From Schaalia vaccimaxillae DSM 15804 (GTDB lineage: Bacteria > Actinomycetota > Actinomycetes > Actinomycetales > Actinomycetaceae): DNA of 64,000 bases. The notes beneath the pieces are model-generated. The model did no database searches. It saw nothing but the letters and a program-made list of their open reading frames with translations, and was not told where the DNA came from. The position numbers and the translations under genes were made by a program. The DNA is taken from positions 310,001-374,000 of the forward strand of contig NZ_ATUX01000007.1 of the NCBI RefSeq assembly GCF_000420425.1, in the 5' to 3' direction. The first letter of the stretch is position 1; each line of letters opens with the position of its first letter. Below, piece after piece: positions 1 through 64,000 of the stretch.

Positions 1-2756
1 AGGTGGCCAGTCCACGAAATGAAGGGCACAGTGCGCAGCCACTCTTCGAGACTGGAAGCGGGCTTGCCATTACCCAACCTGGTTAAAACAGCGGATGCTT
101 CGACTCCCGCTTGGGTGAGCCTTTCGACAGCAGCGTTCTCGAAGCGTCCCAGCAGCTCAGCGACAGGTTCATCGACACGATCAATACCACCGACTGACAC
201 GGGGCCGGGAATAATACGCACGGAATCAGCGCTGTAGCGTTCATCCTGGGCCTGCCACAAACCATCCTGACCCCACCAGCGGATCAAATCGTCATCCAAG
301 ACCGGCACGAAGGGCATGGGCTTGGGATACTCGCGGCACAAAGTTGGGAACCACGCGGCATCGATGGGCGTGACATACGTCGAGGCGGCGTTCGGGTAAG
401 CCTCAAGGATCCGCTTGACCGCTGCGGGCCCGTCTTGGCAATCCTGGGCAGTGGGGAAGAGAGTCTCAACTTCACCATGATCAACGGCAGAAAGACGGGC
501 TTCGATTCGTTGGAGCAGGTGATGGAAACGCAGCTGCCAGGTCGGATCCACCCACGGGAAAGACAGATCGGCGAAACGGGTCACCCACTGGGCGTAGGTC
601 ATATCTTCTAAATCGCCAAAGTAAGGCTTTGCGGTGCGGTCCAGGATCTCAATGATCTCGGCTTTGCGTTGACGTACTTGAGCCCCATCTGAACCAATTT
701 CGGCAATCAAGCGGGCAGCAGCTGCAGCAGCGTTGTCAACCTCGTGCATATCGGCGCGAAGATGCGAGAGGCCGGAAGTCACACCACCCTCGGATTTGCC
801 TACTCCAACCCAACCCTTCGCAGCCGAGGAAGCTGAGACTCCCGGGGTCTGGACCAGCAGTTCTTTGACAGCCTTCGTGGTGCGCGCCTCTTTGGTTGTC
901 ATTGCCGCAGTGCCCACCAGAACACCGTCAACGGGCATCGCAGGGCGCCCATGTTCAAGAGACCACTGACCCGTGAGGAAGTCAGCGGCGCGTTCGGGAG
1001 TACCGATTCCACCGCCGACTGTTAGAACAATGTTGTCATGGGTGCGCAGATCGGCGTAGGTGGCCAACAGCAAATCGGAAAGGTCTTCCCAGGAATGGTG
1101 GCCACCGGAGTGCCCATCTTCAACCTGGACAATGATCTTGGTGGGGTGTGCCTCCTGCGCGATCTTGATGACCTGGTGAATCTGGTCGACTGTGCCGGGC
1201 TTGAAAGCAACGTAGGGGAACCCGTCAGCACGTAATTGCTTGATGAGTTCAAGGGCTTCCTCTTTATCGGGGATACCTGCCGAAATGACGACACCGTCAA
1301 TGGGAGCGCCGTTGACTCGAGAACGCGATACAATCCGGGCCTGACCGAATTGCAGGTTCCACAGGTAACGGTCCAAGAACATGGAGTTGAACTGGGCAGC
1401 GTGGCCCGGTTTTAACTGCTCGCGAAGACCGGCGAGGTTTTCGTTATACACCTCCTCGGTGACTTGGCCGCCGCCAGCTAGTTCCGCCCAATAACCCGCG
1501 TTGGCCGCAGCAGCGACAATCTCTGGGTCAACGGTGGTTGGGGTCATACCGGCCAGAAGGACCGGAGAACGACCCGTCAAACGCGAAAAACGTGTGTCAA
1601 CGACGGTACGGCCGTCAGCTAGCGTGATCAAACGAGGAGCCAGGCTGGTCCAATCCGCAACCGGGGCAGGTTCCCATCCAGGTGTAGAGGCTTGGTCGCG
1701 ATCAGCATCCGTTCCCGCAGGCACTACCCCCACGCCCGTACCCTCCACGAGAGCGCGAGTCATACGGACGGTAGTCTGCCCCGGACCTAGATCTACGATC
1801 CAACGAGCCCCAGCCTGCACAGCTTCACGGACCTGAGCCGGCCAATCCACAGGATCGACCAATACAGCTCTGGCTAGCTGCTCAGCCACATCACTATCGA
1901 GCTCACACTCTTGCGCCCACGCCATCACCTGGTCCACAGCACCTTGAAGGAGGGACGAATGGAAAGGAATATGGACCGGCAGGAATTCTAAGACTGGGCT
2001 CAGAACCCGGCCACCCACCTCATGGCGATCGTGAGCAGCCTGATCTGCGCGAGCTGCGGCCTCGATCGCGTCCTTTAACAACGCCAAATCTGCCGGCGCA
2101 CCTGAAACGACGTGAGTATCTGTGCCATTACGCAAAGCAAATGAAAGGTCCATGCGACGGGCCTCAAGACCACCGATGAGATCAACCAGCAAAGATTCCG
2201 GCACGCCTCGGATCGAAAGCATAGGGGTGGCCTCCGCCGACGAAGCAGCCCCCAAACGGCGGGTTGAACGCGACGCCGCAGCGCCGATCAACCGAGCAAT
2301 TGCCACAACCTCGACCACGCGATCCTCTTGACCATTGATCCACGCTCGCGCGGCTTGCACACCCAAGATGCCCTGGGAGTGGCCCTCAAAAGCCACAGCC
2401 GGATGCTGACGTAAATCCAATCCCGACTGAGCAAGAGCCTGCAAGGCTCCCAATTGCGTCAGAACAATGCCAGGAACAGACAAAGCCGCCTCATCAATAC
2501 CGCCCTCGGGACGCGTCACAGCAGTCTGGCCTGAGCGTGCGGGCAGAAGGAACGGTAAAGACGCCACAGATTGAGTGGCCAAAGAACGACGCACGGGCGA
2601 CAGAATCTGATCGGACTGGAGCACCAGCGCCGCCAAGTTCAGACCAATCGCCTCGTCGTGAGCCAATTCGTCCAGCCCTTGACGCCACGGCGTCGCCTGC
2701 CCGGCGAAAGTCACGGCGAAAGGAATCTGTGTGAGCTGATGAAGGAAAGTAGGCAT
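1..2756 (-). CDS. fas: Type I fatty acid synthase, N-terminal part (runs off the window)
   Basis: This is an open frame of about 918 codons with no stop before the left edge. I translated it from the minus strand. The acyltransferase domain comes first and carries the nucleophile motif GHSQG, with Ser near residue 127. From about residue 395 an enoyl-reductase-type TIM barrel follows, with LLAGMTPTTVDPEI, then VQVEDGHSGGHH near 545 and GGGIGTPERAADF. This order matches the start of actinobacterial and fungal-beta type multifunctional FAS, which builds acyl-CoAs in the cytoplasm from acetyl- and malonyl-CoA. The start ATG (2754-2756) lies 57 bp after the stop of the carboxyltransferase gene, so fas is the last visible gene of a birA-accC-accD-fas unit whose upstream enzymes supply malonyl-CoA. 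The Shine-Dalgarno is weak (GAAAGAG). The ketosynthase, ketoreductase and ACP parts lie outside the window. Confidence 0.93.
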   Translation of the reverse strand, partial: MPTFLHQLTQIPFAVTFAGQATPWRQGLDELAHDEAIGLNLAALVLQSDQILSPVRRSLATQSVASLPFLLPARSGQTAVTRPEGGIDEAALSVPGIVLTQLGALQALAQSGLDLRQHPAVAFEGHSQGILGVQAARAWINGQEDRVVEVVAIARLIGAAASRSTRRLGAASSAEATPMLSIRGVPESLLVDLIGGLEARRMDLSFALRNGTDTHVVSGAPADLALLKDAIEAAARADQAAHDRHEVGGRVLSPVLEFLPVHIPFHSSLLQGAVDQVMAWAQECELDSDVAEQLARAVLVDPVDWPAQVREAVQAGARWIVDLGPGQTTVRMTRALVEGTGVGVVPAGTDADRDQASTPGWEPAPVADWTSLAPRLITLADGRTVVDTRFSRLTGRSPVLLAGMTPTTVDPEIVAAAANAGYWAELAGGGQVTEEVYNENLAGLREQLKPGHAAQFNSMFLDRYLWNLQFGQARIVSRSRVNGAPIDGVVISAGIPDKEEALELIKQLRADGFPYVAFKPGTVDQIHQVIKIAQEAHPTKIIVQVEDGHSGGHHSWEDLSDLLLATYADLRTHDNIVLTVGGGIGTPERAADFLTGQWSLEHGRPAMPVDGVLVGTAAMTTKEARTTKAVKELLVQTPGVSASSAAKGWVGVGKSEGGVTSGLSHLRADMHEVDNAAAAAARLIAEIGSDGAQVRQRKAEIIEILDRTAKPYFGDLEDMTYAQWVTRFADLSFPWVDPTWQLRFHHLLQRIEARLSAVDHGEVETLFPTAQDCQDGPAAVKRILEAYPNAASTYVTPIDAAWFPTLCREYPKPMPFVPVLDDDLIRWWGQDGLWQAQDERYSADSVRIIPGPVSVGGIDRVDEPVAELLGRFENAAVERLTQAGVEASAVLTRLGNGKPASSLEEWLRTVPFISWTGH

Positions 2757-2812
2757 TGTGAACTCTTTCAGTGATCTATTTATTTCGACGAAGAAGGGGA
2801 ACTGGCCGGCTA

Positions 2813-4390
2813 CTACATGGGCCCGTTGTCGTGGCGCTTAATGTGGGCTACTCGCTGATCCTTTGACGCCAACAAATCCAAAGAATCAATCAACACTTTG
2901 CGAGTGTCAGAAGGTCGGATAATCCCGTCGAGCTGACCCGAACGAATGGACAGATCTGGATTGACTGTTTCCTCTTCATACTGTGCAATCAGACGGGCTT
3001 TCTCAGCCTCGAAGTCACCGCGTTCCTTAGCTAATGCCAGCTCCCTGCGGTGCACAATGGACGCTGCGCCCTCGGCACCCATCACAGCAATCTGTGCATC
3101 GGGCCACGCAAATGCCAGGTCGGCGCCAATCGACTTTGAACCCATCACGATGTAGGCGCCACCGTAGGCTTTACGTAAAATCACCGTGATCATTGGGACC
3201 GTCGCATTGGCGTAAGCAACGATCACTTTTGCTCCGCGCCGAATAATTCCCGCCTGCTCCTGCTGCGTGCCCGGACGATACCCAGGAACATCAACCAACG
3301 TGATGACAGGCAAGCCGAAAGCGTCACAGAAACGTACGAAACGCGCAGTCTTCTCTGACGCGTCAACGTCAAGGGTGCCCGCATCGTTCATCGGCTGATT
3401 GGCAACGATGCCGACGCTTCGTCCCTGCAAACACGCCAAACCTATGCACACATTGGGAGCAAAAAGATCTTGAACCTCAACAAACTCACCGTGATCTACG
3501 ACTGCCTCAATGACCTCTCGAATGTCATAAGGATGACGCGCAGAGGACGGAACTAAATCACCCACAAACTGCGCTGCGGTCACATCCTCCTCGTTGTCCT
3601 CATAGTCGTACAGGGGAGGAGCGCTCAAACACGACGACGGTAAGTAATCCAGAAGAGAACGAACATAAGAAATTGCCTCAGCCTCGTCCTCGGCCATATG
3701 GTGGGCCACTCCCGACTGGAAGGAATGGATTGCCGCGCCGCCCAACTCCTCCAAGGTGACCTTCTCACCAGTCGTCGCCTGAACAACATCCGGTCCCGTG
3801 ACGAACATATGGGAGTTTTCCCTCGTCATGATGATGAAGTCAGTCAACGCCGGCTGATACACGGCGCCACCGGCACACGGGCCCAAAATGATGGAGATCT
3901 GAGGAACCAGCCCCGACGCTTCGCACGTCTTTTTAAAAATACGGCCGTATTGAGCCAGAGCAACGACACCCTCTTGAATACGAGCTCCGCCCGAATCCTG
4001 AATACCCACGATCGGAATACGCATCCGAATCGCCATGTCGATGGCATCAATAATTTTGTCGCCCTCAACTTCGCCCAAGGTTCCTCCCCGAATAGAGAAG
4101 TCTTGCGCGTAGGCAACAACCATTCGTCCCTGAACTCGCCCATACCCCGTCACAACAGCAGAGCCGACATCTCCGGCGCGTACCGAACCACCAATGAATT
4201 GGCCGACCTCGTTCCACTGCCCATCGTCGAAGAATGCGCTCAAGCGCTCGCGGGCTGTCTGCTTCTTCTTTGCATGCTGGCGGCTAGCGGCCTGGGCTTC
4301 GGCTTGGGCAGCAACCTCCTCTTGCCGTTCGATAAATCCGGTGCGAGTCGGCGACGCCGACTTACTCGGCGCAGTAGATAGGGTCTGCAT
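2813..4390 (-). CDS. accD: Acyl-CoA carboxylase carboxyltransferase (beta) subunit
   Basis: The 525-residue protein transfers the carboxyl group from carboxybiotin to acetyl- or propionyl-CoA. The length and motifs fit the AccD/PccB family: an N-terminal helix rich in Ala, Gln and Lys, GGARIQEGV in the first crotonase-like half (about 135-145), GPCAGGAVYQPALTDF, and in the second half VDVPGYRPGTQQE and RKAYGGAYIVMGSK. The ATG overlaps the stop of the biotin-carboxylase gene by one base (TAATG), so the two subunits are translationally coupled. Sequence alone does not separate acetyl-CoA from propionyl-CoA preference. Its place just upstream of fas suggests malonyl-CoA supply. Confidence 0.93.
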   Translation of the reverse strand: MQTLSTAPSKSASPTRTGFIERQEEVAAQAEAQAASRQHAKKKQTARERLSAFFDDGQWNEVGQFIGGSVRAGDVGSAVVTGYGRVQGRMVVAYAQDFSIRGGTLGEVEGDKIIDAIDMAIRMRIPIVGIQDSGGARIQEGVVALAQYGRIFKKTCEASGLVPQISIILGPCAGGAVYQPALTDFIIMTRENSHMFVTGPDVVQATTGEKVTLEELGGAAIHSFQSGVAHHMAEDEAEAISYVRSLLDYLPSSCLSAPPLYDYEDNEEDVTAAQFVGDLVPSSARHPYDIREVIEAVVDHGEFVEVQDLFAPNVCIGLACLQGRSVGIVANQPMNDAGTLDVDASEKTARFVRFCDAFGLPVITLVDVPGYRPGTQQEQAGIIRRGAKVIVAYANATVPMITVILRKAYGGAYIVMGSKSIGADLAFAWPDAQIAVMGAEGAASIVHRRELALAKERGDFEAEKARLIAQYEEETVNPDLSIRSGQLDGIIRPSDTRKVLIDSLDLLASKDQRVAHIKRHDNGPM

Positions 4391-6180
4391 TATGCTTCCT
4401 CACTCTCGATGCGGATGAGAAGATCGCCGGCTGCGACTGTGTCACCCTGACTAAAGCCCAGATGACTAATCCGTCCAGACAGAGGAGCCAGGATGGGTTT
4501 TTCCATCTTCATGGCTTCAAGCACTGCAATAAGTTGGCCTTCTTGGACCAAATCGCCTGGTTGGATCAATAGCTGCACGATCGTTGCTTGCATGGGGGAC
4601 ACGATGGCTCCGGGCTCAGCGCCAAAAGTGGAGGTTGGTCGTCCCAGACTGGCGCGTGCTTCTTGTCGCGCTGATCGTAGTGGTTGGGTGGGGCGCACTG
4701 CTCGAGATGCTGGAGGAACCGAGAACATGCCTTGGGGCAGAGTCAAGGTCATTCTGCGTCCGTCTAATTCGATGACGTAGGTTTGACGCGGCAGTTCGCG
4801 CGTGTCTTGGGCCGAGGCGGGATCGGCTAGTGCTGAGTAGTCGTGTCTTGGCAGGAAGTCTGTCTCGAGCCAGCGCGTTGACACTGTGAAGCCTCCAGCC
4901 CCAATGAAGGCGGGGTCTTCGATGATGTCTTGGTAGACGGGCACGGGGGTGGCAACACCCTGGACTGAAAATTCGGCTAGGGCTCGACGTGAGCGGGCAA
5001 GTGCTTGGTCTCGGTCAGCGCCGGTGACGATGATCTTGGCGATCATCGAGTCGAATGCTGTTTGAACCGAATCTCCCTGATCAATCCCGAGGTCGAGGCG
5101 GATGCCTGGGCCGGTGGGCCAGTGCACTTCGTCGAGCCGGCCGGCTGCGGGGGTCAAGTCTGCTGAAGGGTCTTCGGAGGTGATGCGGAACTCGAATGAA
5201 TGGCCGCGCATGGCAACTGGTTCCGATAGGGGCAGCTGTTCAGCGATGCGGATTTGCTCGCGTACCAGGTCAACGCCAGCAACCTCTTCTGTGACCGGAT
5301 GTTCGACTTGCAGGCGCGGATTGACTTCGAGAAACCAGATGGATCCGTCTGGTTCGAGGAGGAACTCGCAGGTACCGACTCCGACGTAGCCGACCTGTTC
5401 AAAGAGGCGAGCCGACCAGTCAGTGAGGGTTTCGTTGGAGCCTTCGGGTAGGAAGGGAGCGGGGGCTTCCTCAATGAGTTTTTGGTTGCGTCGTTGAATG
5501 GAACAGTCTCGCGTTGATACGACGCGGAAGTTTCCGTGAACGTCGCGCGCGCACTGCGTTTCGATATGTCGGGCGACCTCGACGAAACGCTCAATGAAGT
5601 GGGCTGTGAGGTCGCTACCTTGGTGGCGGGCAAAGAAAATGTCGGTGTCTGCATTGCTGCGAAGCACGGTGATGCCTCGTCCGCCGCCTCCGTCTGCGCG
5701 TTTGAGAACGACTGGGAATCCATGCTTAGCGATGAACTCTTCGACCTCGTCACGCCTTGTGATAGGGGCTGAGACGCCTGGAACGGGGCTGACTTGGCAC
5801 GCTTCGGCAACTTTGCGTGCACTGATCTTGTCTCCAAGAGCTTCGATGACGTCACCCGAGGGCCCGATCCATGCAATTCCTGCATTTTCAACGGCACGTG
5901 CGAAATCGGCATTCTCCGATAGGAAGCCGTATCCGGGGTGGATGGCGTCAGCTCCGGTAGCCAGTGCGGCTTCGAGGAGTTTGTCGGCGTTGAGGTAAGT
6001 GGTCGCCGCATCCTCTCCGTCTAATGCGAGGGCTTCATCGGCTTCTGCGGTGTGGGGCGAGGCCATGTCCTGGTCGGCATATACGGCGATTGTGGATATT
6101 CCAAGATCGGTTGCCGTGCGCATGATGCGAAGGGCGATCTCGCCACGGTTGGCAACGAGCAGGCGATTGATGGTTCGCAT
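4390..6180 (-). CDS. accA: Acyl-CoA carboxylase biotin carboxylase / BCCP alpha subunit
   Basis: This 596-residue enzyme carboxylates its own biotin with ATP and bicarbonate. It starts with the biotin-carboxylase signature RLLVANRGEIALRI. It then has an ATP-grasp region (LKRADGGGGRGI, RDCSIQRRNQKLIEEAPAP, EVNPRLQVEHPVTE) and ends in a biotinyl domain with EAMKM, the biotinylated lysine being near residue 558. I chose the ATG at 6178-6180 because the family begins exactly there. A longer frame reaching 6294 would run into birA and has no homologous sequence. AGGA lies 11 bases upstream of the chosen ATG. The gene sits 28 bp after birA, whose product biotinylates it, and overlaps accD by one base. 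Confidence 0.93.
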   Translation of the reverse strand: MRTINRLLVANRGEIALRIMRTATDLGISTIAVYADQDMASPHTAEADEALALDGEDAATTYLNADKLLEAALATGADAIHPGYGFLSENADFARAVENAGIAWIGPSGDVIEALGDKISARKVAEACQVSPVPGVSAPITRRDEVEEFIAKHGFPVVLKRADGGGGRGITVLRSNADTDIFFARHQGSDLTAHFIERFVEVARHIETQCARDVHGNFRVVSTRDCSIQRRNQKLIEEAPAPFLPEGSNETLTDWSARLFEQVGYVGVGTCEFLLEPDGSIWFLEVNPRLQVEHPVTEEVAGVDLVREQIRIAEQLPLSEPVAMRGHSFEFRITSEDPSADLTPAAGRLDEVHWPTGPGIRLDLGIDQGDSVQTAFDSMIAKIIVTGADRDQALARSRRALAEFSVQGVATPVPVYQDIIEDPAFIGAGGFTVSTRWLETDFLPRHDYSALADPASAQDTRELPRQTYVIELDGRRMTLTLPQGMFSVPPASRAVRPTQPLRSARQEARASLGRPTSTFGAEPGAIVSPMQATIVQLLIQPGDLVQEGQLIAVLEAMKMEKPILAPLSGRISHLGFSQGDTVAAGDLLIRIESEEA

Positions 6181-6208
6181 AGTGCTTTCGTTCCTATCTT
6201 CGGTGGAG

Positions 6209-7072
6209 TCAGTCGATGACGTGGATGTCGCCTGCTGATAGTGGATGCTGCGATCCGTCGGACAGTTGAACGAGGAGACAACCGTTGGAGTCAAGATCGA
6301 GGGCGCGTGCGCTGGTCGATGAAGCAGAGAGTGGGTCTAAGGAATCATCGGTGGGGGCTGCGAATCGGAATGAGCGTCCCAAGGTGGTGCATCTGCTTGC
6401 TGCTTCGGAGGCAAGCCCGCTGATGTCAGCTTTTCCATCAGCAGTCACGAGGGCGCGCACTCGTGTGTCGATTCCGCGCAGAATGTGTGCCAGGAGTCCA
6501 GAAATGACTGACATCGGATCGTGATCTGCCTCTTCAATGCCTTCCAGGCTCAAAGATGTGGCAGTGGGGGTGGGGCGTTCGTCGGGGGTCATGGAGACGT
6601 TGACACCGTAGCCGAGGATGCATGTGGTGACGAAGGGGGAAGCTGAGGGAGCGAGGGTTGCGAGGATTCCGCAGATTTTCCGTGAGTCGTCGATGAGGAC
6701 GTCGTTGGGCCATTTGGTTGAAACCTCTCGTCCGAGAGGTTCAAGAAAGGCTGCGATGGCATCGCGTACAGCCAGAGCGCCGATGTGGCAGAACCAGCCG
6801 TGTGGGCTTTGTCTGAGGGAACTGGGAATAGAGATGATGGTTGATGCGGTGAGGGAGCGTCCGGGCGTGGACTCCCAGGTGCGGTTGAGTCTCCCCCGTC
6901 CCTGTGTCTGTTCGCGGGCAAGGACCGTGGTCAGGTGCGGGGTGGCCACGCGCGGATCTGCGAGTAGTTCCATGGCCAGATCGTTGGTTGACGAGGTCGA
7001 GTCGACGCGGATTACTGGACTGGTTAACGAGGTGGGGATAGACACCGTGTCGAAGGCTTGCGCGGCTTTCAT
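6209..7072 (-). CDS. birA: Biotin--[acetyl-CoA-carboxylase] ligase
   Basis: The 287-residue protein activates biotin to biotinyl-AMP and attaches it to the lysine of the carboxylase encoded next. Visible motifs are the biotinyl-AMP loop QGRGRLNRTW (about 52-61), KWPNDVLIDD (about 118-127) and KICGIL. It begins directly with the catalytic domain and has no N-terminal helix-turn-helix, so it is a group I ligase and not a repressor. The ATG at 7070-7072 follows a strong AGGAGGAAGGT ribosome site. It is the first gene of the minus-strand lipid operon and diverges from ettA. Confidence 0.93.
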   Translation of the reverse strand: MKAAQAFDTVSIPTSLTSPVIRVDSTSSTNDLAMELLADPRVATPHLTTVLAREQTQGRGRLNRTWESTPGRSLTASTIISIPSSLRQSPHGWFCHIGALAVRDAIAAFLEPLGREVSTKWPNDVLIDDSRKICGILATLAPSASPFVTTCILGYGVNVSMTPDERPTPTATSLSLEGIEEADHDPMSVISGLLAHILRGIDTRVRALVTADGKADISGLASEAASRCTTLGRSFRFAAPTDDSLDPLSASSTSARALDLDSNGCLLVQLSDGSQHPLSAGDIHVID

Positions 7073-7369
7073 GGACCTTCCTCCTCGTGGTTGTTATCAA
7101 AAAGTGCTTAAAAGTTTGTTGGAATATCTGAATGATAGGGGCGAAAGTTAAAAGTTTGAGATACTTTGCCGGTATAGCGTGTCTCAACCTCAGGTTGAAC
7201 CACCGCAAGTTCTGCAAGTAATAGCCCCAAAACCTTGAGAGATGAGAAGCGTGTCACGCCGCGGGTGCCAATCCTCACCCAAGCAGCCCGGAAACCTATT
7301 TGTGGCCTAGCATGGAGGGGAAAATGGTGCAGCTCGCACCCAAGAATCCTGAACCCTGGACGGAGAACA

Positions 7370-9052
<1,683 letters not shown>

Positions 9053-9092
9053 GTGGTTGTGCTCCGCCCGAGTGTGACTTCGAGCTTGCTCC

Positions 9093-9109
9093 CCGCTGCT
9101 ATGCAGCGG
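9093..9109. terminator. Hairpin after ettA
   Basis: A perfect 7-bp stem (CCGCTGC / GCAGCGG) with a TAT loop is flanked by GCTCC and GGAGC, which can extend it imperfectly. It lies 41 bp past the ettA stop in the convergent gap before tesB. There is no T-run on either side, so it is only a possible bidirectional terminator. The rest of the 140-bp gap shows nothing I can name. Confidence 0.4.
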
Positions 9110-9192
9110 CTCGGAGCCGGGCATGCCCTGAAGACGCACCCGGGCGGACAGACTTCTTCACTACGCGAAGGCTTGCTGAGATTCCAGGACGG

Positions 9193-10155
9193 TTAAGCTG
9201 CGCCTACCTGGACCTTCCCCGTCTTGGGATCCACGCCGAAACCCCAACGCCCAGAACCCTCGCCTTTTTCATTGGGAATTCGTAGCATGCCCTGCTGTTC
9301 TGCTTCGGCGACGAGCACACCCTCGCGAGTAAACACCCGAGTCCGAGCTAGTGTGCGCGCATTATTGACGTTCGTGCACTCTCCATCAAAAAGCAACCAG
9401 TCGTTGATATTGATGTCGTGATGGAACCACATTGCGTGGTCGAGGGACGCCGCCGACATTCCGGGGGTCATCCACGATAGCCCCAAGGCGCGCATCGACG
9501 GTTCGAACATCACTTGGTCAATGACGTAAGCCAGCAAGGCTCGATGGATGTTCTGATCCATTTCGGCAGGAACATCGGTGCGCGGACGCATCCAGAGTTG
9601 CTGGCGAGGCGAACGCGAAGGGTCAGCCGATGTATAAAGAGACTGTTGGACATGACGCACGTCAAAGGCACTGGTCTTTCCTAGGAAGCGCCCAACCGGA
9701 TGTTCCATGGCACGGAAAATTTCAAAAGCCGAATGCAGTGTTTCAGGGGCAGGGACCGCTGGTGCTTGAGGACAGTGGTTCAGTCCGTCTTCTTGACCTT
9801 GATAAGAGGAAATCAAAGACAAGATCTCCTGACCATCTTGGCTGCAGGAAACGCGCCGACTTGAAAAGGAACGTCCGTCACGCAAACGATCTACGTGCAG
9901 CTCAAAACTCTTAGAAGGATCCCCACCCCGTAGGAAATATGCGTGGAAAGAATGGGGCATGCGGGCAGTGTCCTTGATGGTTGCAGCAGCGGCTAAGAGT
10001 GCTTGGGCGATCACCTGGCCCCCGTAAACCCGGCGGACTTGGGGGAGGCTGTGGGCGGTGAATGAATCGGTTCCTGATGCTCTGAGTTGCAAAATGCGTA
10101 GAACCGAGGCCACGGGTTCTGTCGACATCATTGGAACCGTCAAAGGTGCAGTCAT
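9193..10155 (-). CDS. tesB: Acyl-CoA thioesterase II (TesB family)
   Basis: This 320-residue double hot-dog thioesterase hydrolyses acyl-CoA to the free acid and CoA in the cytoplasm. Evidence includes RVYGGQVIAQALLAA near the N-terminus, HSFHAYFLRGGDP, the second hot-dog segment LDHAMWFHHDININDWLLFD, and AEAEQQGMLRI near the C-terminus. The open frame extends to 10329 through a divergent gene, so an internal start is needed. I favour the ATG at 10153-10155. It has no Shine-Dalgarno but has GACAAT seven bases upstream, which fits leaderless translation. ATGs at 10131 and 10185 are alternatives. It may recycle CoA from the fatty acid operon nearby. Confidence 0.88.
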   Translation of the reverse strand: MTAPLTVPMMSTEPVASVLRILQLRASGTDSFTAHSLPQVRRVYGGQVIAQALLAAAATIKDTARMPHSFHAYFLRGGDPSKSFELHVDRLRDGRSFSSRRVSCSQDGQEILSLISSYQGQEDGLNHCPQAPAVPAPETLHSAFEIFRAMEHPVGRFLGKTSAFDVRHVQQSLYTSADPSRSPRQQLWMRPRTDVPAEMDQNIHRALLAYVIDQVMFEPSMRALGLSWMTPGMSAASLDHAMWFHHDININDWLLFDGECTNVNNARTLARTRVFTREGVLVAEAEQQGMLRIPNEKGEGSGRWGFGVDPKTGKVQVGAA

Positions 10156-10270
10156 ACGGGCTATTGTCACGCGAAAACGATTCATGTGCGAGGCGCGGCG
10201 ATTGCCGGCGCGCAACGACACGACTAGGCTGTGATCCGCATCGCAGAAAAAATGAAGTGGGGAGCAGAGC

Positions 10271-10540
10271 ATGAGTGTCGAATCGACGTTGATCCGTGCT
10301 TTAGGAGGCGCCGACAACATCGTCGACATTGAAGAATGCTCAATGAGGATCCGAGTCCGTGTTGTCGATCAGCAGGCGGTGGATGAACAGGCGATGAGAA
10401 TCAAACCCGTGCTGGCAATCGTGCGTTCCTCTTACTTTGTTCAAATCGTCACTGGACTGCGCACTCGTGAGATCAGCTCTGCCATAACCTCGCTGATTGA
10501 CGTGGGCGACGGCACATCCATGCCTGCAAGTGACTCGTGA
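10271..10540 (+). CDS. Stand-alone PTS EIIB domain protein, glucose family (variant motif)
   Basis: This 89-residue protein resembles only the IIB domain of glucose-family phosphotransferase systems: ALGGADNIVDIEECSMRIRV and YFVQIVTGLRTREI. The family motif around the phosphorylated cysteine is usually CITRLR. Here the cysteine is kept but the next residues read CSMRIR, so phosphotransfer may be altered. The ATG is preceded by GGGGAGCAGAGC. It diverges from tesB and lies just upstream of malQ, which suggests a role linked to glucan or maltose use. No EIIC permease is encoded in this window, so its partner must lie elsewhere, or the protein may be regulatory. Confidence 0.78.
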   Translation: MSVESTLIRALGGADNIVDIEECSMRIRVRVVDQQAVDEQAMRIKPVLAIVRSSYFVQIVTGLRTREISSAITSLIDVGDGTSMPASDS

Positions 10541-10552
10541 CCGTCGCCTAGG

Positions 10553-12745
10553 ATGGGCAGTGTCCCCGCTCAAACTTTGGTAGATATGAGAATCCTCGTG
10601 GATGAGACTTCCCCGGCTTCAGCTGACATTGATCTTTTGCGCAGGCTTGCCCAGCTCAATTCCGTATCTGTGGATTACTGGGACTACCGCGGACAGCTCC
10701 AACAGGTGGCACCCGAATCTCTCATTAAGGTGCTGTCAGCCCTAGGTGAAGATATTGACTTAAGTTCCACGGTTGCAGATCTTCGCAGCGCCGTGGAGCG
10801 TGCCCAGCAACGCCAATGGCGTCAAACCATCGCGCCGACAGTGGTTGTACGTCATGGCAAGTGCTGTGAGGTGCCCGTGCACGTTCCCGATGGGACCTGG
10901 GTGACCGTGTCATGGATCGGCGAGGACGGAACGAGCGGTGACTGCGCCCAGCTCGACCGATGGGTTGAACCGCAGTGGATCGATGGAGCCCTTGTTGGTC
11001 GTGCGACCTTCGAGGTTCCCGACCATCTTCCCCTCGGATGGCATCGCCTGGTGGCCACCCTCGAGGACGGACGGGTCGCGTCTGCTGCCCTCATTGTCGT
11101 TCCTGACAAGCTCACTCACCCGAGCCTGCAAAACGGCAAGAGAACATGGGGTGTCAATGCTCAGATGTACTCGGTGCGTTCGCAATCGTCCTGGGGCATT
11201 GGGGATGCGGTCGATCTGGCCGATCTTGCAGCCGTCTGCGCCGACAGGGGTGCCGATTTCCTCCTCATCAATCCTGTTCATGCCAGTCAGCCCACCCTTC
11301 CGCTGGAAAACTCACCGTACCTGCCGGTGACACGCAGATGGGTCAACCCGATTTATATTCGCCCAGAATCCATCCCAGAGTACGCCTTGCTCACTCAAGA
11401 TCAGCAGGCTGCGATTGAAGAACTACACCGACAGGCCGTGGGGGAGCCCGAGTCCTCGGATCTTCTTGATCGTGACCGCTGTTGGAAAGCCAAACGCCAG
11501 GCGCTGGAGATGATCTTCGAGGCTGGACGTAGCTACCATCGTGACTCTCTCTTCCGTCGATTCGTCGAAAGTGGTGGTTCCGACCTCGCCAACTTTGCTC
11601 TCTGGAGTGCACTTGTGGAGTCCAATTCCACGATGGATCTGGCCGGCCTCGTCGACAATCCTCTCGGTACAGCGGCCGACCTCGCCAGAAGCGGGCAAGC
11701 GCGAGAGATCGAATTTTGGAAGTGGTGCCAATGGGTGGCCTCTGAGCAGCTTTCGCAGGCACACCATGTGGCCACACAAGTGGGGATGAGCATCGGGATT
11801 ATGGCCGATCTAGCTGTCGGTGTTCACCCCCAAGGCTCAGAAATCTGGTCGAAGCCAGAACTCTTCGCCCCGCAGATGTCGGTGGGATCTCCTCCAGATA
11901 TGTACTCCCAGCAGGGGCAGAATTGGTCCCAGCCCCCCTGGTCACCTAGGCGGCTGGCAGAAGAAGGGTATGAACCGCTGCGCGACATGGTGCGCGCCGT
12001 TTTAGCAAACGCAGGCGCTATTCGTATCGACCACATCCTTGGATTATTTAGATTGTGGTGGATTCCCAGCGGACAGCCAGCGTCTGAAGGCACATACGTC
12101 TATTACGATCACGAGGCAATGGTCGGCGTTGTGTTGCTCGAAGCACAGCGAGCAGGAGCCGTCGTCATTGGAGAAGACCTTGGTGTCGTAGAACCCTGGG
12201 TGCGTGACTATCTGCGTGAACGCGGTGTTCTAGGCACTGCGGTCTTCTGGTTTGAGAAGGATTCGGCAGGTTGGCCACTGCATCCCAGCGACTATCGTCA
12301 GGCTTGCCTCGCTGCCGTCAATATTCACGATCTTCCCCCTACTGCTGGTTACATCGAGGGTATTCAAACAACTCTGCGTGACGAACTTGGTTTGCTCGTT
12401 GATGATGTTGAGTTGGCCCGAGCCAGTGATCGCCTTGAGATGGAACAAACTGAACAGCGTCTGCGTGAATACGGACTGTTGACGGGACCTAACCCCACGC
12501 CCAAAGAGATCGTCGAAGCTCTCTACGCCTACGCGGCGAAGACCCCCGCCGCTTTAGTGGTTGCTTCATTGGTTGACGCAGTGGGGGACCGACGACCGCA
12601 GAATATGCCTGGGACTCACTTGGAATACCCAAACTGGCGTGTGCCGCTGTGTGATCAAGACGGACATGAGGTTCGCATCGAGGATCTGAGCAGCAACGAG
12701 CGATTGAATTCGCTGTTCTCGTTGCTTTCTTCAACCCTCCAGTGA
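10553..12745 (+). CDS. malQ: 4-alpha-glucanotransferase (amylomaltase, GH77)
   Basis: The 730-residue cytoplasmic enzyme moves alpha-1,4-glucan segments between maltodextrins and releases glucose. GH77 landmarks are SSWGIGDAVDLADLA (about 210), LPLENSPYLPVTRRW, the nucleophile region AIRIDHILGLFRLWWIP (about 490-505), the acid/base region IGEDLGVVEPWV and NIHDLPPTAGY. The N-terminal 170 residues form the extra domain of the actinobacterial/E. coli MalQ type. The start is uncertain: ATG 10553 lies 12 bp after the EIIB stop, and an in-frame ATG at 10586 is also possible. Neither has a strong ribosome site. It converges with the EIIA gene, leaving a 16-bp gap. Confidence 0.92.
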   Translation: MGSVPAQTLVDMRILVDETSPASADIDLLRRLAQLNSVSVDYWDYRGQLQQVAPESLIKVLSALGEDIDLSSTVADLRSAVERAQQRQWRQTIAPTVVVRHGKCCEVPVHVPDGTWVTVSWIGEDGTSGDCAQLDRWVEPQWIDGALVGRATFEVPDHLPLGWHRLVATLEDGRVASAALIVVPDKLTHPSLQNGKRTWGVNAQMYSVRSQSSWGIGDAVDLADLAAVCADRGADFLLINPVHASQPTLPLENSPYLPVTRRWVNPIYIRPESIPEYALLTQDQQAAIEELHRQAVGEPESSDLLDRDRCWKAKRQALEMIFEAGRSYHRDSLFRRFVESGGSDLANFALWSALVESNSTMDLAGLVDNPLGTAADLARSGQAREIEFWKWCQWVASEQLSQAHHVATQVGMSIGIMADLAVGVHPQGSEIWSKPELFAPQMSVGSPPDMYSQQGQNWSQPPWSPRRLAEEGYEPLRDMVRAVLANAGAIRIDHILGLFRLWWIPSGQPASEGTYVYYDHEAMVGVVLLEAQRAGAVVIGEDLGVVEPWVRDYLRERGVLGTAVFWFEKDSAGWPLHPSDYRQACLAAVNIHDLPPTAGYIEGIQTTLRDELGLLVDDVELARASDRLEMEQTEQRLREYGLLTGPNPTPKEIVEALYAYAAKTPAALVVASLVDAVGDRRPQNMPGTHLEYPNWRVPLCDQDGHEVRIEDLSSNERLNSLFSLLSSTLQ

Positions 12746-12761
12746 GTAAACCTGTATGCGG

Positions 12762-13226
12762 TTAGCTATCGACACGTAAAAGCCTGTCGCCAGCCTGGAT
12801 GAGCGCTCCAGGTGGTGACAAAGGAACGACCTGAGAGCCAGCCGGTTCCATGACAATGACGATGACCGGCGTGGAATAACCCGCTTCGCGAGCCCGATGG
12901 GTCTGCCAGATGGTGACAACATCGCCACATTGGACGATATCGCCGGCCTGCACTTGAGGTGTGAATCCTTGCCCTTTGAGTCCGACGGTGTCGATTCCTA
13001 GGTGCACCAGGACGGACTGTCCCTCCGAGGTGCGAATGATGAAAGCATGGGGATGAATCCGGTGGATCTTTCCTGATACAGGAGCCGTAACCTTGAGTGT
13101 AGTTGGCTCCGGCTGCGGCATAATCGCTGCTCCTAGACCTACCACACCTTCGGCAAATACTGGATCGGGTACCGAGGCTAACTCGATCGTCTCACCGTGG
13201 ACCGGCGAGACGATCTCGTAACTCAC
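12762..13226 (-). CDS. crr: PTS glucose-family EIIA component
   Basis: This 154-residue single-domain EIIA takes phosphate from HPr and passes it to EIIB. It shows the two family histidines, in HPHAFIIR (about 79) and VLVHLGIDTVGLKGQGF (about 94), plus the start SPVHGETIELASVPDPVFAEGVVG. Its ATG overlaps the stop of the upstream EIIB gene by four bases (ATGA), so the pair is translationally coupled. In this family a free EIIA can also signal carbon status. No cognate EIIC is in the window. Confidence 0.9.
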   Translation of the reverse strand: MSYEIVSPVHGETIELASVPDPVFAEGVVGLGAAIMPQPEPTTLKVTAPVSGKIHRIHPHAFIIRTSEGQSVLVHLGIDTVGLKGQGFTPQVQAGDIVQCGDVVTIWQTHRAREAGYSTPVIVIVMEPAGSQVVPLSPPGALIQAGDRLLRVDS

Positions 13227-13453
13227 CGGAGGGCCTCAATGGCTTCGACGATGTCTTCCGTTTCTGGACCCATCACTACTTGCACCGAGTCCCCCACGGT
13301 CACGACATTGAAGGCGCCAGCCTCGCGTAGGGCATCGTCGTCGACAACGGAGTCGTCGTTAACATCGAGACGGATACGCGTAATGCATGCCTCGATGGTC
13401 TTGATGTTCTCCCAACCACCCAAGGCTGCGAGGATCGATTCTGCTTGGCTCAT
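13223..13453 (-). CDS. PTS glucose-family EIIB component
   Basis: This 76-residue single-domain EIIB has a canonical phosphorylation motif: ALGGWENIKTIEACITRIRLDV, with the cysteine near residue 24, followed by VTVGDSVQVVMGPETEDI. I chose the ATG at 13451-13453 because AAGGAG lies nine bases upstream and the family starts there. The frame extends upstream to 13567 without similarity. The gene heads a two-gene EIIB-EIIA unit. Compared with the other IIB at 10271, this one keeps the CITR motif, so it is the likelier phosphocarrier. Confidence 0.88.
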   Translation of the reverse strand: MSQAESILAALGGWENIKTIEACITRIRLDVNDDSVVDDDALREAGAFNVVTVGDSVQVVMGPETEDIVEAIEALR

Positions 13454-13511
13454 CGTCAGGTTCTCCTTGTCAACTGGTGTCGCCAACCATGCAATGATGC
13501 ACGTCACAATT

Positions 13512-13517
13512 AGGATA
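13512..13517 (-). promoter_or_regulatory. Possible -10 box for the EIIB-EIIA unit
   Basis: On the minus strand TATCCT lies 58 bp upstream of the EIIB start, in the gap after the MFS gene. I see no clear -35. This is a weak call based on the TANNNT consensus of actinobacterial housekeeping promoters. Confidence 0.3.
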
Positions 13518-13618
13518 CCGTGCTTATGGTCGCCGCGATGCATGACCGTCCAAGAGGTTGAAGACATGCGCGAATAACGCTCATTCGTCAGCCCTGAACA
13601 CCTAAAAAAGATAGTTGT

Positions 13619-14878
13619 CTACAAGTCTTTCGGATAGTCGATGGTATCGCCCAAGGACAAACGAGCAGCGGGAGTGAAAGCCATGGCGATGCCTGCCGCG
13701 ATCGTGCCCACGATGAAGATGTAAAGAGCGGTCGTAACACCAACAGCCTGGGCAACAAGGCCGCAGGCAATGGAGCCCAGAGGCATCATGCCCCATACTG
13801 CAAAACGAAATGTTGCATTCAGTCGTCCCAGAAGATGCGAGGGACACAGGCGTTGGCGAAGACTCATCTGAGTGACGTTGTAAATGGTGAGGAAGAAAGA
13901 ACTGATGATGTTCACGGCCACGATGACCGTCGAAGCCCATGCTCCCGCCCTCGTAGCCAGAGGCAACCCCAAGGTTGCTACCGAAGCGATGAGGTAGCAA
14001 AGGTAAATAGAACGGCCCTCTCCTAAACGCAGAACCACATGAGAACGCACAAGGGCTGCCGCAATACCTCCCAGGGCCCCAAAAGACAGGAGGATGCCTA
14101 GGGCTGTTGCCGTCATCTCAAGTTCACGTAAGACCAGAATTGGGAGCAGCACCATTTGGCCCTGGCTAAAGAAAGCCGAAACTGAAATGCATGCGAAAAG
14201 AGGACCGAGCAGACGTTGACCTCGGATGAAATCGACTCCTTCGCGAATCTGGTGCCACAAATTCGCGTCTGACGGGGGCTCCACAGCAGGTTCTGGATCT
14301 CGAATCCGCCAGATGAAGAAAGCTGAAAGCGCGTAAGTTAGTGATGTCACGATATAAGCGGCAGGCGCTGATGTCAGCCCGATGAGCCAACCGCCCAAGC
14401 CTGGGCCGCCAACGCGAGCGACTTGGAAAGACGCCTCGAGTCTTCCGTTAGCACCTGCTACTAATCGGGGTCCAACGATGACTGGTACATAGGACTGATA
14501 GGCAACATCAAAAAAGACTGTGGCAAAACCCATGAGAGCAGCCACTGCCATTAAATGCGTCAGGGTTAAAGACCCCAGGAGTTGCGCAATCGGAACCGAG
14601 GCAAGAGCTATGACTCTTACAATGTCGGCCGTAATCATCACTCGCCGCTTGCGCCACCGGTCCACCCAAGCCCCGGCTGGTAAACCTATCAGAAGAAACG
14701 CAATCGTCTGTGCCGCGGAGAGGAAACCGATCTCATTATTGGAGGCATGCAGGAGGTTAATTGCAATTGCCGAGGTCGCGATCGTCCCGATCTGGAAACC
14801 GAATTGACTCGCCGTTTCCCCGGCCCATAGATGCAGGAACGCTGGGTTTGCGTGAAGAGGGGATGAAAACGAACGCAC
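13619..14878 (-). CDS. MFS transporter, EntS-like exporter family
   Basis: This 419-residue membrane protein has roughly twelve hydrophobic segments and the inter-helix motif GLPAGAWVDRWRKRRVMI (about 64-81) typical of drug and siderophore exporters of the major facilitator superfamily. FHLWAGETASQFG-like N-terminal residues (LHLWAGETASQFG) and the central loop FIWRIRDPEPAVEPP fit the MFS_3 group. It starts with GTG at 14876-14878, nine bp after the HAD-phosphatase stop, so the two are co-transcribed. The substrate cannot be read from the sequence. Confidence 0.85.
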   Translation of the reverse strand: MRSFSSPLHANPAFLHLWAGETASQFGFQIGTIATSAIAINLLHASNNEIGFLSAAQTIAFLLIGLPAGAWVDRWRKRRVMITADIVRVIALASVPIAQLLGSLTLTHLMAVAALMGFATVFFDVAYQSYVPVIVGPRLVAGANGRLEASFQVARVGGPGLGGWLIGLTSAPAAYIVTSLTYALSAFFIWRIRDPEPAVEPPSDANLWHQIREGVDFIRGQRLLGPLFACISVSAFFSQGQMVLLPILVLRELEMTATALGILLSFGALGGIAAALVRSHVVLRLGEGRSIYLCYLIASVATLGLPLATRAGAWASTVIVAVNIISSFFLTIYNVTQMSLRQRLCPSHLLGRLNATFRFAVWGMMPLGSIACGLVAQAVGVTTALYIFIVGTIAAGIAMAFTPAARLSLGDTIDYPKDL

Positions 14879-14887
14879 CTTGAGATG

Positions 14888-15721
14888 TTAGGCGATAGAT
14901 GTTGGAATAAGTCCCGCCATCTCGCATGCGGTAGCGAATCCGTCCTCGTCGATTCCCGGCGCCACCATGTCCGCCACGGCTAACACCGCAGGATCGTGCG
15001 AACCCATAGCAATTCCAATACCGGCGACTTCAAGGGCTTCAATATCGTTTGTCGAATCGCCAATCGCAACAGTGTCGGCGAGGTCGTAGCCGAGGTAGGC
15101 GGCAATGGTGGCAATACCGCGGCCTTTAGAGATCTCGCGAGGATAAACCTCAACGACCAGAGTCTGGCCTGCAGGAATGGAACCCGATATGACCTGCATC
15201 TGTTCGGGCAGTTTTAGACGTAACTCGTCGACGCTGGTACGGCCTGCAGGGATATATACCGTGCACTTCGTTGTTGAAGCCGGTAAACCTGGGCGGAGAA
15301 AAGGCTCGACAGTACGCGCGTATTGAGCCCAATCGTTGACGGACTCGCCCGCCTGGGCAACGAAACTCTCAAGGAAAGAGGGGCTGGGATACATGGCGTC
15401 GGGGCCCTGCCAGATCCATAGTGCGCCCAATTCTTTCCATAGCTGAGTGATCTTTTCGATCACAGCCCCTTCGATACGGTGGTCTTGGACCACAATGTCT
15501 CCGACTTGGAGCATCCCACCTGCCCCAGACACAATTCCCTCGAAGCCCAGATCCCACAGCCACGGGTAGATTTCTGGCATCGAACGACCAGAACATATGA
15601 AGAGCCGATGACCGTTTTCAATCATGCGTTGGCAAGCAATGCGCGCCGACTCAGGTACCTGTTGAGCCTTATTGACAAGCGTGCCGTCCAGATCAATAAA
15701 GACGAGTTTCCCATCAGCCAT
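14888..15721 (-). CDS. HAD-superfamily sugar phosphatase, Cof/YidA type
   Basis: The 277-residue protein has the four HAD motifs. DLDGTLV (about 10-16) carries the nucleophile Asp, ICSGR the Thr/Ser motif position, KGRGIA the lysine (about 210) and GDSTNDIEALEVAG the acidic loop. The large alpha/beta cap between motifs 2 and 3 is of the C2B type. Such enzymes dephosphorylate sugar phosphates or FMN in the cytoplasm. It leads a two-gene unit with the downstream exporter and diverges from the first GH3 gene. Confidence 0.86.
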   Translation of the reverse strand: MADGKLVFIDLDGTLVNKAQQVPESARIACQRMIENGHRLFICSGRSMPEIYPWLWDLGFEGIVSGAGGMLQVGDIVVQDHRIEGAVIEKITQLWKELGALWIWQGPDAMYPSPSFLESFVAQAGESVNDWAQYARTVEPFLRPGLPASTTKCTVYIPAGRTSVDELRLKLPEQMQVISGSIPAGQTLVVEVYPREISKGRGIATIAAYLGYDLADTVAIGDSTNDIEALEVAGIGIAMGSHDPAVLAVADMVAPGIDEDGFATACEMAGLIPTSIA

Positions 15722-15819
15722 GTGATCACCGTATCGAAGGTTGGGTGGTGCGTATGGATGAGACGTATCACCTGGGTAGAAAGCCGTGTTTTTTTGATAA
15801 CGAAAAAGTCACGGGGCTG

Positions 15820-15888
15820 CAGATTGTGCAGAGGTCTCGACAAATTGTGCATCTGCACACGGAAAGACGTCATCAAGATTCGTAGTCT
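15820..15888 (+). promoter_or_regulatory. Two-copy direct repeat and promoter of the GH3 lipoprotein gene
   Basis: CAGATTGTGC (15820-15829) and CAAATTGTGC (15841-15850) form a direct repeat with a 21-bp period, two helical turns. After exactly 32 bp comes TAGTCT (15883-15888), a plausible -10 box, with no good -35. The same arrangement occurs at 18513-18581. LytTR regulators such as AgrA bind direct repeats with this period upstream of -35-poor promoters, and a LytTR regulator is encoded at 28083-28793. Binding is inferred. Confidence 0.7.
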
Positions 15889-16004
15889 GAGGAAACGTGG
15901 TTCAGGTAACTCCCGTCAACGATGACGTCGCAAACGGTGACACCGGAAAACACGAAAAACATCCCGATTTCAATGAAGATCTACCATCTTGTGAGGGGAA
16001 TTCC

Positions 16005-18398
16005 ATGAGGATCTCTCGTAGCACCAGTGCGGTCGCCGCTGTCGGCGTTGTCGCTTTAGCACTGTCAGGCTGCTCTAACGGTGATGCTGGTCAATCCGGT
16101 TCAGCTGAGGGCGCGGACGGCAACACCTACGTCACCGCCGAGCTGACCGACGGCAAGACCGAATTCACTCAGGTCAAGAACCCCAACGGCGGACAGACAT
16201 TGTCGTTTGCCACCGGCGGTTCCATGAAGGTCATCGAAGCCAAAGATGGCGACTACACCTACGCCTTTAAGGATCTCAACGGCAACGGTGAGTTGGATCC
16301 TGCCGAAGACTGGCGACTTGACGCCTCCGAGCGCGCGCAGGCGTATGTTGCTGGTCTGACCAAGGAACAGATGAGTGGCCTCATGCTCTTTTCTTCCCAC
16401 GAGCGCGCTCCCGGCGATGGCCTGACCGACGATCAGAAGACCTACCTGTCCGAGTCTTACCTGCGAAATGTTCTCAATGCTGGTCCGTCTGACGTCAAGA
16501 TGAATGTTCAATGGGTCAATGAGATGCAGGCCTACGTGGAGACTCTCGGCTCCGCTGAGACACCGTACATTCCTGTGAATTACTCGTCGGATCCGCGCTC
16601 AGATGCCTCTCAGGCGTCCACCTTCTCCGAGACTGGCACGATTTCTTCGTGGCCTTCATCCCTGGGACTGGCTGCGACTTTTAATCCTAATACTGTCCTC
16701 CAGTTTGGTCAGATGGCATCGCAGGAGTACAAGGCCCTCGGCATCGCCACAGCACTATCGCCGCAGATTGATCTGGCGACTGAGCCACGGTGGCTACGTG
16801 TATCGGGAACTTTCGGTGAGGATGCACAGATGGCCGGTGCAATGGCAAAGGCCTATGTGGATGGTTTCCAGGGCACCTACTCCGAGGGCGGAGAAAACAC
16901 TGGCTGGGGCAATGACTCCGTCAATGCGATGATCAAACATTGGCCCGGTGACGGAGCGGGTGAAGGTGGACGCGAATCCCACACCAATGCTGGCAAGTAC
17001 GAGGTTATGGTCGGTGGAAACTCTGCTGAACACCTGGCAGTCTTCCAGGAGGCTCTGGATGCCGCTTCTGTGATGACCTCCTACTCGGTGACCCTCGATG
17101 CCAACGGCGAACCGGTCTACACCGATCGCATGGGATCCTCCTATGATGCTGGCAAACTCAAGGCTTTGCGTGAAGACAATGGCTTCAACGGTGTCATCTG
17201 CACCGACTGGGGCGTCACGAACGCTACGACTGATCCCGATGCTTTTATTGCCACAGGCTGGGGCGTTGAATCCATGACGAAGGAAGAACGTCACTACAAG
17301 ATCATCCAGAACGGCACTGACATGTTCGGCGGTAATAACGATGCTGCGCCCGTTCTGGCTGCCTACGACATGTGGCAAAAGGACTTTGAAGCTGGCACCA
17401 ATGAAGTTGATGCTCAGACCCGCTGGCAGCAGTCTGCTCAGCGTGTCCTAACGATGGTGTTCAATGCTGATGCCTTCGACAACCCCTTCCTTGATCTCGA
17501 TGCCTCGACGGCGACTGTCGGTTCCGAGGACAAAGTTAAGGCGGGCCAGGAGGCTCAGCTCAACTCGATTGTCGTCCTCAAGAACGACGGTGCCATCACC
17601 CTGGATGAGAAGGCCGACTACTCGGACAAGACCGTGTACGTCCCCCATACCTACGATACCGGCCACCCCTCCCTCTTCTCCGCGGAGCCTGAGACCACCG
17701 AGGGACTGTCCCTCGATGAGGAACTTCTCAAGAAGTACTTCGGCACCGTCGTTACTGATGAGGTCGTCGACAATGGCGACGGTACCTTCACCTACACTGC
17801 ACCAGACCTGTCGAACGTCGATGTCGTCCTGGTTGGTATGAAGTCGCCCGACAACGGTGGCAGCTTCTCGAAGTCTGGCTGGAATGAGGCTGAGAATACT
17901 TGGTACCCGCTTTCACTCCAGTATTCCCCGTACACCGCTGATGGTGAGAACGTCCGCAAGGTTTCGATCTCGGGCGACATCCTCGCTGATGGCTCCAAAG
18001 AGAACCGCTCCTACTACGGTGCGACCTCGAAGATCTCAAATGGCGCTGACCTCGAGGCCTTCAACCGCGCAGCCGCAGCCGTCGAGGCTTCCGGCAAGGA
18101 CATTCCTGTGATCTCTCTGCTGAGCGCGAAGAACCCTGTGATCCCCGCAGAGTTCGAAGCTAAGGCCGATGCGATTATTGTCGGCTTCGGTACAGCTCAG
18201 GAAGCTCTGATTCAGATCGCTCTTGGACTGCACGACTCCAACGGTCGCCTGCCTATTCAGTTCCCTGCGAATATGGATACGGTTGAAGCAAATAAGGAAG
18301 ACGTTGCCAAAGACGTGACGCCTTACACCGATTCGAAGGGTAATGCCTACGACTACGGTTTCGGCCTTCACCTGGACGGATCAGTGATCTCCGACTGA
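16005..18398 (+). CDS. Glycoside hydrolase family 3 lipoprotein
   Basis: This 797-residue enzyme is probably an exported, lipid-anchored beta-glycosidase. The signal peptide ends in the lipobox LSGC with Cys23. A DLNGNGELDPAEDW motif (about 88-101), calcium-loop-like and common in one GH3 branch, precedes the catalytic barrel. KHWPGDGAGEGGRESH (about 312-327) and VICTDWG with the nucleophile Asp401 mark the active site. The second GH3 domain follows (EAQLNSIVVLKNDGAITL to IVGFGTAQEALIQIALG). No fibronectin-III-like domain follows. I chose ATG 16005 (GAGGGG upstream) because the signal peptide starts there. An in-frame GTG at 15897, eight bases after the -10 box, would bury the signal. The exact sugar is unknown. 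Confidence 0.88.
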   Translation: MRISRSTSAVAAVGVVALALSGCSNGDAGQSGSAEGADGNTYVTAELTDGKTEFTQVKNPNGGQTLSFATGGSMKVIEAKDGDYTYAFKDLNGNGELDPAEDWRLDASERAQAYVAGLTKEQMSGLMLFSSHERAPGDGLTDDQKTYLSESYLRNVLNAGPSDVKMNVQWVNEMQAYVETLGSAETPYIPVNYSSDPRSDASQASTFSETGTISSWPSSLGLAATFNPNTVLQFGQMASQEYKALGIATALSPQIDLATEPRWLRVSGTFGEDAQMAGAMAKAYVDGFQGTYSEGGENTGWGNDSVNAMIKHWPGDGAGEGGRESHTNAGKYEVMVGGNSAEHLAVFQEALDAASVMTSYSVTLDANGEPVYTDRMGSSYDAGKLKALREDNGFNGVICTDWGVTNATTDPDAFIATGWGVESMTKEERHYKIIQNGTDMFGGNNDAAPVLAAYDMWQKDFEAGTNEVDAQTRWQQSAQRVLTMVFNADAFDNPFLDLDASTATVGSEDKVKAGQEAQLNSIVVLKNDGAITLDEKADYSDKTVYVPHTYDTGHPSLFSAEPETTEGLSLDEELLKKYFGTVVTDEVVDNGDGTFTYTAPDLSNVDVVLVGMKSPDNGGSFSKSGWNEAENTWYPLSLQYSPYTADGENVRKVSISGDILADGSKENRSYYGATSKISNGADLEAFNRAAAAVEASGKDIPVISLLSAKNPVIPAEFEAKADAIIVGFGTAQEALIQIALGLHDSNGRLPIQFPANMDTVEANKEDVAKDVTPYTDSKGNAYDYGFGLHLDGSVISD

Positions 18399-18419
18399 TC
18401 TTTGGTGCATAGCCTCAGT

Positions 18420-18447
18420 GGGCGGGTCCTGTTTGTAGGGCCCGCCC
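18420..18447 (+). terminator. Terminator after the GH3 lipoprotein gene
   Basis: GGGCGGGTCC pairs with GGGCCCGCCC (one G-U pair near the loop) across an eight-base loop, 21 bp past the stop. No long T-run follows, as is common in high-GC bacteria. Confidence 0.7.
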
Positions 18448-18512
18448 ATTCACCTTGTCAGCACTGTGCTTCGATGGCGGCCCCGTTGTGTAACGGATAG
18501 GTAACGCCAGTG

Positions 18513-18581
18513 CAGATTGTGCGGTCAAGCAGACAGATTGTGCCTCAGGATAGGGGCCCTATTCTTCTGGATTCATAGACT
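18513..18581 (+). promoter_or_regulatory. Second two-copy direct repeat and promoter
   Basis: Two identical CAGATTGTGC units start at 18513 and 18534 (21-bp period). TAGACT (18576-18581) follows after 32 bp, the same distance as at 15820-15888. The transcript would start near 18588 and read into the small lipoprotein gene. It is a candidate target of the LytTR regulator encoded at 28083-28793. Confidence 0.7.
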
Positions 18582-18613
18582 CGACTTATACCTCAACCTG
18601 GCGGAGGACCTAT

Positions 18614-18691
18614 GTGCTGAGCAAGGTTGAAGTTCGCACATGCAAGTCGACGAAGATCACCGAGCCAATGGGGTCACAACGCTGCATATAG
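18614..18691 (+). CDS. Possible 25-residue peptide in the leader of the lipoprotein transcript
   Basis: A GTG at 18614 sits seven bases after GGAGG (18603-18607) and opens 25 codons ending in TAG. The peptide is basic with two cysteines (residues 10 and 24): it begins VLSKVEVRTC and ends SQRCI. An overlapping ATG at 18612 would give only Met-Cys-stop. The position just downstream of the putative LytTR promoter makes a signalling or leader peptide conceivable. No AgrB-like protease or exporter is visible nearby, and such short frames arise by chance. Confidence 0.25.
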   Translation: MLSKVEVRTCKSTKITEPMGSQRCI

Positions 18692-18769
18692 AACGAGTAG
18701 TGAGACAGCATTGCTTCGGCGAACACTGATAACCGATTGGGATCGTGCCGATCGGGAAAGGGAAAGATC

Positions 18770-19201
18770 ATGAAGAACTCGCTCCTGCGCGTCGGCCTCG
18801 TCGCCGCTCTCGCCCTGACCACCACCGCTGGCCTGGCGGCATGTTCCGATTCTTCCGAGTCTGGCGCCACCTCAACTGCCGAGTCCGCTGCGGTTCCCGC
18901 AGCCGAAGGCGACGACGCCGCAACGAAGGAAGACCTCGTGAACGCCCGTCAGGTTGTCATCGACACTCTGGCTAGCAACCCCGATCTCACCCAGATCTAC
19001 CTTGCCAATGACGTCGACAAGCCCACTGAAAAGTACGGCATGCTCGTTGTGCCTTACAACTGGTCCGATGCCACCGAGAAGCTCACCACCTCCATCGTCA
19101 AGATCGACGGTGGTAAGTACGTCATCGGTGCTCTTGCATCGGAATCTCAGAAGACCTACGAGATTGACCAAGACGGAAACATCTCCGAAGTCACCGAGTG
19201 A
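18770..19201 (+). CDS. Small secreted lipoprotein, unknown function
   Basis: This 143-residue protein has a signal peptide and lipobox LAAC, with Cys25 as the acylation site. A Ser/Ala-rich linker follows, then a domain of about 95 residues (EDLVNARQVVIDTLASNPDL to YEIDQDGNISEVTE) that I do not recognise. ATG 18770 is preceded by GGGAAAGGGAAAG. It is expressed from the direct-repeat promoter at 18513-18581 and closed by hairpins at 19201-19260. It sits between two GH3 genes and may assist them at the surface, by analogy only. Confidence 0.8.
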   Translation: MKNSLLRVGLVAALALTTTAGLAACSDSSESGATSTAESAAVPAAEGDDAATKEDLVNARQVVIDTLASNPDLTQIYLANDVDKPTEKYGMLVVPYNWSDATEKLTTSIVKIDGGKYVIGALASESQKTYEIDQDGNISEVTE

Positions 19202-19227
19202 CATCGTCCTCGTAGGACACGATGTTT

Positions 19228-19260
19228 GCGGGGTCTGAGCACAAACAGCTTAGGCCCCGC
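19228..19260 (+). terminator. Terminator after the small lipoprotein gene
   Basis: GCGGGGTCTGAGC pairs with GCTTAGGCCCCGC (two wobble pairs, seven-base loop). A second hairpin (ACATCGT / ACGATGT, 19201-19225) lies just before it. No T-run follows. Confidence 0.65.
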
Positions 19261-19273
19261 GCACCACAAGTAA

Positions 19274-19285
19274 ATCGGCGCCGAT
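19274..19285. promoter_or_regulatory. 12-bp perfect palindrome upstream of the permuted GH3 gene
   Basis: ATCGGCGCCGAT lies 66 bp before the GTG start of the next gene and outside any hairpin. It has the form of a dimeric repressor operator, but no binding protein can be named from this window. Confidence 0.3.
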
Positions 19286-19350
19286 CAACCTTTTCGATGA
19301 TGGGGTGGCGCTCAAACTTTTAATCATCACTCAACGAAGAGGTTTGGTTA

Positions 19351-22320
19351 GTGTCTACCAAAACAAAGAAACCGCCGATGACGAACAAGAAGTTCATGGC
19401 GATCTGGATTCCCATCCTCGCAATCCTCGCAGTGGTTGTTATCGTGGCGAACATTGCGATCGGCATTTTCAACAGCTGGATCGGTGGTGTTCTCGGTCCC
19501 GGCACCTACACCGTGACAAACCAGGAAGCTGCCGCTGACTGGGACACCGACTACTACAAGGCCGACTACGCCTCCGTTGAAGAGATGAACGCCGCCGCTT
19601 CCGAACTCATTGAAGACATCGAAGGCGAAGGCATCGTTCTGGCTAAGAACGACAATCAGGGGCTTCCTCTGTCCGCTGGCGCCAAAGTCACAATGCTCGG
19701 GCGCACAGCCGCTGATCCCGTCTACGGCGGATCCGGATCGGGGTCCGTGGACGTGACCTCAGCTGTCAATGCCCGCCAAGGCCTGGAAAATGCTGGTCTG
19801 GTAGTCAACGATGCGATGTACACGGCGATCGAAGCGGCTGCAGGAAATATCGAGCGCGCTTCCATTGAGATGGATAAGCCGGAGGTCTCCACCTACTACA
19901 TCGGCGAACTGCCGGTGGCCGAATATGAAGCCCAGGCCTCGACCATTGCCGAATACTCCGATGCAGCCATCGTCTACATTGGCCGTGGCGGCGGTGAAGG
20001 TGGCGACCTCGCCCAATCCATGGAGGGGTGGGACGACAACTACACCGATGGCCAGCATCAGCTTGAGCTCAACAAAGACGAAAAAGACATGCTGTCCTTT
20101 GCTAAGGACAACTTCGACAAGGTCATTGTTGTCGTCAACGCGTCTACCACCATTGAGATGGGTGACATTCAAAAGGACACCGGCATTGACTCGGTTCTGC
20201 TTATTGGTTCACCAGGTCTGTCGGGCTTCAATGCGGTCGGCAAGGTCATCGCTGGCCAAATCAACCCTTCAGGCCGGACTACTGACATTTGGGCCGCTGA
20301 CTTCACCAAGGATCCGACCTTTGTGAACTTTGGGGATTTCACCTACGAAAACCTTGAAGTTTCCTACTCTTCGTCGGCGCTTTCATCGGCGGCATCGAAT
20401 GCAACGGTGACCCCCGACGCAACCTTCGTCAACTACGCCGAGGGAATCTACGTCGGATACCGCTACTACGAAACAGCGGCTGTCGAAGGATTCATCGACT
20501 ACGACTCCGCCGTTGTATACCCCTTCGGATACGGCCTGAGCTACACGGACTTCTCCCAGAAAGTTGTCGCTCAGAACTTTGGCGAGGTCAACGGCACCAT
20601 TTCGCTTGACGTCGAGGTGACGAACAACGGAACTGTGGCTGGCAAGGACGTTGTTGAGGTCTACTACTCAGCCCCCTACACCAAGGGCGGCATTGAAAAG
20701 TCCTCCGTCGTACTCGGTGGATTTGCTAAGACAGGCGAAATCGCCCCGGGAGCCTCTGAAACCGTTACTGTCGAGTTCAATGTCGAAGACATGGCCTCCT
20801 ACGATTACGAGGGCGAAGGCGCATACGTACTGGAAGCTGGTGACTACGCAATCACCGTTCAAGACGACTCGCACAATATCGCCGAAGGCACGCAAGCAAT
20901 GACCTACACCGTTGAGCAGACGGTTGTTTACGGCGAGGACAATCCGCGATCCAGTGATGAAGTGAGTGCGACGAATAGATTCGAGGATGTTTCGAAGCAA
21001 TTCACTGATGATGCTTCGGAGTCCGGGAAGATTCTCAACCTTTCACGAGCAGACTTTGCTGGCACTTTCCCGAAATCTCCAATCGGAACCGAATTGATGC
21101 AGGCTTCCGACGCCATTAAGACTGGTTTTGCTGAATATGACGCCGCCGGGGCAGCCGAGGCTTTCGAGGGCGAGATGCCCACAACCGGTGCAGACACGGA
21201 TCTGACCCTTGTTGACTTGCGAGGCGCCGACTATGACGACGAACGTTGGGATGAGCTCCTAGACTCTCTCGAGGTTGAGGACATGACGAATATGCTGCTC
21301 AACGGCGCATACAACTCGGCTGCAATTCCATCGATTGCAAAGCCCGCTGTGACTGATCTTGACGGGCCTGCTGGTTTCTCGTCATTCATCAACGCCTCCG
21401 TTAACGGACCGGCCTATCCTTCAGAGTTCACCATTGCACAGACGTGGAATGTTGAGCTGGCCAAGGCCATGGGCACCATGGTTGGTAATGAATCTCTGCT
21501 CAAGGACGTTGCGGGTTGGTATGCGCCTGCAATGAACCTGCATCGCAGCCCCTTTGCTGGACGTAACTTCGAGTACTATTCGGAGGATCCGCTCCTCTCG
21601 GCGAAACTGGGGGCAGCCGTTTCCCAGGGTTCGATCGAAAAGGGCCTCTACACCACGCTCAAACACTTTGCTTTGAACGACCAAGAGACCAACCGCGTCA
21701 ATAATGGTGTTGCATCGTGGGCAAATGAGCAGGCAATTCGCGAGCTCTACCTCAAGGCCTTCGAAGCAGCGGTTAAAGACGTGTCCTCAGAGGTTACCTA
21801 CATTGCTGACGCCAACGGAAACACCCAAACAGCGCAGATCGGTTCCTTGGCAGTCATGAGCTCCTTCAACCGAATCGGCGCGACTTGGGCTGGCGGCTCC
21901 AAGGCACTCATGACTGACGTACTGCGTTCCGAGTGGGGATTCGACGGCTTCGCCATCACCGATTTCAATCTCTACAACTACATGAGCCCCGATCAGGGTA
22001 TCGACGCTGGTACTGACCTGACACTCACCTTTGCTCCGTCCAAGTCCTTCAAAGACGACGACTCAGCATTGGCAGTGACGAATATCCGTCAGGCAACGAA
22101 GAACATCCTGTACACGGTGGCCAACTCCAACGCCATGAACGGGCTTGCTCCCGGTGCGACTGTCACATACGAACCGCCGATGTGGAAGTACGCGCAATAC
22201 GCGGTGACAGCTCTTGCAACTCTCGGCATTCTCTCCGGAGCCTGGGGAGTGTGGCGACGTGTGCGCAAGCACTCTGATCAGCCGAAGGTCAGCGTTGAGA
22301 ACTCAGCGCCACGCGCCTGA
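19351..22320 (+). CDS. Membrane-anchored GH3 glycosidase with permuted domain order
   Basis: This 989-residue protein has reversed GH3 order. A hydrophobic segment near residues 15-40 leads into the GH3 C-terminal domain (EGEGIVLAKNDNQGLPL to INPSGRTTDIWA, about 85-330). Then comes a fibronectin-III-like domain (YPFGYGLSYTDF to about 510), and last the catalytic barrel (about 635-905), with NLHRSPFAGRNFEYYSEDP, TTLKHFALNDQE and the nucleophile Asp871 in FAITDFNLYNYM. A second hydrophobic segment near the C-terminus (YAVTALATLGILSGAWGVW) is followed by basic residues. Such permuted GH3s are known among beta-glucosidases, for example in Ruminococcus. The two-anchor layout predicts catalysis outside the membrane. 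It starts at GTG 19351 with AGAGG upstream. The substrate is unknown. Confidence 0.88.
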   Translation: MSTKTKKPPMTNKKFMAIWIPILAILAVVVIVANIAIGIFNSWIGGVLGPGTYTVTNQEAAADWDTDYYKADYASVEEMNAAASELIEDIEGEGIVLAKNDNQGLPLSAGAKVTMLGRTAADPVYGGSGSGSVDVTSAVNARQGLENAGLVVNDAMYTAIEAAAGNIERASIEMDKPEVSTYYIGELPVAEYEAQASTIAEYSDAAIVYIGRGGGEGGDLAQSMEGWDDNYTDGQHQLELNKDEKDMLSFAKDNFDKVIVVVNASTTIEMGDIQKDTGIDSVLLIGSPGLSGFNAVGKVIAGQINPSGRTTDIWAADFTKDPTFVNFGDFTYENLEVSYSSSALSSAASNATVTPDATFVNYAEGIYVGYRYYETAAVEGFIDYDSAVVYPFGYGLSYTDFSQKVVAQNFGEVNGTISLDVEVTNNGTVAGKDVVEVYYSAPYTKGGIEKSSVVLGGFAKTGEIAPGASETVTVEFNVEDMASYDYEGEGAYVLEAGDYAITVQDDSHNIAEGTQAMTYTVEQTVVYGEDNPRSSDEVSATNRFEDVSKQFTDDASESGKILNLSRADFAGTFPKSPIGTELMQASDAIKTGFAEYDAAGAAEAFEGEMPTTGADTDLTLVDLRGADYDDERWDELLDSLEVEDMTNMLLNGAYNSAAIPSIAKPAVTDLDGPAGFSSFINASVNGPAYPSEFTIAQTWNVELAKAMGTMVGNESLLKDVAGWYAPAMNLHRSPFAGRNFEYYSEDPLLSAKLGAAVSQGSIEKGLYTTLKHFALNDQETNRVNNGVASWANEQAIRELYLKAFEAAVKDVSSEVTYIADANGNTQTAQIGSLAVMSSFNRIGATWAGGSKALMTDVLRSEWGFDGFAITDFNLYNYMSPDQGIDAGTDLTLTFAPSKSFKDDDSALAVTNIRQATKNILYTVANSNAMNGLAPGATVTYEPPMWKYAQYAVTALATLGILSGAWGVWRRVRKHSDQPKVSVENSAPRA

Positions 22321-22334
22321 ACTAAGGTGAGTGC

Positions 22335-22364
22335 GGCGGCGCCGGTAACTTAACCGGCGCCGCC
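22335..22364 (+). terminator. Terminator after the permuted GH3 gene
   Basis: A perfect 12-bp stem (GGCGGCGCCGGT / ACCGGCGCCGCC) with a six-base loop is followed by TTTTCT. It starts 14 bp after the stop codon and is the clearest intrinsic terminator of this cluster. Confidence 0.9.
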
Positions 22365-22512
22365 TTTTCTCATCGACAGAATAAGCAACCAAAATGACAG
22401 ATCATGCAGCCCGAGTCGAACGGGATTGTTGAGGAATTGTTCAATATCTTCAAGGCCTGCAGGTGCTCCGGTATCTCGGGCAGGCGATGGCGCATGAGAA
22501 GGGAACGAAGAC

Positions 22513-24924
22513 GTGGCCTCGACCGATAAGCCAGAACTCACCCTGCTGGAAGCAGCTGCGCTGCTATCAGGAGAATCCGAGTGGGATTCGCGCGCTTTAC
22601 CTGCCAAAGGCATCCCGTCCTTTGTCATGTCCGACGGACCTCATGGCATTCGACGCCAGCTCGGTAGCGGCGACCACCTGGGAATCGCAGCCTCTGAGCC
22701 GTCGACTTGTTTCCCAACGGCGGCCACAGTTGCAAATTCGTGGGACCCAGAACTTGCTGAGGAGATGGGCCAGGCACTTGGCCAAGAAGCCCGTGCATTG
22801 GGCGTGGATGTGGTCCTTGGGCCCGGACTCAACATCAAACGTTCGCCTCTGTGCGGGCGCAACTTCGAGTACTACTCTGAGGATCCAATTTTGGCCGGGC
22901 GTATGGCCGCTGGGTTAGTGCGAGGCATCCAGTCCCAAGACGTGGCTGCTTGCCCTAAGCACTTCGCTGTCAATTCCCAAGAGCTGCGGCGAATGGCCTC
23001 GGACTCAATTGTTGACGAACGTACTATGCGGGAAATCTATCTGACCGCTTTTGAAGTTGTGGTGCGTGAAGCTGAGCCGCGCACAATTATGAGCTCCTAT
23101 AACCGCATCAACGGAACCTATGCCCACGAGAATAAGCATCTGCTGATTGACATTCTGCGAGACGAGTGGGGTTTTGGCGGCATGGTTGTCTCCGACTGGG
23201 GTGGTTCCAACAGCGCGGTGGATGCCGCGCGAGCCGGAGGTTCTCTTGAGATGCCAGGGCCCGGACTGCACGGAGCCCGCGCAATCGTCGAAGCCGTCAA
23301 ACGCGGTGAGCTCAATGAGGCCGACGTCAGGGCCCGAGCTCAGGAAGTAGTCGCCCTCGCCCGAGGGGCACGTTCGGGTGGGCAACGTCCGACGATCCAG
23401 GCTCAAGCACACCACGACTTGGCGCGCCGCGTCGCTGAAGAATCAATCGTCCTGCTGCGTAACGAGGACGGAATTCTTCCCCTAGCGAGCGCAACCAAGG
23501 TGGCGATTGTCGGGGATATGGCCCACACTCCGCGCTATCAAGGATCGGGCTCATCTCAGGTTAATCCCACGCAGTTGGAGACAACCCTTGACGTGCTCGA
23601 CCAGTTCCCACTTGAATGCGTCGGATACGCTCAGGGCTACAACCGCCAGAGAGAACCTCATGAGGACTTAGTGCGTCAAGCAATCGATCTTGCTTCACGC
23701 GCTGATGTTGTGCTCGCCTACATCGGTCTAGATGAATTGTCAGAATCCGAGGGACTCGACCGCACCCATATGCGCCTACCGCAGGTGCAAACTCAACTTT
23801 TGGAACGCCTGGCAGAGGTCAATCCGAATGTCGTCGCTGTATTGTCCGCAGGATCATCTGTGGAAACAGATTGGGCTATCAATACTCGCGCCATCATCCA
23901 CACATCCCTTTCTGGGCAGGCCGGTGCCTCCGCTGTTCTGCGAGTGATTACCGGCGCGGTCAATCCCTCTGGACGGCTCAATGAAACGTATCCTCTTGCG
24001 TATTCGGATGAGCCGACCTATGGAAACTACCCGGCAACATCAACATTGTCGTATTACAAAGAAGGGCCCTACGTTGGGTACCGCTACTTTGCCACCACCG
24101 GCACTGAAGTGGCCTATCCCTTTGGCTACGGGCTGTCCTACTCGACTTTCGACTACGCCGATCTGCGTGTTCAGAGCGACGGTGTCCATTTCACCTTGAC
24201 GAATACGTCTGACGTCGAGGGCGCCGAAGTTCCTCAACTTTATGTGTCATCACCGGGCGGAGTGTTCGCACCAAACATCGAACTCAAAGGATTTGCCAAG
24301 GTCTCGCTCCAGGCGGGTCAGAGCACTGACGTATTTATTCCCTTTGACCGATATACCTTCCGACATTGGGACACAGACTCAGATCAGTGGGCGGTCGAAG
24401 ACGGGCAGTGGACGGTTCATATCGGCCGCAACGCCTCCGACCTCATTCTGCATGCCACGCACCAGGTCACTGGCACTGTACCTGAACCCGCCAACAGCTC
24501 TCTTGGCAGTTACTGGACCGGCAATGTGCACGACGTTACCGATGCCGAGTTCGCTGCGTTATTGGGACGAGAGATTCCCCGCGAGGAGGAACAGGATCTC
24601 TTGACCGATGCGGATCCGCTTTCGTCAATGAACCGAGCGAAGTCGAGGATCGCTCGCTCGGCCGCTCGTTTCCTGCACAAGAAGAAAGCACAGGCGGACG
24701 CAACAGGAAAACCGGATCTCAATATCCTTTTCATCCTCAATATGCCTTTCAGGACGATGGGCAAGATGACTCGAGGCATGGTGTCTGACGAGATGGTTGA
24801 CGGCATTGTCGACCTGGTCAATGCGCGTACCTGGCGTGGCCTTAAAACCGTCGTTGGTGGATACCTTAGGAACCGCCGTGCGGATCGGCGCACACAACGA
24901 GAACTCGACGGACACTCGTCTTAA
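22513..24924 (+). CDS. GH3 beta-glucosidase, canonical domain order
   Basis: This 803-residue enzyme has no signal peptide, so it probably acts on imported beta-glycosides. The catalytic barrel comes first (MSDGPHGIR, KRSPLCGRNFEYYSEDP, ACPKHFAVNSQE, nucleophile Asp228 in MVVSDWGG). The GH3 C-terminal domain (RVAEESIVLLRNEDGILPL, QGSGSSQVNPTQ) and a fibronectin-III-like domain (YPFGYGLSYSTFDY, about 535-660) follow. A C-terminal helical extension of about 130 residues (about 670-803) is seen in several gut GH3 enzymes. The start is GTG 22513. It follows a strong terminator, so it has its own promoter, and it is followed by the gtrA-like gene 48 bp later. Confidence 0.9.
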   Translation: MASTDKPELTLLEAAALLSGESEWDSRALPAKGIPSFVMSDGPHGIRRQLGSGDHLGIAASEPSTCFPTAATVANSWDPELAEEMGQALGQEARALGVDVVLGPGLNIKRSPLCGRNFEYYSEDPILAGRMAAGLVRGIQSQDVAACPKHFAVNSQELRRMASDSIVDERTMREIYLTAFEVVVREAEPRTIMSSYNRINGTYAHENKHLLIDILRDEWGFGGMVVSDWGGSNSAVDAARAGGSLEMPGPGLHGARAIVEAVKRGELNEADVRARAQEVVALARGARSGGQRPTIQAQAHHDLARRVAEESIVLLRNEDGILPLASATKVAIVGDMAHTPRYQGSGSSQVNPTQLETTLDVLDQFPLECVGYAQGYNRQREPHEDLVRQAIDLASRADVVLAYIGLDELSESEGLDRTHMRLPQVQTQLLERLAEVNPNVVAVLSAGSSVETDWAINTRAIIHTSLSGQAGASAVLRVITGAVNPSGRLNETYPLAYSDEPTYGNYPATSTLSYYKEGPYVGYRYFATTGTEVAYPFGYGLSYSTFDYADLRVQSDGVHFTLTNTSDVEGAEVPQLYVSSPGGVFAPNIELKGFAKVSLQAGQSTDVFIPFDRYTFRHWDTDSDQWAVEDGQWTVHIGRNASDLILHATHQVTGTVPEPANSSLGSYWTGNVHDVTDAEFAALLGREIPREEEQDLLTDADPLSSMNRAKSRIARSAARFLHKKKAQADATGKPDLNILFILNMPFRTMGKMTRGMVSDEMVDGIVDLVNARTWRGLKTVVGGYLRNRRADRRTQRELDGHSS

Positions 24925-24972
24925 ATGAACGCCTAGCGCGGTCGATTAACAAGAGTAAGAAAGCACAGGAAC

Positions 24973-25572
24973 GTGAATAAAATCGTCAGCTGGTGGCGCT
25001 CCTTCGAAGAGAAGCACGAGACCATCGCCCAATTCATTGTCTTCTTCATCCTGTCGAACGGAGTAACCGTTCTTCAGCTGGTGTTAATGCCGGTATTCAA
25101 ATGGATCTTTGGGTTTACTTCCTTCCAAGGAACCGCGTTCCAGTTTCTTCCCGTAGGAAGTTCGGGCGGGTCGACCGTTTACCTCTTCGACTATGCGGCC
25201 GGCGCAATTCAGGCTGACGGAACCGGCGGCGGCCTCGCATATTTTCTTGCTGTGCAAGTCACCCTACTGATTGCGCAGGTCATCAACTTTTTCGCGCAAC
25301 GCAACATCACCTTTAAGTCAAACTCTTCCGTAGCTCGCGCCGCATTCTGGTATTTCATCGCCTACGTCGTCATTACGGTCGTCGCCGCAGCCCTTCAAGT
25401 TCTCTACAAGGAACCAATCTATTCGTGGTGTATCGACGTCATGGGAGCATCCACCGGTGAGACCGTGGCAGATGTCGTCACCATGATTATTAACTCCGCA
25501 GTATCATTCTGGGTCTTCTTCCCGATCTTCAAGGTGATCTTTAAACAAGAGCCTGTCGATCAGGCAGCCTGA
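24973..25572 (+). CDS. GtrA-family membrane protein
   Basis: This 199-residue protein has four hydrophobic segments and the GtrA layout: QFIVFFILSNGVTVLQ at the N-terminus and INFFAQRNITFKS before the third segment. GtrA proteins are thought to flip polyprenyl-phosphate-linked glucose or other sugars across the membrane for surface glycan decoration. A loop of about 50 residues between the first two pairs of helices makes it longer than the usual 130-150 residues. It starts at GTG 24973 with AGGA close upstream. The GT2 glycosyltransferase encoded next is the natural partner that would make the lipid-linked sugar. Confidence 0.8.
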   Translation: MNKIVSWWRSFEEKHETIAQFIVFFILSNGVTVLQLVLMPVFKWIFGFTSFQGTAFQFLPVGSSGGSTVYLFDYAAGAIQADGTGGGLAYFLAVQVTLLIAQVINFFAQRNITFKSNSSVARAAFWYFIAYVVITVVAAALQVLYKEPIYSWCIDVMGASTGETVADVVTMIINSAVSFWVFFPIFKVIFKQEPVDQAA

Positions 25573-25600
25573 AGGGCTCCCGAGCATCTGCGCCCCTTCA
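25570..25600 (+). terminator. Weak hairpin after the gtrA-like gene
   Basis: TGAAGGG (including the stop codon) pairs with CCCTTCA across a 17-base loop. There is no T-run. It may only attenuate read-through into the GT2 gene. Confidence 0.35.
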
Positions 25601-25696
25601 TCACACACGCGAGTCCTATGTATGTTGGGCAGATCTGAGGCACCATAGAGGGGACACAACTCTGACCTGTTCACTTGAGGTAAAGGAAGATAATTC

Positions 25697-26713
25697 GTGG
25701 CGACCCAACCGTTGCTGACCGTGATCGTCCCGTCCTATAACTCACAGGACTACCTCGACCGAGCAATGACTACCCTGGTCGGTTACAACGACGAGGTTGA
25801 AGTCATCATTGTCAATGACGGATCAAAGGACCGAACAGCGCAAATTGCTGATGACTGGGCCACGCGTTACCCAACGTGCGTGCGAGCCATTCACCAAGAG
25901 AACAAGGGACATGGGGGAGCAGTCAACGCTGGTATCCAACACGCCACTGGTACTCACGTCAGAGTCGTTGATTCCGATGACTGGCTGGATCGGACCGCCC
26001 TCAACAAGGCTCTTGACGTTCTTCGTCAAGAACGTCAAGCGGGGCGCGACCTTGATCTTTTAGTGACGAACTACGTCTATGAGAAGCAAGGCAAGGCCCA
26101 CAAAGCCGTCATCCGTTATCGAAACGTCTTGCCCACTCGAAAAATGATCGGATGGGAACAGGTACATCGGTGCCGCTACGACCAATACCTGATGATGCAC
26201 TCTTTGACGATGCGCACCCAGGTGATCCGTGACAGCGGTGTTGTTCTGCCAGAACACACGTTCTACGTCGATTATCTGTACTCACACGTTCCTTTGCCCT
26301 ACATTCGTTCCATTCGCTATCTCGACGTCGACCTGTATCGCTACTTCATTGGTCGCGATGATCAATCTGTCAATGAAACAGTGATGATTTCGCGCCTTGA
26401 TCAACTCGATCGGGTAAACGAAGCAATGGTTCGAGCAATGCCAGATCCTGGCAACGTACACCCGAACCTCTACCGCTACATGTGCCACTATTTAAGGATT
26501 AATTGCGTCATTACAACAGTCATGGCGCATTTATCGGGAACTCCCGAACATCTCGCACTCAAAGACCGTTTGTGGCGCCGCCTGGAAGAAACGTCCCCCG
26601 ATGCTGCAGCTGCCGTCGAAAAAGACTTCCTTGCTCGCCTTGTCAGGCACGGTAACACAAGAGTAATTTCCAACGGCTACAAGGTTGCTCGCGCTGTTCT
26701 GGGATTTAACTGA
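25697..26713 (+). CDS. Glycosyltransferase family 2
   Basis: This 338-residue GT-A fold enzyme transfers a sugar from a nucleotide donor. It shows TVIVPSYNSQDYLDRAM, VIIVNDGSKDRTAQIAD, ENKGHGGAVNAGIQHATG and the metal-binding VDSDDWLD (about 94-101). The C-terminal half (about 150-338) has no membrane segment, so it is a soluble or peripheral enzyme. It starts at GTG 25697 after AAGGAAG. With the GtrA-like protein just upstream it may build a polyprenyl-linked sugar for cell-wall glycans. Donor and acceptor cannot be read from the sequence. Confidence 0.87.
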   Translation: MATQPLLTVIVPSYNSQDYLDRAMTTLVGYNDEVEVIIVNDGSKDRTAQIADDWATRYPTCVRAIHQENKGHGGAVNAGIQHATGTHVRVVDSDDWLDRTALNKALDVLRQERQAGRDLDLLVTNYVYEKQGKAHKAVIRYRNVLPTRKMIGWEQVHRCRYDQYLMMHSLTMRTQVIRDSGVVLPEHTFYVDYLYSHVPLPYIRSIRYLDVDLYRYFIGRDDQSVNETVMISRLDQLDRVNEAMVRAMPDPGNVHPNLYRYMCHYLRINCVITTVMAHLSGTPEHLALKDRLWRRLEETSPDAAAAVEKDFLARLVRHGNTRVISNGYKVARAVLGFN

Positions 26714-26757
26714 TTAGAGCGGTACGTCTGTCACTGAGGCAACGTCCCAATCTGATT

Positions 26758-28083
26758 TTAAGTCCCGCTTGCGTGCACACAGCTTGGCAGTAGCACCGTC
26801 AACCGGAACCAGTTGCCGTCAATCGAGGTGGTAGCCTCTCCCGCATACTTGCGAGCCGTCCAACGAATCGACTTCACCCCGTAGCCGTGGTGATCGTGAT
26901 CGGACTTAAGAGTCTGGAGCGAACCGTCGGGGTTGTACGAAACCTCACCCACAAACCAATTTTCCACACGGATCACTGTCATCTGTCCCTGGGACGTTAA
27001 CCAGAGTTTGATGAGTCTGCGCTGTTTATCTTTGACTTTACGACTGGCTTCGATCGCATTATCCAGGGCATTGCCAAAGAGGGTAGAAATATCCATGGAA
27101 CTCATTCCCTCAAGCAACGAACCGTCGGCAATCACCGTGAAATCGATACCCCAGGCCGCACAGGTTCGGCCCTTGGACGTCAAAATGACGTCGAGAACTG
27201 GGTTGCCGCTGTGGTACCGCTGTCCGAGTTCAGCCATCGATCTGTCAATCTGTTCGAAATGCTCGATCTGTGAGTGTGGATCAACTTCGGCGCGGATCAA
27301 AGCAATCTGATGTTTGAGATCATGATGGGCGCGACTCAAGGCTTCGATATCCGTCTTTGACTGCAAATACTGGCTGTGTTGAGATTCCAGCCGTGCCTGT
27401 ATGGATGACAGTTCTGATACAGCCCTCATCTGTAGAATCCGCTCCTGTTGAGCATAAAGCGCTGCAAAGCCGCACAAATCGACCAGTGTGCGGATGTAGA
27501 ACACCTCGGGCCCTAAACGACCTGAGAATGGGGTCGACGTTGAAACGAAACTCAGATTCGACATGGCGAAAGTGATAATTGCGATCGTTGCTGTTAGCCA
27601 CAGATCTGAGCGTTCAAGGAGTAAGGGCTCGCCGGGGCGAAGATTACGTCTTTCCATGAAACCTGCACAGCCAAAAAGGGCTGAGTAGACAACTAGCACC
27701 GCGATGACAGCGGGTGGAGTGACTTTCGGTGTAGTTGATGAGAAGAAGACGTTGAGCTGCCAGAAAAGAGAGGCGACAAGCTCGGCGAGAATGAAGGCTC
27801 GCGGAGTCAAATGAGCGACTTCGACCAGGGATGCGGATGTACCCAACCAAATGGTGACTCCCATCAGGCCAACAGCAGAGAGCATCGACGGAATCCAGAG
27901 CGACACCGGTAGTTCGCCTGCAATGAGTTGAGTACCAATGAGAACAACCAAGCCGAAAACACACGAGCCAACGAAACGGCTACGAGAAATCCGATAGGAA
28001 CGAAACCACATGTAGAGCATGCAAGCCCCGGCCTCGGCCAACCCCGTGTAGAGGCGAGGAATATCAGGTAGGGCGTCGTTCAT
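26758..28083 (-). CDS. AgrC-like sensor histidine kinase (GHKL ATPase)
   Basis: This 441-residue kinase has about six N-terminal membrane helices (residues about 10-220), a coiled dimerisation segment and the phospho-acceptor region RAHHDLKHQIALIR (about 255-268). A GHKL ATPase domain follows, with the N box GNALDNAIEAS and the G box HGYGVKSIRW. This is the HPK10 layout of kinases that sense peptides or membrane-soluble signals (AgrC, ComD, VirS). Its ATG overlaps the stop of the LytTR regulator by one base (TAATG), so they are a cognate pair. The signal is unknown. Confidence 0.87.
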   Translation of the reverse strand: MNDALPDIPRLYTGLAEAGACMLYMWFRSYRISRSRFVGSCVFGLVVLIGTQLIAGELPVSLWIPSMLSAVGLMGVTIWLGTSASLVEVAHLTPRAFILAELVASLFWQLNVFFSSTTPKVTPPAVIAVLVVYSALFGCAGFMERRNLRPGEPLLLERSDLWLTATIAIITFAMSNLSFVSTSTPFSGRLGPEVFYIRTLVDLCGFAALYAQQERILQMRAVSELSSIQARLESQHSQYLQSKTDIEALSRAHHDLKHQIALIRAEVDPHSQIEHFEQIDRSMAELGQRYHSGNPVLDVILTSKGRTCAAWGIDFTVIADGSLLEGMSSMDISTLFGNALDNAIEASRKVKDKQRRLIKLWLTSQGQMTVIRVENWFVGEVSYNPDGSLQTLKSDHDHHGYGVKSIRWTARKYAGEATTSIDGNWFRLTVLLPSCVHASGT

Positions 28084-28793
28084 TAGCGTAAACCGCCCGC
28101 GTACTGAGTCAGCGCCGTCAAGAAAGGTTTTTTACGAGGGCGAGAGATTCTCAATTCGACGTTGCCAGTGAGAAAACAGGATTGGTCCTGGATTTGCTGG
28201 ACATGGGCAAGATTGACGAGGTAGCAAGAATTTGATCTAAAAAAGTCATGTTCGGCCAGCTTCGCATCCATATCTTTGAGTGTGCCGACAATGGAATAAA
28301 CATGATCTCGAGTGTGAACATCAAGACGATGTTTGATCGACTCGATATACGTCACATCATCAATATCCAGGCGGATCACTTCATTGCCTGTTTGAAGCAA
28401 AAGAGAAGAGTTTTGGCGTTTACGCACGGTATTAATGGATCGCATAAGTTCTTGCTCGAAAGCGAACCAGGGCAGAGGTTTGAGTAGATAGGAGATCGCG
28501 TCGACCTCGTAGCCTTTAATAGCAAATTGCGGAGATGAGGTGATGAAGATCAATACGACTTGATCATCGATAGACCGGATGTGTTTCGCCGCCGACATTC
28601 CGTCCATGTACTTCATCTGAATATCCATCAAGATGATGTCGTAGCGCGGCCTGTAGGTTCGGGTAATCGTTGACCCGTCCTCGAAAGTTGAGACCTCGAA
28701 AGACACCGAGTGCTCTTTTTCGTAGCGAGCCAGATAGTCCAGCAACAGTTTGCGGCTGACGGGTTCATCTTCGACGATGGCAATCCGAATCAT
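28083..28793 (-). CDS. LytTR-family response regulator
   Basis: This 236-residue regulator has a receiver domain (IAIVEDEPVSRK, phosphorylated Asp in ILMDIQMKYMDG near residue 54, and LLKP lysine). It ends in a LytTR DNA-binding domain (VTYIESIKHRLDVHTRD, FFRSNSCYLVNLAHVQQI). LytTR proteins bind paired direct repeats on one DNA face. Two such repeats occur at 15820-15850 and 18513-18543 in this same cluster. The ATG has AAGGAG nine bases upstream. It leads the two-gene operon with the kinase. Confidence 0.9.
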   Translation of the reverse strand: MIRIAIVEDEPVSRKLLLDYLARYEKEHSVSFEVSTFEDGSTITRTYRPRYDIILMDIQMKYMDGMSAAKHIRSIDDQVVLIFITSSPQFAIKGYEVDAISYLLKPLPWFAFEQELMRSINTVRKRQNSSLLLQTGNEVIRLDIDDVTYIESIKHRLDVHTRDHVYSIVGTLKDMDAKLAEHDFFRSNSCYLVNLAHVQQIQDQSCFLTGNVELRISRPRKKPFLTALTQYAGGLR

Positions 28794-28941
28794 CGAACAG
28801 CTCCTTTTCCCTCAAATCAGGCTCACGCCACAGACCAAATGCTACTCGTCGGTCAGGAATAGAGTCGATCCGACGCGAAGCCCTGGAATTGCTACGAGGC
28901 TATGATGATCACGTCGTTGTCGATCTTTCTAAGGGGCATGA

Positions 28942-30090
<1,149 letters not shown>

Positions 30091-30159
30091 TCGGCCATTG
30101 CATCGTGCGTTGTGGCCGGATTGGGACACTGGCGCCTGGGGGAGCCCCACGCGCTTAAA

Positions 30160-31104
30160 GTGTTTGCTGTGTCCGACATTATCTGGAGCATCTGCGCGAT
30201 CGCTGTACTCATCGCAATCGGCTGGTGGGTTCGTCACCGAGACATCGTGGGTGCCCAGACCTCCGATGTCCTAGCAACCCTGTGCTACTGGGGGGCATCA
30301 CCGGCCATGCTCTTTTCCGCAGTCAGCTCAACTGACGTGGCCCATGTACTTGGCCAACCCCTGCTGGTTAGTGCAGCCTCCGGTTTGGGTTCAGCGTTGC
30401 TCTTCGTCGCATTAGCGGCAGGTGTTGCAAGAGTGCGCGGTGGAGATTTGGTCCTAGGTGCAATGTCGGCCTCTCTCAATAACGCCGCTTACATTGGTAT
30501 TCCCATCGCCGTATATGTTTTGGCAGATGCATCCCACGTTGTACCGATTCTGGTCTTTCAACTCGGATTCTTTACGCCAATGTTCTTCGTCTTGGCTGAC
30601 CTGGCGGGTTCGTCGAATAAACCTCGGCCATGGTCGATCATTCGCACGGTGATCACCAACCCTATGGTTTTAGCAGCAGTAACAGGCTTCGTTTTCTCAT
30701 GGTCGAAACTCCGCGTGCCACGAATCGTTGAGGTGACAACGTCCATGCTTGGCGAGGCTGCGCCAGCAATGATTCTTTTGGCCTTTGGTGCATCTCTCGT
30801 TGGACAGCGCTTCTCATTCAAGTCCACCAAGGGGATAGCAATCCTCTTAGCAAGCGGATGCAAACTTGTCGCCCAACCTTTGATTGCGTGGGCTGTGGGC
30901 TACGCGATTGGAATGTCGCCAAGCGGATTGATGGCGGTCACCGTCATGGCGGGACTTCCCACTGCGCAAAACGCCTTTATCGCGGCGACTCGAGCTAAAA
31001 CTGGACAAGAAATTGCGCAGGGAACCGTACTGGCCACGACTTTCGCCTCGTTACCTTTAACCATCCTGACAGCGTGGTTATTTCGCATATTTGCGGGCGT
31101 CTGA
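30160..31104 (+). CDS. AEC-family (auxin efflux carrier-like) transporter
   Basis: This 314-residue membrane protein has about ten hydrophobic segments, and the conserved half-way loop and NAAYIGIPIAVYVL motif fit the AEC/MleP family, whose bacterial members move organic acids or similar anions. I placed the start at GTG 30160, just before the first helix (SDIIWSICAIAVLIAIGWW), with GGGGGAG 15 bases upstream. The frame opens earlier, at GTG 30112, where no ribosome site is visible, and GTG 30169 is also possible. It follows glf by about 70 bp and may be read through from it. Substrate unknown. Confidence 0.8.
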   Translation: MFAVSDIIWSICAIAVLIAIGWWVRHRDIVGAQTSDVLATLCYWGASPAMLFSAVSSTDVAHVLGQPLLVSAASGLGSALLFVALAAGVARVRGGDLVLGAMSASLNNAAYIGIPIAVYVLADASHVVPILVFQLGFFTPMFFVLADLAGSSNKPRPWSIIRTVITNPMVLAAVTGFVFSWSKLRVPRIVEVTTSMLGEAAPAMILLAFGASLVGQRFSFKSTKGIAILLASGCKLVAQPLIAWAVGYAIGMSPSGLMAVTVMAGLPTAQNAFIAATRAKTGQEIAQGTVLATTFASLPLTILTAWLFRIFAGV

Positions 31105-31251
31105 ATCCCAAAATCTGTTTTCCGACGGATTCTTATCGAAGATGATGGATAGGTCACGCCACCCTTGCTCATCCAAAAATGCGAGACGGTCAAGAACCCG
31201 TGTGCGCGCCGAACTAGTCTGGGGCCGAATCCTCAGGAGGAAGAATCCCAC

Positions 31252-32832
31252 ATGACTACACAGAGCACGGCGGTCATCCAACCCAGCCGCAAAGATACTT
31301 GGTCGGGCCAAGCAGGCTTTCTTTTCGCCGCAATCGGTTCCGCGATCGGCCTGGGCAACATTTGGCGTTTCCCAGGGGTGGCATACACGAACGGCGGCGG
31401 TGCCTTCCTTATTCCCTATCTGGTGGCACTCGTAGTCGTAGGTATTCCCATGCTGTGGCTCGACTACTCCCTGGGCCACAAGTTCCGTGGCTCTCCTCCG
31501 TGGGCGTTGCGCAAGCTGCACTCGGCGGGCGAATACATTGGCTGGTTCCAAGTGATCGTCTGCTTCGTCATCATGGTTTACTACGGTGCCGTTCTGGCTT
31601 GGGGCGTTAAGTACACGATCTATTCGGTCAACCAGGCGTGGGGTGATGATCCCGCAGGCTTCTTCACGGGCGAGTTCCTCCAAGTTGTCGATGGTGCAAC
31701 TTTCTCCTGGGAGCCGGCTTTTTCGGTGATGATTCCTCTCGCCCTCGTATGGATCTTCGTCCTACTCGTCATTGGACGTGGCTTGTCGAAAGGTGTGGAG
31801 GTAGCAAATAGGATCTTCCTACCGCTGTTAGTCGTCCTTTTCCTCGTGATGGTGGTGCGGGCGATCTTCCTTCCCGGGGCTTTGGAAGGACTCAACGCAT
31901 TCTTTAGCCCGCACTGGTCGTCGCTCTCGAATCCTTCCGTGTGGCTAGCTGCCTTCTCGCAGATTTTCTTCTCTTTGTCTGTGGGCTTTGGCATCATGCT
32001 GACCTACGCCTCGTATCTCAAGCCGAAGTCGAATCTGACAGGTACAGCTCTTGTCGCAGGATTTGCCAACTCGTCATTTGAAATTTTGGCCGGTATCGGC
32101 GTCTTCTCAGCGATTGGCTTCATGGCATCACAACAGAACGTGGGCGTGGGAGATGTTCAAGGGCTATCCGGCCCAATTCTGTCCTTCGTTACCTTCCCCC
32201 AGATCATCTCGATGATGCCCGGTGGATCAATCTTCGGTGTCCTCTTCTTTGGCTCGCTCGTGCTTGCCGGAGTCACCTCGCTGCTGTCTTTGCTTCAGGT
32301 GGTATCTGGCGGACTTCAAGACAAGTTCGGTTTCTCTCCAGTTAAAGCTGCCCTGGTGTTGGGCGTACCCGCCATGGTCGTGTCATTGGCTCTCTTTGGT
32401 ACCCGCTCGGGTCTAAATAACCTCGACATCATCGACTACTTCATTAACAACATCGGCATTGTGTCTGGAGCTACCGCGATGGCACTGCTGGTTGCTTTCG
32501 CAGGTATTCGCGCTAAGGGTTTACGCATGCACTTGAACTCCGTGTCGTCAGTTAAGGTTTCCAAAGCGTGGGAGCCTCTGGTCGGAATCGTCATCCCCGT
32601 GGTGTTGGCAATCATGGCTTTCATGACGCTAATCGAATTAGCGCAAAATGGTTATGGCGATTACAAACCGGCGTTCATCCATATCTTTGGCTGGGGATGC
32701 CTGATCTTCACGATCGTGGTTGCAGGCATCTTCACCGTGCTGCCGTGGAAACATCCGACGATCTCCCAAGAGGCAGTCGATAAGGTTCTCGGCGCTTCAC
32801 AAACCGGAACGGCTCAGGAGGACGAACGATGA
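31252..32832 (+). CDS. metP: Sodium-dependent amino-acid transporter (NSS family), MetP-like
   Basis: This 526-residue secondary transporter has about twelve membrane helices. The neurotransmitter:sodium symporter signature is FAAIGSAIGLGNIWRFPGVAYTNGGGAF (split view: FAAIGSAIGLGN then IWRFPG, about 23-42). ATG 31252 has AGGAGG eight bases upstream. The downstream gene overlaps by four bases and encodes a 51-residue single-helix protein of the MetS type. In Corynebacterium glutamicum, MetP needs MetS to import methionine and alanine, so the same role is likely here. Confidence 0.87.
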   Translation: MTTQSTAVIQPSRKDTWSGQAGFLFAAIGSAIGLGNIWRFPGVAYTNGGGAFLIPYLVALVVVGIPMLWLDYSLGHKFRGSPPWALRKLHSAGEYIGWFQVIVCFVIMVYYGAVLAWGVKYTIYSVNQAWGDDPAGFFTGEFLQVVDGATFSWEPAFSVMIPLALVWIFVLLVIGRGLSKGVEVANRIFLPLLVVLFLVMVVRAIFLPGALEGLNAFFSPHWSSLSNPSVWLAAFSQIFFSLSVGFGIMLTYASYLKPKSNLTGTALVAGFANSSFEILAGIGVFSAIGFMASQQNVGVGDVQGLSGPILSFVTFPQIISMMPGGSIFGVLFFGSLVLAGVTSLLSLLQVVSGGLQDKFGFSPVKAALVLGVPAMVVSLALFGTRSGLNNLDIIDYFINNIGIVSGATAMALLVAFAGIRAKGLRMHLNSVSSVKVSKAWEPLVGIVIPVVLAIMAFMTLIELAQNGYGDYKPAFIHIFGWGCLIFTIVVAGIFTVLPWKHPTISQEAVDKVLGASQTGTAQEDER

Positions 32833-32984
32833 GCGCTGCCGCGATTCTTCTCATGATTGTCACGATCTTGCTCGTGTGGGGTGGGCTCGTAGCCTCGATT
32901 GTCCTACTGCAAGTTCTGTCAGTTCCCTCCGATGAGGAACGAAACGCCTTACAGGCCCAGATCGACGCCCACCCGCAGGTTTGA
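32829..32984 (+). CDS. metS: MetS-type small subunit of NSS amino-acid importer
   Basis: This is a 51-residue single-helix membrane protein. It starts MSAAAILLMIVTILLVWGG, a pattern typical of the MetS family (hydrophobic helix ending VWGGL.AS). It ends in a short charged tail (PSDEERNALQAQ). The ATG overlaps the transporter stop as ATGA, showing translational coupling. The family partner is required for methionine and alanine uptake by MetP in C. glutamicum. Easily missed because of its size. Confidence 0.85.
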   Translation: MSAAAILLMIVTILLVWGGLVASIVLLQVLSVPSDEERNALQAQIDAHPQV

Positions 32985-32998
32985 GAATCCTAAGACCT

Positions 32999-33763
32999 AT
33001 GGCGATTCAACTTGTTGCCTTCGATTTAGATGACACCCTGGCTCCGTCTAAGAGTGCGCTACCTGAACTCATGGCTACCCGCTTGCGTTCCTTACTGGAT
33101 CGCGTGCACGTGTGCATTATTTCCGGCGGGCAGATCGCTCAGTTTCGCAGCCAGGTTCTTGAGCACATCGAAGCGAGCGAGGATCAACTATCTCGCCTCC
33201 ACCTCATGCCGACCTGCGGTACGCGATATTTGCGCTACGAGGACGGACACTGGAACGAGGTGTACGCCCACGACCTGCCAGTAGACCTCAGACATGCTGC
33301 CTGCCAATCCCTGGAGCGCCATGCCCGCAGGCTCGATCTGTGGGAGGACAACCCGTGGGGAGACATCATCGAGGACAGAGGATCTCAGATCACTTTCTCA
33401 GCATTGGGCCAGGAAGCTCCTCTGGAAGCCAAACAGGCCTGGGATCCGGACGGGACGAAGAAGGCGGCACTGCGTGACGCTGTCGCCGCGGACTTACCTC
33501 AGCTGGATGTACGCGGTGGGGGATCGACCTCGGTCGACATCACCGAACGTGGCATCGACAAGGCATATGGCATGGCCAAACTTGTCGAACACACCGGTAT
33601 TGATGCGCACAGGATGCTCTTCATTGGAGATCGTTTGGATCCCCAAGGTAACGACTATCCGGTCAAAGCCGCGGGTTATCCGACCCGTGAGGTTTCTGAT
33701 TGGCAAGAATGTGCCGCAGTTATTGCTGAACTCATCAATGACGCCAGTCTTGGCTCAATCTAA
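32999..33763 (+). CDS. HAD-superfamily hydrolase, phosphomannomutase-like type IIB
   Basis: This 254-residue protein begins with the nucleophile motif VAFDLDDTLAPSK. It has IISGGQ as motif 2, a cap ending in a GGGSTSVDITERGIDKAYGM loop with the lysine, and the acidic motif FIGDRLDPQGNDYP. The SVDITERG.DK pattern is typical of the C2B cap group that includes eukaryotic-type phosphomannomutase and sucrose-phosphate phosphatase. The function may be sugar-phosphate hydrolysis or mutase activity. I used ATG 32999. An upstream TTG at 32981 overlaps the metS stop and is less likely. Confidence 0.82.
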   Translation: MAIQLVAFDLDDTLAPSKSALPELMATRLRSLLDRVHVCIISGGQIAQFRSQVLEHIEASEDQLSRLHLMPTCGTRYLRYEDGHWNEVYAHDLPVDLRHAACQSLERHARRLDLWEDNPWGDIIEDRGSQITFSALGQEAPLEAKQAWDPDGTKKAALRDAVAADLPQLDVRGGGSTSVDITERGIDKAYGMAKLVEHTGIDAHRMLFIGDRLDPQGNDYPVKAAGYPTREVSDWQECAAVIAELINDASLGSI

Positions 33764-33774
33764 GACGTTGTCCC

Positions 33775-33790
33775 AGCCCATTAAAGGGCT
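33775..33790. terminator. Short hairpin at convergent gene ends
   Basis: AGCCC / GGGCT with a six-base AT-rich loop (ATTAAA) lies between the HAD gene and the SPOUT methylase gene, overlapping the last codons of the latter. The stem is only 5 bp, so this is a weak call. Confidence 0.3.
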
Positions 33791-34656
33791 TGAGTTCCGA
33801 CGTGGCGCGTGGCCCAAAAAGCAACTGCCGAAGCAGCCGCAACGTTGAGGGAGTCGACGCCCCCTGACATGGGGATACGAACCACCGTGTCGCAGGCGGT
33901 GATGGTCCGCGCACTTAGGCCGTCGCCCTCGGTGCCCATGACGAGGGCAACGCGCGAACTTGGATCAGTGCATGCTGCAGATACGGCGAACTCATCGAGG
34001 GAGATTGAGTCATCCGACAATGCGAGGGCGGCGACTGTAAATCCTGCACTGTGAAGTGTGTCCAATGAAGGCCATTGTTCGATGCGGGTCCACGGCACTT
34101 GGAAAACAGTTCCCATTGATACACGTACTGAACGCCGGTAGAGGGGATCGGCGCAGCGCGGAGTCACCAGGACCGCGTCGATTCCCAGGGCTGCAGCGGA
34201 GCGGAAAGCAGCTCCCACATTCGTGTGGTCCACTAAGTCTTCCAGGATGACGATCCTCCTGGCCGGTGAGCCATGACGGGCTGTTGCGATAAGCTCGTCG
34301 ACGGTAGGTAACTGTGGTCGTTGCATTGCTGCCAATGCGCCGCGATGTAGATGGAATCCAGTGATCTGTTTCAACAACTCCTCTTGCGCGACAAAGATGG
34401 GGACGGCGCCTCCATCTGCTGCCCCCGTGGACATCTCAATGAGGTGAGCGAGGTCAGGAAGCCACTTTTCGCACATGAGGAACGAGCGTGGTCGGTGTCC
34501 AATCTCAAGTGCTCGCATGATGACATTCGTGGACTCGGCCATGTAGAGGCCGCGCTCAGGCTCGAGGGCGGAGCGTAACTTCACGTCTTTGAGACGGGTG
34601 TAGTCAGAAAGTCTTGGATCGGCTGATAGGTCGGAAGATTCTAGGGGAATGAGCAT
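33781..34656 (-). CDS. SpoU/TrmH-family RNA 2'-O-ribose methyltransferase
   Basis: This 291-residue SPOUT-class enzyme methylates the 2'-hydroxyl of an rRNA or tRNA nucleotide using S-adenosylmethionine. The three family motifs are LEDLVDHTNVGAAFRSAAALG (split: LEDLVDHTNVG and AFRSAAALG), LVMGTEGDGLS and IPMSGGVDSLNVAAASAV. An N-terminal substrate-binding region (about 20-110) with ERGLYMAES precedes the knot. The target base is not readable. It lies two bases after pyrD, in one operon. Confidence 0.88.
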   Translation of the reverse strand: MLIPLESSDLSADPRLSDYTRLKDVKLRSALEPERGLYMAESTNVIMRALEIGHRPRSFLMCEKWLPDLAHLIEMSTGAADGGAVPIFVAQEELLKQITGFHLHRGALAAMQRPQLPTVDELIATARHGSPARRIVILEDLVDHTNVGAAFRSAAALGIDAVLVTPRCADPLYRRSVRVSMGTVFQVPWTRIEQWPSLDTLHSAGFTVAALALSDDSISLDEFAVSAACTDPSSRVALVMGTEGDGLSARTITACDTVVRIPMSGGVDSLNVAAASAVAFWATRHVGTQAL

Positions 34657-34658
34657 GA

Positions 34659-35726
34659 TTAGTACTGCGACAGTGCTCTATTGATTTCACCTGGCCAGCT
34701 GGGCCCCTGATAAATGAACGCAGAGAAGGCTTCAACCATATCAGCACCCGCGTTGAGCATTCTGATCGCGTCCTCGACAGTGAAAATGCCGCCAGCTGCG
34801 ATGAGTATCTGATCATCGTCCAGGTGGTCTGCGACGAGGCGCACAACGTCCAAGGCTTTGTCGTAAAGGGGGGCGCCTGACACTCCTCCCTCACCCAGGT
34901 CATGGTCGATCGTTGTGTTCGTTGCAACGACTCCGGCCATATCGAGCTCCTTGGTTAGTTCGACAATCTCAATGATGTCCTCGGGGCTCAAATCAGGAGC
35001 GATTTTGACAAAGAGTGGCACCTGTCGGTCGCTGACCGAAGCGTGAATACCGCGCGCGGCCGCCTGCAAGATTGGCCGCAGGGCATCGACTGATTGAAGG
35101 TCTCGAAGTCCGGGCGTATTGGGTGAGGAGACGTTCACCACGATGAAGTCAACCCAGGGGGACAGGATGCGCGCACAGTACTCATAGTCGCCAGCAGCCA
35201 TTTCTTCTGACGTCGTCTTGTTCTTTCCAATGTTTGCACCCACAATTGCCGCCCTACCGGCTTTTGTGGAGCGCAACTCGCGCAATCGTGCAGCTGCTGC
35301 GTCAGCTCCGTCATTGTTAAAGCCCATGCGATTGCGCAGACCGTGCTCGCCGTGCAGACGCCATAGGCGTGGCGCATCGTTTCCAGGCTGTGCCTTGGGG
35401 GTCACTGTCCCGATTTCAATGAAGCCGAAACCGAGGGCATCTAGGCCGAGCACCGCCTGGGCATCTTTGTCCATGCCAGCGGCTAGACCGAGACGTCCAC
35501 GCACCCTTCTATTGCCTAAAGTGATTTCTCGACTCGGGTGCCCACTGGGAATTGAGGCAGAAAAGAAAGGTTCCTCGTAGCCCATGGTTGCTCGCATCAG
35601 CCCCCTGGTGACCGGAACCTTACCTGCCAATTCGATTGCTTTAATACCCAGATGGTGGGCCCGTTCTGGATCCGTTCGGTAAATGAAGTGGTCGAAGAGC
35701 CAGGTGTATGCACGACGAATCATCAT
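34659..35726 (-). CDS. pyrD: Dihydroorotate dehydrogenase, quinone-type (class 2)
   Basis: The 355-residue flavoprotein oxidises dihydroorotate to orotate in pyrimidine synthesis and passes electrons to quinone at the membrane. The N-terminal helix pair (YTWLFDHFIYRTDPERAHHL) is the class 2 quinone tunnel. GLAAGMDKDAQAV, IGTVTPKAQPGNDAPRLWR, NRMGFNNDGA, VNVSSPNTPGLRDLQ with the catalytic Ser, and KIAPDLSPEDI follow. Two adjacent ATGs (35726 and 35723) are possible starts. It is co-transcribed with the methylase gene. Confidence 0.93.
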   Translation of the reverse strand: MMIRRAYTWLFDHFIYRTDPERAHHLGIKAIELAGKVPVTRGLMRATMGYEEPFFSASIPSGHPSREITLGNRRVRGRLGLAAGMDKDAQAVLGLDALGFGFIEIGTVTPKAQPGNDAPRLWRLHGEHGLRNRMGFNNDGADAAAARLRELRSTKAGRAAIVGANIGKNKTTSEEMAAGDYEYCARILSPWVDFIVVNVSSPNTPGLRDLQSVDALRPILQAAARGIHASVSDRQVPLFVKIAPDLSPEDIIEIVELTKELDMAGVVATNTTIDHDLGEGGVSGAPLYDKALDVVRLVADHLDDDQILIAAGGIFTVEDAIRMLNAGADMVEAFSAFIYQGPSWPGEINRALSQY

Positions 35727-35744
35727 GGTCCTAGATTAGGCGCT

Positions 35745-36260
35745 TCAGTCCCACCACATCCACCAGGCGGACCCTGAGCTTGGCGAATAGGGAAGGCGAA
35801 GAAATTCATCAGGCATCATGGTGTCCCTGGGTAAGTCGAGTTCTTCGAGTACTCGACACCAATCCTGCCGATCTCCTTCGCTTCGATCATCACAATATGG
35901 ATCGGGTGATACGAGCATTATCGAATCGACGGTGATTCTTTCGTCCCAACGTGGCGCAGTAATGATGTATCCGCTTAAGAAGACTGGAATTGAGCCCTGA
36001 GCTACCGTGAGCATTTGTCCCAGGGTAGGGGCGTTATTTTGCCGGTCTAGCAAAGCTTCTTTCGGCAAAATATCGACGAGGGTGTGGATGTCCTCGCCTG
36101 TCAGATCACTAAAACGGCAGTAGTCGATAGTTCGTGTGCCAGTCATATATGGCGCGATAAGATCGCAGACTCCTGTGTCTTGGAGCCACCCGGAATGGCC
36201 GTAGAGTCCTCGTGACAATTCGACCCGGGCTTGCTGCTTTGAGCTCAGTGAGTGAAGCAC
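35745..36260 (-). CDS. Hypothetical cytoplasmic protein
   Basis: I do not recognise this 171-residue protein. It has no signal peptide or membrane segment. It is rich in Asp and Trp near the end (SPSSGSAWWMWWD) and contains an aromatic core YIITAPRWDERITVDSIMLVSP. I set the start at the GTG at 36258-36260 because a very strong ribosome site (AAGGAAGGAAAGG) ends five bases upstream. The frame opens 20 codons earlier without such a site. It lies 18 bp upstream of pyrD on the same strand, so it may be in that operon. Confidence 0.65.
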   Translation of the reverse strand: MLHSLSSKQQARVELSRGLYGHSGWLQDTGVCDLIAPYMTGTRTIDYCRFSDLTGEDIHTLVDILPKEALLDRQNNAPTLGQMLTVAQGSIPVFLSGYIITAPRWDERITVDSIMLVSPDPYCDDRSEGDRQDWCRVLEELDLPRDTMMPDEFLRLPYSPSSGSAWWMWWD

Positions 36261-36342
36261 GATGGCCTTTCCTTCCTTGTTGACTGCGTTGTGTTCAGTC
36301 TTGAGCCAGGAGGTGAACACGGACTACAAGAGAAAGAAAATC

Positions 36343-36378
36343 TGTGGATAAAAGTTCGTGCAGGTCACTTGTGGATAG
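36343..36378. other. Pair of DnaA-box-like 9-mers
   Basis: TGTGGATAA (36343-36351, the exact complement of TTATCCACA) and TGTGGATAG (36370-36378, one mismatch) lie 27 bp apart in the gap upstream of the hypothetical gene. They could bind DnaA for gene regulation. There is no AT-rich unwinding element or dnaA/dnaN nearby, so this is not an origin. Confidence 0.3.
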
Positions 36379-36395
36379 GATCAGGCAAATGAAGA

Positions 36396-36425
36396 GAGGG
36401 CCCTTCGCTTATGCGAAGAGCCCTC
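36396..36425 (-). terminator. Terminator of the DUF3043 gene
   Basis: GAGGGC-C-CTTCGC pairs with GCGAAG-A-GCCCTC around a four-base loop (TTAT), 17 bp past the stop on the minus strand. One internal mismatch. A weakly T-rich stretch follows on that strand. Confidence 0.7.
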
Positions 36426-36441
36426 GAAAGCTCCATGCAGA

Positions 36442-37068
36442 TCAGGATTTCTTCGATGACTTTCCGGGGAACTCGCCGCGAGCAACCTGGGGTTTGGGGG
36501 AGCGCCACCGACGCGCCATGATCATGCGCGAGAAGCAGTAGTACCAGCTACCTTTAACGATCTCTTCTTTGGGATACGTTTCATGGATACGCTTTTTGAC
36601 TTTACGCCACACTATGAAAGCCTCAATGGCTGCGATGATGAACAGCCCGTACATGACGACAGTGACGCCCACCATCGCATACGAAGCAACAGTCGCATCA
36701 AGATTCGGGATGAGAGACACCGCCATCATCACCACGAGGAAGAGCACCATCACAGGCAAAAGGAACTCAGAAAACGACCAACGTGCATCCACCCAGTCGC
36801 GAATGAAACGCCGCACCTTGCCCTTATCGCGCAGGGGAAGGTAGCGCTCATCTCCGGTGGCCAGGGCGAGTTGTTCGCGTTGGAATGCCTCGTCTCGCTT
36901 AGCTCTGGCCTGGCGTTTGGCTTCCTTGCGATCAGCGGGAATTAGGGGGCGGTTGTTGCGCGCTTCGGCTTGTCGGCGCGTGGGCGTCGGACGGCCTTTA
37001 CGATGCGGATCACCCGCCGAGGACGTGGAGGATGAGGACTTCTCGGAGTTCTTCTTCTGGTCAGACAC
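36442..37068 (-). CDS. DUF3043 membrane protein
   Basis: This 208-residue actinobacterial protein has a basic N-terminal tail (KGRPTPTRRQAEARNNRPL). A conserved GDERYLPLRDKGKVRRFIRDWVDARWSFSEFLLP stretch (parts: GDERYLPLRDKG and RRFIRDWVDARW) follows, then two membrane helices (about 105-160), then a second basic segment. The pattern matches DUF3043 (PF11241), whose function is unknown. It starts at GTG 37066-37068 and diverges from the M20 peptidase gene with 58 bp between the starts. Confidence 0.87.
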   Translation of the reverse strand: MSDQKKNSEKSSSSTSSAGDPHRKGRPTPTRRQAEARNNRPLIPADRKEAKRQARAKRDEAFQREQLALATGDERYLPLRDKGKVRRFIRDWVDARWSFSEFLLPVMVLFLVVMMAVSLIPNLDATVASYAMVGVTVVMYGLFIIAAIEAFIVWRKVKKRIHETYPKEEIVKGSWYYCFSRMIMARRWRSPKPQVARGEFPGKSSKKS

Positions 37069-37126
37069 CCCAATAGGCTAGCTGATTGAAGCCGATTGGC
37101 TCACCAACTTCCACTATTGTGGCCTC

Positions 37127-38500
37127 ATGACTGACACAGACAACACCATGAACATTGAAGTCCTACGCTCGCGTCTAGAGTCCGTTTTCCCGGCTCTCCT
37201 GGACGAACTGGCGGCTCTAGTCGCCATTCCTTCCATTTCCTCTGATCCCAAACGCCAAGATGATTTGGCTGCAAGTGCGGCCCATGTGCGTGATCGCTTT
37301 GCCGCTATTGGCTTCGATGCTGAGATTCTCTCTGTTACAACGAAAGACGGTATCGAAGGCAAGCCTGCCGTAGTAGCGCGAGGTCCCGTGATTGAGGGCG
37401 CTCCCACTGTCTTGCTCTATGCCCACCACGATGTGCAGCCGACCGGTGACGTGGCTCGCTGGGCCTCGGATCCTTTCACTGCTGAAATACGTGGCGATCG
37501 CATGTATGGACGAGGAGTATCTGACGACGGAGCAGGCATCATCGTGCACCTGGGTGCGATGCGCCTCTTGGCAGACCAATTTCCCGTCAATGTCGTTGTC
37601 TTCATTGAGGGTGAGGAAGAGATCGGGTCTCCAAGCTTTACGACGTTCCTTGAAACTCACCAAGAGAAGCTTCAAGCCGACGTCATCGTCGTGGCAGATT
37701 CGGATAACTGGAAGGTAGGGGAGCCTGCAGTCACATCGTCTCTGCGTGGCAATTGCTGCGTGACTGTTGATGTCACTATTGCCAACCATGCCGTCCATTC
37801 GGGGATGTTCGGTGGGCCAATTATTGATTCGGTTACCTGTGCGTCGATGCTCATCGCTTCCCTTTACGACGAAAATGGCGACGTTGCCATTGAGGGGCTC
37901 GGGGGAGTGGACACCGCAGATGTGGAGTGGCCCGAAGAGGAATACCGCGCCGCGGCAGGTTTGCTCGACGGCGTTGAACTAGCGGGTACGGGTGATCTTG
38001 CAGCAAGGACCTGGACGAAGCCTGCGATCACTGTCATCGGCTTCGATGCACGACCGGTCGAGGATGCCTCCAACACGATCTCGCCCCACACTCGTTTCCG
38101 CCTCTCGATGCGCACCGTGCCGGGCAAAGACCCTCGTGAAGCAATGGATACTCTCGTCGCATACCTGAAAGATCATGCTCCTTTCGGCGCTCGGGTCGAG
38201 GTCTCAGACTTGGATGCGGGACCCGGTTACCAGGCGGACATGGACTCTGCCGTCACCAAACTTCTGCATGAGTCCTTAACGCAGGCATGGGGCGTACCCT
38301 CAGTCAATATCGGGGTTGGCGGATCTATCCCCTTCATCTCTGACTTCCAGAGGTTCTTCCCCAACGCGCAGGTAGTTGTCACCGGTGTTGAAGATCCGAT
38401 GACAAATGCTCACTCCGAGGACGAATCCCAGTCGATTTCAGATCTGAAGGCAGCGATTCTGGCTGAGTCCATCCTATTGACCCGCCTGGGTGATCTGTGA
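37127..38500 (+). CDS. M20-family metallodipeptidase
   Basis: This 457-residue zinc peptidase has a catalytic domain split by a dimerisation lid. It shows LLYAHHDVQPTGD (first metal His, about 100), MYGRGVSDDGAG (bridging Asp), FIEGEEEIGS (general base Glu and metal Glu) and NAHSEDESQSI near the C-terminus. Family members hydrolyse dipeptides in the cytoplasm. The downstream glycerate-kinase-like gene overlaps by four bases. ATG 37127 lacks a clear Shine-Dalgarno, and MNIEVL at residue 8 is an alternative. Confidence 0.88.
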   Translation: MTDTDNTMNIEVLRSRLESVFPALLDELAALVAIPSISSDPKRQDDLAASAAHVRDRFAAIGFDAEILSVTTKDGIEGKPAVVARGPVIEGAPTVLLYAHHDVQPTGDVARWASDPFTAEIRGDRMYGRGVSDDGAGIIVHLGAMRLLADQFPVNVVVFIEGEEEIGSPSFTTFLETHQEKLQADVIVVADSDNWKVGEPAVTSSLRGNCCVTVDVTIANHAVHSGMFGGPIIDSVTCASMLIASLYDENGDVAIEGLGGVDTADVEWPEEEYRAAAGLLDGVELAGTGDLAARTWTKPAITVIGFDARPVEDASNTISPHTRFRLSMRTVPGKDPREAMDTLVAYLKDHAPFGARVEVSDLDAGPGYQADMDSAVTKLLHESLTQAWGVPSVNIGVGGSIPFISDFQRFFPNAQVVVTGVEDPMTNAHSEDESQSISDLKAAILAESILLTRLGDL

Positions 38501-39501
38501 GCCCTAGAGTCCTCATCACCGGGCACTGGAACGGTGGGGATCAAGAGGAGATATCTGTTCGGCGAGCACTCGAACTCCTCGCTCGGGGATTTCAACGCAC
38601 TCGACCCCAGTGGGACGTCATCATCCACCCATTGGGGCCGGGCCCGGCTTTTGGGCCATCCTTGGAATCAGCCGCTGACATTGACTGGTGTCCGATTAGT
38701 GTTGCTGTCTGGGAAGAAACGACGCGCAAGGCAGGTCACGCTGTCCTTGAAGCCGTCGATGCGGGTAAAGCCGTCGTCATCGAGGGCGGACACAACATTG
38801 ATGTCGATGCTGGTCTGGGATTCTTGTCGGTGATTTCGGGGATCGACGTCGATAGTGGTGCGCCTCGAACTCAAAGTAAGTTCATTATCGAGGCCCTTGA
38901 TCAGGCCCGCATTCGACTAGGTCACGCTCCTCTAGTGATGGCAGCCTCCACAAGGAGGCCTCTCCTGGGGATGGCTTCTGTCCTCGCCGTCGGTGTTGAC
39001 CTTAGTGCCCGCACGACTCAGGATCGCGAGCTGACATCCGCCCTGACCAGTGGTCTGAAATGGCCTGAGAAACAGTTGCTTCCTCTGTCCGCACAGAACC
39101 AAGAGGTAGTTCAGACGCATCCTGGCCGGATTGAAGGATCGGGAGCTGGGGGAGGCATTGGAGCAATTGTTGCCGCGTTGGGCGGACTGATTGTTCCAAC
39201 GGGAGACTTCCTGATCTCTAACTGCACGATCCGAGAAGACATGGCTCAGGTCGACCTCGTGATCATTGCTGAGCCGCATTTGCATTCCCCCCAGCTGGCC
39301 GAAGCGACTTTGGATGCCGTCACTGAATTGGCTCAACGCTATGTTGTTCCCGTTGTGGCAGTGGGGGTCGAGTCGTCCCTTTCTCATCACGAAAAAGCCG
39401 AATGGGGTATCCACGGTGTGATGACCACGCACGGATCGTCCGGATTGGAAGACATGGGTGCTCGTATTGCTCATACCTGGGCCCCGCGTTCAGATACCTG
39501 A
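38497..39501 (+). CDS. Divergent glycerate kinase family protein
   Basis: This 334-residue protein has the fold pattern of the glycerate kinase family (PF02595). RRALELLARGFQRTRPQWDV occupies the N-terminal helix position and GRIEGSGAGGGIGAIVAALGG (parts GSGAGGGIGA and VAALGG) fits the family GSGAAGGLG loop. The usual N-terminal phosphate-binding DSFKG segment and the PLADGGEG loop are replaced by TGHWNGGDQEE and PLGPGPAFGPS, so catalytic activity is uncertain. GTG 38497 overlaps the peptidase stop (GTGA). Confidence 0.7.
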   Translation: MSPRVLITGHWNGGDQEEISVRRALELLARGFQRTRPQWDVIIHPLGPGPAFGPSLESAADIDWCPISVAVWEETTRKAGHAVLEAVDAGKAVVIEGGHNIDVDAGLGFLSVISGIDVDSGAPRTQSKFIIEALDQARIRLGHAPLVMAASTRRPLLGMASVLAVGVDLSARTTQDRELTSALTSGLKWPEKQLLPLSAQNQEVVQTHPGRIEGSGAGGGIGAIVAALGGLIVPTGDFLISNCTIREDMAQVDLVIIAEPHLHSPQLAEATLDAVTELAQRYVVPVVAVGVESSLSHHEKAEWGIHGVMTTHGSSGLEDMGARIAHTWAPRSDT

Positions 39502-39613
39502 AGTGAGGCTTCAATCACTCACACAGACCTCGCGCCCCTCTTTGTATGGAAACTCCCAGCCAGCGGTCGTAGGGTTGAGATGTTGACTGAATGAAAAGGA
39601 CTAAGGAGCAATC

Positions 39614-39967
39614 ATGCCCGAATCCACTATCGAGACTCCGACTCATGAGGTGACTCTCACCGATGTCGCAGCGGCCAAGGTGAAAAGTCTGCTCGAGCAG
39701 GAAGGCCGAGACGATCTGCGACTACGCATCGCAGTTCAGCCCGGTGGCTGCTCAGGGCTGATCTACCAGCTCTACTTTGATGACCGTTTGCTCGACGGCG
39801 ATGCTGTCCGCGATTTTGATGGCGTCGAGGTGGTTGTCGACCGTATGTCCGTTCCTTACCTCAACGGTGCCAGCATTGACTTTGCCGACTCGATCGAGCG
39901 TCAAGGTTTCACAATCGACAACCCGAACGCGCAGAACACTTGCGCCTGCGGAGAATCTTTCCACTGA
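39614..39967 (+). CDS. erpA: A-type iron-sulfur carrier (ErpA/HesB family)
   Basis: This 117-residue protein delivers Fe-S clusters to apo-enzymes. It keeps the three ligand cysteines: one in QPGGCSGLIYQLYFDDRL (about 41) and two in the C-terminal CACGESF. The length is usual for the family. AAGGAG lies eight bases before ATG 39614. It is followed four bases later by the FKBP lipoprotein gene, so they are likely co-transcribed. Confidence 0.92.
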   Translation: MPESTIETPTHEVTLTDVAAAKVKSLLEQEGRDDLRLRIAVQPGGCSGLIYQLYFDDRLLDGDAVRDFDGVEVVVDRMSVPYLNGASIDFADSIERQGFTIDNPNAQNTCACGESFH

Positions 39968-39971
39968 GCCT

Positions 39972-40955
39972 ATGAAGAATCCTATGCGTCGCCTCGCCTC
40001 ATTGACAGCAGCCCTCTGCCTGACTCTCTCACTGAGCGCATGCTCATCAAATACTGATGCCGACCAGTCGGCCCAGTCAGCTTCCGCTGACAGCGTCGAA
40101 GTTGATCGCTCGGGTAAAGGCAACTTCCCGAAGGTCGATACGCACGAGTTTGGGCAAGACCCCACCATCGAAGCGGGTAAGACCGACGACTTTACAACCG
40201 TGGCCGTCAAGACCTTGCACGAGGGTGACGGAGCGGAGATCACCGCTGAGGACACTGTTCTGGTCAACTATGAGTTGGCTTTATGGGACGGCACCAAAAT
40301 CGAATCGAGTTTCGAGTCGGGAACGCCCGCATCCTTCAGACTTAACCAAGTCATTCCCGGGTGGACACATGGCTTAGCTGGCCAACACGTAGGGGACCGC
40401 GTCCAGATTGTCATTCCCTCGCAGTGGGGATACGGCGACGTGGCTCAGGGCTCCATTCCGGCTGGTTCGACTCTCGTCTTCGTTGTTGACCTGATTGACT
40501 CTTCGTCAAGCGTTGATCCACAGGCCTCCTTCCTCAAAGATGCGAAGCGTACCGATGAAACTCTCGTTGATGGTCTGACGGTGAGTGAAGAAGCGGGAGT
40601 TGAACCCACTATCGAATATGCCGAGGCTGCTGCCGTGCCGACCGATCAATCGGTGGTTACTTTCCTCAAGGGCACGGGCCAAAGCATTGGCGAGGACGAC
40701 TACGTGCTCTACCGAGTGGTTTCTTCTCTTTTCGGCGATGCTTCGACTCAGCAATCAACCTGGGGAACGACTCTTGGATCAATGCCAGCCCACCAAGAGG
40801 GAGCCCCCATCACCTTCGATGGTCAAACCGTTGGTTCACGACTCGTGATTGTCTCTCCTGTGACTGGTGCTGCTGACGGGTCTCAATCTGCTCAGGCCCC
40901 CGCCGCCTCGGTTGCAGTTGTCGACATCGTCGGTATTTTGAGCGCCAACAAGTAA
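39972..40955 (+). CDS. FKBP-type peptidyl-prolyl isomerase lipoprotein
   Basis: This 327-residue exported protein has a lipobox LSAC (Cys near residue 24) and an FKBP domain (about 85-180). TVLVNYELALWDGTKIESSF, FRLNQVIPGWTHGLAGQHVGDR, IPSQWGYGD and IPAGSTLVFVVDLID are textbook FKBP segments. The C-terminal half (about 185-327) is a second, more divergent FKBP-like repeat (VLYRVVSSLFGDASTQQSTW, TVGSRLVIVSP) that lacks the pocket aromatic residues. It would act on protein folding outside the membrane. ATG 39972 is used, and MRRLAS at 39984 is an alternative. Confidence 0.88.
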   Translation: MKNPMRRLASLTAALCLTLSLSACSSNTDADQSAQSASADSVEVDRSGKGNFPKVDTHEFGQDPTIEAGKTDDFTTVAVKTLHEGDGAEITAEDTVLVNYELALWDGTKIESSFESGTPASFRLNQVIPGWTHGLAGQHVGDRVQIVIPSQWGYGDVAQGSIPAGSTLVFVVDLIDSSSSVDPQASFLKDAKRTDETLVDGLTVSEEAGVEPTIEYAEAAAVPTDQSVVTFLKGTGQSIGEDDYVLYRVVSSLFGDASTQQSTWGTTLGSMPAHQEGAPITFDGQTVGSRLVIVSPVTGAADGSQSAQAPAASVAVVDIVGILSANK

Positions 40956-41005
40956 AAGACACCTCGTTTGCTTTCATCAAGAGGGTTGTTACGCAAGGAC
41001 TCACA

Positions 41006-41039
41006 GATGGGCGGTTTCCCTACGGGGTAGCCGCCCATC
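41006..41039 (+). terminator. Terminator after the FKBP gene
   Basis: GATGGGCGG / CCGCCCATC form a perfect 9-bp stem. The 16-base loop can fold again (CCC / GGG). No T-run follows. Confidence 0.65.
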
Positions 41040-41102
41040 AGTGCATACAATGTTCCTGAAACGTCCGGGCATGTCATTGCCTCAAACCCAAGGAGTTCTC
41101 CC

Positions 41103-41495
41103 GTGAGTGAACAGACTGTCAACGTCCTTGTCTTCAGTGACGACGTCGACACCCGTCAGGCCGTTATCGAGGGTGTCGGCCTGCGAGCCTCCAAAAATTC
41201 TCCGAAGATCCAGTGGTTCGAGGCCGCTACGGCTTTCGGTGCTCGAGAAATCATGGAAAATAACGATCTCGCTCTGGCCATCATGGACGCGGAATCCAAG
41301 AAGGAAGGCGGCATGTCGATCGCCCGAGATCTTGAAAACACCCTCGAGTCAGTTCCGCCCTACATTTTCTTAACTGCTCGGCAGCAGGATGATTGGCTTG
41401 CCTCCCACTTCGGAGCTGCTGCGATCGTGTCTCGTCCTCTCGATCCGATCGTTTTGCAAGAGGCCGTTGCACAGGTCCTGGCGGGAACACGTTGA
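41103..41495 (+). CDS. Stand-alone receiver-domain protein (degenerate)
   Basis: This 130-residue CheY-like domain has no output domain. The acidic pair (VLVFSDDVDTRQ), the candidate phospho-Asp (LALAIMDAESKKEGG, about residue 60) and the Thr position (FLTARQQ) are present. The conserved lysine before proline is replaced by arginine (IVSRPLDP), so phosphorylation switching may be altered. It starts at GTG 41103 with AAGGAG upstream. It overlaps trpD by one base (TGATG), which implies coupled expression with anthranilate phosphoribosyltransferase. Confidence 0.78.
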   Translation: MSEQTVNVLVFSDDVDTRQAVIEGVGLRASKNSPKIQWFEAATAFGAREIMENNDLALAIMDAESKKEGGMSIARDLENTLESVPPYIFLTARQQDDWLASHFGAAAIVSRPLDPIVLQEAVAQVLAGTR

Positions 41496-42547
41496 TGGAT
41501 CAGGCTTTCCAATGGCCACAGATCATTAGCGAGGTCAATGCCGGCGGTCACTTGGACTATGACCGAGCCTATTGGGTGATGGATCAGGTGATGCGCGGTG
41601 AGCTCGGCGAATCGCGTCTGGCTGCGTTCTTAACGTCAATGCACATTAAAGGTGCCACCGTTGAAGAAGTGCATGGTTTAGCGGATGCGATGGCCGATCA
41701 TGCTGTTTCAGTGGATTTGCCATCACGAGCTCTCGATATTGTTGGCACCGGTGGCGATGGACATAAGACCGTCAATATCTCAACGATGTCCTCGATCGTT
41801 TTGGCTGCAGCAGGAGTGCCCCTGGTCAAGCACGGTAATCGCGCTTCAACATCGCAATCAGGATCGGCTGATGTTTTGGAAGCGCTGGGCGTTAATTTCA
41901 ACGTGTCAGCTCAGCGTCAACGCGAAATCTTCGACGCGCTAGGTATCGCATTCCTTTTCGCTAACCACGTGCACCCATCGATGCGCTTCGCAGCTCCCGT
42001 TCGTCGTGCATTGGGGTTCCCCACAGCATTTAACGTGCTGGGTCCTCTCACCAACCCCGCGAAGGTTGAAGCGTCAGTCATTGGCTGTTCAAATGAGAGA
42101 AATGCTCCGCTCATGGCAGGTGTCTTTGCGCAGCGAGGCTCGTGCGCGATGGTCTTCAGAGGGCAAAACACCGCTTTAGATGAACTTTCGACCGTCGACG
42201 TGAACCAAGTTTGGAACGCCGTGGATGGCCAGATTGAAGAACTTCACTTCGATCCGACTGAGCTTTATGACATGGCGCCAGCAGCGATTGCAGACCTTCG
42301 AGGAGGAGACGCTGAAGAAAATGCGCTTGTCGCTCGTGAAGTCCTTTCAGGCGGTGGAACCCGAGCTGTGCGCGATGCCGTTGCCCTCAACGTAGCCGCA
42401 GGTTTAACGACGTGGTCGCGGCTGGAGGGAACGACGTCGAATTTCGTTGACACTTTTGGTGATCATGTGACACGTGCGCTCACACTTTTGGACGAGGGTG
42501 CCGGTATGAATCTCTTGGACCGCTGGATTGACATGACGCGATCCTGA
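41495..42547 (+). CDS. trpD: Anthranilate phosphoribosyltransferase
   Basis: The 350-residue enzyme joins anthranilate to PRPP in tryptophan synthesis. DIVGTGGDGHKTVNIST (PRPP loop), LVKHGNRASTSQSGSADVLEALG (parts KHGNRASTSQSGSADV), FNVLGPLTNPA and the ENALVAREVLSGGG segment are family motifs. It stands apart from other trp genes, as in many actinobacteria. Its ATG (41495) overlaps the receiver protein stop. Upstream sequence in the same frame is not homologous. Confidence 0.94.
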   Translation: MDQAFQWPQIISEVNAGGHLDYDRAYWVMDQVMRGELGESRLAAFLTSMHIKGATVEEVHGLADAMADHAVSVDLPSRALDIVGTGGDGHKTVNISTMSSIVLAAAGVPLVKHGNRASTSQSGSADVLEALGVNFNVSAQRQREIFDALGIAFLFANHVHPSMRFAAPVRRALGFPTAFNVLGPLTNPAKVEASVIGCSNERNAPLMAGVFAQRGSCAMVFRGQNTALDELSTVDVNQVWNAVDGQIEELHFDPTELYDMAPAAIADLRGGDAEENALVAREVLSGGGTRAVRDAVALNVAAGLTTWSRLEGTTSNFVDTFGDHVTRALTLLDEGAGMNLLDRWIDMTRS

Positions 42548-42573
42548 TCACCAGGTCGTTGCCGCGTTCATCC

Positions 42574-44255
42574 TCAACGCATTGTCCGTGGGGGTGTGGA
42601 CGCGGCTTCGATTTTTTCTAGGAGATCGCTTCGACGCATCGGGGAGAAAATCGACTGCATCCAGGGCAACGGTGAGTCCCAATAAAAGATTCGTGTCCGA
42701 CTATCTTTGAGTGATGACACGAGTAAACGCGTTTCCTGCCAGCTTGCTTCATTGGCAGCCACTTCGGGCTCGGGTGGCACTGTCTCTTGTGTCAGGGCGT
42801 CAATCCAGGGGATAGGACTGGTCAAGGCGGGCACAATGACTCCACGGTTATAGCGTCCATAGGACTGTGAGTGAATCTGCCACTGTCCATCGCAGGTCTG
42901 GATTCCCCATACTACTTTTGGGGCCCCATCAGATTGACTGTTAGGTCTTGGCGTTGGATTCCGGTGGAGTATGCGCTGAGTCGTTCTCGGATCCTCGCGG
43001 CGCCCTCGTAGTTGCCGGCTCGACTAGCCACTGACATTGCACTCTCTAATTCATCAACAACGCCGCAGTGTTGTCCTTGTAAAACTGCGCTGACCCATTC
43101 GAATTGCGAATCGGATAACACCAAAGCGGCATTGGTGTGTACGCCGAATGTGCTGGGCATACACGCCATCAGAATGCCATTGCGAGCTGTCTCGTCGTGA
43201 TGCCGAGTGCCAAAAGGTCCCAGAGCTTTGCCAAGCGCAGATTGAGGCAAACGCGAAACCACCTCAAGACGCTGCGAATCTAACGTGAGCCAGTGCTGTG
43301 AATCTTGGCGAGTCGATGCGGAATTGAAGATAGGGCGAAGGTAGCGGATTTGACGCAATTCGAGGACGCGCGCCTCCAATACCGTCGAGCAAATTGAGTA
43401 CTCGACCTGTGCTGCCAGATCAACCATTCGTTGAATCTTGCGGCGTTTTTCGGCTCCGGTGAAGTAGGAACGGACGCGCGATTCGAGGCTCGTAGCTGAA
43501 CCGATATACAAGGGGTTTGCATCTTCGTCCAGGAAACGATACACACCTGGGGAAGCGGGCAACCCATCAGCCATACTGGATCGCCGTCGGCGAGAGTGAG
43601 GCACAGGCTCGCCTAAAACGGTGATATCTGGGACAGTGGTGACTCCCAGTGGAGCCATCGCATCAAGGAGTCCTGCTAGTACCGCTGCCGTTGCCTTGGC
43701 ATCTTCGAGTGCTCGGTGCCCGGGCGCAACTGGGGATGACATGTAGGCAGCCAGTGTCGCGAGCTTGTGGTTGCTCACCAGGGGACGAGGAAGCGCCAAG
43801 CGGGCTAGAGCCAAGGTGTCGACGACTGTCGTTTTGGGCCACGGCAGCGCGTGGTGACGAGCTGCTCGACTGAGGAAACCTAGATCAAATGCGGCGTTGT
43901 GGGCCACGAAAATGAGGTGATCGTCGGGATCGGTTGGATCGATGGCGGCTCAGGACAAGAATGAGGGGAGCGCAGCGTCGATTGTGGGTGCGCCCGCGAC
44001 CATTGACGGGGTGATTCCGGTCAACGCTGTGATCCGAGGAGGGATCGGCTTGCGGGGATCGACCATTGTTGAAAACTCGTCGATGATTGTGCCGTGGCTC
44101 ATTTTGACGGCGCCGATCTCGGTGATTTCATCGGCGCGTCCCAGACCGGTGGTTTCCACATCGAGGACGATCCAGGTGACTTCATCAAGAGGCAGTCCCA
44201 TGTCTTCTAGGCTGAGCTGGATTCCCTCGCGCCCGCTGTCGGCCAGCCGATTGCG
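42574..44255 (-). pseudogene. Broken DEDD exonuclease / GIY-YIG (UvrC N-like) gene
   Basis: The gene would encode a protein of about 560 residues with an N-terminal DnaQ-type exonuclease (VLDVETTGLGRADEITEIGAV, later VAHNAAFDLGF and HRALEDAKATA) and a GIY-YIG nuclease domain (SPGVYRFLDEDANPLYIGSA). This is the Rv2191-like family. Two lesions are visible. A TGA at 43950-43952 interrupts one otherwise continuous frame, between LPSFLS and AAIDPTDPDDHLIFVAHN. At GGGGCCCCAAAAG (about 42915-42927) the frame ends in TAG at 42912, while the family C-terminus (VVWGIQTCDGQWQIHS, then RYNRGVIVPALTSP) continues in the -1 frame to 42574. The start is uncertain (GTG 44255, ATG 44201 or TTG 44333). Confidence 0.82.
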
Positions 44256-44385
44256 CACCTGTGCACTAGCGATCGCACGAGTGTTCCCAGAATCGGGTAT
44301 TTCGGCGCTTGCACTGAGCGCAGTGTGGGGCAAGGCATAGAGTTGATCTTAGTTCGTGCATCTACCCCTTCATTGAGGAGACAAC

Positions 44386-45186
44386 GTGGCGTTCTATCAG
44401 GCTCTCAAGGCCACAGGAGGCCCAGTCCTTCGTGCTGCTTACAAGCCGTGGATCCGCGGCAAAGAGAATATTCCCGCAGAAGGCCCAGCCATTCTTGCTT
44501 CCAATCACAACGCAGTTTGGGATTCTGTCTTCTTACCGATGATGCTTGACCGCGAAGTGGTCTTCATGGGCAAAGCCGACTATTTCACCGGAACCGGCGT
44601 CAAAGGATGGGTGACAAAAGAATTCATGCGAGCCGTTGGAACGATTCCGGTGGATCGTTCCGGGGGACGGGCTTCTGAAGGAGCTTTGCAAGCAGGTTTG
44701 AAGCGTCTATCCGAGGGCGAACTTTTCGGTATTTATCCCGAGGGTACGAGGTCGCCGGACGGACGACTGTATCGCGGTAAAACCGGCGTAGCCAGGCTCG
44801 CTTTGCTCTCTGGAGCTCCCGTCATTCCCGTTGCCATGATCGGCACTCATGTCGCCCAGCCCATCGGTCAGCGCGTACCTTCACGTACCAACATTGGAAT
44901 GGTCGTTGGAAAGCCTTTGGACTTTAGCCGTTACAAGGGCATGCACAAGGATCGTTACGTCCTGCGGTCTATTACAGATGAAATCATGTACAACCTCCTG
45001 CTGCTGTCTGGGCAGGAATATGTCGATCTCTACGCGGCTGATGTCAAAGCCAAACTCGCAGAAGCTGGTGAGTTTGATGGTCCTGTACCCTCTAATGGCA
45101 GAGCTGCTCCCGGTGGCCGGCGCGTGCCTGAGGTCGAGGTTCCCGAAGCTCCAGAAGGCCGCACCCAAGGCGAGCACAACGAATAG
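44386..45186 (+). CDS. plsC: 1-acyl-sn-glycerol-3-phosphate acyltransferase family
   Basis: This 266-residue enzyme acylates lysophosphatidate at the membrane. It has the catalytic HX4D motif (SNHNAVWDS, about 42-50), the FMRAVGTIPVDR segment and the glycerol-phosphate-binding YPEGTRSPDG (about 117-126). The C-terminal 50 residues are hydrophilic (GRAAPGGRRVPEVEVPEAP). It starts at GTG 44386 behind GAGGAGA. In M. tuberculosis the homologue Rv2182c lies in the same neighbourhood. Confidence 0.9.
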   Translation: MAFYQALKATGGPVLRAAYKPWIRGKENIPAEGPAILASNHNAVWDSVFLPMMLDREVVFMGKADYFTGTGVKGWVTKEFMRAVGTIPVDRSGGRASEGALQAGLKRLSEGELFGIYPEGTRSPDGRLYRGKTGVARLALLSGAPVIPVAMIGTHVAQPIGQRVPSRTNIGMVVGKPLDFSRYKGMHKDRYVLRSITDEIMYNLLLLSGQEYVDLYAADVKAKLAEAGEFDGPVPSNGRAAPGGRRVPEVEVPEAPEGRTQGEHNE

Positions 45187-45231
45187 ACAACCGCGTTAAC
45201 AGTCACAGGTTCCGTCCGTGGGACGACTGAC

Positions 45232-45262
45232 CTGACGCGTGAGCGGCGTTGATGAGTAAACT
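45232..45262 (+). promoter_or_regulatory. Possible promoter of the pfk-aroG pair
   Basis: CTGACG (45232-45237) and TAAACT (45257-45262) are separated by 19 bp, about 64 bp upstream of the pfk start. The spacing is longer than ideal. Confidence 0.35.
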
Positions 45263-45325
45263 GGTTAGCGTCGTGCGCGGACCACCGGTCCGTGCGAATT
45301 ACATCCTGGTTGAAAGGTGTCATCC

Positions 45326-46543
45326 ATGTCGGTCCGCCGTGTCGCCCTGCTCACCGCAGGCGGTTTCGCTCCTTGCCTGTCCTCCGCCGTTGGAGGTCTG
45401 ATCGAGCGTTACAACGAGATCGCTCCCGATATTGAAATCATTGCCTACCAAAATGGCTACCACGGTCTGCTCACCGGCAACTTTGTGGTCGTTGACGATG
45501 AAGCCCGTAAGAACGCTGCTGTTCTCCATCGTTTTGGCGGCTCTCCGATTGGCAATTCTCGCGTCAAGCTGACCAACGCGAAGAACCTCGTTGAGCGTGG
45601 CCTGGTTGCCGAGGGCGAAAACCCTCTTGAAAAAGCAGCTGAACAGCTGCGCAAAGACGGTGTCGATGTTCTGCACACCATCGGTGGAGACGACACCAAT
45701 ACCACCGCTGCCGACCTCGCCGCCTACCTCGAACAAAACGACTACCACCTGACCGTGGTTGGTCTACCCAAGACCATTGATAATGACGTGATTCCGATTC
45801 GTCAGTCCCTGGGTGCATGGACCGCAGCCGAAGAGGTCTGCGAGTACTCCCAGAACATTATCGGCGAGCACCGCTCCAACCCTCGTATGCTCATCATCCA
45901 CGAGATCATGGGACGCCACTGCGGTTGGCTGACCGCAGCAGGATCGAAGGAATACCACGAGTGGCTCAAGACCCAGCAGTGGGTGCCTTCCATCGGTCTG
46001 TCGAAGGAACGCTGGGGCATCCACGCTGTCTTCCTGCCTGAAATGGCTCTCGACATCGATGCCGAAGCTGCACGTCTCAAGACCATCATGGATGAGCAGG
46101 GCAACGTTAATATCTTCCTGTCCGAGGGTGCTGGCGTCCCCGAAATCATTGCTGAGATGGAAGCTGCAGGCATCGAAGTGCAGCGCGATCCTTTCGGTCA
46201 CGTCAAGCTCGACACCATCAACCCTGGCCAGTGGTTCGCCAAGCAATTCGCTTCCAAGATCGAGGCCGAGAAAGTCATGGTCCAAAAGTCCGGCTACTTC
46301 TCACGTTCCTCGCGTGCAAATGCCGACGATCTTCGTTTGATCAAGTCGATGACCGACCTGGCGGTCGAATGCGCTCTCAAGGGCGAGTCCGGTGTCATCG
46401 GGCACGACGAAGAGAACGGTGATCGTCTATGCGCGATTGCCTTCCCGCGCATTGCCGGTGGCAAGCCCTTTGACATTTCCCAGCAGTGGTTCCTCGACAT
46501 GATGTCCGAGATTGGCCAGGACGTGAAGCCCGCAGCCAAGTGA
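45326..46543 (+). CDS. pfp: 6-phosphofructokinase, pyrophosphate-dependent type
   Basis: This 405-residue enzyme phosphorylates fructose-6-phosphate in glycolysis. The phosphate-donor motif reads GGDDTN (about 105-110) where ATP enzymes have GGDGS, and the next motif reads PKTIDND where ATP enzymes have GTIDND. Asp and Lys at these sites are the known markers of pyrophosphate use. The PPi enzyme has been described in Actinomyces. MGRHCGWLTAAGS and LSEGAGVPE are also present. ATG 45326 has AAAGG upstream. A GTG nine bases earlier is possible. Its end overlaps the DAHP synthase start. Confidence 0.88.
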   Translation: MSVRRVALLTAGGFAPCLSSAVGGLIERYNEIAPDIEIIAYQNGYHGLLTGNFVVVDDEARKNAAVLHRFGGSPIGNSRVKLTNAKNLVERGLVAEGENPLEKAAEQLRKDGVDVLHTIGGDDTNTTAADLAAYLEQNDYHLTVVGLPKTIDNDVIPIRQSLGAWTAAEEVCEYSQNIIGEHRSNPRMLIIHEIMGRHCGWLTAAGSKEYHEWLKTQQWVPSIGLSKERWGIHAVFLPEMALDIDAEAARLKTIMDEQGNVNIFLSEGAGVPEIIAEMEAAGIEVQRDPFGHVKLDTINPGQWFAKQFASKIEAEKVMVQKSGYFSRSSRANADDLRLIKSMTDLAVECALKGESGVIGHDEENGDRLCAIAFPRIAGGKPFDISQQWFLDMMSEIGQDVKPAAK

Positions 46544-47973
46544 ACCCTCCTTCTTCGAATTCGGCGAACGCGCGCAGCGGCCTCTTTTCTGGGCCGCTGC
46601 GCGCCGAGCCCGAGCATCTGTCATCGCCCGACGCATCAGCCAATGCGCCTTGGGATACGTGGCGCAGCCATGAAGCTCTTCAGCAGCCTGCGTACCCCGA
46701 CGCTCAAGAGGTACGTCGCGTGACCGAGCAGTTACGCCGTCAACCTCCTTTGGTGTTTGCTGGAGAAGTTGATGATCTGCGCAGCTGGTTTGGCGCGGCC
46801 TCGCGAGGTGAGGCTTTTGTCCTTATGGGCGGTGACTGCGCGGAAACTTTCGAAGAAGCAACAGCGGATCATCTTCGCCTCAAGATCCAAACGCTCCTGC
46901 AGATGGCGGTTGTGCTCACCTACGGTGCATCTTTGCCGGTGGTCAAGATCGGTAGGATCGCAGGTCAATACGCAAAGCCTCGCAGCTCCGACATGGAGAC
47001 CCGTGACGGAGTGACCCTGCCAAGCTATCGCGGAGACGCTGTCAACTCCTACGAGTTCACGAGCCAGGCTAGAGTGCCTGATCCTCACCGACTCATGGAT
47101 ATGTACCACCATGCGTCCTCGACGCTCAATCTAATTCGCGCCTTCACCAAGGGAGGCTATGCGGATCTGCGGCTCGTACACCACTGGAATCGCGGTTTCA
47201 CTTCGAACCCTGCCTATGTGCGCTATGAGTCCATTGCTGAAGAAATCCACCGAGCTGTTAAATTCATGGAAGCCGCAGGCGTGGATTTTGACTCCCTGCG
47301 CGAAGTAGACTTGTACTCTTCCCATGAAGCTCTACTGCTCGAATACGAGTCGGCCATGACCCGCACGGACTCCAGAACGGGGCGAGCATATTGCTGCTCT
47401 GGACACTTCCTATGGGCAGGGGAGAGAACTCGAGACCTTGACGGGGCACACATCGAATTGTTGGCTCGCGTCCACAACCCCATCGGTGTCAAAGTTGGTC
47501 CTACCACCACCGTTGAACAGATGATTGGCCTGATGGACCGTCTCAATCCTGACGGCGAAGAAGGACGTTTAACTTTCATTACTCGTATGGGTGCCGACAA
47601 GATTCGCGACCGACTACCTGTGCTGCTCGAAGCAGCGAGGGCCGATGGCAGACCGGTCACATGGATCACCGACCCAATGCACGGCAATACGATCACCTCG
47701 TCGACCGGCTACAAGACCCGGCGCTTCGAAACGATCATGAACGAAGTGCGAGGCTTTTTCGAGGCCCATGAGCAGTCGGGAACGGTTCCTGGCGGCATCC
47801 ACGTCGAGTTGACTGGAGACGACGTCACTGAGGTCGTCGGAGGGGCGCTCCACCTTGATGACGAGGGCCTGCAAAAGCGCTATGAAACGTTGGTTGACCC
47901 CAGGCTTAACCACCAGCAATCTTTGGAGATGGCATTCCAAGTTGCACAGTACTTGAGCCGTGTTGGCAAATAA
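46540..47973 (+). CDS. aroG: Class II (plant-type) DAHP synthase
   Basis: The 477-residue enzyme condenses phosphoenolpyruvate and erythrose-4-phosphate, the first step of the shikimate pathway. Family motifs are PPLVFAGEVDDLRSWF, FVLMGGDCAETFEE, GRIAGQYAKPRSS, YCCSGHFLWAGERTRDLDGA (parts CCSGHFLWAGERT), GVKVGPTT and ITDPMHGNT. GTG 46540 overlaps the pfk stop as GTGA, so the genes are translationally coupled. It converges on the PASTA kinase gene with a 9-bp gap. Confidence 0.92.
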   Translation: MNPPSSNSANARSGLFSGPLRAEPEHLSSPDASANAPWDTWRSHEALQQPAYPDAQEVRRVTEQLRRQPPLVFAGEVDDLRSWFGAASRGEAFVLMGGDCAETFEEATADHLRLKIQTLLQMAVVLTYGASLPVVKIGRIAGQYAKPRSSDMETRDGVTLPSYRGDAVNSYEFTSQARVPDPHRLMDMYHHASSTLNLIRAFTKGGYADLRLVHHWNRGFTSNPAYVRYESIAEEIHRAVKFMEAAGVDFDSLREVDLYSSHEALLLEYESAMTRTDSRTGRAYCCSGHFLWAGERTRDLDGAHIELLARVHNPIGVKVGPTTTVEQMIGLMDRLNPDGEEGRLTFITRMGADKIRDRLPVLLEAARADGRPVTWITDPMHGNTITSSTGYKTRRFETIMNEVRGFFEAHEQSGTVPGGIHVELTGDDVTEVVGGALHLDDEGLQKRYETLVDPRLNHQQSLEMAFQVAQYLSRVGK

Positions 47974-47982
47974 ACGCCCAGA

Positions 47983-49998
47983 TCACACGACATAGAGGGT
48001 GATGGTTGATCCTCGTTTCGCCATCGTTCCAGCCTGCGGATCCGTGTAGCGTGAAGTGCCAAAGAGTCCGCCTAAAACATTTTCTATACTCACCTCGAAG
48101 CCGGCATTACGCAAGATTGATAGGGCTTCGTCGCGTTGTTTGCCGGTGACGTCAGGAACCTGCACCATCTCTGGTCCCTTCGATACTGTGTATGACACGG
48201 AATCGCCCAAGTGCAAAACCTGGCCTGAGGGTGTTTCCTGGGAGATAACCGTGCCTTCGGCAACCGAATCAGAAAAAGCCTGTGAGGGTGTAGCCACGAG
48301 CCCCAATTCTTCGATGGCCGCCTGAGCTGCGTCAGCGGTTAAACCAGAGATGTCCGGCACCTCGATAGGCTTGCGTCCAGCAGATACCACCAGATCAATC
48401 GCGGTGTCATGGGGAATTGACGATCCGGCTTTTTGTCCCTGACTCAGTGTCAGTCCTTGCGCCACGTCCTCGGAATATTCCTTCTCGACACCTCCGAGAG
48501 CCAAACCTGCTTTCTCCAGGACCTCTTTGGCTTCTTCTTGTGTCAACCCGGCCAAGTCCGGCACACTCTTCATGTCGACGCCTTTAGATTCGAAAAGTCT
48601 TACTTCAGCATCTTTATGAACGGGCGCCCCACCTTCAGGCTGAGAAGAGATGACTTTTCCAGTGTCAATGTCATCTGAGAATTGCTGTTCGACAAGAACT
48701 TCGAGCCCCATCGCTTCGAGCTCAGATTGAACGGCGGAAGAGTCGCGGCCGTTCGTAGCGGGCATTGTGAGATACGAGCCTGGCCCGTATTCCGTCCACC
48801 ACCAGTAGCCTGCAGCGCCTCCAGCAATGAGGAGGACGAGGAATACCGTGAGGATACGCGGCAAACGAGACTTGCGGTGTGGCTCAGCCAGCGCCGGGGA
48901 CTTTGCAGCACCCGACGTGTGGACAACCGCTTGGGAGGAACTTTGAGTCACTGACGGCAATGCCGTAGTCAGACCCGCTACAGACAGTGCCGTTGTTTTA
49001 GTCGTACTGGAATCACGGTTGCGTGGCAATACATCCGCGCGTCTGCTGGCGATATCTTGGGGGACAGAAGCCGCGGCCCGGGCGACCAGATCAAGGGCCT
49101 CCTGGGCGTCGCTTGGACGTTCTTGGGCATCTCGGGCAGCCAATGACCCGACGAGGTCATCGATCTCGCGGGGGATCCACGGCTGAGACTGCGATGGCAG
49201 TGGGATTTCATCGCGCACATGATGCGAGGCGATTTGAAGGGGAGTTTCACCTTCCCAGGGAACAGCTCCGGTGAGCATCTCGTAGAGCATGATGCCCACG
49301 GCGTAAATGTCGGTACGTGCATCCGAAGTGGCTGAGGCGGCGGTCTCAGGGGCAATGTATGCCACTGTGCCGAGCATCGAGCCAGTAGATGACATCGAGA
49401 CTTCCGAAGCCGCGCGAGCCAGGCCAAAATCGGTTACGCGGGCAGGACCATCAGAAGGTAGAAGAACATTTTCGGGTTTGATGTCGCGGTGGATGACATC
49501 CATTCGGTGGGCAGCCCTGAGTGCTTCGAGAATGTCTTGCACGTAGCGCAAAGACTGGGAGATGGTGAAGGCCCCCTGGGCCTGTAAAAGAGCCCGCAAG
49601 TTTGTTCCGTCTACCAGCTCCATGACGAGGAAGCCCTGGCCGTGGACGACACCCTGGTCGAATACGGAGACGACGCCGGGGTGAACGATCCTCGCTGCGG
49701 ATCGGGCTTCACGGCGAAAACGGGTGACAAAGTCGGCAGATTCCGCTAGGTGGGGGTGCATGACTTTGAGTGCCACGGGCCTTTCTAGGCGCTGGTCTTG
49801 AGCGATGTAGACCGTGGCCATGCCTCCACGTGCCAGTCGCGATTCAATCCGGTAACGGCCGTCGACGACGAGGCCGATCAGGGGATCCTTGAATGCAGAT
49901 TCGACGCCGGATCCGGATTCGAGGGGATGATCATCGCCGCCCTCAGGCTCATGCAAGGGGGCGCCTTGTTCGGCAGGCTCGTCCGGGCGTACAGTCAC
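47983..49998 (-). CDS. pknL: Ser/Thr protein kinase with four PASTA domains (PknL locus)
   Basis: This 671-residue membrane kinase has a cytoplasmic kinase domain (about 48-320), with GRYRIESRLARGGMATVY as the glycine loop, VALKVM with the ATP lysine, HRDIKPENVLL and DFGLA. A juxtamembrane linker follows, then one membrane helix (ILTVFLVLLIAGGAAGYWWW, near 385) and four PASTA repeats (about 410-671). PASTA domains bind peptidoglycan fragments outside. The neighbouring Rv2175c-like gene and DAHP synthase match the pknL neighbourhood of M. tuberculosis. GTG 49996-49998 follows TAGAAT by seven bases, so it is probably leaderless. Confidence 0.9.
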   Translation of the reverse strand: MTVRPDEPAEQGAPLHEPEGGDDHPLESGSGVESAFKDPLIGLVVDGRYRIESRLARGGMATVYIAQDQRLERPVALKVMHPHLAESADFVTRFRREARSAARIVHPGVVSVFDQGVVHGQGFLVMELVDGTNLRALLQAQGAFTISQSLRYVQDILEALRAAHRMDVIHRDIKPENVLLPSDGPARVTDFGLARAASEVSMSSTGSMLGTVAYIAPETAASATSDARTDIYAVGIMLYEMLTGAVPWEGETPLQIASHHVRDEIPLPSQSQPWIPREIDDLVGSLAARDAQERPSDAQEALDLVARAAASVPQDIASRRADVLPRNRDSSTTKTTALSVAGLTTALPSVTQSSSQAVVHTSGAAKSPALAEPHRKSRLPRILTVFLVLLIAGGAAGYWWWTEYGPGSYLTMPATNGRDSSAVQSELEAMGLEVLVEQQFSDDIDTGKVISSQPEGGAPVHKDAEVRLFESKGVDMKSVPDLAGLTQEEAKEVLEKAGLALGGVEKEYSEDVAQGLTLSQGQKAGSSIPHDTAIDLVVSAGRKPIEVPDISGLTADAAQAAIEELGLVATPSQAFSDSVAEGTVISQETPSGQVLHLGDSVSYTVSKGPEMVQVPDVTGKQRDEALSILRNAGFEVSIENVLGGLFGTSRYTDPQAGTMAKRGSTITLYVV

Positions 49999-50005
49999 GA
50001 CTCGG

Positions 50006-50011
50006 ATTCTA
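50006..50011 (-). promoter_or_regulatory. -10 box for leaderless kinase transcript
   Basis: TAGAAT on the minus strand ends seven bases before the GTG start of the kinase gene, and no Shine-Dalgarno lies between. This is the usual geometry of actinobacterial leaderless mRNAs. Confidence 0.55.
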
Positions 50012-50081
50012 TGGGAGCAATGTCGCGTCTGCGGTGTGCTTGTGCGGCGTGCCTGTCAAGACGAGGCGCCAACGCCGCAGA

Positions 50082-50087
50082 TAGGGT
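50082..50087 (+). promoter_or_regulatory. -10 box for leaderless Rv2175c-like transcript
   Basis: TAGGGT ends six bases before the ATG at 50094, with no ribosome site between. It faces away from the kinase promoter 70 bp to the left. Confidence 0.5.
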
Positions 50088-50093
50088 ATGACT

Positions 50094-50441
50094 ATGAGCG
50101 AAAATAAGACTTTGCTGACTTTTGAAGAAGCTGGCCGTTTGTTGGGTGTTGGAGCCCGCCGAATTAAACAGTTGGTGCGAGATCGTATTCTCTTCGCCAA
50201 GAAAGAGGGCGGTACTGCCTACATTCCGTCGGAGATCCTTGTTAAAGGAGACAACGGGTGGGAGCCGCTGTTCAATCTGCCTGGAACATTGACCCTTTTA
50301 TCCGATGACGGCTTCACTGAAGAAGAGGCGGTGGCATGGCTCTACACAGAGCAGGACGAATTGGGGTGCAAGCCTATTGATGCGCTGATCGCTGGACGCC
50401 ACCACAGGGTCAATGCCATTGCCTCGACCCTTGCCTTCTAG
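50094..50441 (+). CDS. Rv2175c-like winged-helix DNA-binding protein
   Basis: This 115-residue protein has an N-terminal helix-turn-helix segment (LTFEEAGRLLGVGARRIKQLVRD, parts LTFEEAGRLLGV and RRIKQLVRD). The C-terminal half fits the Rv2175c family: LPGTLTLLSDDGFTEEEAVAWLY and KPIDALIAGRHHRVNAIA. In M. tuberculosis Rv2175c is a substrate of the adjacent kinase PknL, which reduces its DNA binding. The same divergent pairing here supports that link. The start is ATG 50094 (leaderless) or ATG 50088, two codons earlier. Confidence 0.87.
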   Translation: MSENKTLLTFEEAGRLLGVGARRIKQLVRDRILFAKKEGGTAYIPSEILVKGDNGWEPLFNLPGTLTLLSDDGFTEEEAVAWLYTEQDELGCKPIDALIAGRHHRVNAIASTLAF

Positions 50442-50470
50442 TGAGCAATGCTGGCCTGCCGCAGATTGCT
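50442..50470. terminator. Hairpin between convergent genes
   Basis: GAGCAAT and ATTGCTC form a 7-bp stem with a 15-base loop in the 77-bp gap before the polyprenyl synthase gene. There is no T-run, so the call is weak. Confidence 0.35.
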
Positions 50471-50518
50471 CGTCAAAAGGCCAACGTGAGTAGTGCGCGG
50501 TTGTGGACTAGGGGTTCC

Positions 50519-51613
50519 TTATGATTGTCGGTGGACAACAATCTGCGCTAGTTCGGCCAGATCGGAGTTGTCGTAAGCGTTGAAAATCGGGTCCTGTAGC
50601 GCCTGTTCTCCCGACTCGACAAGTTCCGTGATCATCTCTTCGTGGCGACGGCGGCCTCGTTCATCGATGATGCTTCGGGCTCTTGCCACGTCGCCTTCGG
50701 TCAGATGCGAGCGGCCAATGATCTTTGATAGAGCTTCGCGCTCTCCTGGGGTTGCGTACGCCCACGTTAAGGCCAGCAACACCGTTCGCTTACCTTCACG
50801 AATGTCGTCACCTGCAGGCTTGCCCGTGATCTGCGGGTCTCCAAACACTCCGAGTTCGTCATCGCGCAGTTGGAAGGCAATGCCCCAAGGAGTCAGTGCT
50901 TTTTCAAGAGCCGCTAATAGATCTGATTGTGCACCACCCGCGGTAGCCCCTAGGAGCATTGGATGAACGATGGAATACCTCGCTGACTTATGCAGTACAA
51001 CTTGCTGAGCCTTTTGAGCATCGACTGCAGCATCGTTGAGGGGATCGAGAGGAATTTGTTCACCCGCCACATCGAGGAACTGTCCGTAGGCGACCTCTGC
51101 GTGCATTTTTGAATACGCCGACATGAGAGCTAATGCGCGCTGCGAAGGCAGCTGGGAACCTTGGCGGCAGATCGCCAGCTCAGCAGCAGAAAAAAGAAGA
51201 TCGCCTGCCAAGATTGCAACTGCTCGCCCGTATTCGTCAGAGTCTCCGATCCAGCGTCGGTCCCCGTGCTGATTCGCGAAGTGGACGTGTGTCGTTGGGA
51301 CGCCGCGGCGAGTTGGAGCGTGATCAATAATGTCGTCATGGACGAGGGCGGACGCCTGGTACAGCTCAAGTGCAGCACCGAGGTCGAGTACTGGCGCAGC
51401 GGTCAAAGGCTGCTTCTGGGCTATTGAGGCGCCGAGTTGGGCCAGAAGTGCTCTCAAACGTTTACCACCGGTGATCGCAGTGTGGGCGGCCGCATAGAAG
51501 TGGTGGCCGGCCTGGGGAGCCTCGAAGGATGACAAGGCATCATCCAAAGCATGTGAAGTTACGCGATCAATCTCTGGACGCAGCTGAGCGAAGCGGAGTT
51601 TGAGAGAACTCAT
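50519..51613 (-). CDS. idsA: Polyprenyl (geranylgeranyl-type) diphosphate synthase
   Basis: This 364-residue trans-prenyltransferase elongates allylic diphosphates with isopentenyl diphosphate. It has the first Asp-rich motif HDDIIDHAPTRRG (about 93-105) and the second QLRDDELGVFGD (about 248-259), plus GGKRLRALLA near the N-terminus. Residues before the first motif (YQASALVHDD) fit short- to medium-chain products, but the exact length is not readable. M. tuberculosis idsA2 (Rv2173) is in the same neighbourhood. ATG at 51611-51613. It diverges from rpoD. Confidence 0.9.
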   Translation of the reverse strand: MSSLKLRFAQLRPEIDRVTSHALDDALSSFEAPQAGHHFYAAAHTAITGGKRLRALLAQLGASIAQKQPLTAAPVLDLGAALELYQASALVHDDIIDHAPTRRGVPTTHVHFANQHGDRRWIGDSDEYGRAVAILAGDLLFSAAELAICRQGSQLPSQRALALMSAYSKMHAEVAYGQFLDVAGEQIPLDPLNDAAVDAQKAQQVVLHKSARYSIVHPMLLGATAGGAQSDLLAALEKALTPWGIAFQLRDDELGVFGDPQITGKPAGDDIREGKRTVLLALTWAYATPGEREALSKIIGRSHLTEGDVARARSIIDERGRRRHEEMITELVESGEQALQDPIFNAYDNSDLAELAQIVVHRQS

Positions 51614-51736
51614 GGCGACAGATTAGCCCAGCTGGATCATTGCAGCTACGGAGATTTCAGCTAATAGTCAACGCCCGTGGCCTAATTCAAGCCCTCGTTG
51701 CGTGGCATTTGGGAGGGCATCAGCGAATCTTAGGAC

Positions 51737-51742
51737 TATAAT
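51737..51742 (+). promoter_or_regulatory. -10 box of rpoD
   Basis: A consensus TATAAT lies 64 bp before the GTG start of the sigma factor gene in the divergent gap. I see no matching -35 at 17 bp. Confidence 0.55.
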
Positions 51743-51805
51743 GGTCAATTGTTTGCCGATGCGACTCATTCGGCACTACTCCTGCCCGCTCAGAAAGGGA
51801 CACGT

Positions 51806-53401
51806 GTGAGTGCATCTCGCGCCGCCAAGACAAGCGCTTCCAAGAAGACATCAGGCGATGCCGTTGCCGTAACAGAAACTGGCGAGGCTGTAGACACTGC
51901 CAAGGCAGCTGCGTCTGGTAAGACCACAGCCACAAAGAAAGCTACCGCTTCAAAGAAATCCTCCGCTTCGAGTCGCCAAACTGCTGGCTCCTCAAAGAAG
52001 GCCGCCACTTCTAAGAAGAAGAGCGCGGAAGAAAAGGTCAGCACAGAAGAGGCTGCGGCTCCCACTAAGAAGACGTCTTCTCGTCGATCAACTGGCGCTG
52101 CAAACACTGCTGCAAAGAAAGGCAGCACCTCCCGTAAGAGCGTCGCGAAGAAAAACGCTGAGCCTGCGGATGAAAAACCAGCAAAGGCAGACGATCTTGT
52201 CGATGAGACCATCGAGGACGAAGATGTTGATGTCGTCGACGACGATATTGAACTGACCGAAGAAGACCTCGATGTCAACGACGAAGAGGATTCTGACGCC
52301 GAAGACGACGAGCACGACGAAGAAGCAGATTCCGACGATTCTGACGAGGACGAATCAGACGATCCCAAGGGCGATGAAGGCGCCGCTCTGCGTGAGCGGA
52401 CGTCTGCGGGTATTCAAGTCAAGGGCGGATTCGTTGTCTCCGACTCCGATGAATCTGACGAACCTGTCCAGCAGGTGACCGTAGCAGGCGCGACAGCAGA
52501 TCCGGTCAAGGATTATCTCAAGCAGATCGGTAAGGTCTCTCTGCTCAACGCTGAACAGGAAGTTGACCTCGCTCGGCGCATCGAAGCGGGCCTATATGCT
52601 GAGTACAAACTTAAGAATGAAGCTGACTCGATGACCTCTAAAGAGCGTCGCGAACTGCACTTCTTAGCGCAAGACGGCCAGCAAGCGAAGAATCATCTTC
52701 TCGAAGCGAACCTGCGCCTGGTTGTTTCCCTCGCCAAGCGTTACACCGGACGAGGCATGCAATTCCTCGACCTCATCCAAGAGGGCAACCTGGGTCTCAT
52801 TCGCGCTGTCGAAAAGTTCGACTACACCAAGGGATACAAGTTCTCCACGTATGCCACCTGGTGGATCCGCCAGGCCATCACTCGCGCAATGGCTGACCAA
52901 GCGCGCACAATTCGTATTCCCGTGCACATGGTCGAGGTCATCAATAAGCTCGCCCGCGTCCAGCGCCAGATGCTTCAGGACCTGGGACGCGAACCCACTC
53001 CCGAAGAGCTCGCCAAGGAATTGGATATGACGGCAGAAAAGGTCGTCGAAGTCCAGAAGTACGGCCGAGAACCGATTTCTTTGCATACACCGCTGGGCGA
53101 AGATGGCGATTCCGAGTTCGGTGACCTCATCGAAGACTCCGAAGCCATCGTTCCAGCCGACGCCGTGTCCTTCACGCTTCTGCAGGAACAGCTGCATCAC
53201 GTTTTAGACACCTTGTCTGAGCGCGAAGCAGGCGTTGTTTCGATGAGATTCGGGCTCGGAGACGGGCAACCAAAGACTCTTGATGAGATCGGCAAGGTTT
53301 ACGGGGTCACTCGTGAACGCATTCGTCAGATCGAGTCCAAGACCATGTCGAAATTGCGTCACCCGTCGAGATCTCAGGTGCTACGCGATTACCTCGACTG
53401 A
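51806..53401 (+). CDS. rpoD: Primary sigma factor (RpoD/SigA/HrdB)
   Basis: This 531-residue housekeeping sigma factor directs RNA polymerase to promoters. The conserved part starts near residue 230 (region 1.2: [20 protein letters not shown]). Region 2 has [18 protein letters not shown] and the -10-binding [18 protein letters not shown], and region 4.2 has [18 protein letters not shown]. Residues 1-125 are Lys/Ser/Ala-rich and histone H1-like. Residues about 130-200 are strongly acidic, as in other actinobacterial primary sigmas. GTG 51806 has AAAGGGA upstream. The transcript ends at a strong terminator. Confidence 0.95.
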
Positions 53402-53408
53402 AGCTCCC

Positions 53409-53450
53409 AGATCGGGGCGCGAGTCAAGCGACTCGTGCCCCGATCTTTTT
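53409..53450 (+). terminator. Terminator of rpoD
   Basis: AGATCGGGGC-G-CGAGT pairs with ACTCG-T-GCCCCGATCT (one internal mismatch, six-base loop) and ends in a T-run. It starts eight bases after the stop. Confidence 0.93.
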
Positions 53451-53554
53451 CGGTGATTGACTTCATGGTGACGAATTGGCAAAGCCTGGAGCGTAATACG
53501 TCGATTTTTGATCGGATGAGTCACGATGGACGCATGCTTGAAGGTGCGGCAGTA

Positions 53555-53872
53555 ATGATTCTCGCGATGGTGATTACGCTCATCGTCGCCGTGTCAGTGA
53601 TGGTTGGTCTTGCTCTGGTGCGACGACCAGCACAGCAGTGGCAAACTCACCTGCGCGAACAAAACGCACAATTGCACCAAAAGGGCGACCGTCCCTCGGC
53701 GCTCGACGATGTTGATCCCACACAAATGACTCTTACGAATCTTATGGCCGTGTCTGCATCGGATCGGTCCGCTTACTTTGATGCTGATCGGCTTCCCGGA
53801 ATTGACCGGATCGAACAGGTGACGGATCGTTGGGAAGCTCGTCAAGCAAACAAGAATTCTGAGCGTTCCTAA
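53555..53872 (+). CDS. Hypothetical single-pass membrane protein
   Basis: I do not recognise this protein of about 105 residues. It has one N-terminal membrane helix (MILAMVITLIVAVSVMVGLA) and a hydrophilic cytoplasmic tail rich in Gln, Asp and Arg (QQWQTHLREQNAQLHQKGDR; DRIEQVTDRWEARQ). ATG 53555 has GAAGG ten bases upstream. ATGs at 53534 and 53516 are alternatives. It lies alone between the rpoD terminator and ftsY, 51 bp before the latter, and may be co-transcribed with it. Confidence 0.55.
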   Translation: MILAMVITLIVAVSVMVGLALVRRPAQQWQTHLREQNAQLHQKGDRPSALDDVDPTQMTLTNLMAVSASDRSAYFDADRLPGIDRIEQVTDRWEARQANKNSERS

Positions 53873-53923
53873 CGCCGGCAATACAGGTGGAATGTCCCAC
53901 CCGTGATGAGAGATGATGTGTCT

Positions 53924-55147
53924 ATGGATTCTCTCGTCAATTTCTTCACCGAGCCACTGGGCATTGCTATTGCCATCGGGATTGTCGTATTGGCAATCGG
54001 CATGGTCGTCCTCGTCCTTCGCAAACCGCGCACGCCCGACAGTAGCGATATCGCTCAGCCGCAACGCGAAACGCCTGTCGTTCAAGAGGCCGACGCTCCG
54101 GCGCCCCAGGACACCTCCTCGACTGCCGCGCCCCGTGCAGGCCCAGCACCTGCGAACGAGGATCTTGCTGCGGTCCAAGCCGCCCCTGAACCCACTCCTA
54201 TAGAGGTTCCAGAATCCGTTCCATCACGAATGCAACGCCTGCGAGCTCGACTCGCAGGGGCTGGAACTTTAGGACAAGCTGTCCTCGCAGTGCTTGCACG
54301 CTCCGACCTCAAAGCGGCTGACTGGGAAGAGATTGAAGACTCTCTCCTCATTGCCGACTTGGGGCTGGAAGCTACAGACACTTTAATGACGTCACTGAAG
54401 AATCGGGTGGCCGTCGAATCCGCATCAGAGCCGGGCCGTATTCGTCAGATTCTGCGCGATGAGCTCCTCGCCCTCGTTGACCCCGCAATGGACCGCAGTC
54501 TGCACCTGCAGCCTCACTCCAGTGACGAAGGCCCACTGCCCGCCACCGTTTTGATGGTCGGTGTCAACGGAACTGGTAAGACCACCACCGTCGGCAAACT
54601 TGCGCGACTTCTGGTCGCCGAAGAAAAAACTGTTCTTCTTGGTGCTGCAGACACTTTCCGCGCGGCCGCCGCAGATCAGCTCGGCACCTGGGGCGACAGA
54701 GTCGGAGTGGATGTTATTCGCTCCGACCGTGAAGGAGCAGACCCCGCCTCGGTTGCCTTCGACGCAGTCAAAGAGGGGGCTCGACGCTCCGTAGACGTCG
54801 TCTTGGTTGATACCGCTGGTCGTCTTCAAACCAAGTCAACGCTCATGGATGAGCTTGGCAAGGTCAAACGTGTCATGGAGAAACAAGCACCTGTGAACGA
54901 AGTCCTCCTCGTCCTTGATGCCACCACCGGACAAAACGGACTCAAGCAGGCTGAAGTTTTTGCCGAGGTAGCCGGTGTCACGGGAATCGTCTTGACGAAG
55001 CTTGATGGATCAGCCAAGGGAGGGATCGTTGTTTCCGTCCAACGTCAGTTGGGCGTACCCGTTAAGTTTGTTGGACTAGGAGAGGGGGCGGACGATCTTG
55101 CGCCCTTTGACCCCCAAGGTTTCGTTGACGCAATCATCGGGGACTGA
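53924..55147 (+). CDS. ftsY: Signal recognition particle receptor FtsY
   Basis: This 407-residue GTPase docks SRP-ribosome complexes at the membrane. An N-terminal hydrophobic helix (IAIAIGIVVLAIGMVVLVL) is followed by an acidic, Pro/Ala-rich linker, an N domain (about 105-190) and a G domain with VNGTGKTTTVGKLA, DTFRAAAADQL, DTAGRLQTKS and TKLDGSAKGG. I chose ATG 53924, but GTG 53903 and GTG 53918 in frame are possible. It lies 88 bp upstream of ffh, the SRP protein it binds. Confidence 0.93.
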   Translation: MDSLVNFFTEPLGIAIAIGIVVLAIGMVVLVLRKPRTPDSSDIAQPQRETPVVQEADAPAPQDTSSTAAPRAGPAPANEDLAAVQAAPEPTPIEVPESVPSRMQRLRARLAGAGTLGQAVLAVLARSDLKAADWEEIEDSLLIADLGLEATDTLMTSLKNRVAVESASEPGRIRQILRDELLALVDPAMDRSLHLQPHSSDEGPLPATVLMVGVNGTGKTTTVGKLARLLVAEEKTVLLGAADTFRAAAADQLGTWGDRVGVDVIRSDREGADPASVAFDAVKEGARRSVDVVLVDTAGRLQTKSTLMDELGKVKRVMEKQAPVNEVLLVLDATTGQNGLKQAEVFAEVAGVTGIVLTKLDGSAKGGIVVSVQRQLGVPVKFVGLGEGADDLAPFDPQGFVDAIIGD

Positions 55148-55235
55148 AACCCACACGAGGAGATGGCCCCAGGGTGCGCTACCCTAATCGCAGTCCTCGA
55201 AATTCTTTCCCTCACATCAACCGGGAGTTCATCAA

Positions 55236-56822
55236 GTGTTCGGAAACCTGTCCGATCGTTTAACACAGTCGTTTAAGCAACTTCGCTCACGTGGAGTGCT
55301 GACCGAATCCGACGTCGATCAGTCAATCTCGGAGATTCGCCGAGCCCTCATTGATGCTGACGTCGCATTACCCGTTGTCAGACAGTTCACCACGCAGGTG
55401 CGCGAAAAGGCCTACGGAGCTGCCCGTTCACAGGCACTCAACCCCGGCCAGCAGGTGGTGCGCATCGTTCACGACGAACTCGTCGAGATCCTGGGTGGTC
55501 AAACACGCGAGCTCAATTTCGCCTCCTCTGGGCCTACCGTCTTCATGCTCGCAGGCCTCCAGGGTGCGGGTAAGACCACCCTGGCTGGAAAACTCGGTAA
55601 ATGGCTGCGCGAAGAGGGAAAGACTGTTCTGCTGGTTGCTTCAGACCTTCAGCGCCCGAACGCTGTCCAACAGCTGCAGGTAGTGGGGGAGCGAGCCGGA
55701 GTTAAAGTCTGGGCCCCTGAGCCTGGCAACGGCGTTGGCGATCCGGTGGAGGTTGCGCGCTCAGGCGTGGAGTTTGCACGCCAATCCGGCATCAATGTCG
55801 TCGTCGTTGATACGGCAGGCCGCCTGGGTGTTGACCAGGAGATGATGGACCAAGCCATCGCCATACGCCAGGCCGTCAACCCGCACGAAGTCATGTTTGT
55901 CCTGGACGCCATGGTCGGTCAGGATGCCGTACAGACTTCCACGGCTTTCCGCGATGGCGTCGGCTTCACGGGTGTTGTCCTGTCCAAACTCGATGGCGAC
56001 GCTCGCGGTGGTGCAGCGCTATCGGTGCGCGGAGTGACAGGAGCTCCGATTCTCTTCGCCTCTACAGGCGAAGGGCTTGACGATTTCGAACGCTTCCACG
56101 CCGATCGTATGGCGGGTCGAATCCTCGATATGGGTGACATCCTGACCCTCATCGAGCAGGCAGAAAAGCGCATGGACGCGCAGGAGGCAGAGAAAGTCGC
56201 AGCCAAAGCAATGGCCGGCGAACTCACCCTTGACGATTTCCTGTCGCAACTTCAACAGATCCGCAAGATGGGATCGATGAAGAAGATGCTGGGCATGATT
56301 CCTGGTGCCGCCCAAATCCGTGATCAGATTGAGAACTTTGACGAGCGCGAAGTCAGCCGTGTTGAGGCCATCGTTCGCTCGATGACTCCGGCTGAGCGGG
56401 CTGACGTTTCAATCCTCAATGGATCGCGTCGTTCGCGAATCGCTCGTGGCTCGGGAACGACAGTTAGTGACGTCAACGGTCTCGTCAAACGATTTGAGGC
56501 GGCCCGCGACATGATGGGCCAGATGGGGCAGATGGGTGGGATGCCCGGTATGGGTGCTCTGCCTGGTGCCGGCGGCAAAGCCAAACAGAAAGCGAACGCG
56601 CGTAAGGCTCAGGCAGCCCGTGCGAAGGTGAAAAAGAAAGCTCGCTCGGGTAACCCGGCTAAACGTAAACAGCAAGAACTTGAGGCGCTTCTGCCGCCGG
56701 ATCAGCGATCCTCGTCAGCTCCTTCAGGTTCGGCTTTCGGTGTTCCTCAAGTACAGGAACAGTCGCGTCCGACAATGGACGATTTGCCCGACGATATCAA
56801 GCGGATGCTTTCGGGGAAGTGA
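55236..56822 (+). CDS. ffh: Signal recognition particle protein Ffh
   Basis: This 528-residue GTPase binds signal peptides on the ribosome. The N domain starts MFGNLSDRLTQSFKQLRS. The G domain has GLQGAGKTTLAGKLG, DTAGRLGVDQEM and SKLDGDARGG. The methionine-rich M domain follows (about 310-470), with MGSMKKMLGMIPG and MGQMGQMGGMPGMG. The C-terminal tail is basic (KAQAARAKVKKKARSG) and ends MDDLPDDIKRMLSGK. GTG 55236 has GGGAG upstream. The SRP RNA gene is not in the window. Confidence 0.95.
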   Translation: MFGNLSDRLTQSFKQLRSRGVLTESDVDQSISEIRRALIDADVALPVVRQFTTQVREKAYGAARSQALNPGQQVVRIVHDELVEILGGQTRELNFASSGPTVFMLAGLQGAGKTTLAGKLGKWLREEGKTVLLVASDLQRPNAVQQLQVVGERAGVKVWAPEPGNGVGDPVEVARSGVEFARQSGINVVVVDTAGRLGVDQEMMDQAIAIRQAVNPHEVMFVLDAMVGQDAVQTSTAFRDGVGFTGVVLSKLDGDARGGAALSVRGVTGAPILFASTGEGLDDFERFHADRMAGRILDMGDILTLIEQAEKRMDAQEAEKVAAKAMAGELTLDDFLSQLQQIRKMGSMKKMLGMIPGAAQIRDQIENFDEREVSRVEAIVRSMTPAERADVSILNGSRRSRIARGSGTTVSDVNGLVKRFEAARDMMGQMGQMGGMPGMGALPGAGGKAKQKANARKAQAARAKVKKKARSGNPAKRKQQELEALLPPDQRSSSAPSGSAFGVPQVQEQSRPTMDDLPDDIKRMLSGK

Positions 56823-56824
56823 CG

Positions 56825-57928
56825 ATGATTTTCGCCGGATCCATGCTGTGGGCTCAGGGACCTGACCAAGACTCCCAATGGGTTGACGGTATCTGGAACA
56901 TCGACAGGGGCCAGGTTCGCCGCCTGCAGGCAGATCATGCGAGCGTTACTCCTACTGTGACGGGGTATGCGATTCCGGGGATGGTCGACGTTCATTGTCA
57001 TCTCGGCATTGGTGATGAAGGCCCTGTTGGCCAGGACGAACAACGTCAGCACGCTTTAGATACGTTGCGTTCAGGCGTCTTGGCAATTCGAGATTGTGGG
57101 GTCCCCGTAGATAACTCTTGGATGAAAACGGATGCTCTGGCTCCCATTCTCATCCATTCGGGCAGGCACTTAGCCAGGCCCAAACGCTATCTCCGCGATC
57201 TTCCGATCGAGGCAACGAGCCAGAGAGATCTACCGATTCTGGTGGCCGAGCAGGCCAAGAATTCCGATGGCTGGGTCAAAATTATCGGAGACTGGATCGA
57301 TCGTTCCAACGGCGTGGATTCAGATCTTGATCCACTCTGGGACCGCAAGGTTGTCATTGATGCTGTTGCGGCGGCGCACGACGAGGGCGCGCGAGTAGCG
57401 GTGCACTCGTTTTCTCACCGTGCTATCGACGACCTGCTAGACGCTGGAGTCGATGACATCGAACACGGATCGGGCATGGATGCAGATCAGCTTAATCAAG
57501 CTGTCCGACAAGGGGTGCTCGTTGATCCAACGCTTCTTCAAGTACAGCGTTTCAAGGACTTTGCTGCTCAGGCCGGAGCAAAGTATCCGGTGTACGCAGC
57601 CACCATGCGTCAGATGTACGAACATCGCCGCGAGCACTTTGGATTGTTGGTCGATTCGGGTGTCGAACTCGTTCTGGGCACCGACTCAGGAGGCTTCCAA
57701 CGCCACGGAACGGTGTTCAAAGAGCTGGCGATGTGGCAGGAATGGGGGATGGCGCCCTCCCGTATCGTTGATGTCGCCACCTGGCGGACGCGCCGAGCGA
57801 TGGGACTACCCGCCCTTTACGAAGGAGCAACCGCCGACCTTGTAATCCTCCAAGAGGATCCGCGCCGAGACATTCAGGCCATAGCAGGACCACGAACGGT
57901 CGTCCTATCGGGATGTGTGATCGACTGA
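56825..57928 (+). CDS. Amidohydrolase-family metal-dependent hydrolase
   Basis: This 367-residue TIM-barrel protein has the metal-binding HCHLGIG (about 56-62), a carboxylated-lysine candidate in GWVKIIGDWID, HSFSHRAIDDLLDAG and HGSGMD as later histidines, and the catalytic Asp in LGTDSGGF. The C-terminal segment (MGLPALYEGATADLVILQEDP) is typical of imidazolonepropionase/dihydroorotase-like enzymes. Substrate unknown. ATG 56825 lies two bases after the ffh stop with GGGGAAG upstream. Its last 24 bases overlap the end of the convergent phosphatase gene. Confidence 0.85.
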   Translation: MIFAGSMLWAQGPDQDSQWVDGIWNIDRGQVRRLQADHASVTPTVTGYAIPGMVDVHCHLGIGDEGPVGQDEQRQHALDTLRSGVLAIRDCGVPVDNSWMKTDALAPILIHSGRHLARPKRYLRDLPIEATSQRDLPILVAEQAKNSDGWVKIIGDWIDRSNGVDSDLDPLWDRKVVIDAVAAAHDEGARVAVHSFSHRAIDDLLDAGVDDIEHGSGMDADQLNQAVRQGVLVDPTLLQVQRFKDFAAQAGAKYPVYAATMRQMYEHRREHFGLLVDSGVELVLGTDSGGFQRHGTVFKELAMWQEWGMAPSRIVDVATWRTRRAMGLPALYEGATADLVILQEDPRRDIQAIAGPRTVVLSGCVID

Positions 57929-58845
57929 CGCTAGTGCTTCTTCGAGGACGCGTTGCGCTGTTGTGGCGTCGAAGCCGTTGCCAGAGGCAACCAGGGCACT
58001 GCGCAGGCCGTCGGGCATACCGCTTCCGGTGTCAACGTTGAGCGCCGTCCCTCCTGCGACACGCAAGATATGGATTCCTACCGCAACATCCCACGGCTTG
58101 AATGTCAGTTCCATTGTCGCGCCGAGCCAGCCGGCTGCCACATAGGACAGGTTGAGGGCGTAGGCTCCGAGCCTACGGGTTGATTGGTAGGCGCAAAGCA
58201 ATGCTAAGTCGTGGGAAATTGCAATTTGGGGTTCACCTTCAGATCTTTCCTACTCGGATAGTAGTTATTGAGTACCGCGCGACCCTTGCAATCAAGCCCA
58301 TCGGCTGTCAGAGGGCCACTACCGTCGGGCGTCTCGTACCACGCGTCTTGATCGTCAGCGCAAAAGAGCTCACGCATGAGCGGGGCATATACCACCCCTG
58401 CAACAATGTGCCCGTCGTATTCCGCACCAATCGATGTGTTGATCCAGGGCATTCCCGCAGCGAAGTTAGATGTGCCATCGATCGGATCGACGATCCACCT
58501 CACATGTTCACCTAAGTCTGCAACGATTTCTGCAGTCTGTGACCACTCCTGGTCTGATGGAATCGCTACCGGATCTGGAAGAGAATCACTCGCCCTAAGC
58601 TGACTCAAACCTGCCTCTTCACCTAAAAGCAGGGAGCCTAGGACCGCGTTGCCAAGAATGCCTCTCAGAGCCTGCTCGACAATCCGATCGTGAACTGTCA
58701 CCGAATCATGAAAGTCCGTCTTTGTTTCGAAGGACGTGCCCTTTCGCACGGCATCACGCAAGTACGGCGACACCGAGAGCGCCGCCTGTTGGGCGATAAT
58801 GGTGAGGGTATGAATGATTTCGTGAGTCGGGTGTGCAGCAGTCAT
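57905..58845 (-). pseudogene. Frameshifted inositol-monophosphatase family gene
   Basis: The first part has the metal sites GEEAGLS and WIVDPIDGTSNFAAGMPW (parts DPIDGT and NF). After KVNPKLQFPTT it hits TAG at 58204. The family C-terminus (LCAYQSTRRLGAYALNLSYV, then KPWDVAVGIHILRVAGG with the last metal Asp) continues in the -1 frame. Reading from the CCCCAAA run (about 58226-58232) in that frame gives PQIAISHDLALL, which joins the two parts without gap. One missing base in the run would explain it. Start ATG 58843-58845. The intact enzyme of about 310 residues would dephosphorylate inositol or similar phosphates. Confidence 0.8.
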
Positions 58846-59083
58846 ACGTTCATCGTCCACGAATCTGCGCGAGGGTGCGTGAGGGATACCACGCAGGATT
58901 TTGTCCGCGGAGAGTCGCAAAGATTGGGGATCCTAGTCTTTTCGTGGCACAATCGTGAGCTGTACCCGATCTTTGGAGGACCCTCTCGCCTCCTTTGATC
59001 GTGTCCCGGGTTGACGGTCGACTTGTGTTCCCACCTTGACGACTCGATGCCCACACCGAATCGAAACAGGAGTGACCACAACA

Positions 59084-59566
59084 GTGGCAGTTCGTATCCG
59101 CTTGAAGCGCGTGGGCAAGATCCACGCTCCCGCCTACCGTGTCGTCGTCGTCGATTCACGCAAGAAGCGTGATGGCCGCGTCATCGAAGAGATCGGCATC
59201 TACGACGCACAGCCGAATCCGTCGATCATCAAGATCGATTCAGATCGCGCTCAGTACTGGCTTGGCGTTGGCGCTCAGCCTTCCGACCAGGTGCGTAACC
59301 TGCTCGTGCTGACCGGCGATATCGCCAAGTTCAACGGCAAGGCAGACGCCGTTTCGCGCGTCGAGGTTTCCGAGGCTGACAAGGCCGCCCAGGCTGCAGA
59401 GGCCATCAAGGCTGCAGAATCTGCTGCCGAAAAGGGCAAGGCTGCTGCTTCAGCCAAGAAGGCCGAAGAAGAAGCCGCCAAGAAGGCTGAGGAAGAGGCG
59501 AATGCCGACTCCGCCGAAGAGGCTCCCGCTGAGGAAGCCTCCGAGGAAGCTGGCGAGGAAGCCTGA
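59084..59566 (+). CDS. rpsP: 30S ribosomal protein S16
   Basis: This 160-residue ribosomal protein has the S16 core in its first 80 residues ([24 protein letters not shown], parts [42 protein letters not shown]). About 60 further residues form an Ala/Glu/Lys-rich tail (about 105-160) with likely coiled-coil character, seen in several actinobacteria. GTG 59084 has AGGAG ten bases upstream. First gene of the rpsP-khpA-rimM-trmD-rplS set. Confidence 0.94.
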
Positions 59567-59568
59567 GC

Positions 59569-59808
59569 ATGCTCGCAGACGCGTTGGAGCACTTGGTTAG
59601 CGGAATCGTTGACCATCCCGAGGACGTTCAGGTTTCCCCGCGCTCGATGCGCAGGGGACAGCTGCTCGAGGTCCGGGTTAATCCCGAAGATCTCGGCCGT
59701 GTCATCGGACGCAACGGTCGTACCGCCCGTGCGCTGCGCACCGTGATGAGTGCGCTGTCCACACGCGGCCCCGTTCGAGTCGATGTCGTTGACACCGATC
59801 GCGAGTAA
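59569..59808 (+). CDS. khpA: KH-domain RNA-binding protein KhpA
   Basis: This 79-residue protein has the single type II KH domain, with the GXXG loop in VIGRNGRTARALRTVM. Family members bind RNA and influence cell division and translation. It begins two bases after rpsP and ends just before a strong hairpin. Confidence 0.93.
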   Translation: MLADALEHLVSGIVDHPEDVQVSPRSMRRGQLLEVRVNPEDLGRVIGRNGRTARALRTVMSALSTRGPVRVDVVDTDRE

Positions 59809-59821
59809 GGCCTGTCTTAAA

Positions 59822-59859
59822 CGCAAGGAGGGATCCGGTTGTCCGGATCCCTCCTTGCG
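59822..59859 (+). terminator. 17-bp perfect hairpin between khpA and rimM
   Basis: CGCAAGGAGGGATCCGG pairs perfectly with CCGGATCCCTCCTTGCG around TTGT, 13 bp after the khpA stop. No T-run follows, so it may act as an attenuator or RNA-processing stem. The 5' arm contains AAGGAGG. Confidence 0.65.
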
Positions 59860-59904
59860 CATCTGACGCCCACGACCTTCACAAGAACAAGAAAGGCCAC
59901 TGCC

Positions 59905-60426
59905 ATGAAGATGGTTGCCGCACGTATTGGTCCAGCCCACGGGTTACGAGGCGAAGTTATTCTGGATGTGCGTTCCGATGACCCCCAGGTCATTTCGCCA
60001 GGCTCCATCCTCGAACTTGATGACGGAAGCTGCCGCACCTTCACGGTGGAAGCCACTCGCCAACATAAAGATCGAGTACTGGCTTTTTTCGCTGAGATTC
60101 AATCTCGAGAAGAAGCCGAAGAACTACGCGGAGCCGTCCTCGTCGTTGACGCTCACGACGAAGCTGACGCATGGTATCCCCACCAGCTCAAAGGCATGTC
60201 CGCGCGCACCCCTTCGGGATCAGAATTGGGCACTGTTGTCGGCCTACAGCCAGGCGCCGCCCAAGACCTGATTCTCGTGCGCACTGACAACGGTAAGGTC
60301 ATGGTGCCTTTCGTCCACCAAATCGTTCCCGAAGTCAATGTTGAAACTGCAACTATGACAATCGACCCACCGCCAGGTCTTTTCGATGATCAGGCAGTCA
60401 TCGCAGACGGAAAGTCACACGAATAA
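59905..60426 (+). CDS. rimM: Ribosome maturation factor RimM
   Basis: This 173-residue protein helps assemble the 30S head with S19 and 16S rRNA. It has the RimM start VAARIGPAHGLRGEVIL and the PRC-barrel segment DAWYPHQLKGM to VMVPFVHQIVPEVNVETATM (parts MVPFVHQIVPEV). ATG 59905 has GAAAGG upstream. Its stop overlaps trmD by one base (TAATG). Confidence 0.93.
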   Translation: MKMVAARIGPAHGLRGEVILDVRSDDPQVISPGSILELDDGSCRTFTVEATRQHKDRVLAFFAEIQSREEAEELRGAVLVVDAHDEADAWYPHQLKGMSARTPSGSELGTVVGLQPGAAQDLILVRTDNGKVMVPFVHQIVPEVNVETATMTIDPPPGLFDDQAVIADGKSHE

Positions 60427-61769
60427 TGCGTATCGACCTCGTCACGATCTTTCCGGACTATTTCGCCCCCCTCGAGCTGTCCTTGATGGGTAAAGCCAGC
60501 GACCACGGACTCGTCGATGTTAACGTCCACGATCTGCGCAACTGGACCAGCGACCGTCACCGTAGTGTCGATGACACGCCGTATGGCGGAGGGGCTGGGA
60601 TGGTGATGAAGCCGGATGTGTGGGGGCAAGCTCTTGACGAGATCCTGGCAACCCCACTTGTCAGCGATGCTCCTCCACGGCGTGTATTGGCCATCCCCAC
60701 TCCATCTGGGCGGCCTTTGACACAAGAAATTGCACTTGACTTGGCTAGCGCAGATCAGCTGATCGTGGCATGTGGACGATACGAAGGTCCCGACCAAAGG
60801 GTGGCCGACTACTATCACAGCGAGGGCTGCGACGTCCTCGAATATTCCATCGGCGACTATGTTCTTAACGGCGGTGAAGCGGCCGCACTGGTTTTGGTTG
60901 AGGCGGTCGTTCGACTTCTCGATGGCTTCATGGGCAACCCAGACTCAATCGTCGAAGAGTCCTATTCTGACGGGCTGCTTGAATATCCCGCATACACTAA
61001 GCCCCGTTCGTGGCGAGGTTTTGACGTTCCTGATGTTCTGCTCAGCGGCGACCATGAAGCCATCCGATCATGGCGCCTGGAGCAATCCCTGGAACGCACA
61101 GTCTCTCGGCGCCCCGATCTCATTCTTGCCATGACCACCGACCACCTCAATGCCCAGGCCCGACAGTATTTAGCATCTCGAGGATATGCGGCTCAAGCCG
61201 GCCAGCGGGCAGTTGCCTTGGCAATCGAACCCGCACATCCCCAGCAAGCTCAAGCGTTGAGTGCATTGGCCCGCGCAACATTCCCCATGGCTTGCCCAGA
61301 ACATCTCAGCCAAGAAGCGATCGATGCTTTCATGACTGAACAACTCAGCGTGCAAGCCTTCGAGCGCATGCTTGCAGACCCTGACGAATACCGAATCTCG
61401 GTGGCCCAGGCGGGTGGACAACTGGTGGGCTACACGCTGACCCTGCTCAGTGGCGGAGATGGTATCCCTGCAGACATGGTCGAGTCCGGCCGAGTAGGAG
61501 CAGATGCCGCGTATCTTTCCAAGTGCTACGTCGATAGCGCCTGGCAGGGCAGCGGGATCGCTGGAGCACTACTCGAAGCCGCGATCGAGGACATTGAAAT
61601 ACGAGGTCGAAATAGCCAGGTTCTCCTGGGGACCAATGAAGCCAATAAGCGTGCTCAAAAGTTCTACCGCAAGCACGGCTTTATGCGCGTTGGGCGCAGG
61701 GTTTTCAATGTTGGTGGTGTCCCCAATCGTGATGTGATCCTCGTGCGCAAGATCACCCCGAGACAATGA
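60426..61769 (+). CDS. trmD: tRNA (guanine37-N1)-methyltransferase fused to a GNAT acetyltransferase domain
   Basis: Residues 1 to about 250 are TrmD: MRIDLVTIFPDYFAPL, DDTPYGGGAGMVMKPDV, CGRYEGPDQRV, EYSIGDYVLNGGEAAALVL and the C-terminal MTTDHLNAQ region. It makes m1G37 in tRNA. Without any stop the frame continues into a GNAT domain (about 260-447), with YLSKCYVDSAWQGSGIAGALLE as the acetyl-CoA loop (core QGSGIA) and LGTNEANKRAQKFYRKHGF. Most TrmD proteins end near 250 residues, so the 447-residue length is unusual. The acetyl acceptor is unknown. It sits in the conserved rimM-trmD-rplS order. Confidence 0.93.
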   Translation: MRIDLVTIFPDYFAPLELSLMGKASDHGLVDVNVHDLRNWTSDRHRSVDDTPYGGGAGMVMKPDVWGQALDEILATPLVSDAPPRRVLAIPTPSGRPLTQEIALDLASADQLIVACGRYEGPDQRVADYYHSEGCDVLEYSIGDYVLNGGEAAALVLVEAVVRLLDGFMGNPDSIVEESYSDGLLEYPAYTKPRSWRGFDVPDVLLSGDHEAIRSWRLEQSLERTVSRRPDLILAMTTDHLNAQARQYLASRGYAAQAGQRAVALAIEPAHPQQAQALSALARATFPMACPEHLSQEAIDAFMTEQLSVQAFERMLADPDEYRISVAQAGGQLVGYTLTLLSGGDGIPADMVESGRVGADAAYLSKCYVDSAWQGSGIAGALLEAAIEDIEIRGRNSQVLLGTNEANKRAQKFYRKHGFMRVGRRVFNVGGVPNRDVILVRKITPRQ

Positions 61770-61843
61770 GTTCAAGACTCATTCGGCGGTGACCTCAAAC
61801 CGTGAATGTGCGACACTGAAGAGCCGTTTGGATGAGATGCAAC

Positions 61844-61929
61844 CTGCCGCAGGGGGCCATCACCGTCATCCAAGCGAATAGATCACGCAGGCTTGTCCTG
61901 CCGAATCAGACGTAACTGACCTGCGGCAG
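61844..61929 (+). promoter_or_regulatory. Long-range complementary pair in the rplS leader
   Basis: CTGCCGCAGG (61844-61853) and CCTGCGGCAG (61920-61929) are perfect complements 66 bp apart. The second arm ends just before the rplS ribosome site (AAGGAG at 61937). It could fold the leader for L19 autoregulation. No known motif is matched. Confidence 0.35.
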
Positions 61930-61947
61930 AGGCGTCAAGGAGTAACA

Positions 61948-62304
61948 ATGCAGAAGCTGGACGCAGTCGACGCGGCAGCCCTTCGCGAGGACATTCCCTC
62001 GTTCCGTGCCGGTGACACCGTTAAGGTGCACGTCAAGGTTATTGAAGGCAGCCGTTCCCGTATCCAGGTTTTCCAGGGCGTTGTGATCGCCCGCCGCGGA
62101 CATGGCGTGTCTTCCACGTTCACTGTTCGCAAGGTGTCCTTCGGTGTGGGTGTTGAGCGCACCTTCCCGGTTCACGCTCCCACGATCGACCGAGTTGAGG
62201 TCGTGACCAAGGGTGATGTGCGCCGCGCGAAGCTCTACTACCTGCGCGATCGTCACGGCAAGGCCGCGAAGATTAAGGAACACCGTTCGGGAAGCGCGGA
62301 GTGA
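61948..62304 (+). CDS. rplS: 50S ribosomal protein L19
   Basis: This 118-residue ribosomal protein lies at the 30S-50S interface. It shows [45 protein letters not shown] (parts [14 protein letters not shown]) and [20 protein letters not shown] 61948 has AAGGAG six bases upstream. It stands 178 bp after trmD and ends at a terminator. Confidence 0.95.
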
Positions 62305-62326
62305 TCCTGCGAGCATGACCGTGTCG

Positions 62327-62353
62327 GGCCCGGCATCCCTGTGGTGCCGGGCC
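62327..62353 (+). terminator. Terminator after rplS
   Basis: GGCCCGGCA / TGCCGGGCC form a perfect 9-bp stem with a nine-base loop, then TAACATTTCTT. It starts 22 bp past the stop. Confidence 0.8.
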
Positions 62354-62389
62354 TAACATTTCTTATAGTGTCAATGTCGGGAGAACAGT

Positions 62390-63160
62390 ATGAGCCAAGA
62401 GCCGTCGGATCGAAACCTTGAGGATACGATCGACCAGGGTCCAGCTCATCTACCGTCCCTGAAAGACCAACGCCGACAGTACGCCGTCCAACGAGCCAAC
62501 CCTTGGATGTGGGTTAAAGAAATTGGTTTGATCCTGGTCGTTGCTCTGGTGATCTCGTCTTTGCTCAGAGCCTTCATCGTCCAAGTGTTTTGGATCCCGT
62601 CACCATCAATGCGAGAAACCCTGGTCGAGGACGATCGCATCGCAGTTTCGCGAATATCAGCTTTCACCGGTGACATTGAACGAGGAGACGTTGTCGTCTT
62701 CCGCGATGAGTTGGGTTGGTTGTCTTCTATCAACTCATCAGGCGGGTCAAATTGGCTCAAAGAAATCGGACAATTTGTCGGCTTTCTACCCGATGACGGT
62801 GAGCAGACACTTGTTAAAAGGGTGATCGGCGTAGGGGGGGACCACGTTGCTTGTGAGGGTTCAGGCAGTCCGATTACCGTGAACGGTGTTGCGATTGATG
62901 AATCTGCGTACTTGGCAAATGGACAGACCGCTTCGGTAGTTGCTTTTGATGTGGAAATTCCTCAGGGCTCGCTGTGGGTAATGGGAGACAATCGCGCCAA
63001 TTCAGCCGATTCGCGTTATCACATGGGGGAGGGTGAGACTCCTTTCGTGGCCCAGTCTGCCGTTGTTGGAAAGGTTTGGGCGGTGATCTGGCCGCAGTCG
63101 CGGTGGAGTTCCGAAATTGAGCATCGCCACGCATTTTCCGCCGTTAGTGGCAAGTCATGA
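62390..63160 (+). CDS. lepB: Signal peptidase I
   Basis: This 256-residue membrane serine protease removes signal peptides from exported proteins. One N-terminal helix (IGLILVVALVISSLLRAFIV) precedes box B with the catalytic serine (WIPSPSMRETL, about residue 70). The catalytic lysine is in TLVKRVIGVGGD (about 145), and the box E motif is WVMGDNRANSADSR. It overlaps rnhB by four bases (ATGA). Confidence 0.93.
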   Translation: MSQEPSDRNLEDTIDQGPAHLPSLKDQRRQYAVQRANPWMWVKEIGLILVVALVISSLLRAFIVQVFWIPSPSMRETLVEDDRIAVSRISAFTGDIERGDVVVFRDELGWLSSINSSGGSNWLKEIGQFVGFLPDDGEQTLVKRVIGVGGDHVACEGSGSPITVNGVAIDESAYLANGQTASVVAFDVEIPQGSLWVMGDNRANSADSRYHMGEGETPFVAQSAVVGKVWAVIWPQSRWSSEIEHRHAFSAVSGKS

Positions 63161-63849
63161 AAACTGCCGGGCGTGAAGTGGAACTGGCCCTTGCTGCCAC
63201 CCACGGCATCGTGGCGGGAATGGACGAGGTCGGTCGTGGTGCACTCGCTGGCCCAGTCGCTGTCGGAGTCGCGCTAGTCGATGCTGCTGACAGGCCAGTA
63301 CCTGCAGGATTGACGGATTCGAAGTCGATGACGGCTCACAGACGGGCCGCTATGGTTCCCTTGGCGAGCGAATGGGCGATTGATAGTGCCGTCGGTTTGG
63401 CTTCGCCGGCCGAGATTGATCGTTGGGGAATTATTGTGGGGCTGCGCTTGGCTGGGATGAGGGCATTGGAGCAGGTGATCTCCAGGGGACACATGCCTGG
63501 AATTGTTTTGCTCGACGGCTCACACGATTGGTTGAGCACTCCTGAAGATCTGATGAGCGCCGTAGAAGAAGGGCCGCGGTTGCCGCAGATTCCCAGGATT
63601 GAGGTGGTCACCCGTGTCAAGGCTGATCTCGACTGTGCCGTCGTTTCAGCGGCCTCGGTCCTCGCTAAGGAGCACCGTGATGGACTTATGGCTCGGCTCG
63701 AAGATCCTGGCTACGGTTGGGCGAAGAACAAGGGATATTCGGCCCCCGCGCATATTGCGGGGCTTGAAAAGCTTGGGGCTTGCGACCAACATCGTCGCAG
63801 TTGGAACCTGCCGCTTCGTATTGGCGTGCCACGGGCGCTGGACGAATAG
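63157..63849 (+). CDS. rnhB: Ribonuclease HII
   Basis: This 230-residue nuclease cuts the RNA strand at ribonucleotides in DNA. The catalytic acids are in GIVAGMDEVGRGALAGPVAV (parts MDEVGRGALAGPV) and LLDGSHDWL. KADLDCAVVSAASVLAKEHRD closes the site. The usual length. ATG overlaps the lepB stop. Confidence 0.94.
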   Translation: MKTAGREVELALAATHGIVAGMDEVGRGALAGPVAVGVALVDAADRPVPAGLTDSKSMTAHRRAAMVPLASEWAIDSAVGLASPAEIDRWGIIVGLRLAGMRALEQVISRGHMPGIVLLDGSHDWLSTPEDLMSAVEEGPRLPQIPRIEVVTRVKADLDCAVVSAASVLAKEHRDGLMARLEDPGYGWAKNKGYSAPAHIAGLEKLGACDQHRRSWNLPLRIGVPRALDE

Positions 63850-63869
63850 TCATGGGGGATGATGATCCA

Positions 63870-64000
63870 ATGAGTCAGGACATCGAAGGCTACGAGAACA
63901 ATCTCGAGCTTGAGCTTTTCCGCGAGTACCGCGATGTGATCGGATTGTTTAAATACGTCGTGGAGACTGAACGGCGTTTCTATTTGTGTAATCACGTTGA
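63870..64000 (+). CDS. DUF2469 protein, N-terminal part (runs off the window)
   Basis: The frame is open to the right edge (43 complete codons). MSQDIEGYENNLELELFREY and RDVIGLFKYVVETERRFYL are the characteristic start of the actinobacterial DUF2469 family, a short acidic protein of unknown function that often follows rnhB, as here. I chose ATG 63870 because GGGGGAT lies about nine bases upstream. ATG 63852, six codons earlier, is possible. Confidence 0.88.
   Translation, partial: MSQDIEGYENNLELELFREYRDVIGLFKYVVETERRFYLCNHV

Follow-up and report, generated by a model that had tools for sequence, protein, structure and literature searches.

A conserved direct-repeat box delimits a putative LytTR regulon of GH3 enzyme and lipoprotein genes in Schaalia vaccimaxillae and related actinobacteria

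Introduction

Paired repeats form the operators of LytTR response regulators such as AgrA, VirR and PlnC. In AgrC/AgrA-type pairs, the gene for the LytTR regulator adjoins that of a polytopic kinase with a HATPase_c_5 domain. Another such regulator, YpdB of Escherichia coli, is composed of a receiver and a LytTR domain and binds a direct repeat of GGCATTTCAT; in the part of PMC4847170 consulted, the repeats of LytTR regulators are given as 9-11 nt long and separated by 11-13 nt. The LytTR Regulatory Systems of the HdrRM/BrsRM type constitute another group, for which the consulted sections of PMC6193735 describe direct repeats that have a spacing of 11-13 bp and are strongly biased towards a position 10 bp upstream of the -35, many promoters with 16-17 bp between the -35 and the -10, autoregulation, and a membrane inhibitor as the partner of the regulator. 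A table of the same paper includes an example from Actinomyces turicensis, with the repeats CCCGCTTGG/ACCGCTTAG.

The locus analysed here lies in a stretch of 64,000 nucleotides of Schaalia vaccimaxillae DSM 15804 (contig NZ_ATUX01000007.1, positions 310,001 to 374,000), referred to below as the window. Like YpdB, its regulator combines a receiver with a LytTR domain, and its direct repeats have the published spacing; as in the AgrC/AgrA-type pairs, a polytopic HATPase_c_5 kinase adjoins the regulator. Unlike the YpdB-type systems, it has the repeat unit (G)ACAGRTYRTGC, a partly conserved linker (AANCGA), and an actinobacterial cluster whose GH3 enzymes and lipoproteins are the putative targets. 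The A. turicensis repeats also differ from this unit, and the partner of the regulator carries a GHKL kinase domain, in contrast to the membrane inhibitors of the HdrRM/BrsRM type. A further difference, this time from AgrC/AgrA, is that scans of nine cluster proteins revealed no gene for a peptide signal, the conserved neighbours being glycan enzymes and lipoproteins. Judged by titles and the openings of abstracts, no description of this regulon or two-component system was found in searches of an open-access library.

Results

Three boxes in the window

Box A (15820..15850, forward strand) is composed of CAGATTGTGC at 15820 and CAAATTGTGC at 15841, whereas box B (18513..18543, forward strand) contains two copies of CAGATTGTGC, at 18513 and 18534. 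With units of 10 nt and a linker of 11 bp, and hence a period of 21 bp, both fall within the form known for LytTR repeats. The -10-like hexamers TAGTCT (15883..15888) and TAGACT (18576..18581), also on the forward strand, start 32 bp past unit 2 of box A and box B, respectively. Re-reading of the sequence bore out these positions, the period and the spacing, all of which had been reported in a first-pass annotation made from the sequence. That annotation recognised two promoters of this kind; both boxes are real, and a third was missed. Box D (22377..22407, forward strand; CAGAATAAGC N11 CAGATCATGC), which is weaker and more diverged than A and B, came to light when a matrix was run over the cluster and 34 stretches from relatives. 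It lies upstream of a GH3 gene at 22513, and the -10-like TTCAAT (22440..22445, forward strand) starts 32 bp past its unit 2.

A search of the window with the repeat pattern produced two matches, both without mismatches, while in shuffled sequences the mean was 0.05 matches with as many as three mismatches allowed. In the whole genome (2,338,426 bases, 13 contigs), the pattern at the same limit found boxes A and B plus one 3-mismatch match (reversed-pattern control, one match), and the degenerate pattern, again with up to three mismatches, found the three cluster sites (0, 0 and 1 mismatch) plus two 3-mismatch matches (control, none). These last two were rejected as further sites; one is inside an open reading frame and the other faces no start of an open reading frame. 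All three good boxes of the genome are located in the cluster and are thus not randomly placed; the many scattered copies that the first-pass annotation had named as evidence against its reading were not seen.

Genes of the cluster

Box A precedes gene A (16005..18398, forward strand), which encodes a lipoprotein with GH3 domains (PF00933, 2.3e-30). In 15 homologues, Cys23 is nearly invariant, and K311-H312 and D401-W402, which we take to be the GH3 catalytic motifs, are invariant. The gene is followed by a T-poor, terminator-like hairpin (18420..18447, forward strand), read by eye and absent from the scanner list. Gene B (18770..19201, forward strand) encodes a small lipoprotein without a Pfam or NCBIfam match. 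The alignment of 37 homologues has 14 invariant columns, and a comparison with solved structures at E<=5 gave eight matches, the best of which (0.18) is confined to the signal peptide, with no convincing relative among them. Gene C (19351..22320, forward strand; start codon uncertain) encodes a GH3 protein with one predicted N-terminal membrane segment. Its domain order is circularly permuted (GH3_C, Fn3-like, then GH3_N), and many of the cluster loci carry the gene.

Gene C is separated from box D by another terminator-like hairpin (22335..22364, forward strand), called by a scanner which listed 17 such sites in the region against 12.0 expected from shuffles. Gene D (22513..24924, forward strand) codes for a GH3 protein without a predicted membrane segment, gene E (24973..25572, forward strand) for a GtrA-like membrane protein (PF04138, 6e-05, just under the cut-off), and gene F (25697..26713, forward strand) for a family 2 glycosyltransferase (PF00535, 7.1e-29). 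Genes E and F are possibly co-transcribed from box D. The boxes head three successive stretches, with the putative limits A, B (maybe with C) and D (maybe with E and F).

The kinase and regulator genes are on the reverse strand. Gene H (26758..28083) encodes a polytopic GHKL sensor kinase (PF14501, 1.9e-23) with four membrane segments by hydropathy, and gene R (28083..28793) a LytTR response regulator, the proposed binder of the boxes. The latter matches PF00072 (5.9e-16) and PF04397 (5.2e-17), both over the curated cut-offs, and is the only PF04397 match of the genome. A comparison by eye of regulator residues with box letters revealed nothing clear; near-identical LytTR domains go with differing boxes.

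Promoter anatomy

The profile of 81 aligned sites comprises the unit (G)ACAGRTYRTGC and a partly conserved linker, which ends with AANCGA ahead of unit 2. Downstream of unit 2 there is a weakly conserved A (0.5 bits), after which no position rises above about 0.2 bits before the T-W-N-N-N-T motif that starts 31 bases past the unit. TWNNNT is present at +31/32 in 50 of the 81 sites, compared with a background of 1.1% (binomial p-values for these counts ignore relatedness among the sites), and TANNNT in 32. No conserved -35 was seen between unit 2 and the -10 in these sites, and a sigma-70 scan listed no promoter at the boxes (three in the region versus 8.1 expected from shuffles), in agreement with the poor -35 boxes noted in the first-pass annotation.

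Judged from the -10 only, the -35 position would be located about 9 bp past unit 2, close to the 10 bp described for other LytTR sites. Taken together, the 10-bp offset and the 16-17 bp between -35 and -10 given in the consulted sections of PMC6193735 lead to an expected distance of 32-33 bp, close to the 31-32 found. The box and its spacing from the -10 have the published geometry of LytTR-activated promoters. Several sites of Demequina and Tessaracoccus read TTGACT or TTGAGT at +31/32, and the element was considered as a possible -35; this was rejected, since TANNNT is commoner and the geometry published in those sections places the -10 there. The presence of a third half-site was also rejected, as the single-unit score profile over the 81 sites peaks at units 1 and 2 only.

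From relative to relative, the units resemble one another, but the flanks and most of the linker vary. Just upstream of unit 1 we observed GTCACG (15808-15813) at box A and GTAACG (18501-18506) at box B, with similar letters in several relatives; of 53 A/B sites, 14 have an ACG whose first base is at -9 or -10, and 14 have one at -20.

Genes preceded by the box

Boxes above 18 bits were counted within 400 bp upstream of each cluster gene with a broad matrix, built partly on units found in the distant-locus scans, so that the following counts are descriptive and form no independent test: 51/85 loci for gene A, 2/65 for B, 13/68 for C and 15/69 for D. Ten repeated loci had been removed, and only the best match of each gene per locus was counted. 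No such box was found upstream of E (0/71), F (0/70), Glf (0/39), H (0/61) or R (0/61), i.e. in 0 of 302 regions, and the reversed-matrix and linker-13 controls gave 0 for every gene. Autoregulation of the HdrRM/BrsRM kind through this particular box was therefore rejected. Boxes on the opposite strand (A 2, C 2, Glf 6, R 1) probably belong to divergent neighbours.

The first-pass annotation had inferred that the GH3 lipoprotein and small lipoprotein genes are activated together. The boxes of the GH3 genes are the widely kept ones, whereas among the 65 loci the small lipoprotein gene was found to be preceded by a box only in the window and in its closest relative (L102, genome G007). The distance between genes A and B is 372 bp in the window and 359 bp in L102, as opposed to 47-224 bp in 12 other loci checked. 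On this comparison of loci, box B looks like a recent, lineage-specific gain. An exact pair, CAGGTTGTGC N11 CAGGTTGTGC, was found in Sanguibacter suarezii (L176, 17391-17421) upstream of another GtrA-like gene, next to which comes a Glf (UDP-galactopyranose mutase-like) gene; this suggests that the regulon can include GtrA-like/Glf genes and has further targets in Sanguibacter.

Co-occurrence of the box and LytTR proteins in the genus

A single LytTR match was found in each of 22 of the 35 genomes of the genus, and no match in the other 13. The degenerate box (up to one mismatch) is present in 17 of the 22 LytTR-bearing genomes and in none of the 13 LytTR-less ones (Fisher p = 7e-6, a value that ignores kinship among the genomes), and its reversed control in none of the 35. 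The LytTR-bearing genomes without a pattern match are G005, G015, G020, G027 and G031. Four of the five have boxes detected by the matrix, ahead of gene A in G015 and G020 (26.8 and 19.6 bits) and, more weakly, ahead of gene D in G005 and G031 (16.2 and 14.9 bits). In G027, which does have a LytTR protein (42% identity), no box was found by pattern or matrix. The repeats are thus mostly kept where the regulator is kept, and their absence from the 13 LytTR-less genomes, together with the location of the only LytTR gene of the genome in the cluster, speaks for the regulator originally proposed. G027 counts against the association, as does the incomplete genome G021 (70% complete, LytTR not detected), in which a C-like gene is preceded by a box with one mismatch.

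A scan of 198 genomes with up to two mismatches yielded 16 places in 14 genomes (reversed control, one), eight at cluster-type genes and eight outside the mapped clusters. A single 2-mismatch site in G046 (L238) is unlinked to the cluster. In G012, a homologue of gene C (53% identity) is located outside the cluster, on a different contig, and the degenerate box is matched exactly there (L139, G012:C18:554464-554494); no box was found in the cluster stretch of this genome, L109. To judge from this arrangement, the box moves with the gene. In L109 (G012:C17), all that was found of gene A beside the small lipoprotein gene is a part that matches residues 705-797. Near-identical 2-mismatch repeats were observed in L006 (G056) and L007 (G085), both from one other genus; the best regulator matches of these genomes are weak (E 8.6e-6 and 4.3e-6).

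The box in distant relatives

Named genomes were scanned with a profile of 15 gene A proteins, and 80 loci of 105 relatives were kept. A matrix of 26 units, from 13 sites of this genus and three other genomes, was run over these loci with linkers of 0-29 bp. Above 16 bits there were 48 matches at linker 11 and 0-8 at each of the 29 others, a count that partly repeats the seeds, as 10 of the 80 belong to genomes that had been included before; the reversed matrix gave three matches at linker 11 and at most four at any linker.

A second matrix was trained on the genus alone (20 units, 10 sites) and scored against random stretches of the same locus. It was applied to 73 distant loci (seven of Actinomyces and close kin were left out), of which 54 keep gene B, gene C, the kinase or the regulator. 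A box ahead of gene A at p<=0.02 was detected in 41 of these 54 loci and in none of the 19 that keep none of these genes, although many of the loci are closely related and the counts are not independent events. In several of the 13 cluster-bearing loci without a box at this threshold, repeats of this form can be made out by eye, though diverged. Boxed loci were found in genera including Cellulomonas, Oerskovia, Demequina, Tessaracoccus, Sanguibacter, Microbacterium, Actinotalea and Cellulosimicrobium.

Discussion

The boxes are very probably a real gene switch of a known general type, and the genes that they precede appear, from the comparison of genomes, to form a conserved, well-delimited LytTR regulon. 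We consider it highly likely that the LytTR regulator encoded at 28083-28793 binds to the repeats, and that this protein activates the promoters of genes A, B and D. The best reading of the locus as a whole is that the GHKL/LytTR pair activates the GH3 and lipoprotein genes; we infer activation, and hence co-activation, from the promoter geometry.

According to this model, two regulator molecules would sit on one face of the DNA, separated by two helical turns, at a site whose end lies 31-32 bp upstream of the -10 and some 9 bp short of the -35 position. The bound regulator would bring RNA polymerase to promoters which have no recognisable -35. Three tandem promoters would be controlled in this manner, i.e. 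that of A, that of B, with transcription perhaps reaching into C, and that of D, perhaps together with E and F. A presumed envelope or extracellular signal would lead the neighbouring membrane GHKL kinase to phosphorylate the regulator.

Other explanations of the boxes were also considered. The sign of control is not given by sequence alone, and the regulator might bind the boxes and yet repress, or act in both ways depending on its phosphorylation. We regard this as improbable, since the box is at a good distance upstream of the -10, is free of overlap with promoter elements and is accompanied by no conserved -35, an arrangement which fits the LytTR activators in the consulted sections of PMC6193735. 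It is somewhat less probable still that the boxes are owned by a different transcription factor, whose sites share the cluster by chance or as part of a wider regulon. Binding by the regulator is putative, the incomplete G021 has a box and no detected LytTR protein, and half of the 16 places in the 198-genome scan are outside the mapped clusters, all of which would suit such a factor. On the other hand, the pairing of direct repeats across an 11-bp linker matches the LytTR form described in the consulted part of PMC4847170, the single LytTR protein of the genome is encoded in the same cluster, and the box co-occurs with LytTR in the genus and with the cluster genes in the distant loci.

It is scarcely credible that the repeats arose by chance or are functionless DNA from a recent duplication. 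Box B, with its 2/65 loci, could be a recent copy, as this view would have it; nevertheless, the rarity of matches in shuffled sequences (mean 0.05) and the similarity of the units amid mostly differing linkers and flanks speak against it, and it is also disfavoured by the excess at linker 11, the transfer of the genus-trained matrix to distant loci and the gene-specific positions of the boxes.

If the boxes are indeed operators of the LytTR regulator, an actinobacterial two-component system gains a defined operator, a short list of targets and a promoter model. The conserved GH3 enzymes and lipoproteins provide a starting point for finding the signal and the role of the system, and the degenerate box is a means to find further members. 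Our guess is that the cluster serves in remodelling or sensing a surface glycan. A more detailed proposal, which we offer as speculation and think unlikely to hold in full, is a regulon extending over many genera of Actinomycetales, in which the GHKL kinase and the LytTR regulator would monitor the condition of a cell-surface glycan and induce a set of proteins for its remodelling (the lipoprotein GH3, the membrane-anchored permuted GH3, the soluble GH3 and the small lipoprotein, the last of these serving the sensing branch).

Homologues of gene A (about 48-53% identity) were also observed in eleven loci (L214, L218, L221, L222, L224, L226, L227, L228, L230, L231 and L232) from Enterococcus, Tetragenococcus, Oceanobacillus, Aerococcaceae, Erysipelotrichaceae, Treponema and Spirochaetaceae. 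In these loci, matches to B, C, the kinase and the regulator are absent, as is the box, and the gene A enzyme alone may have spread to them.
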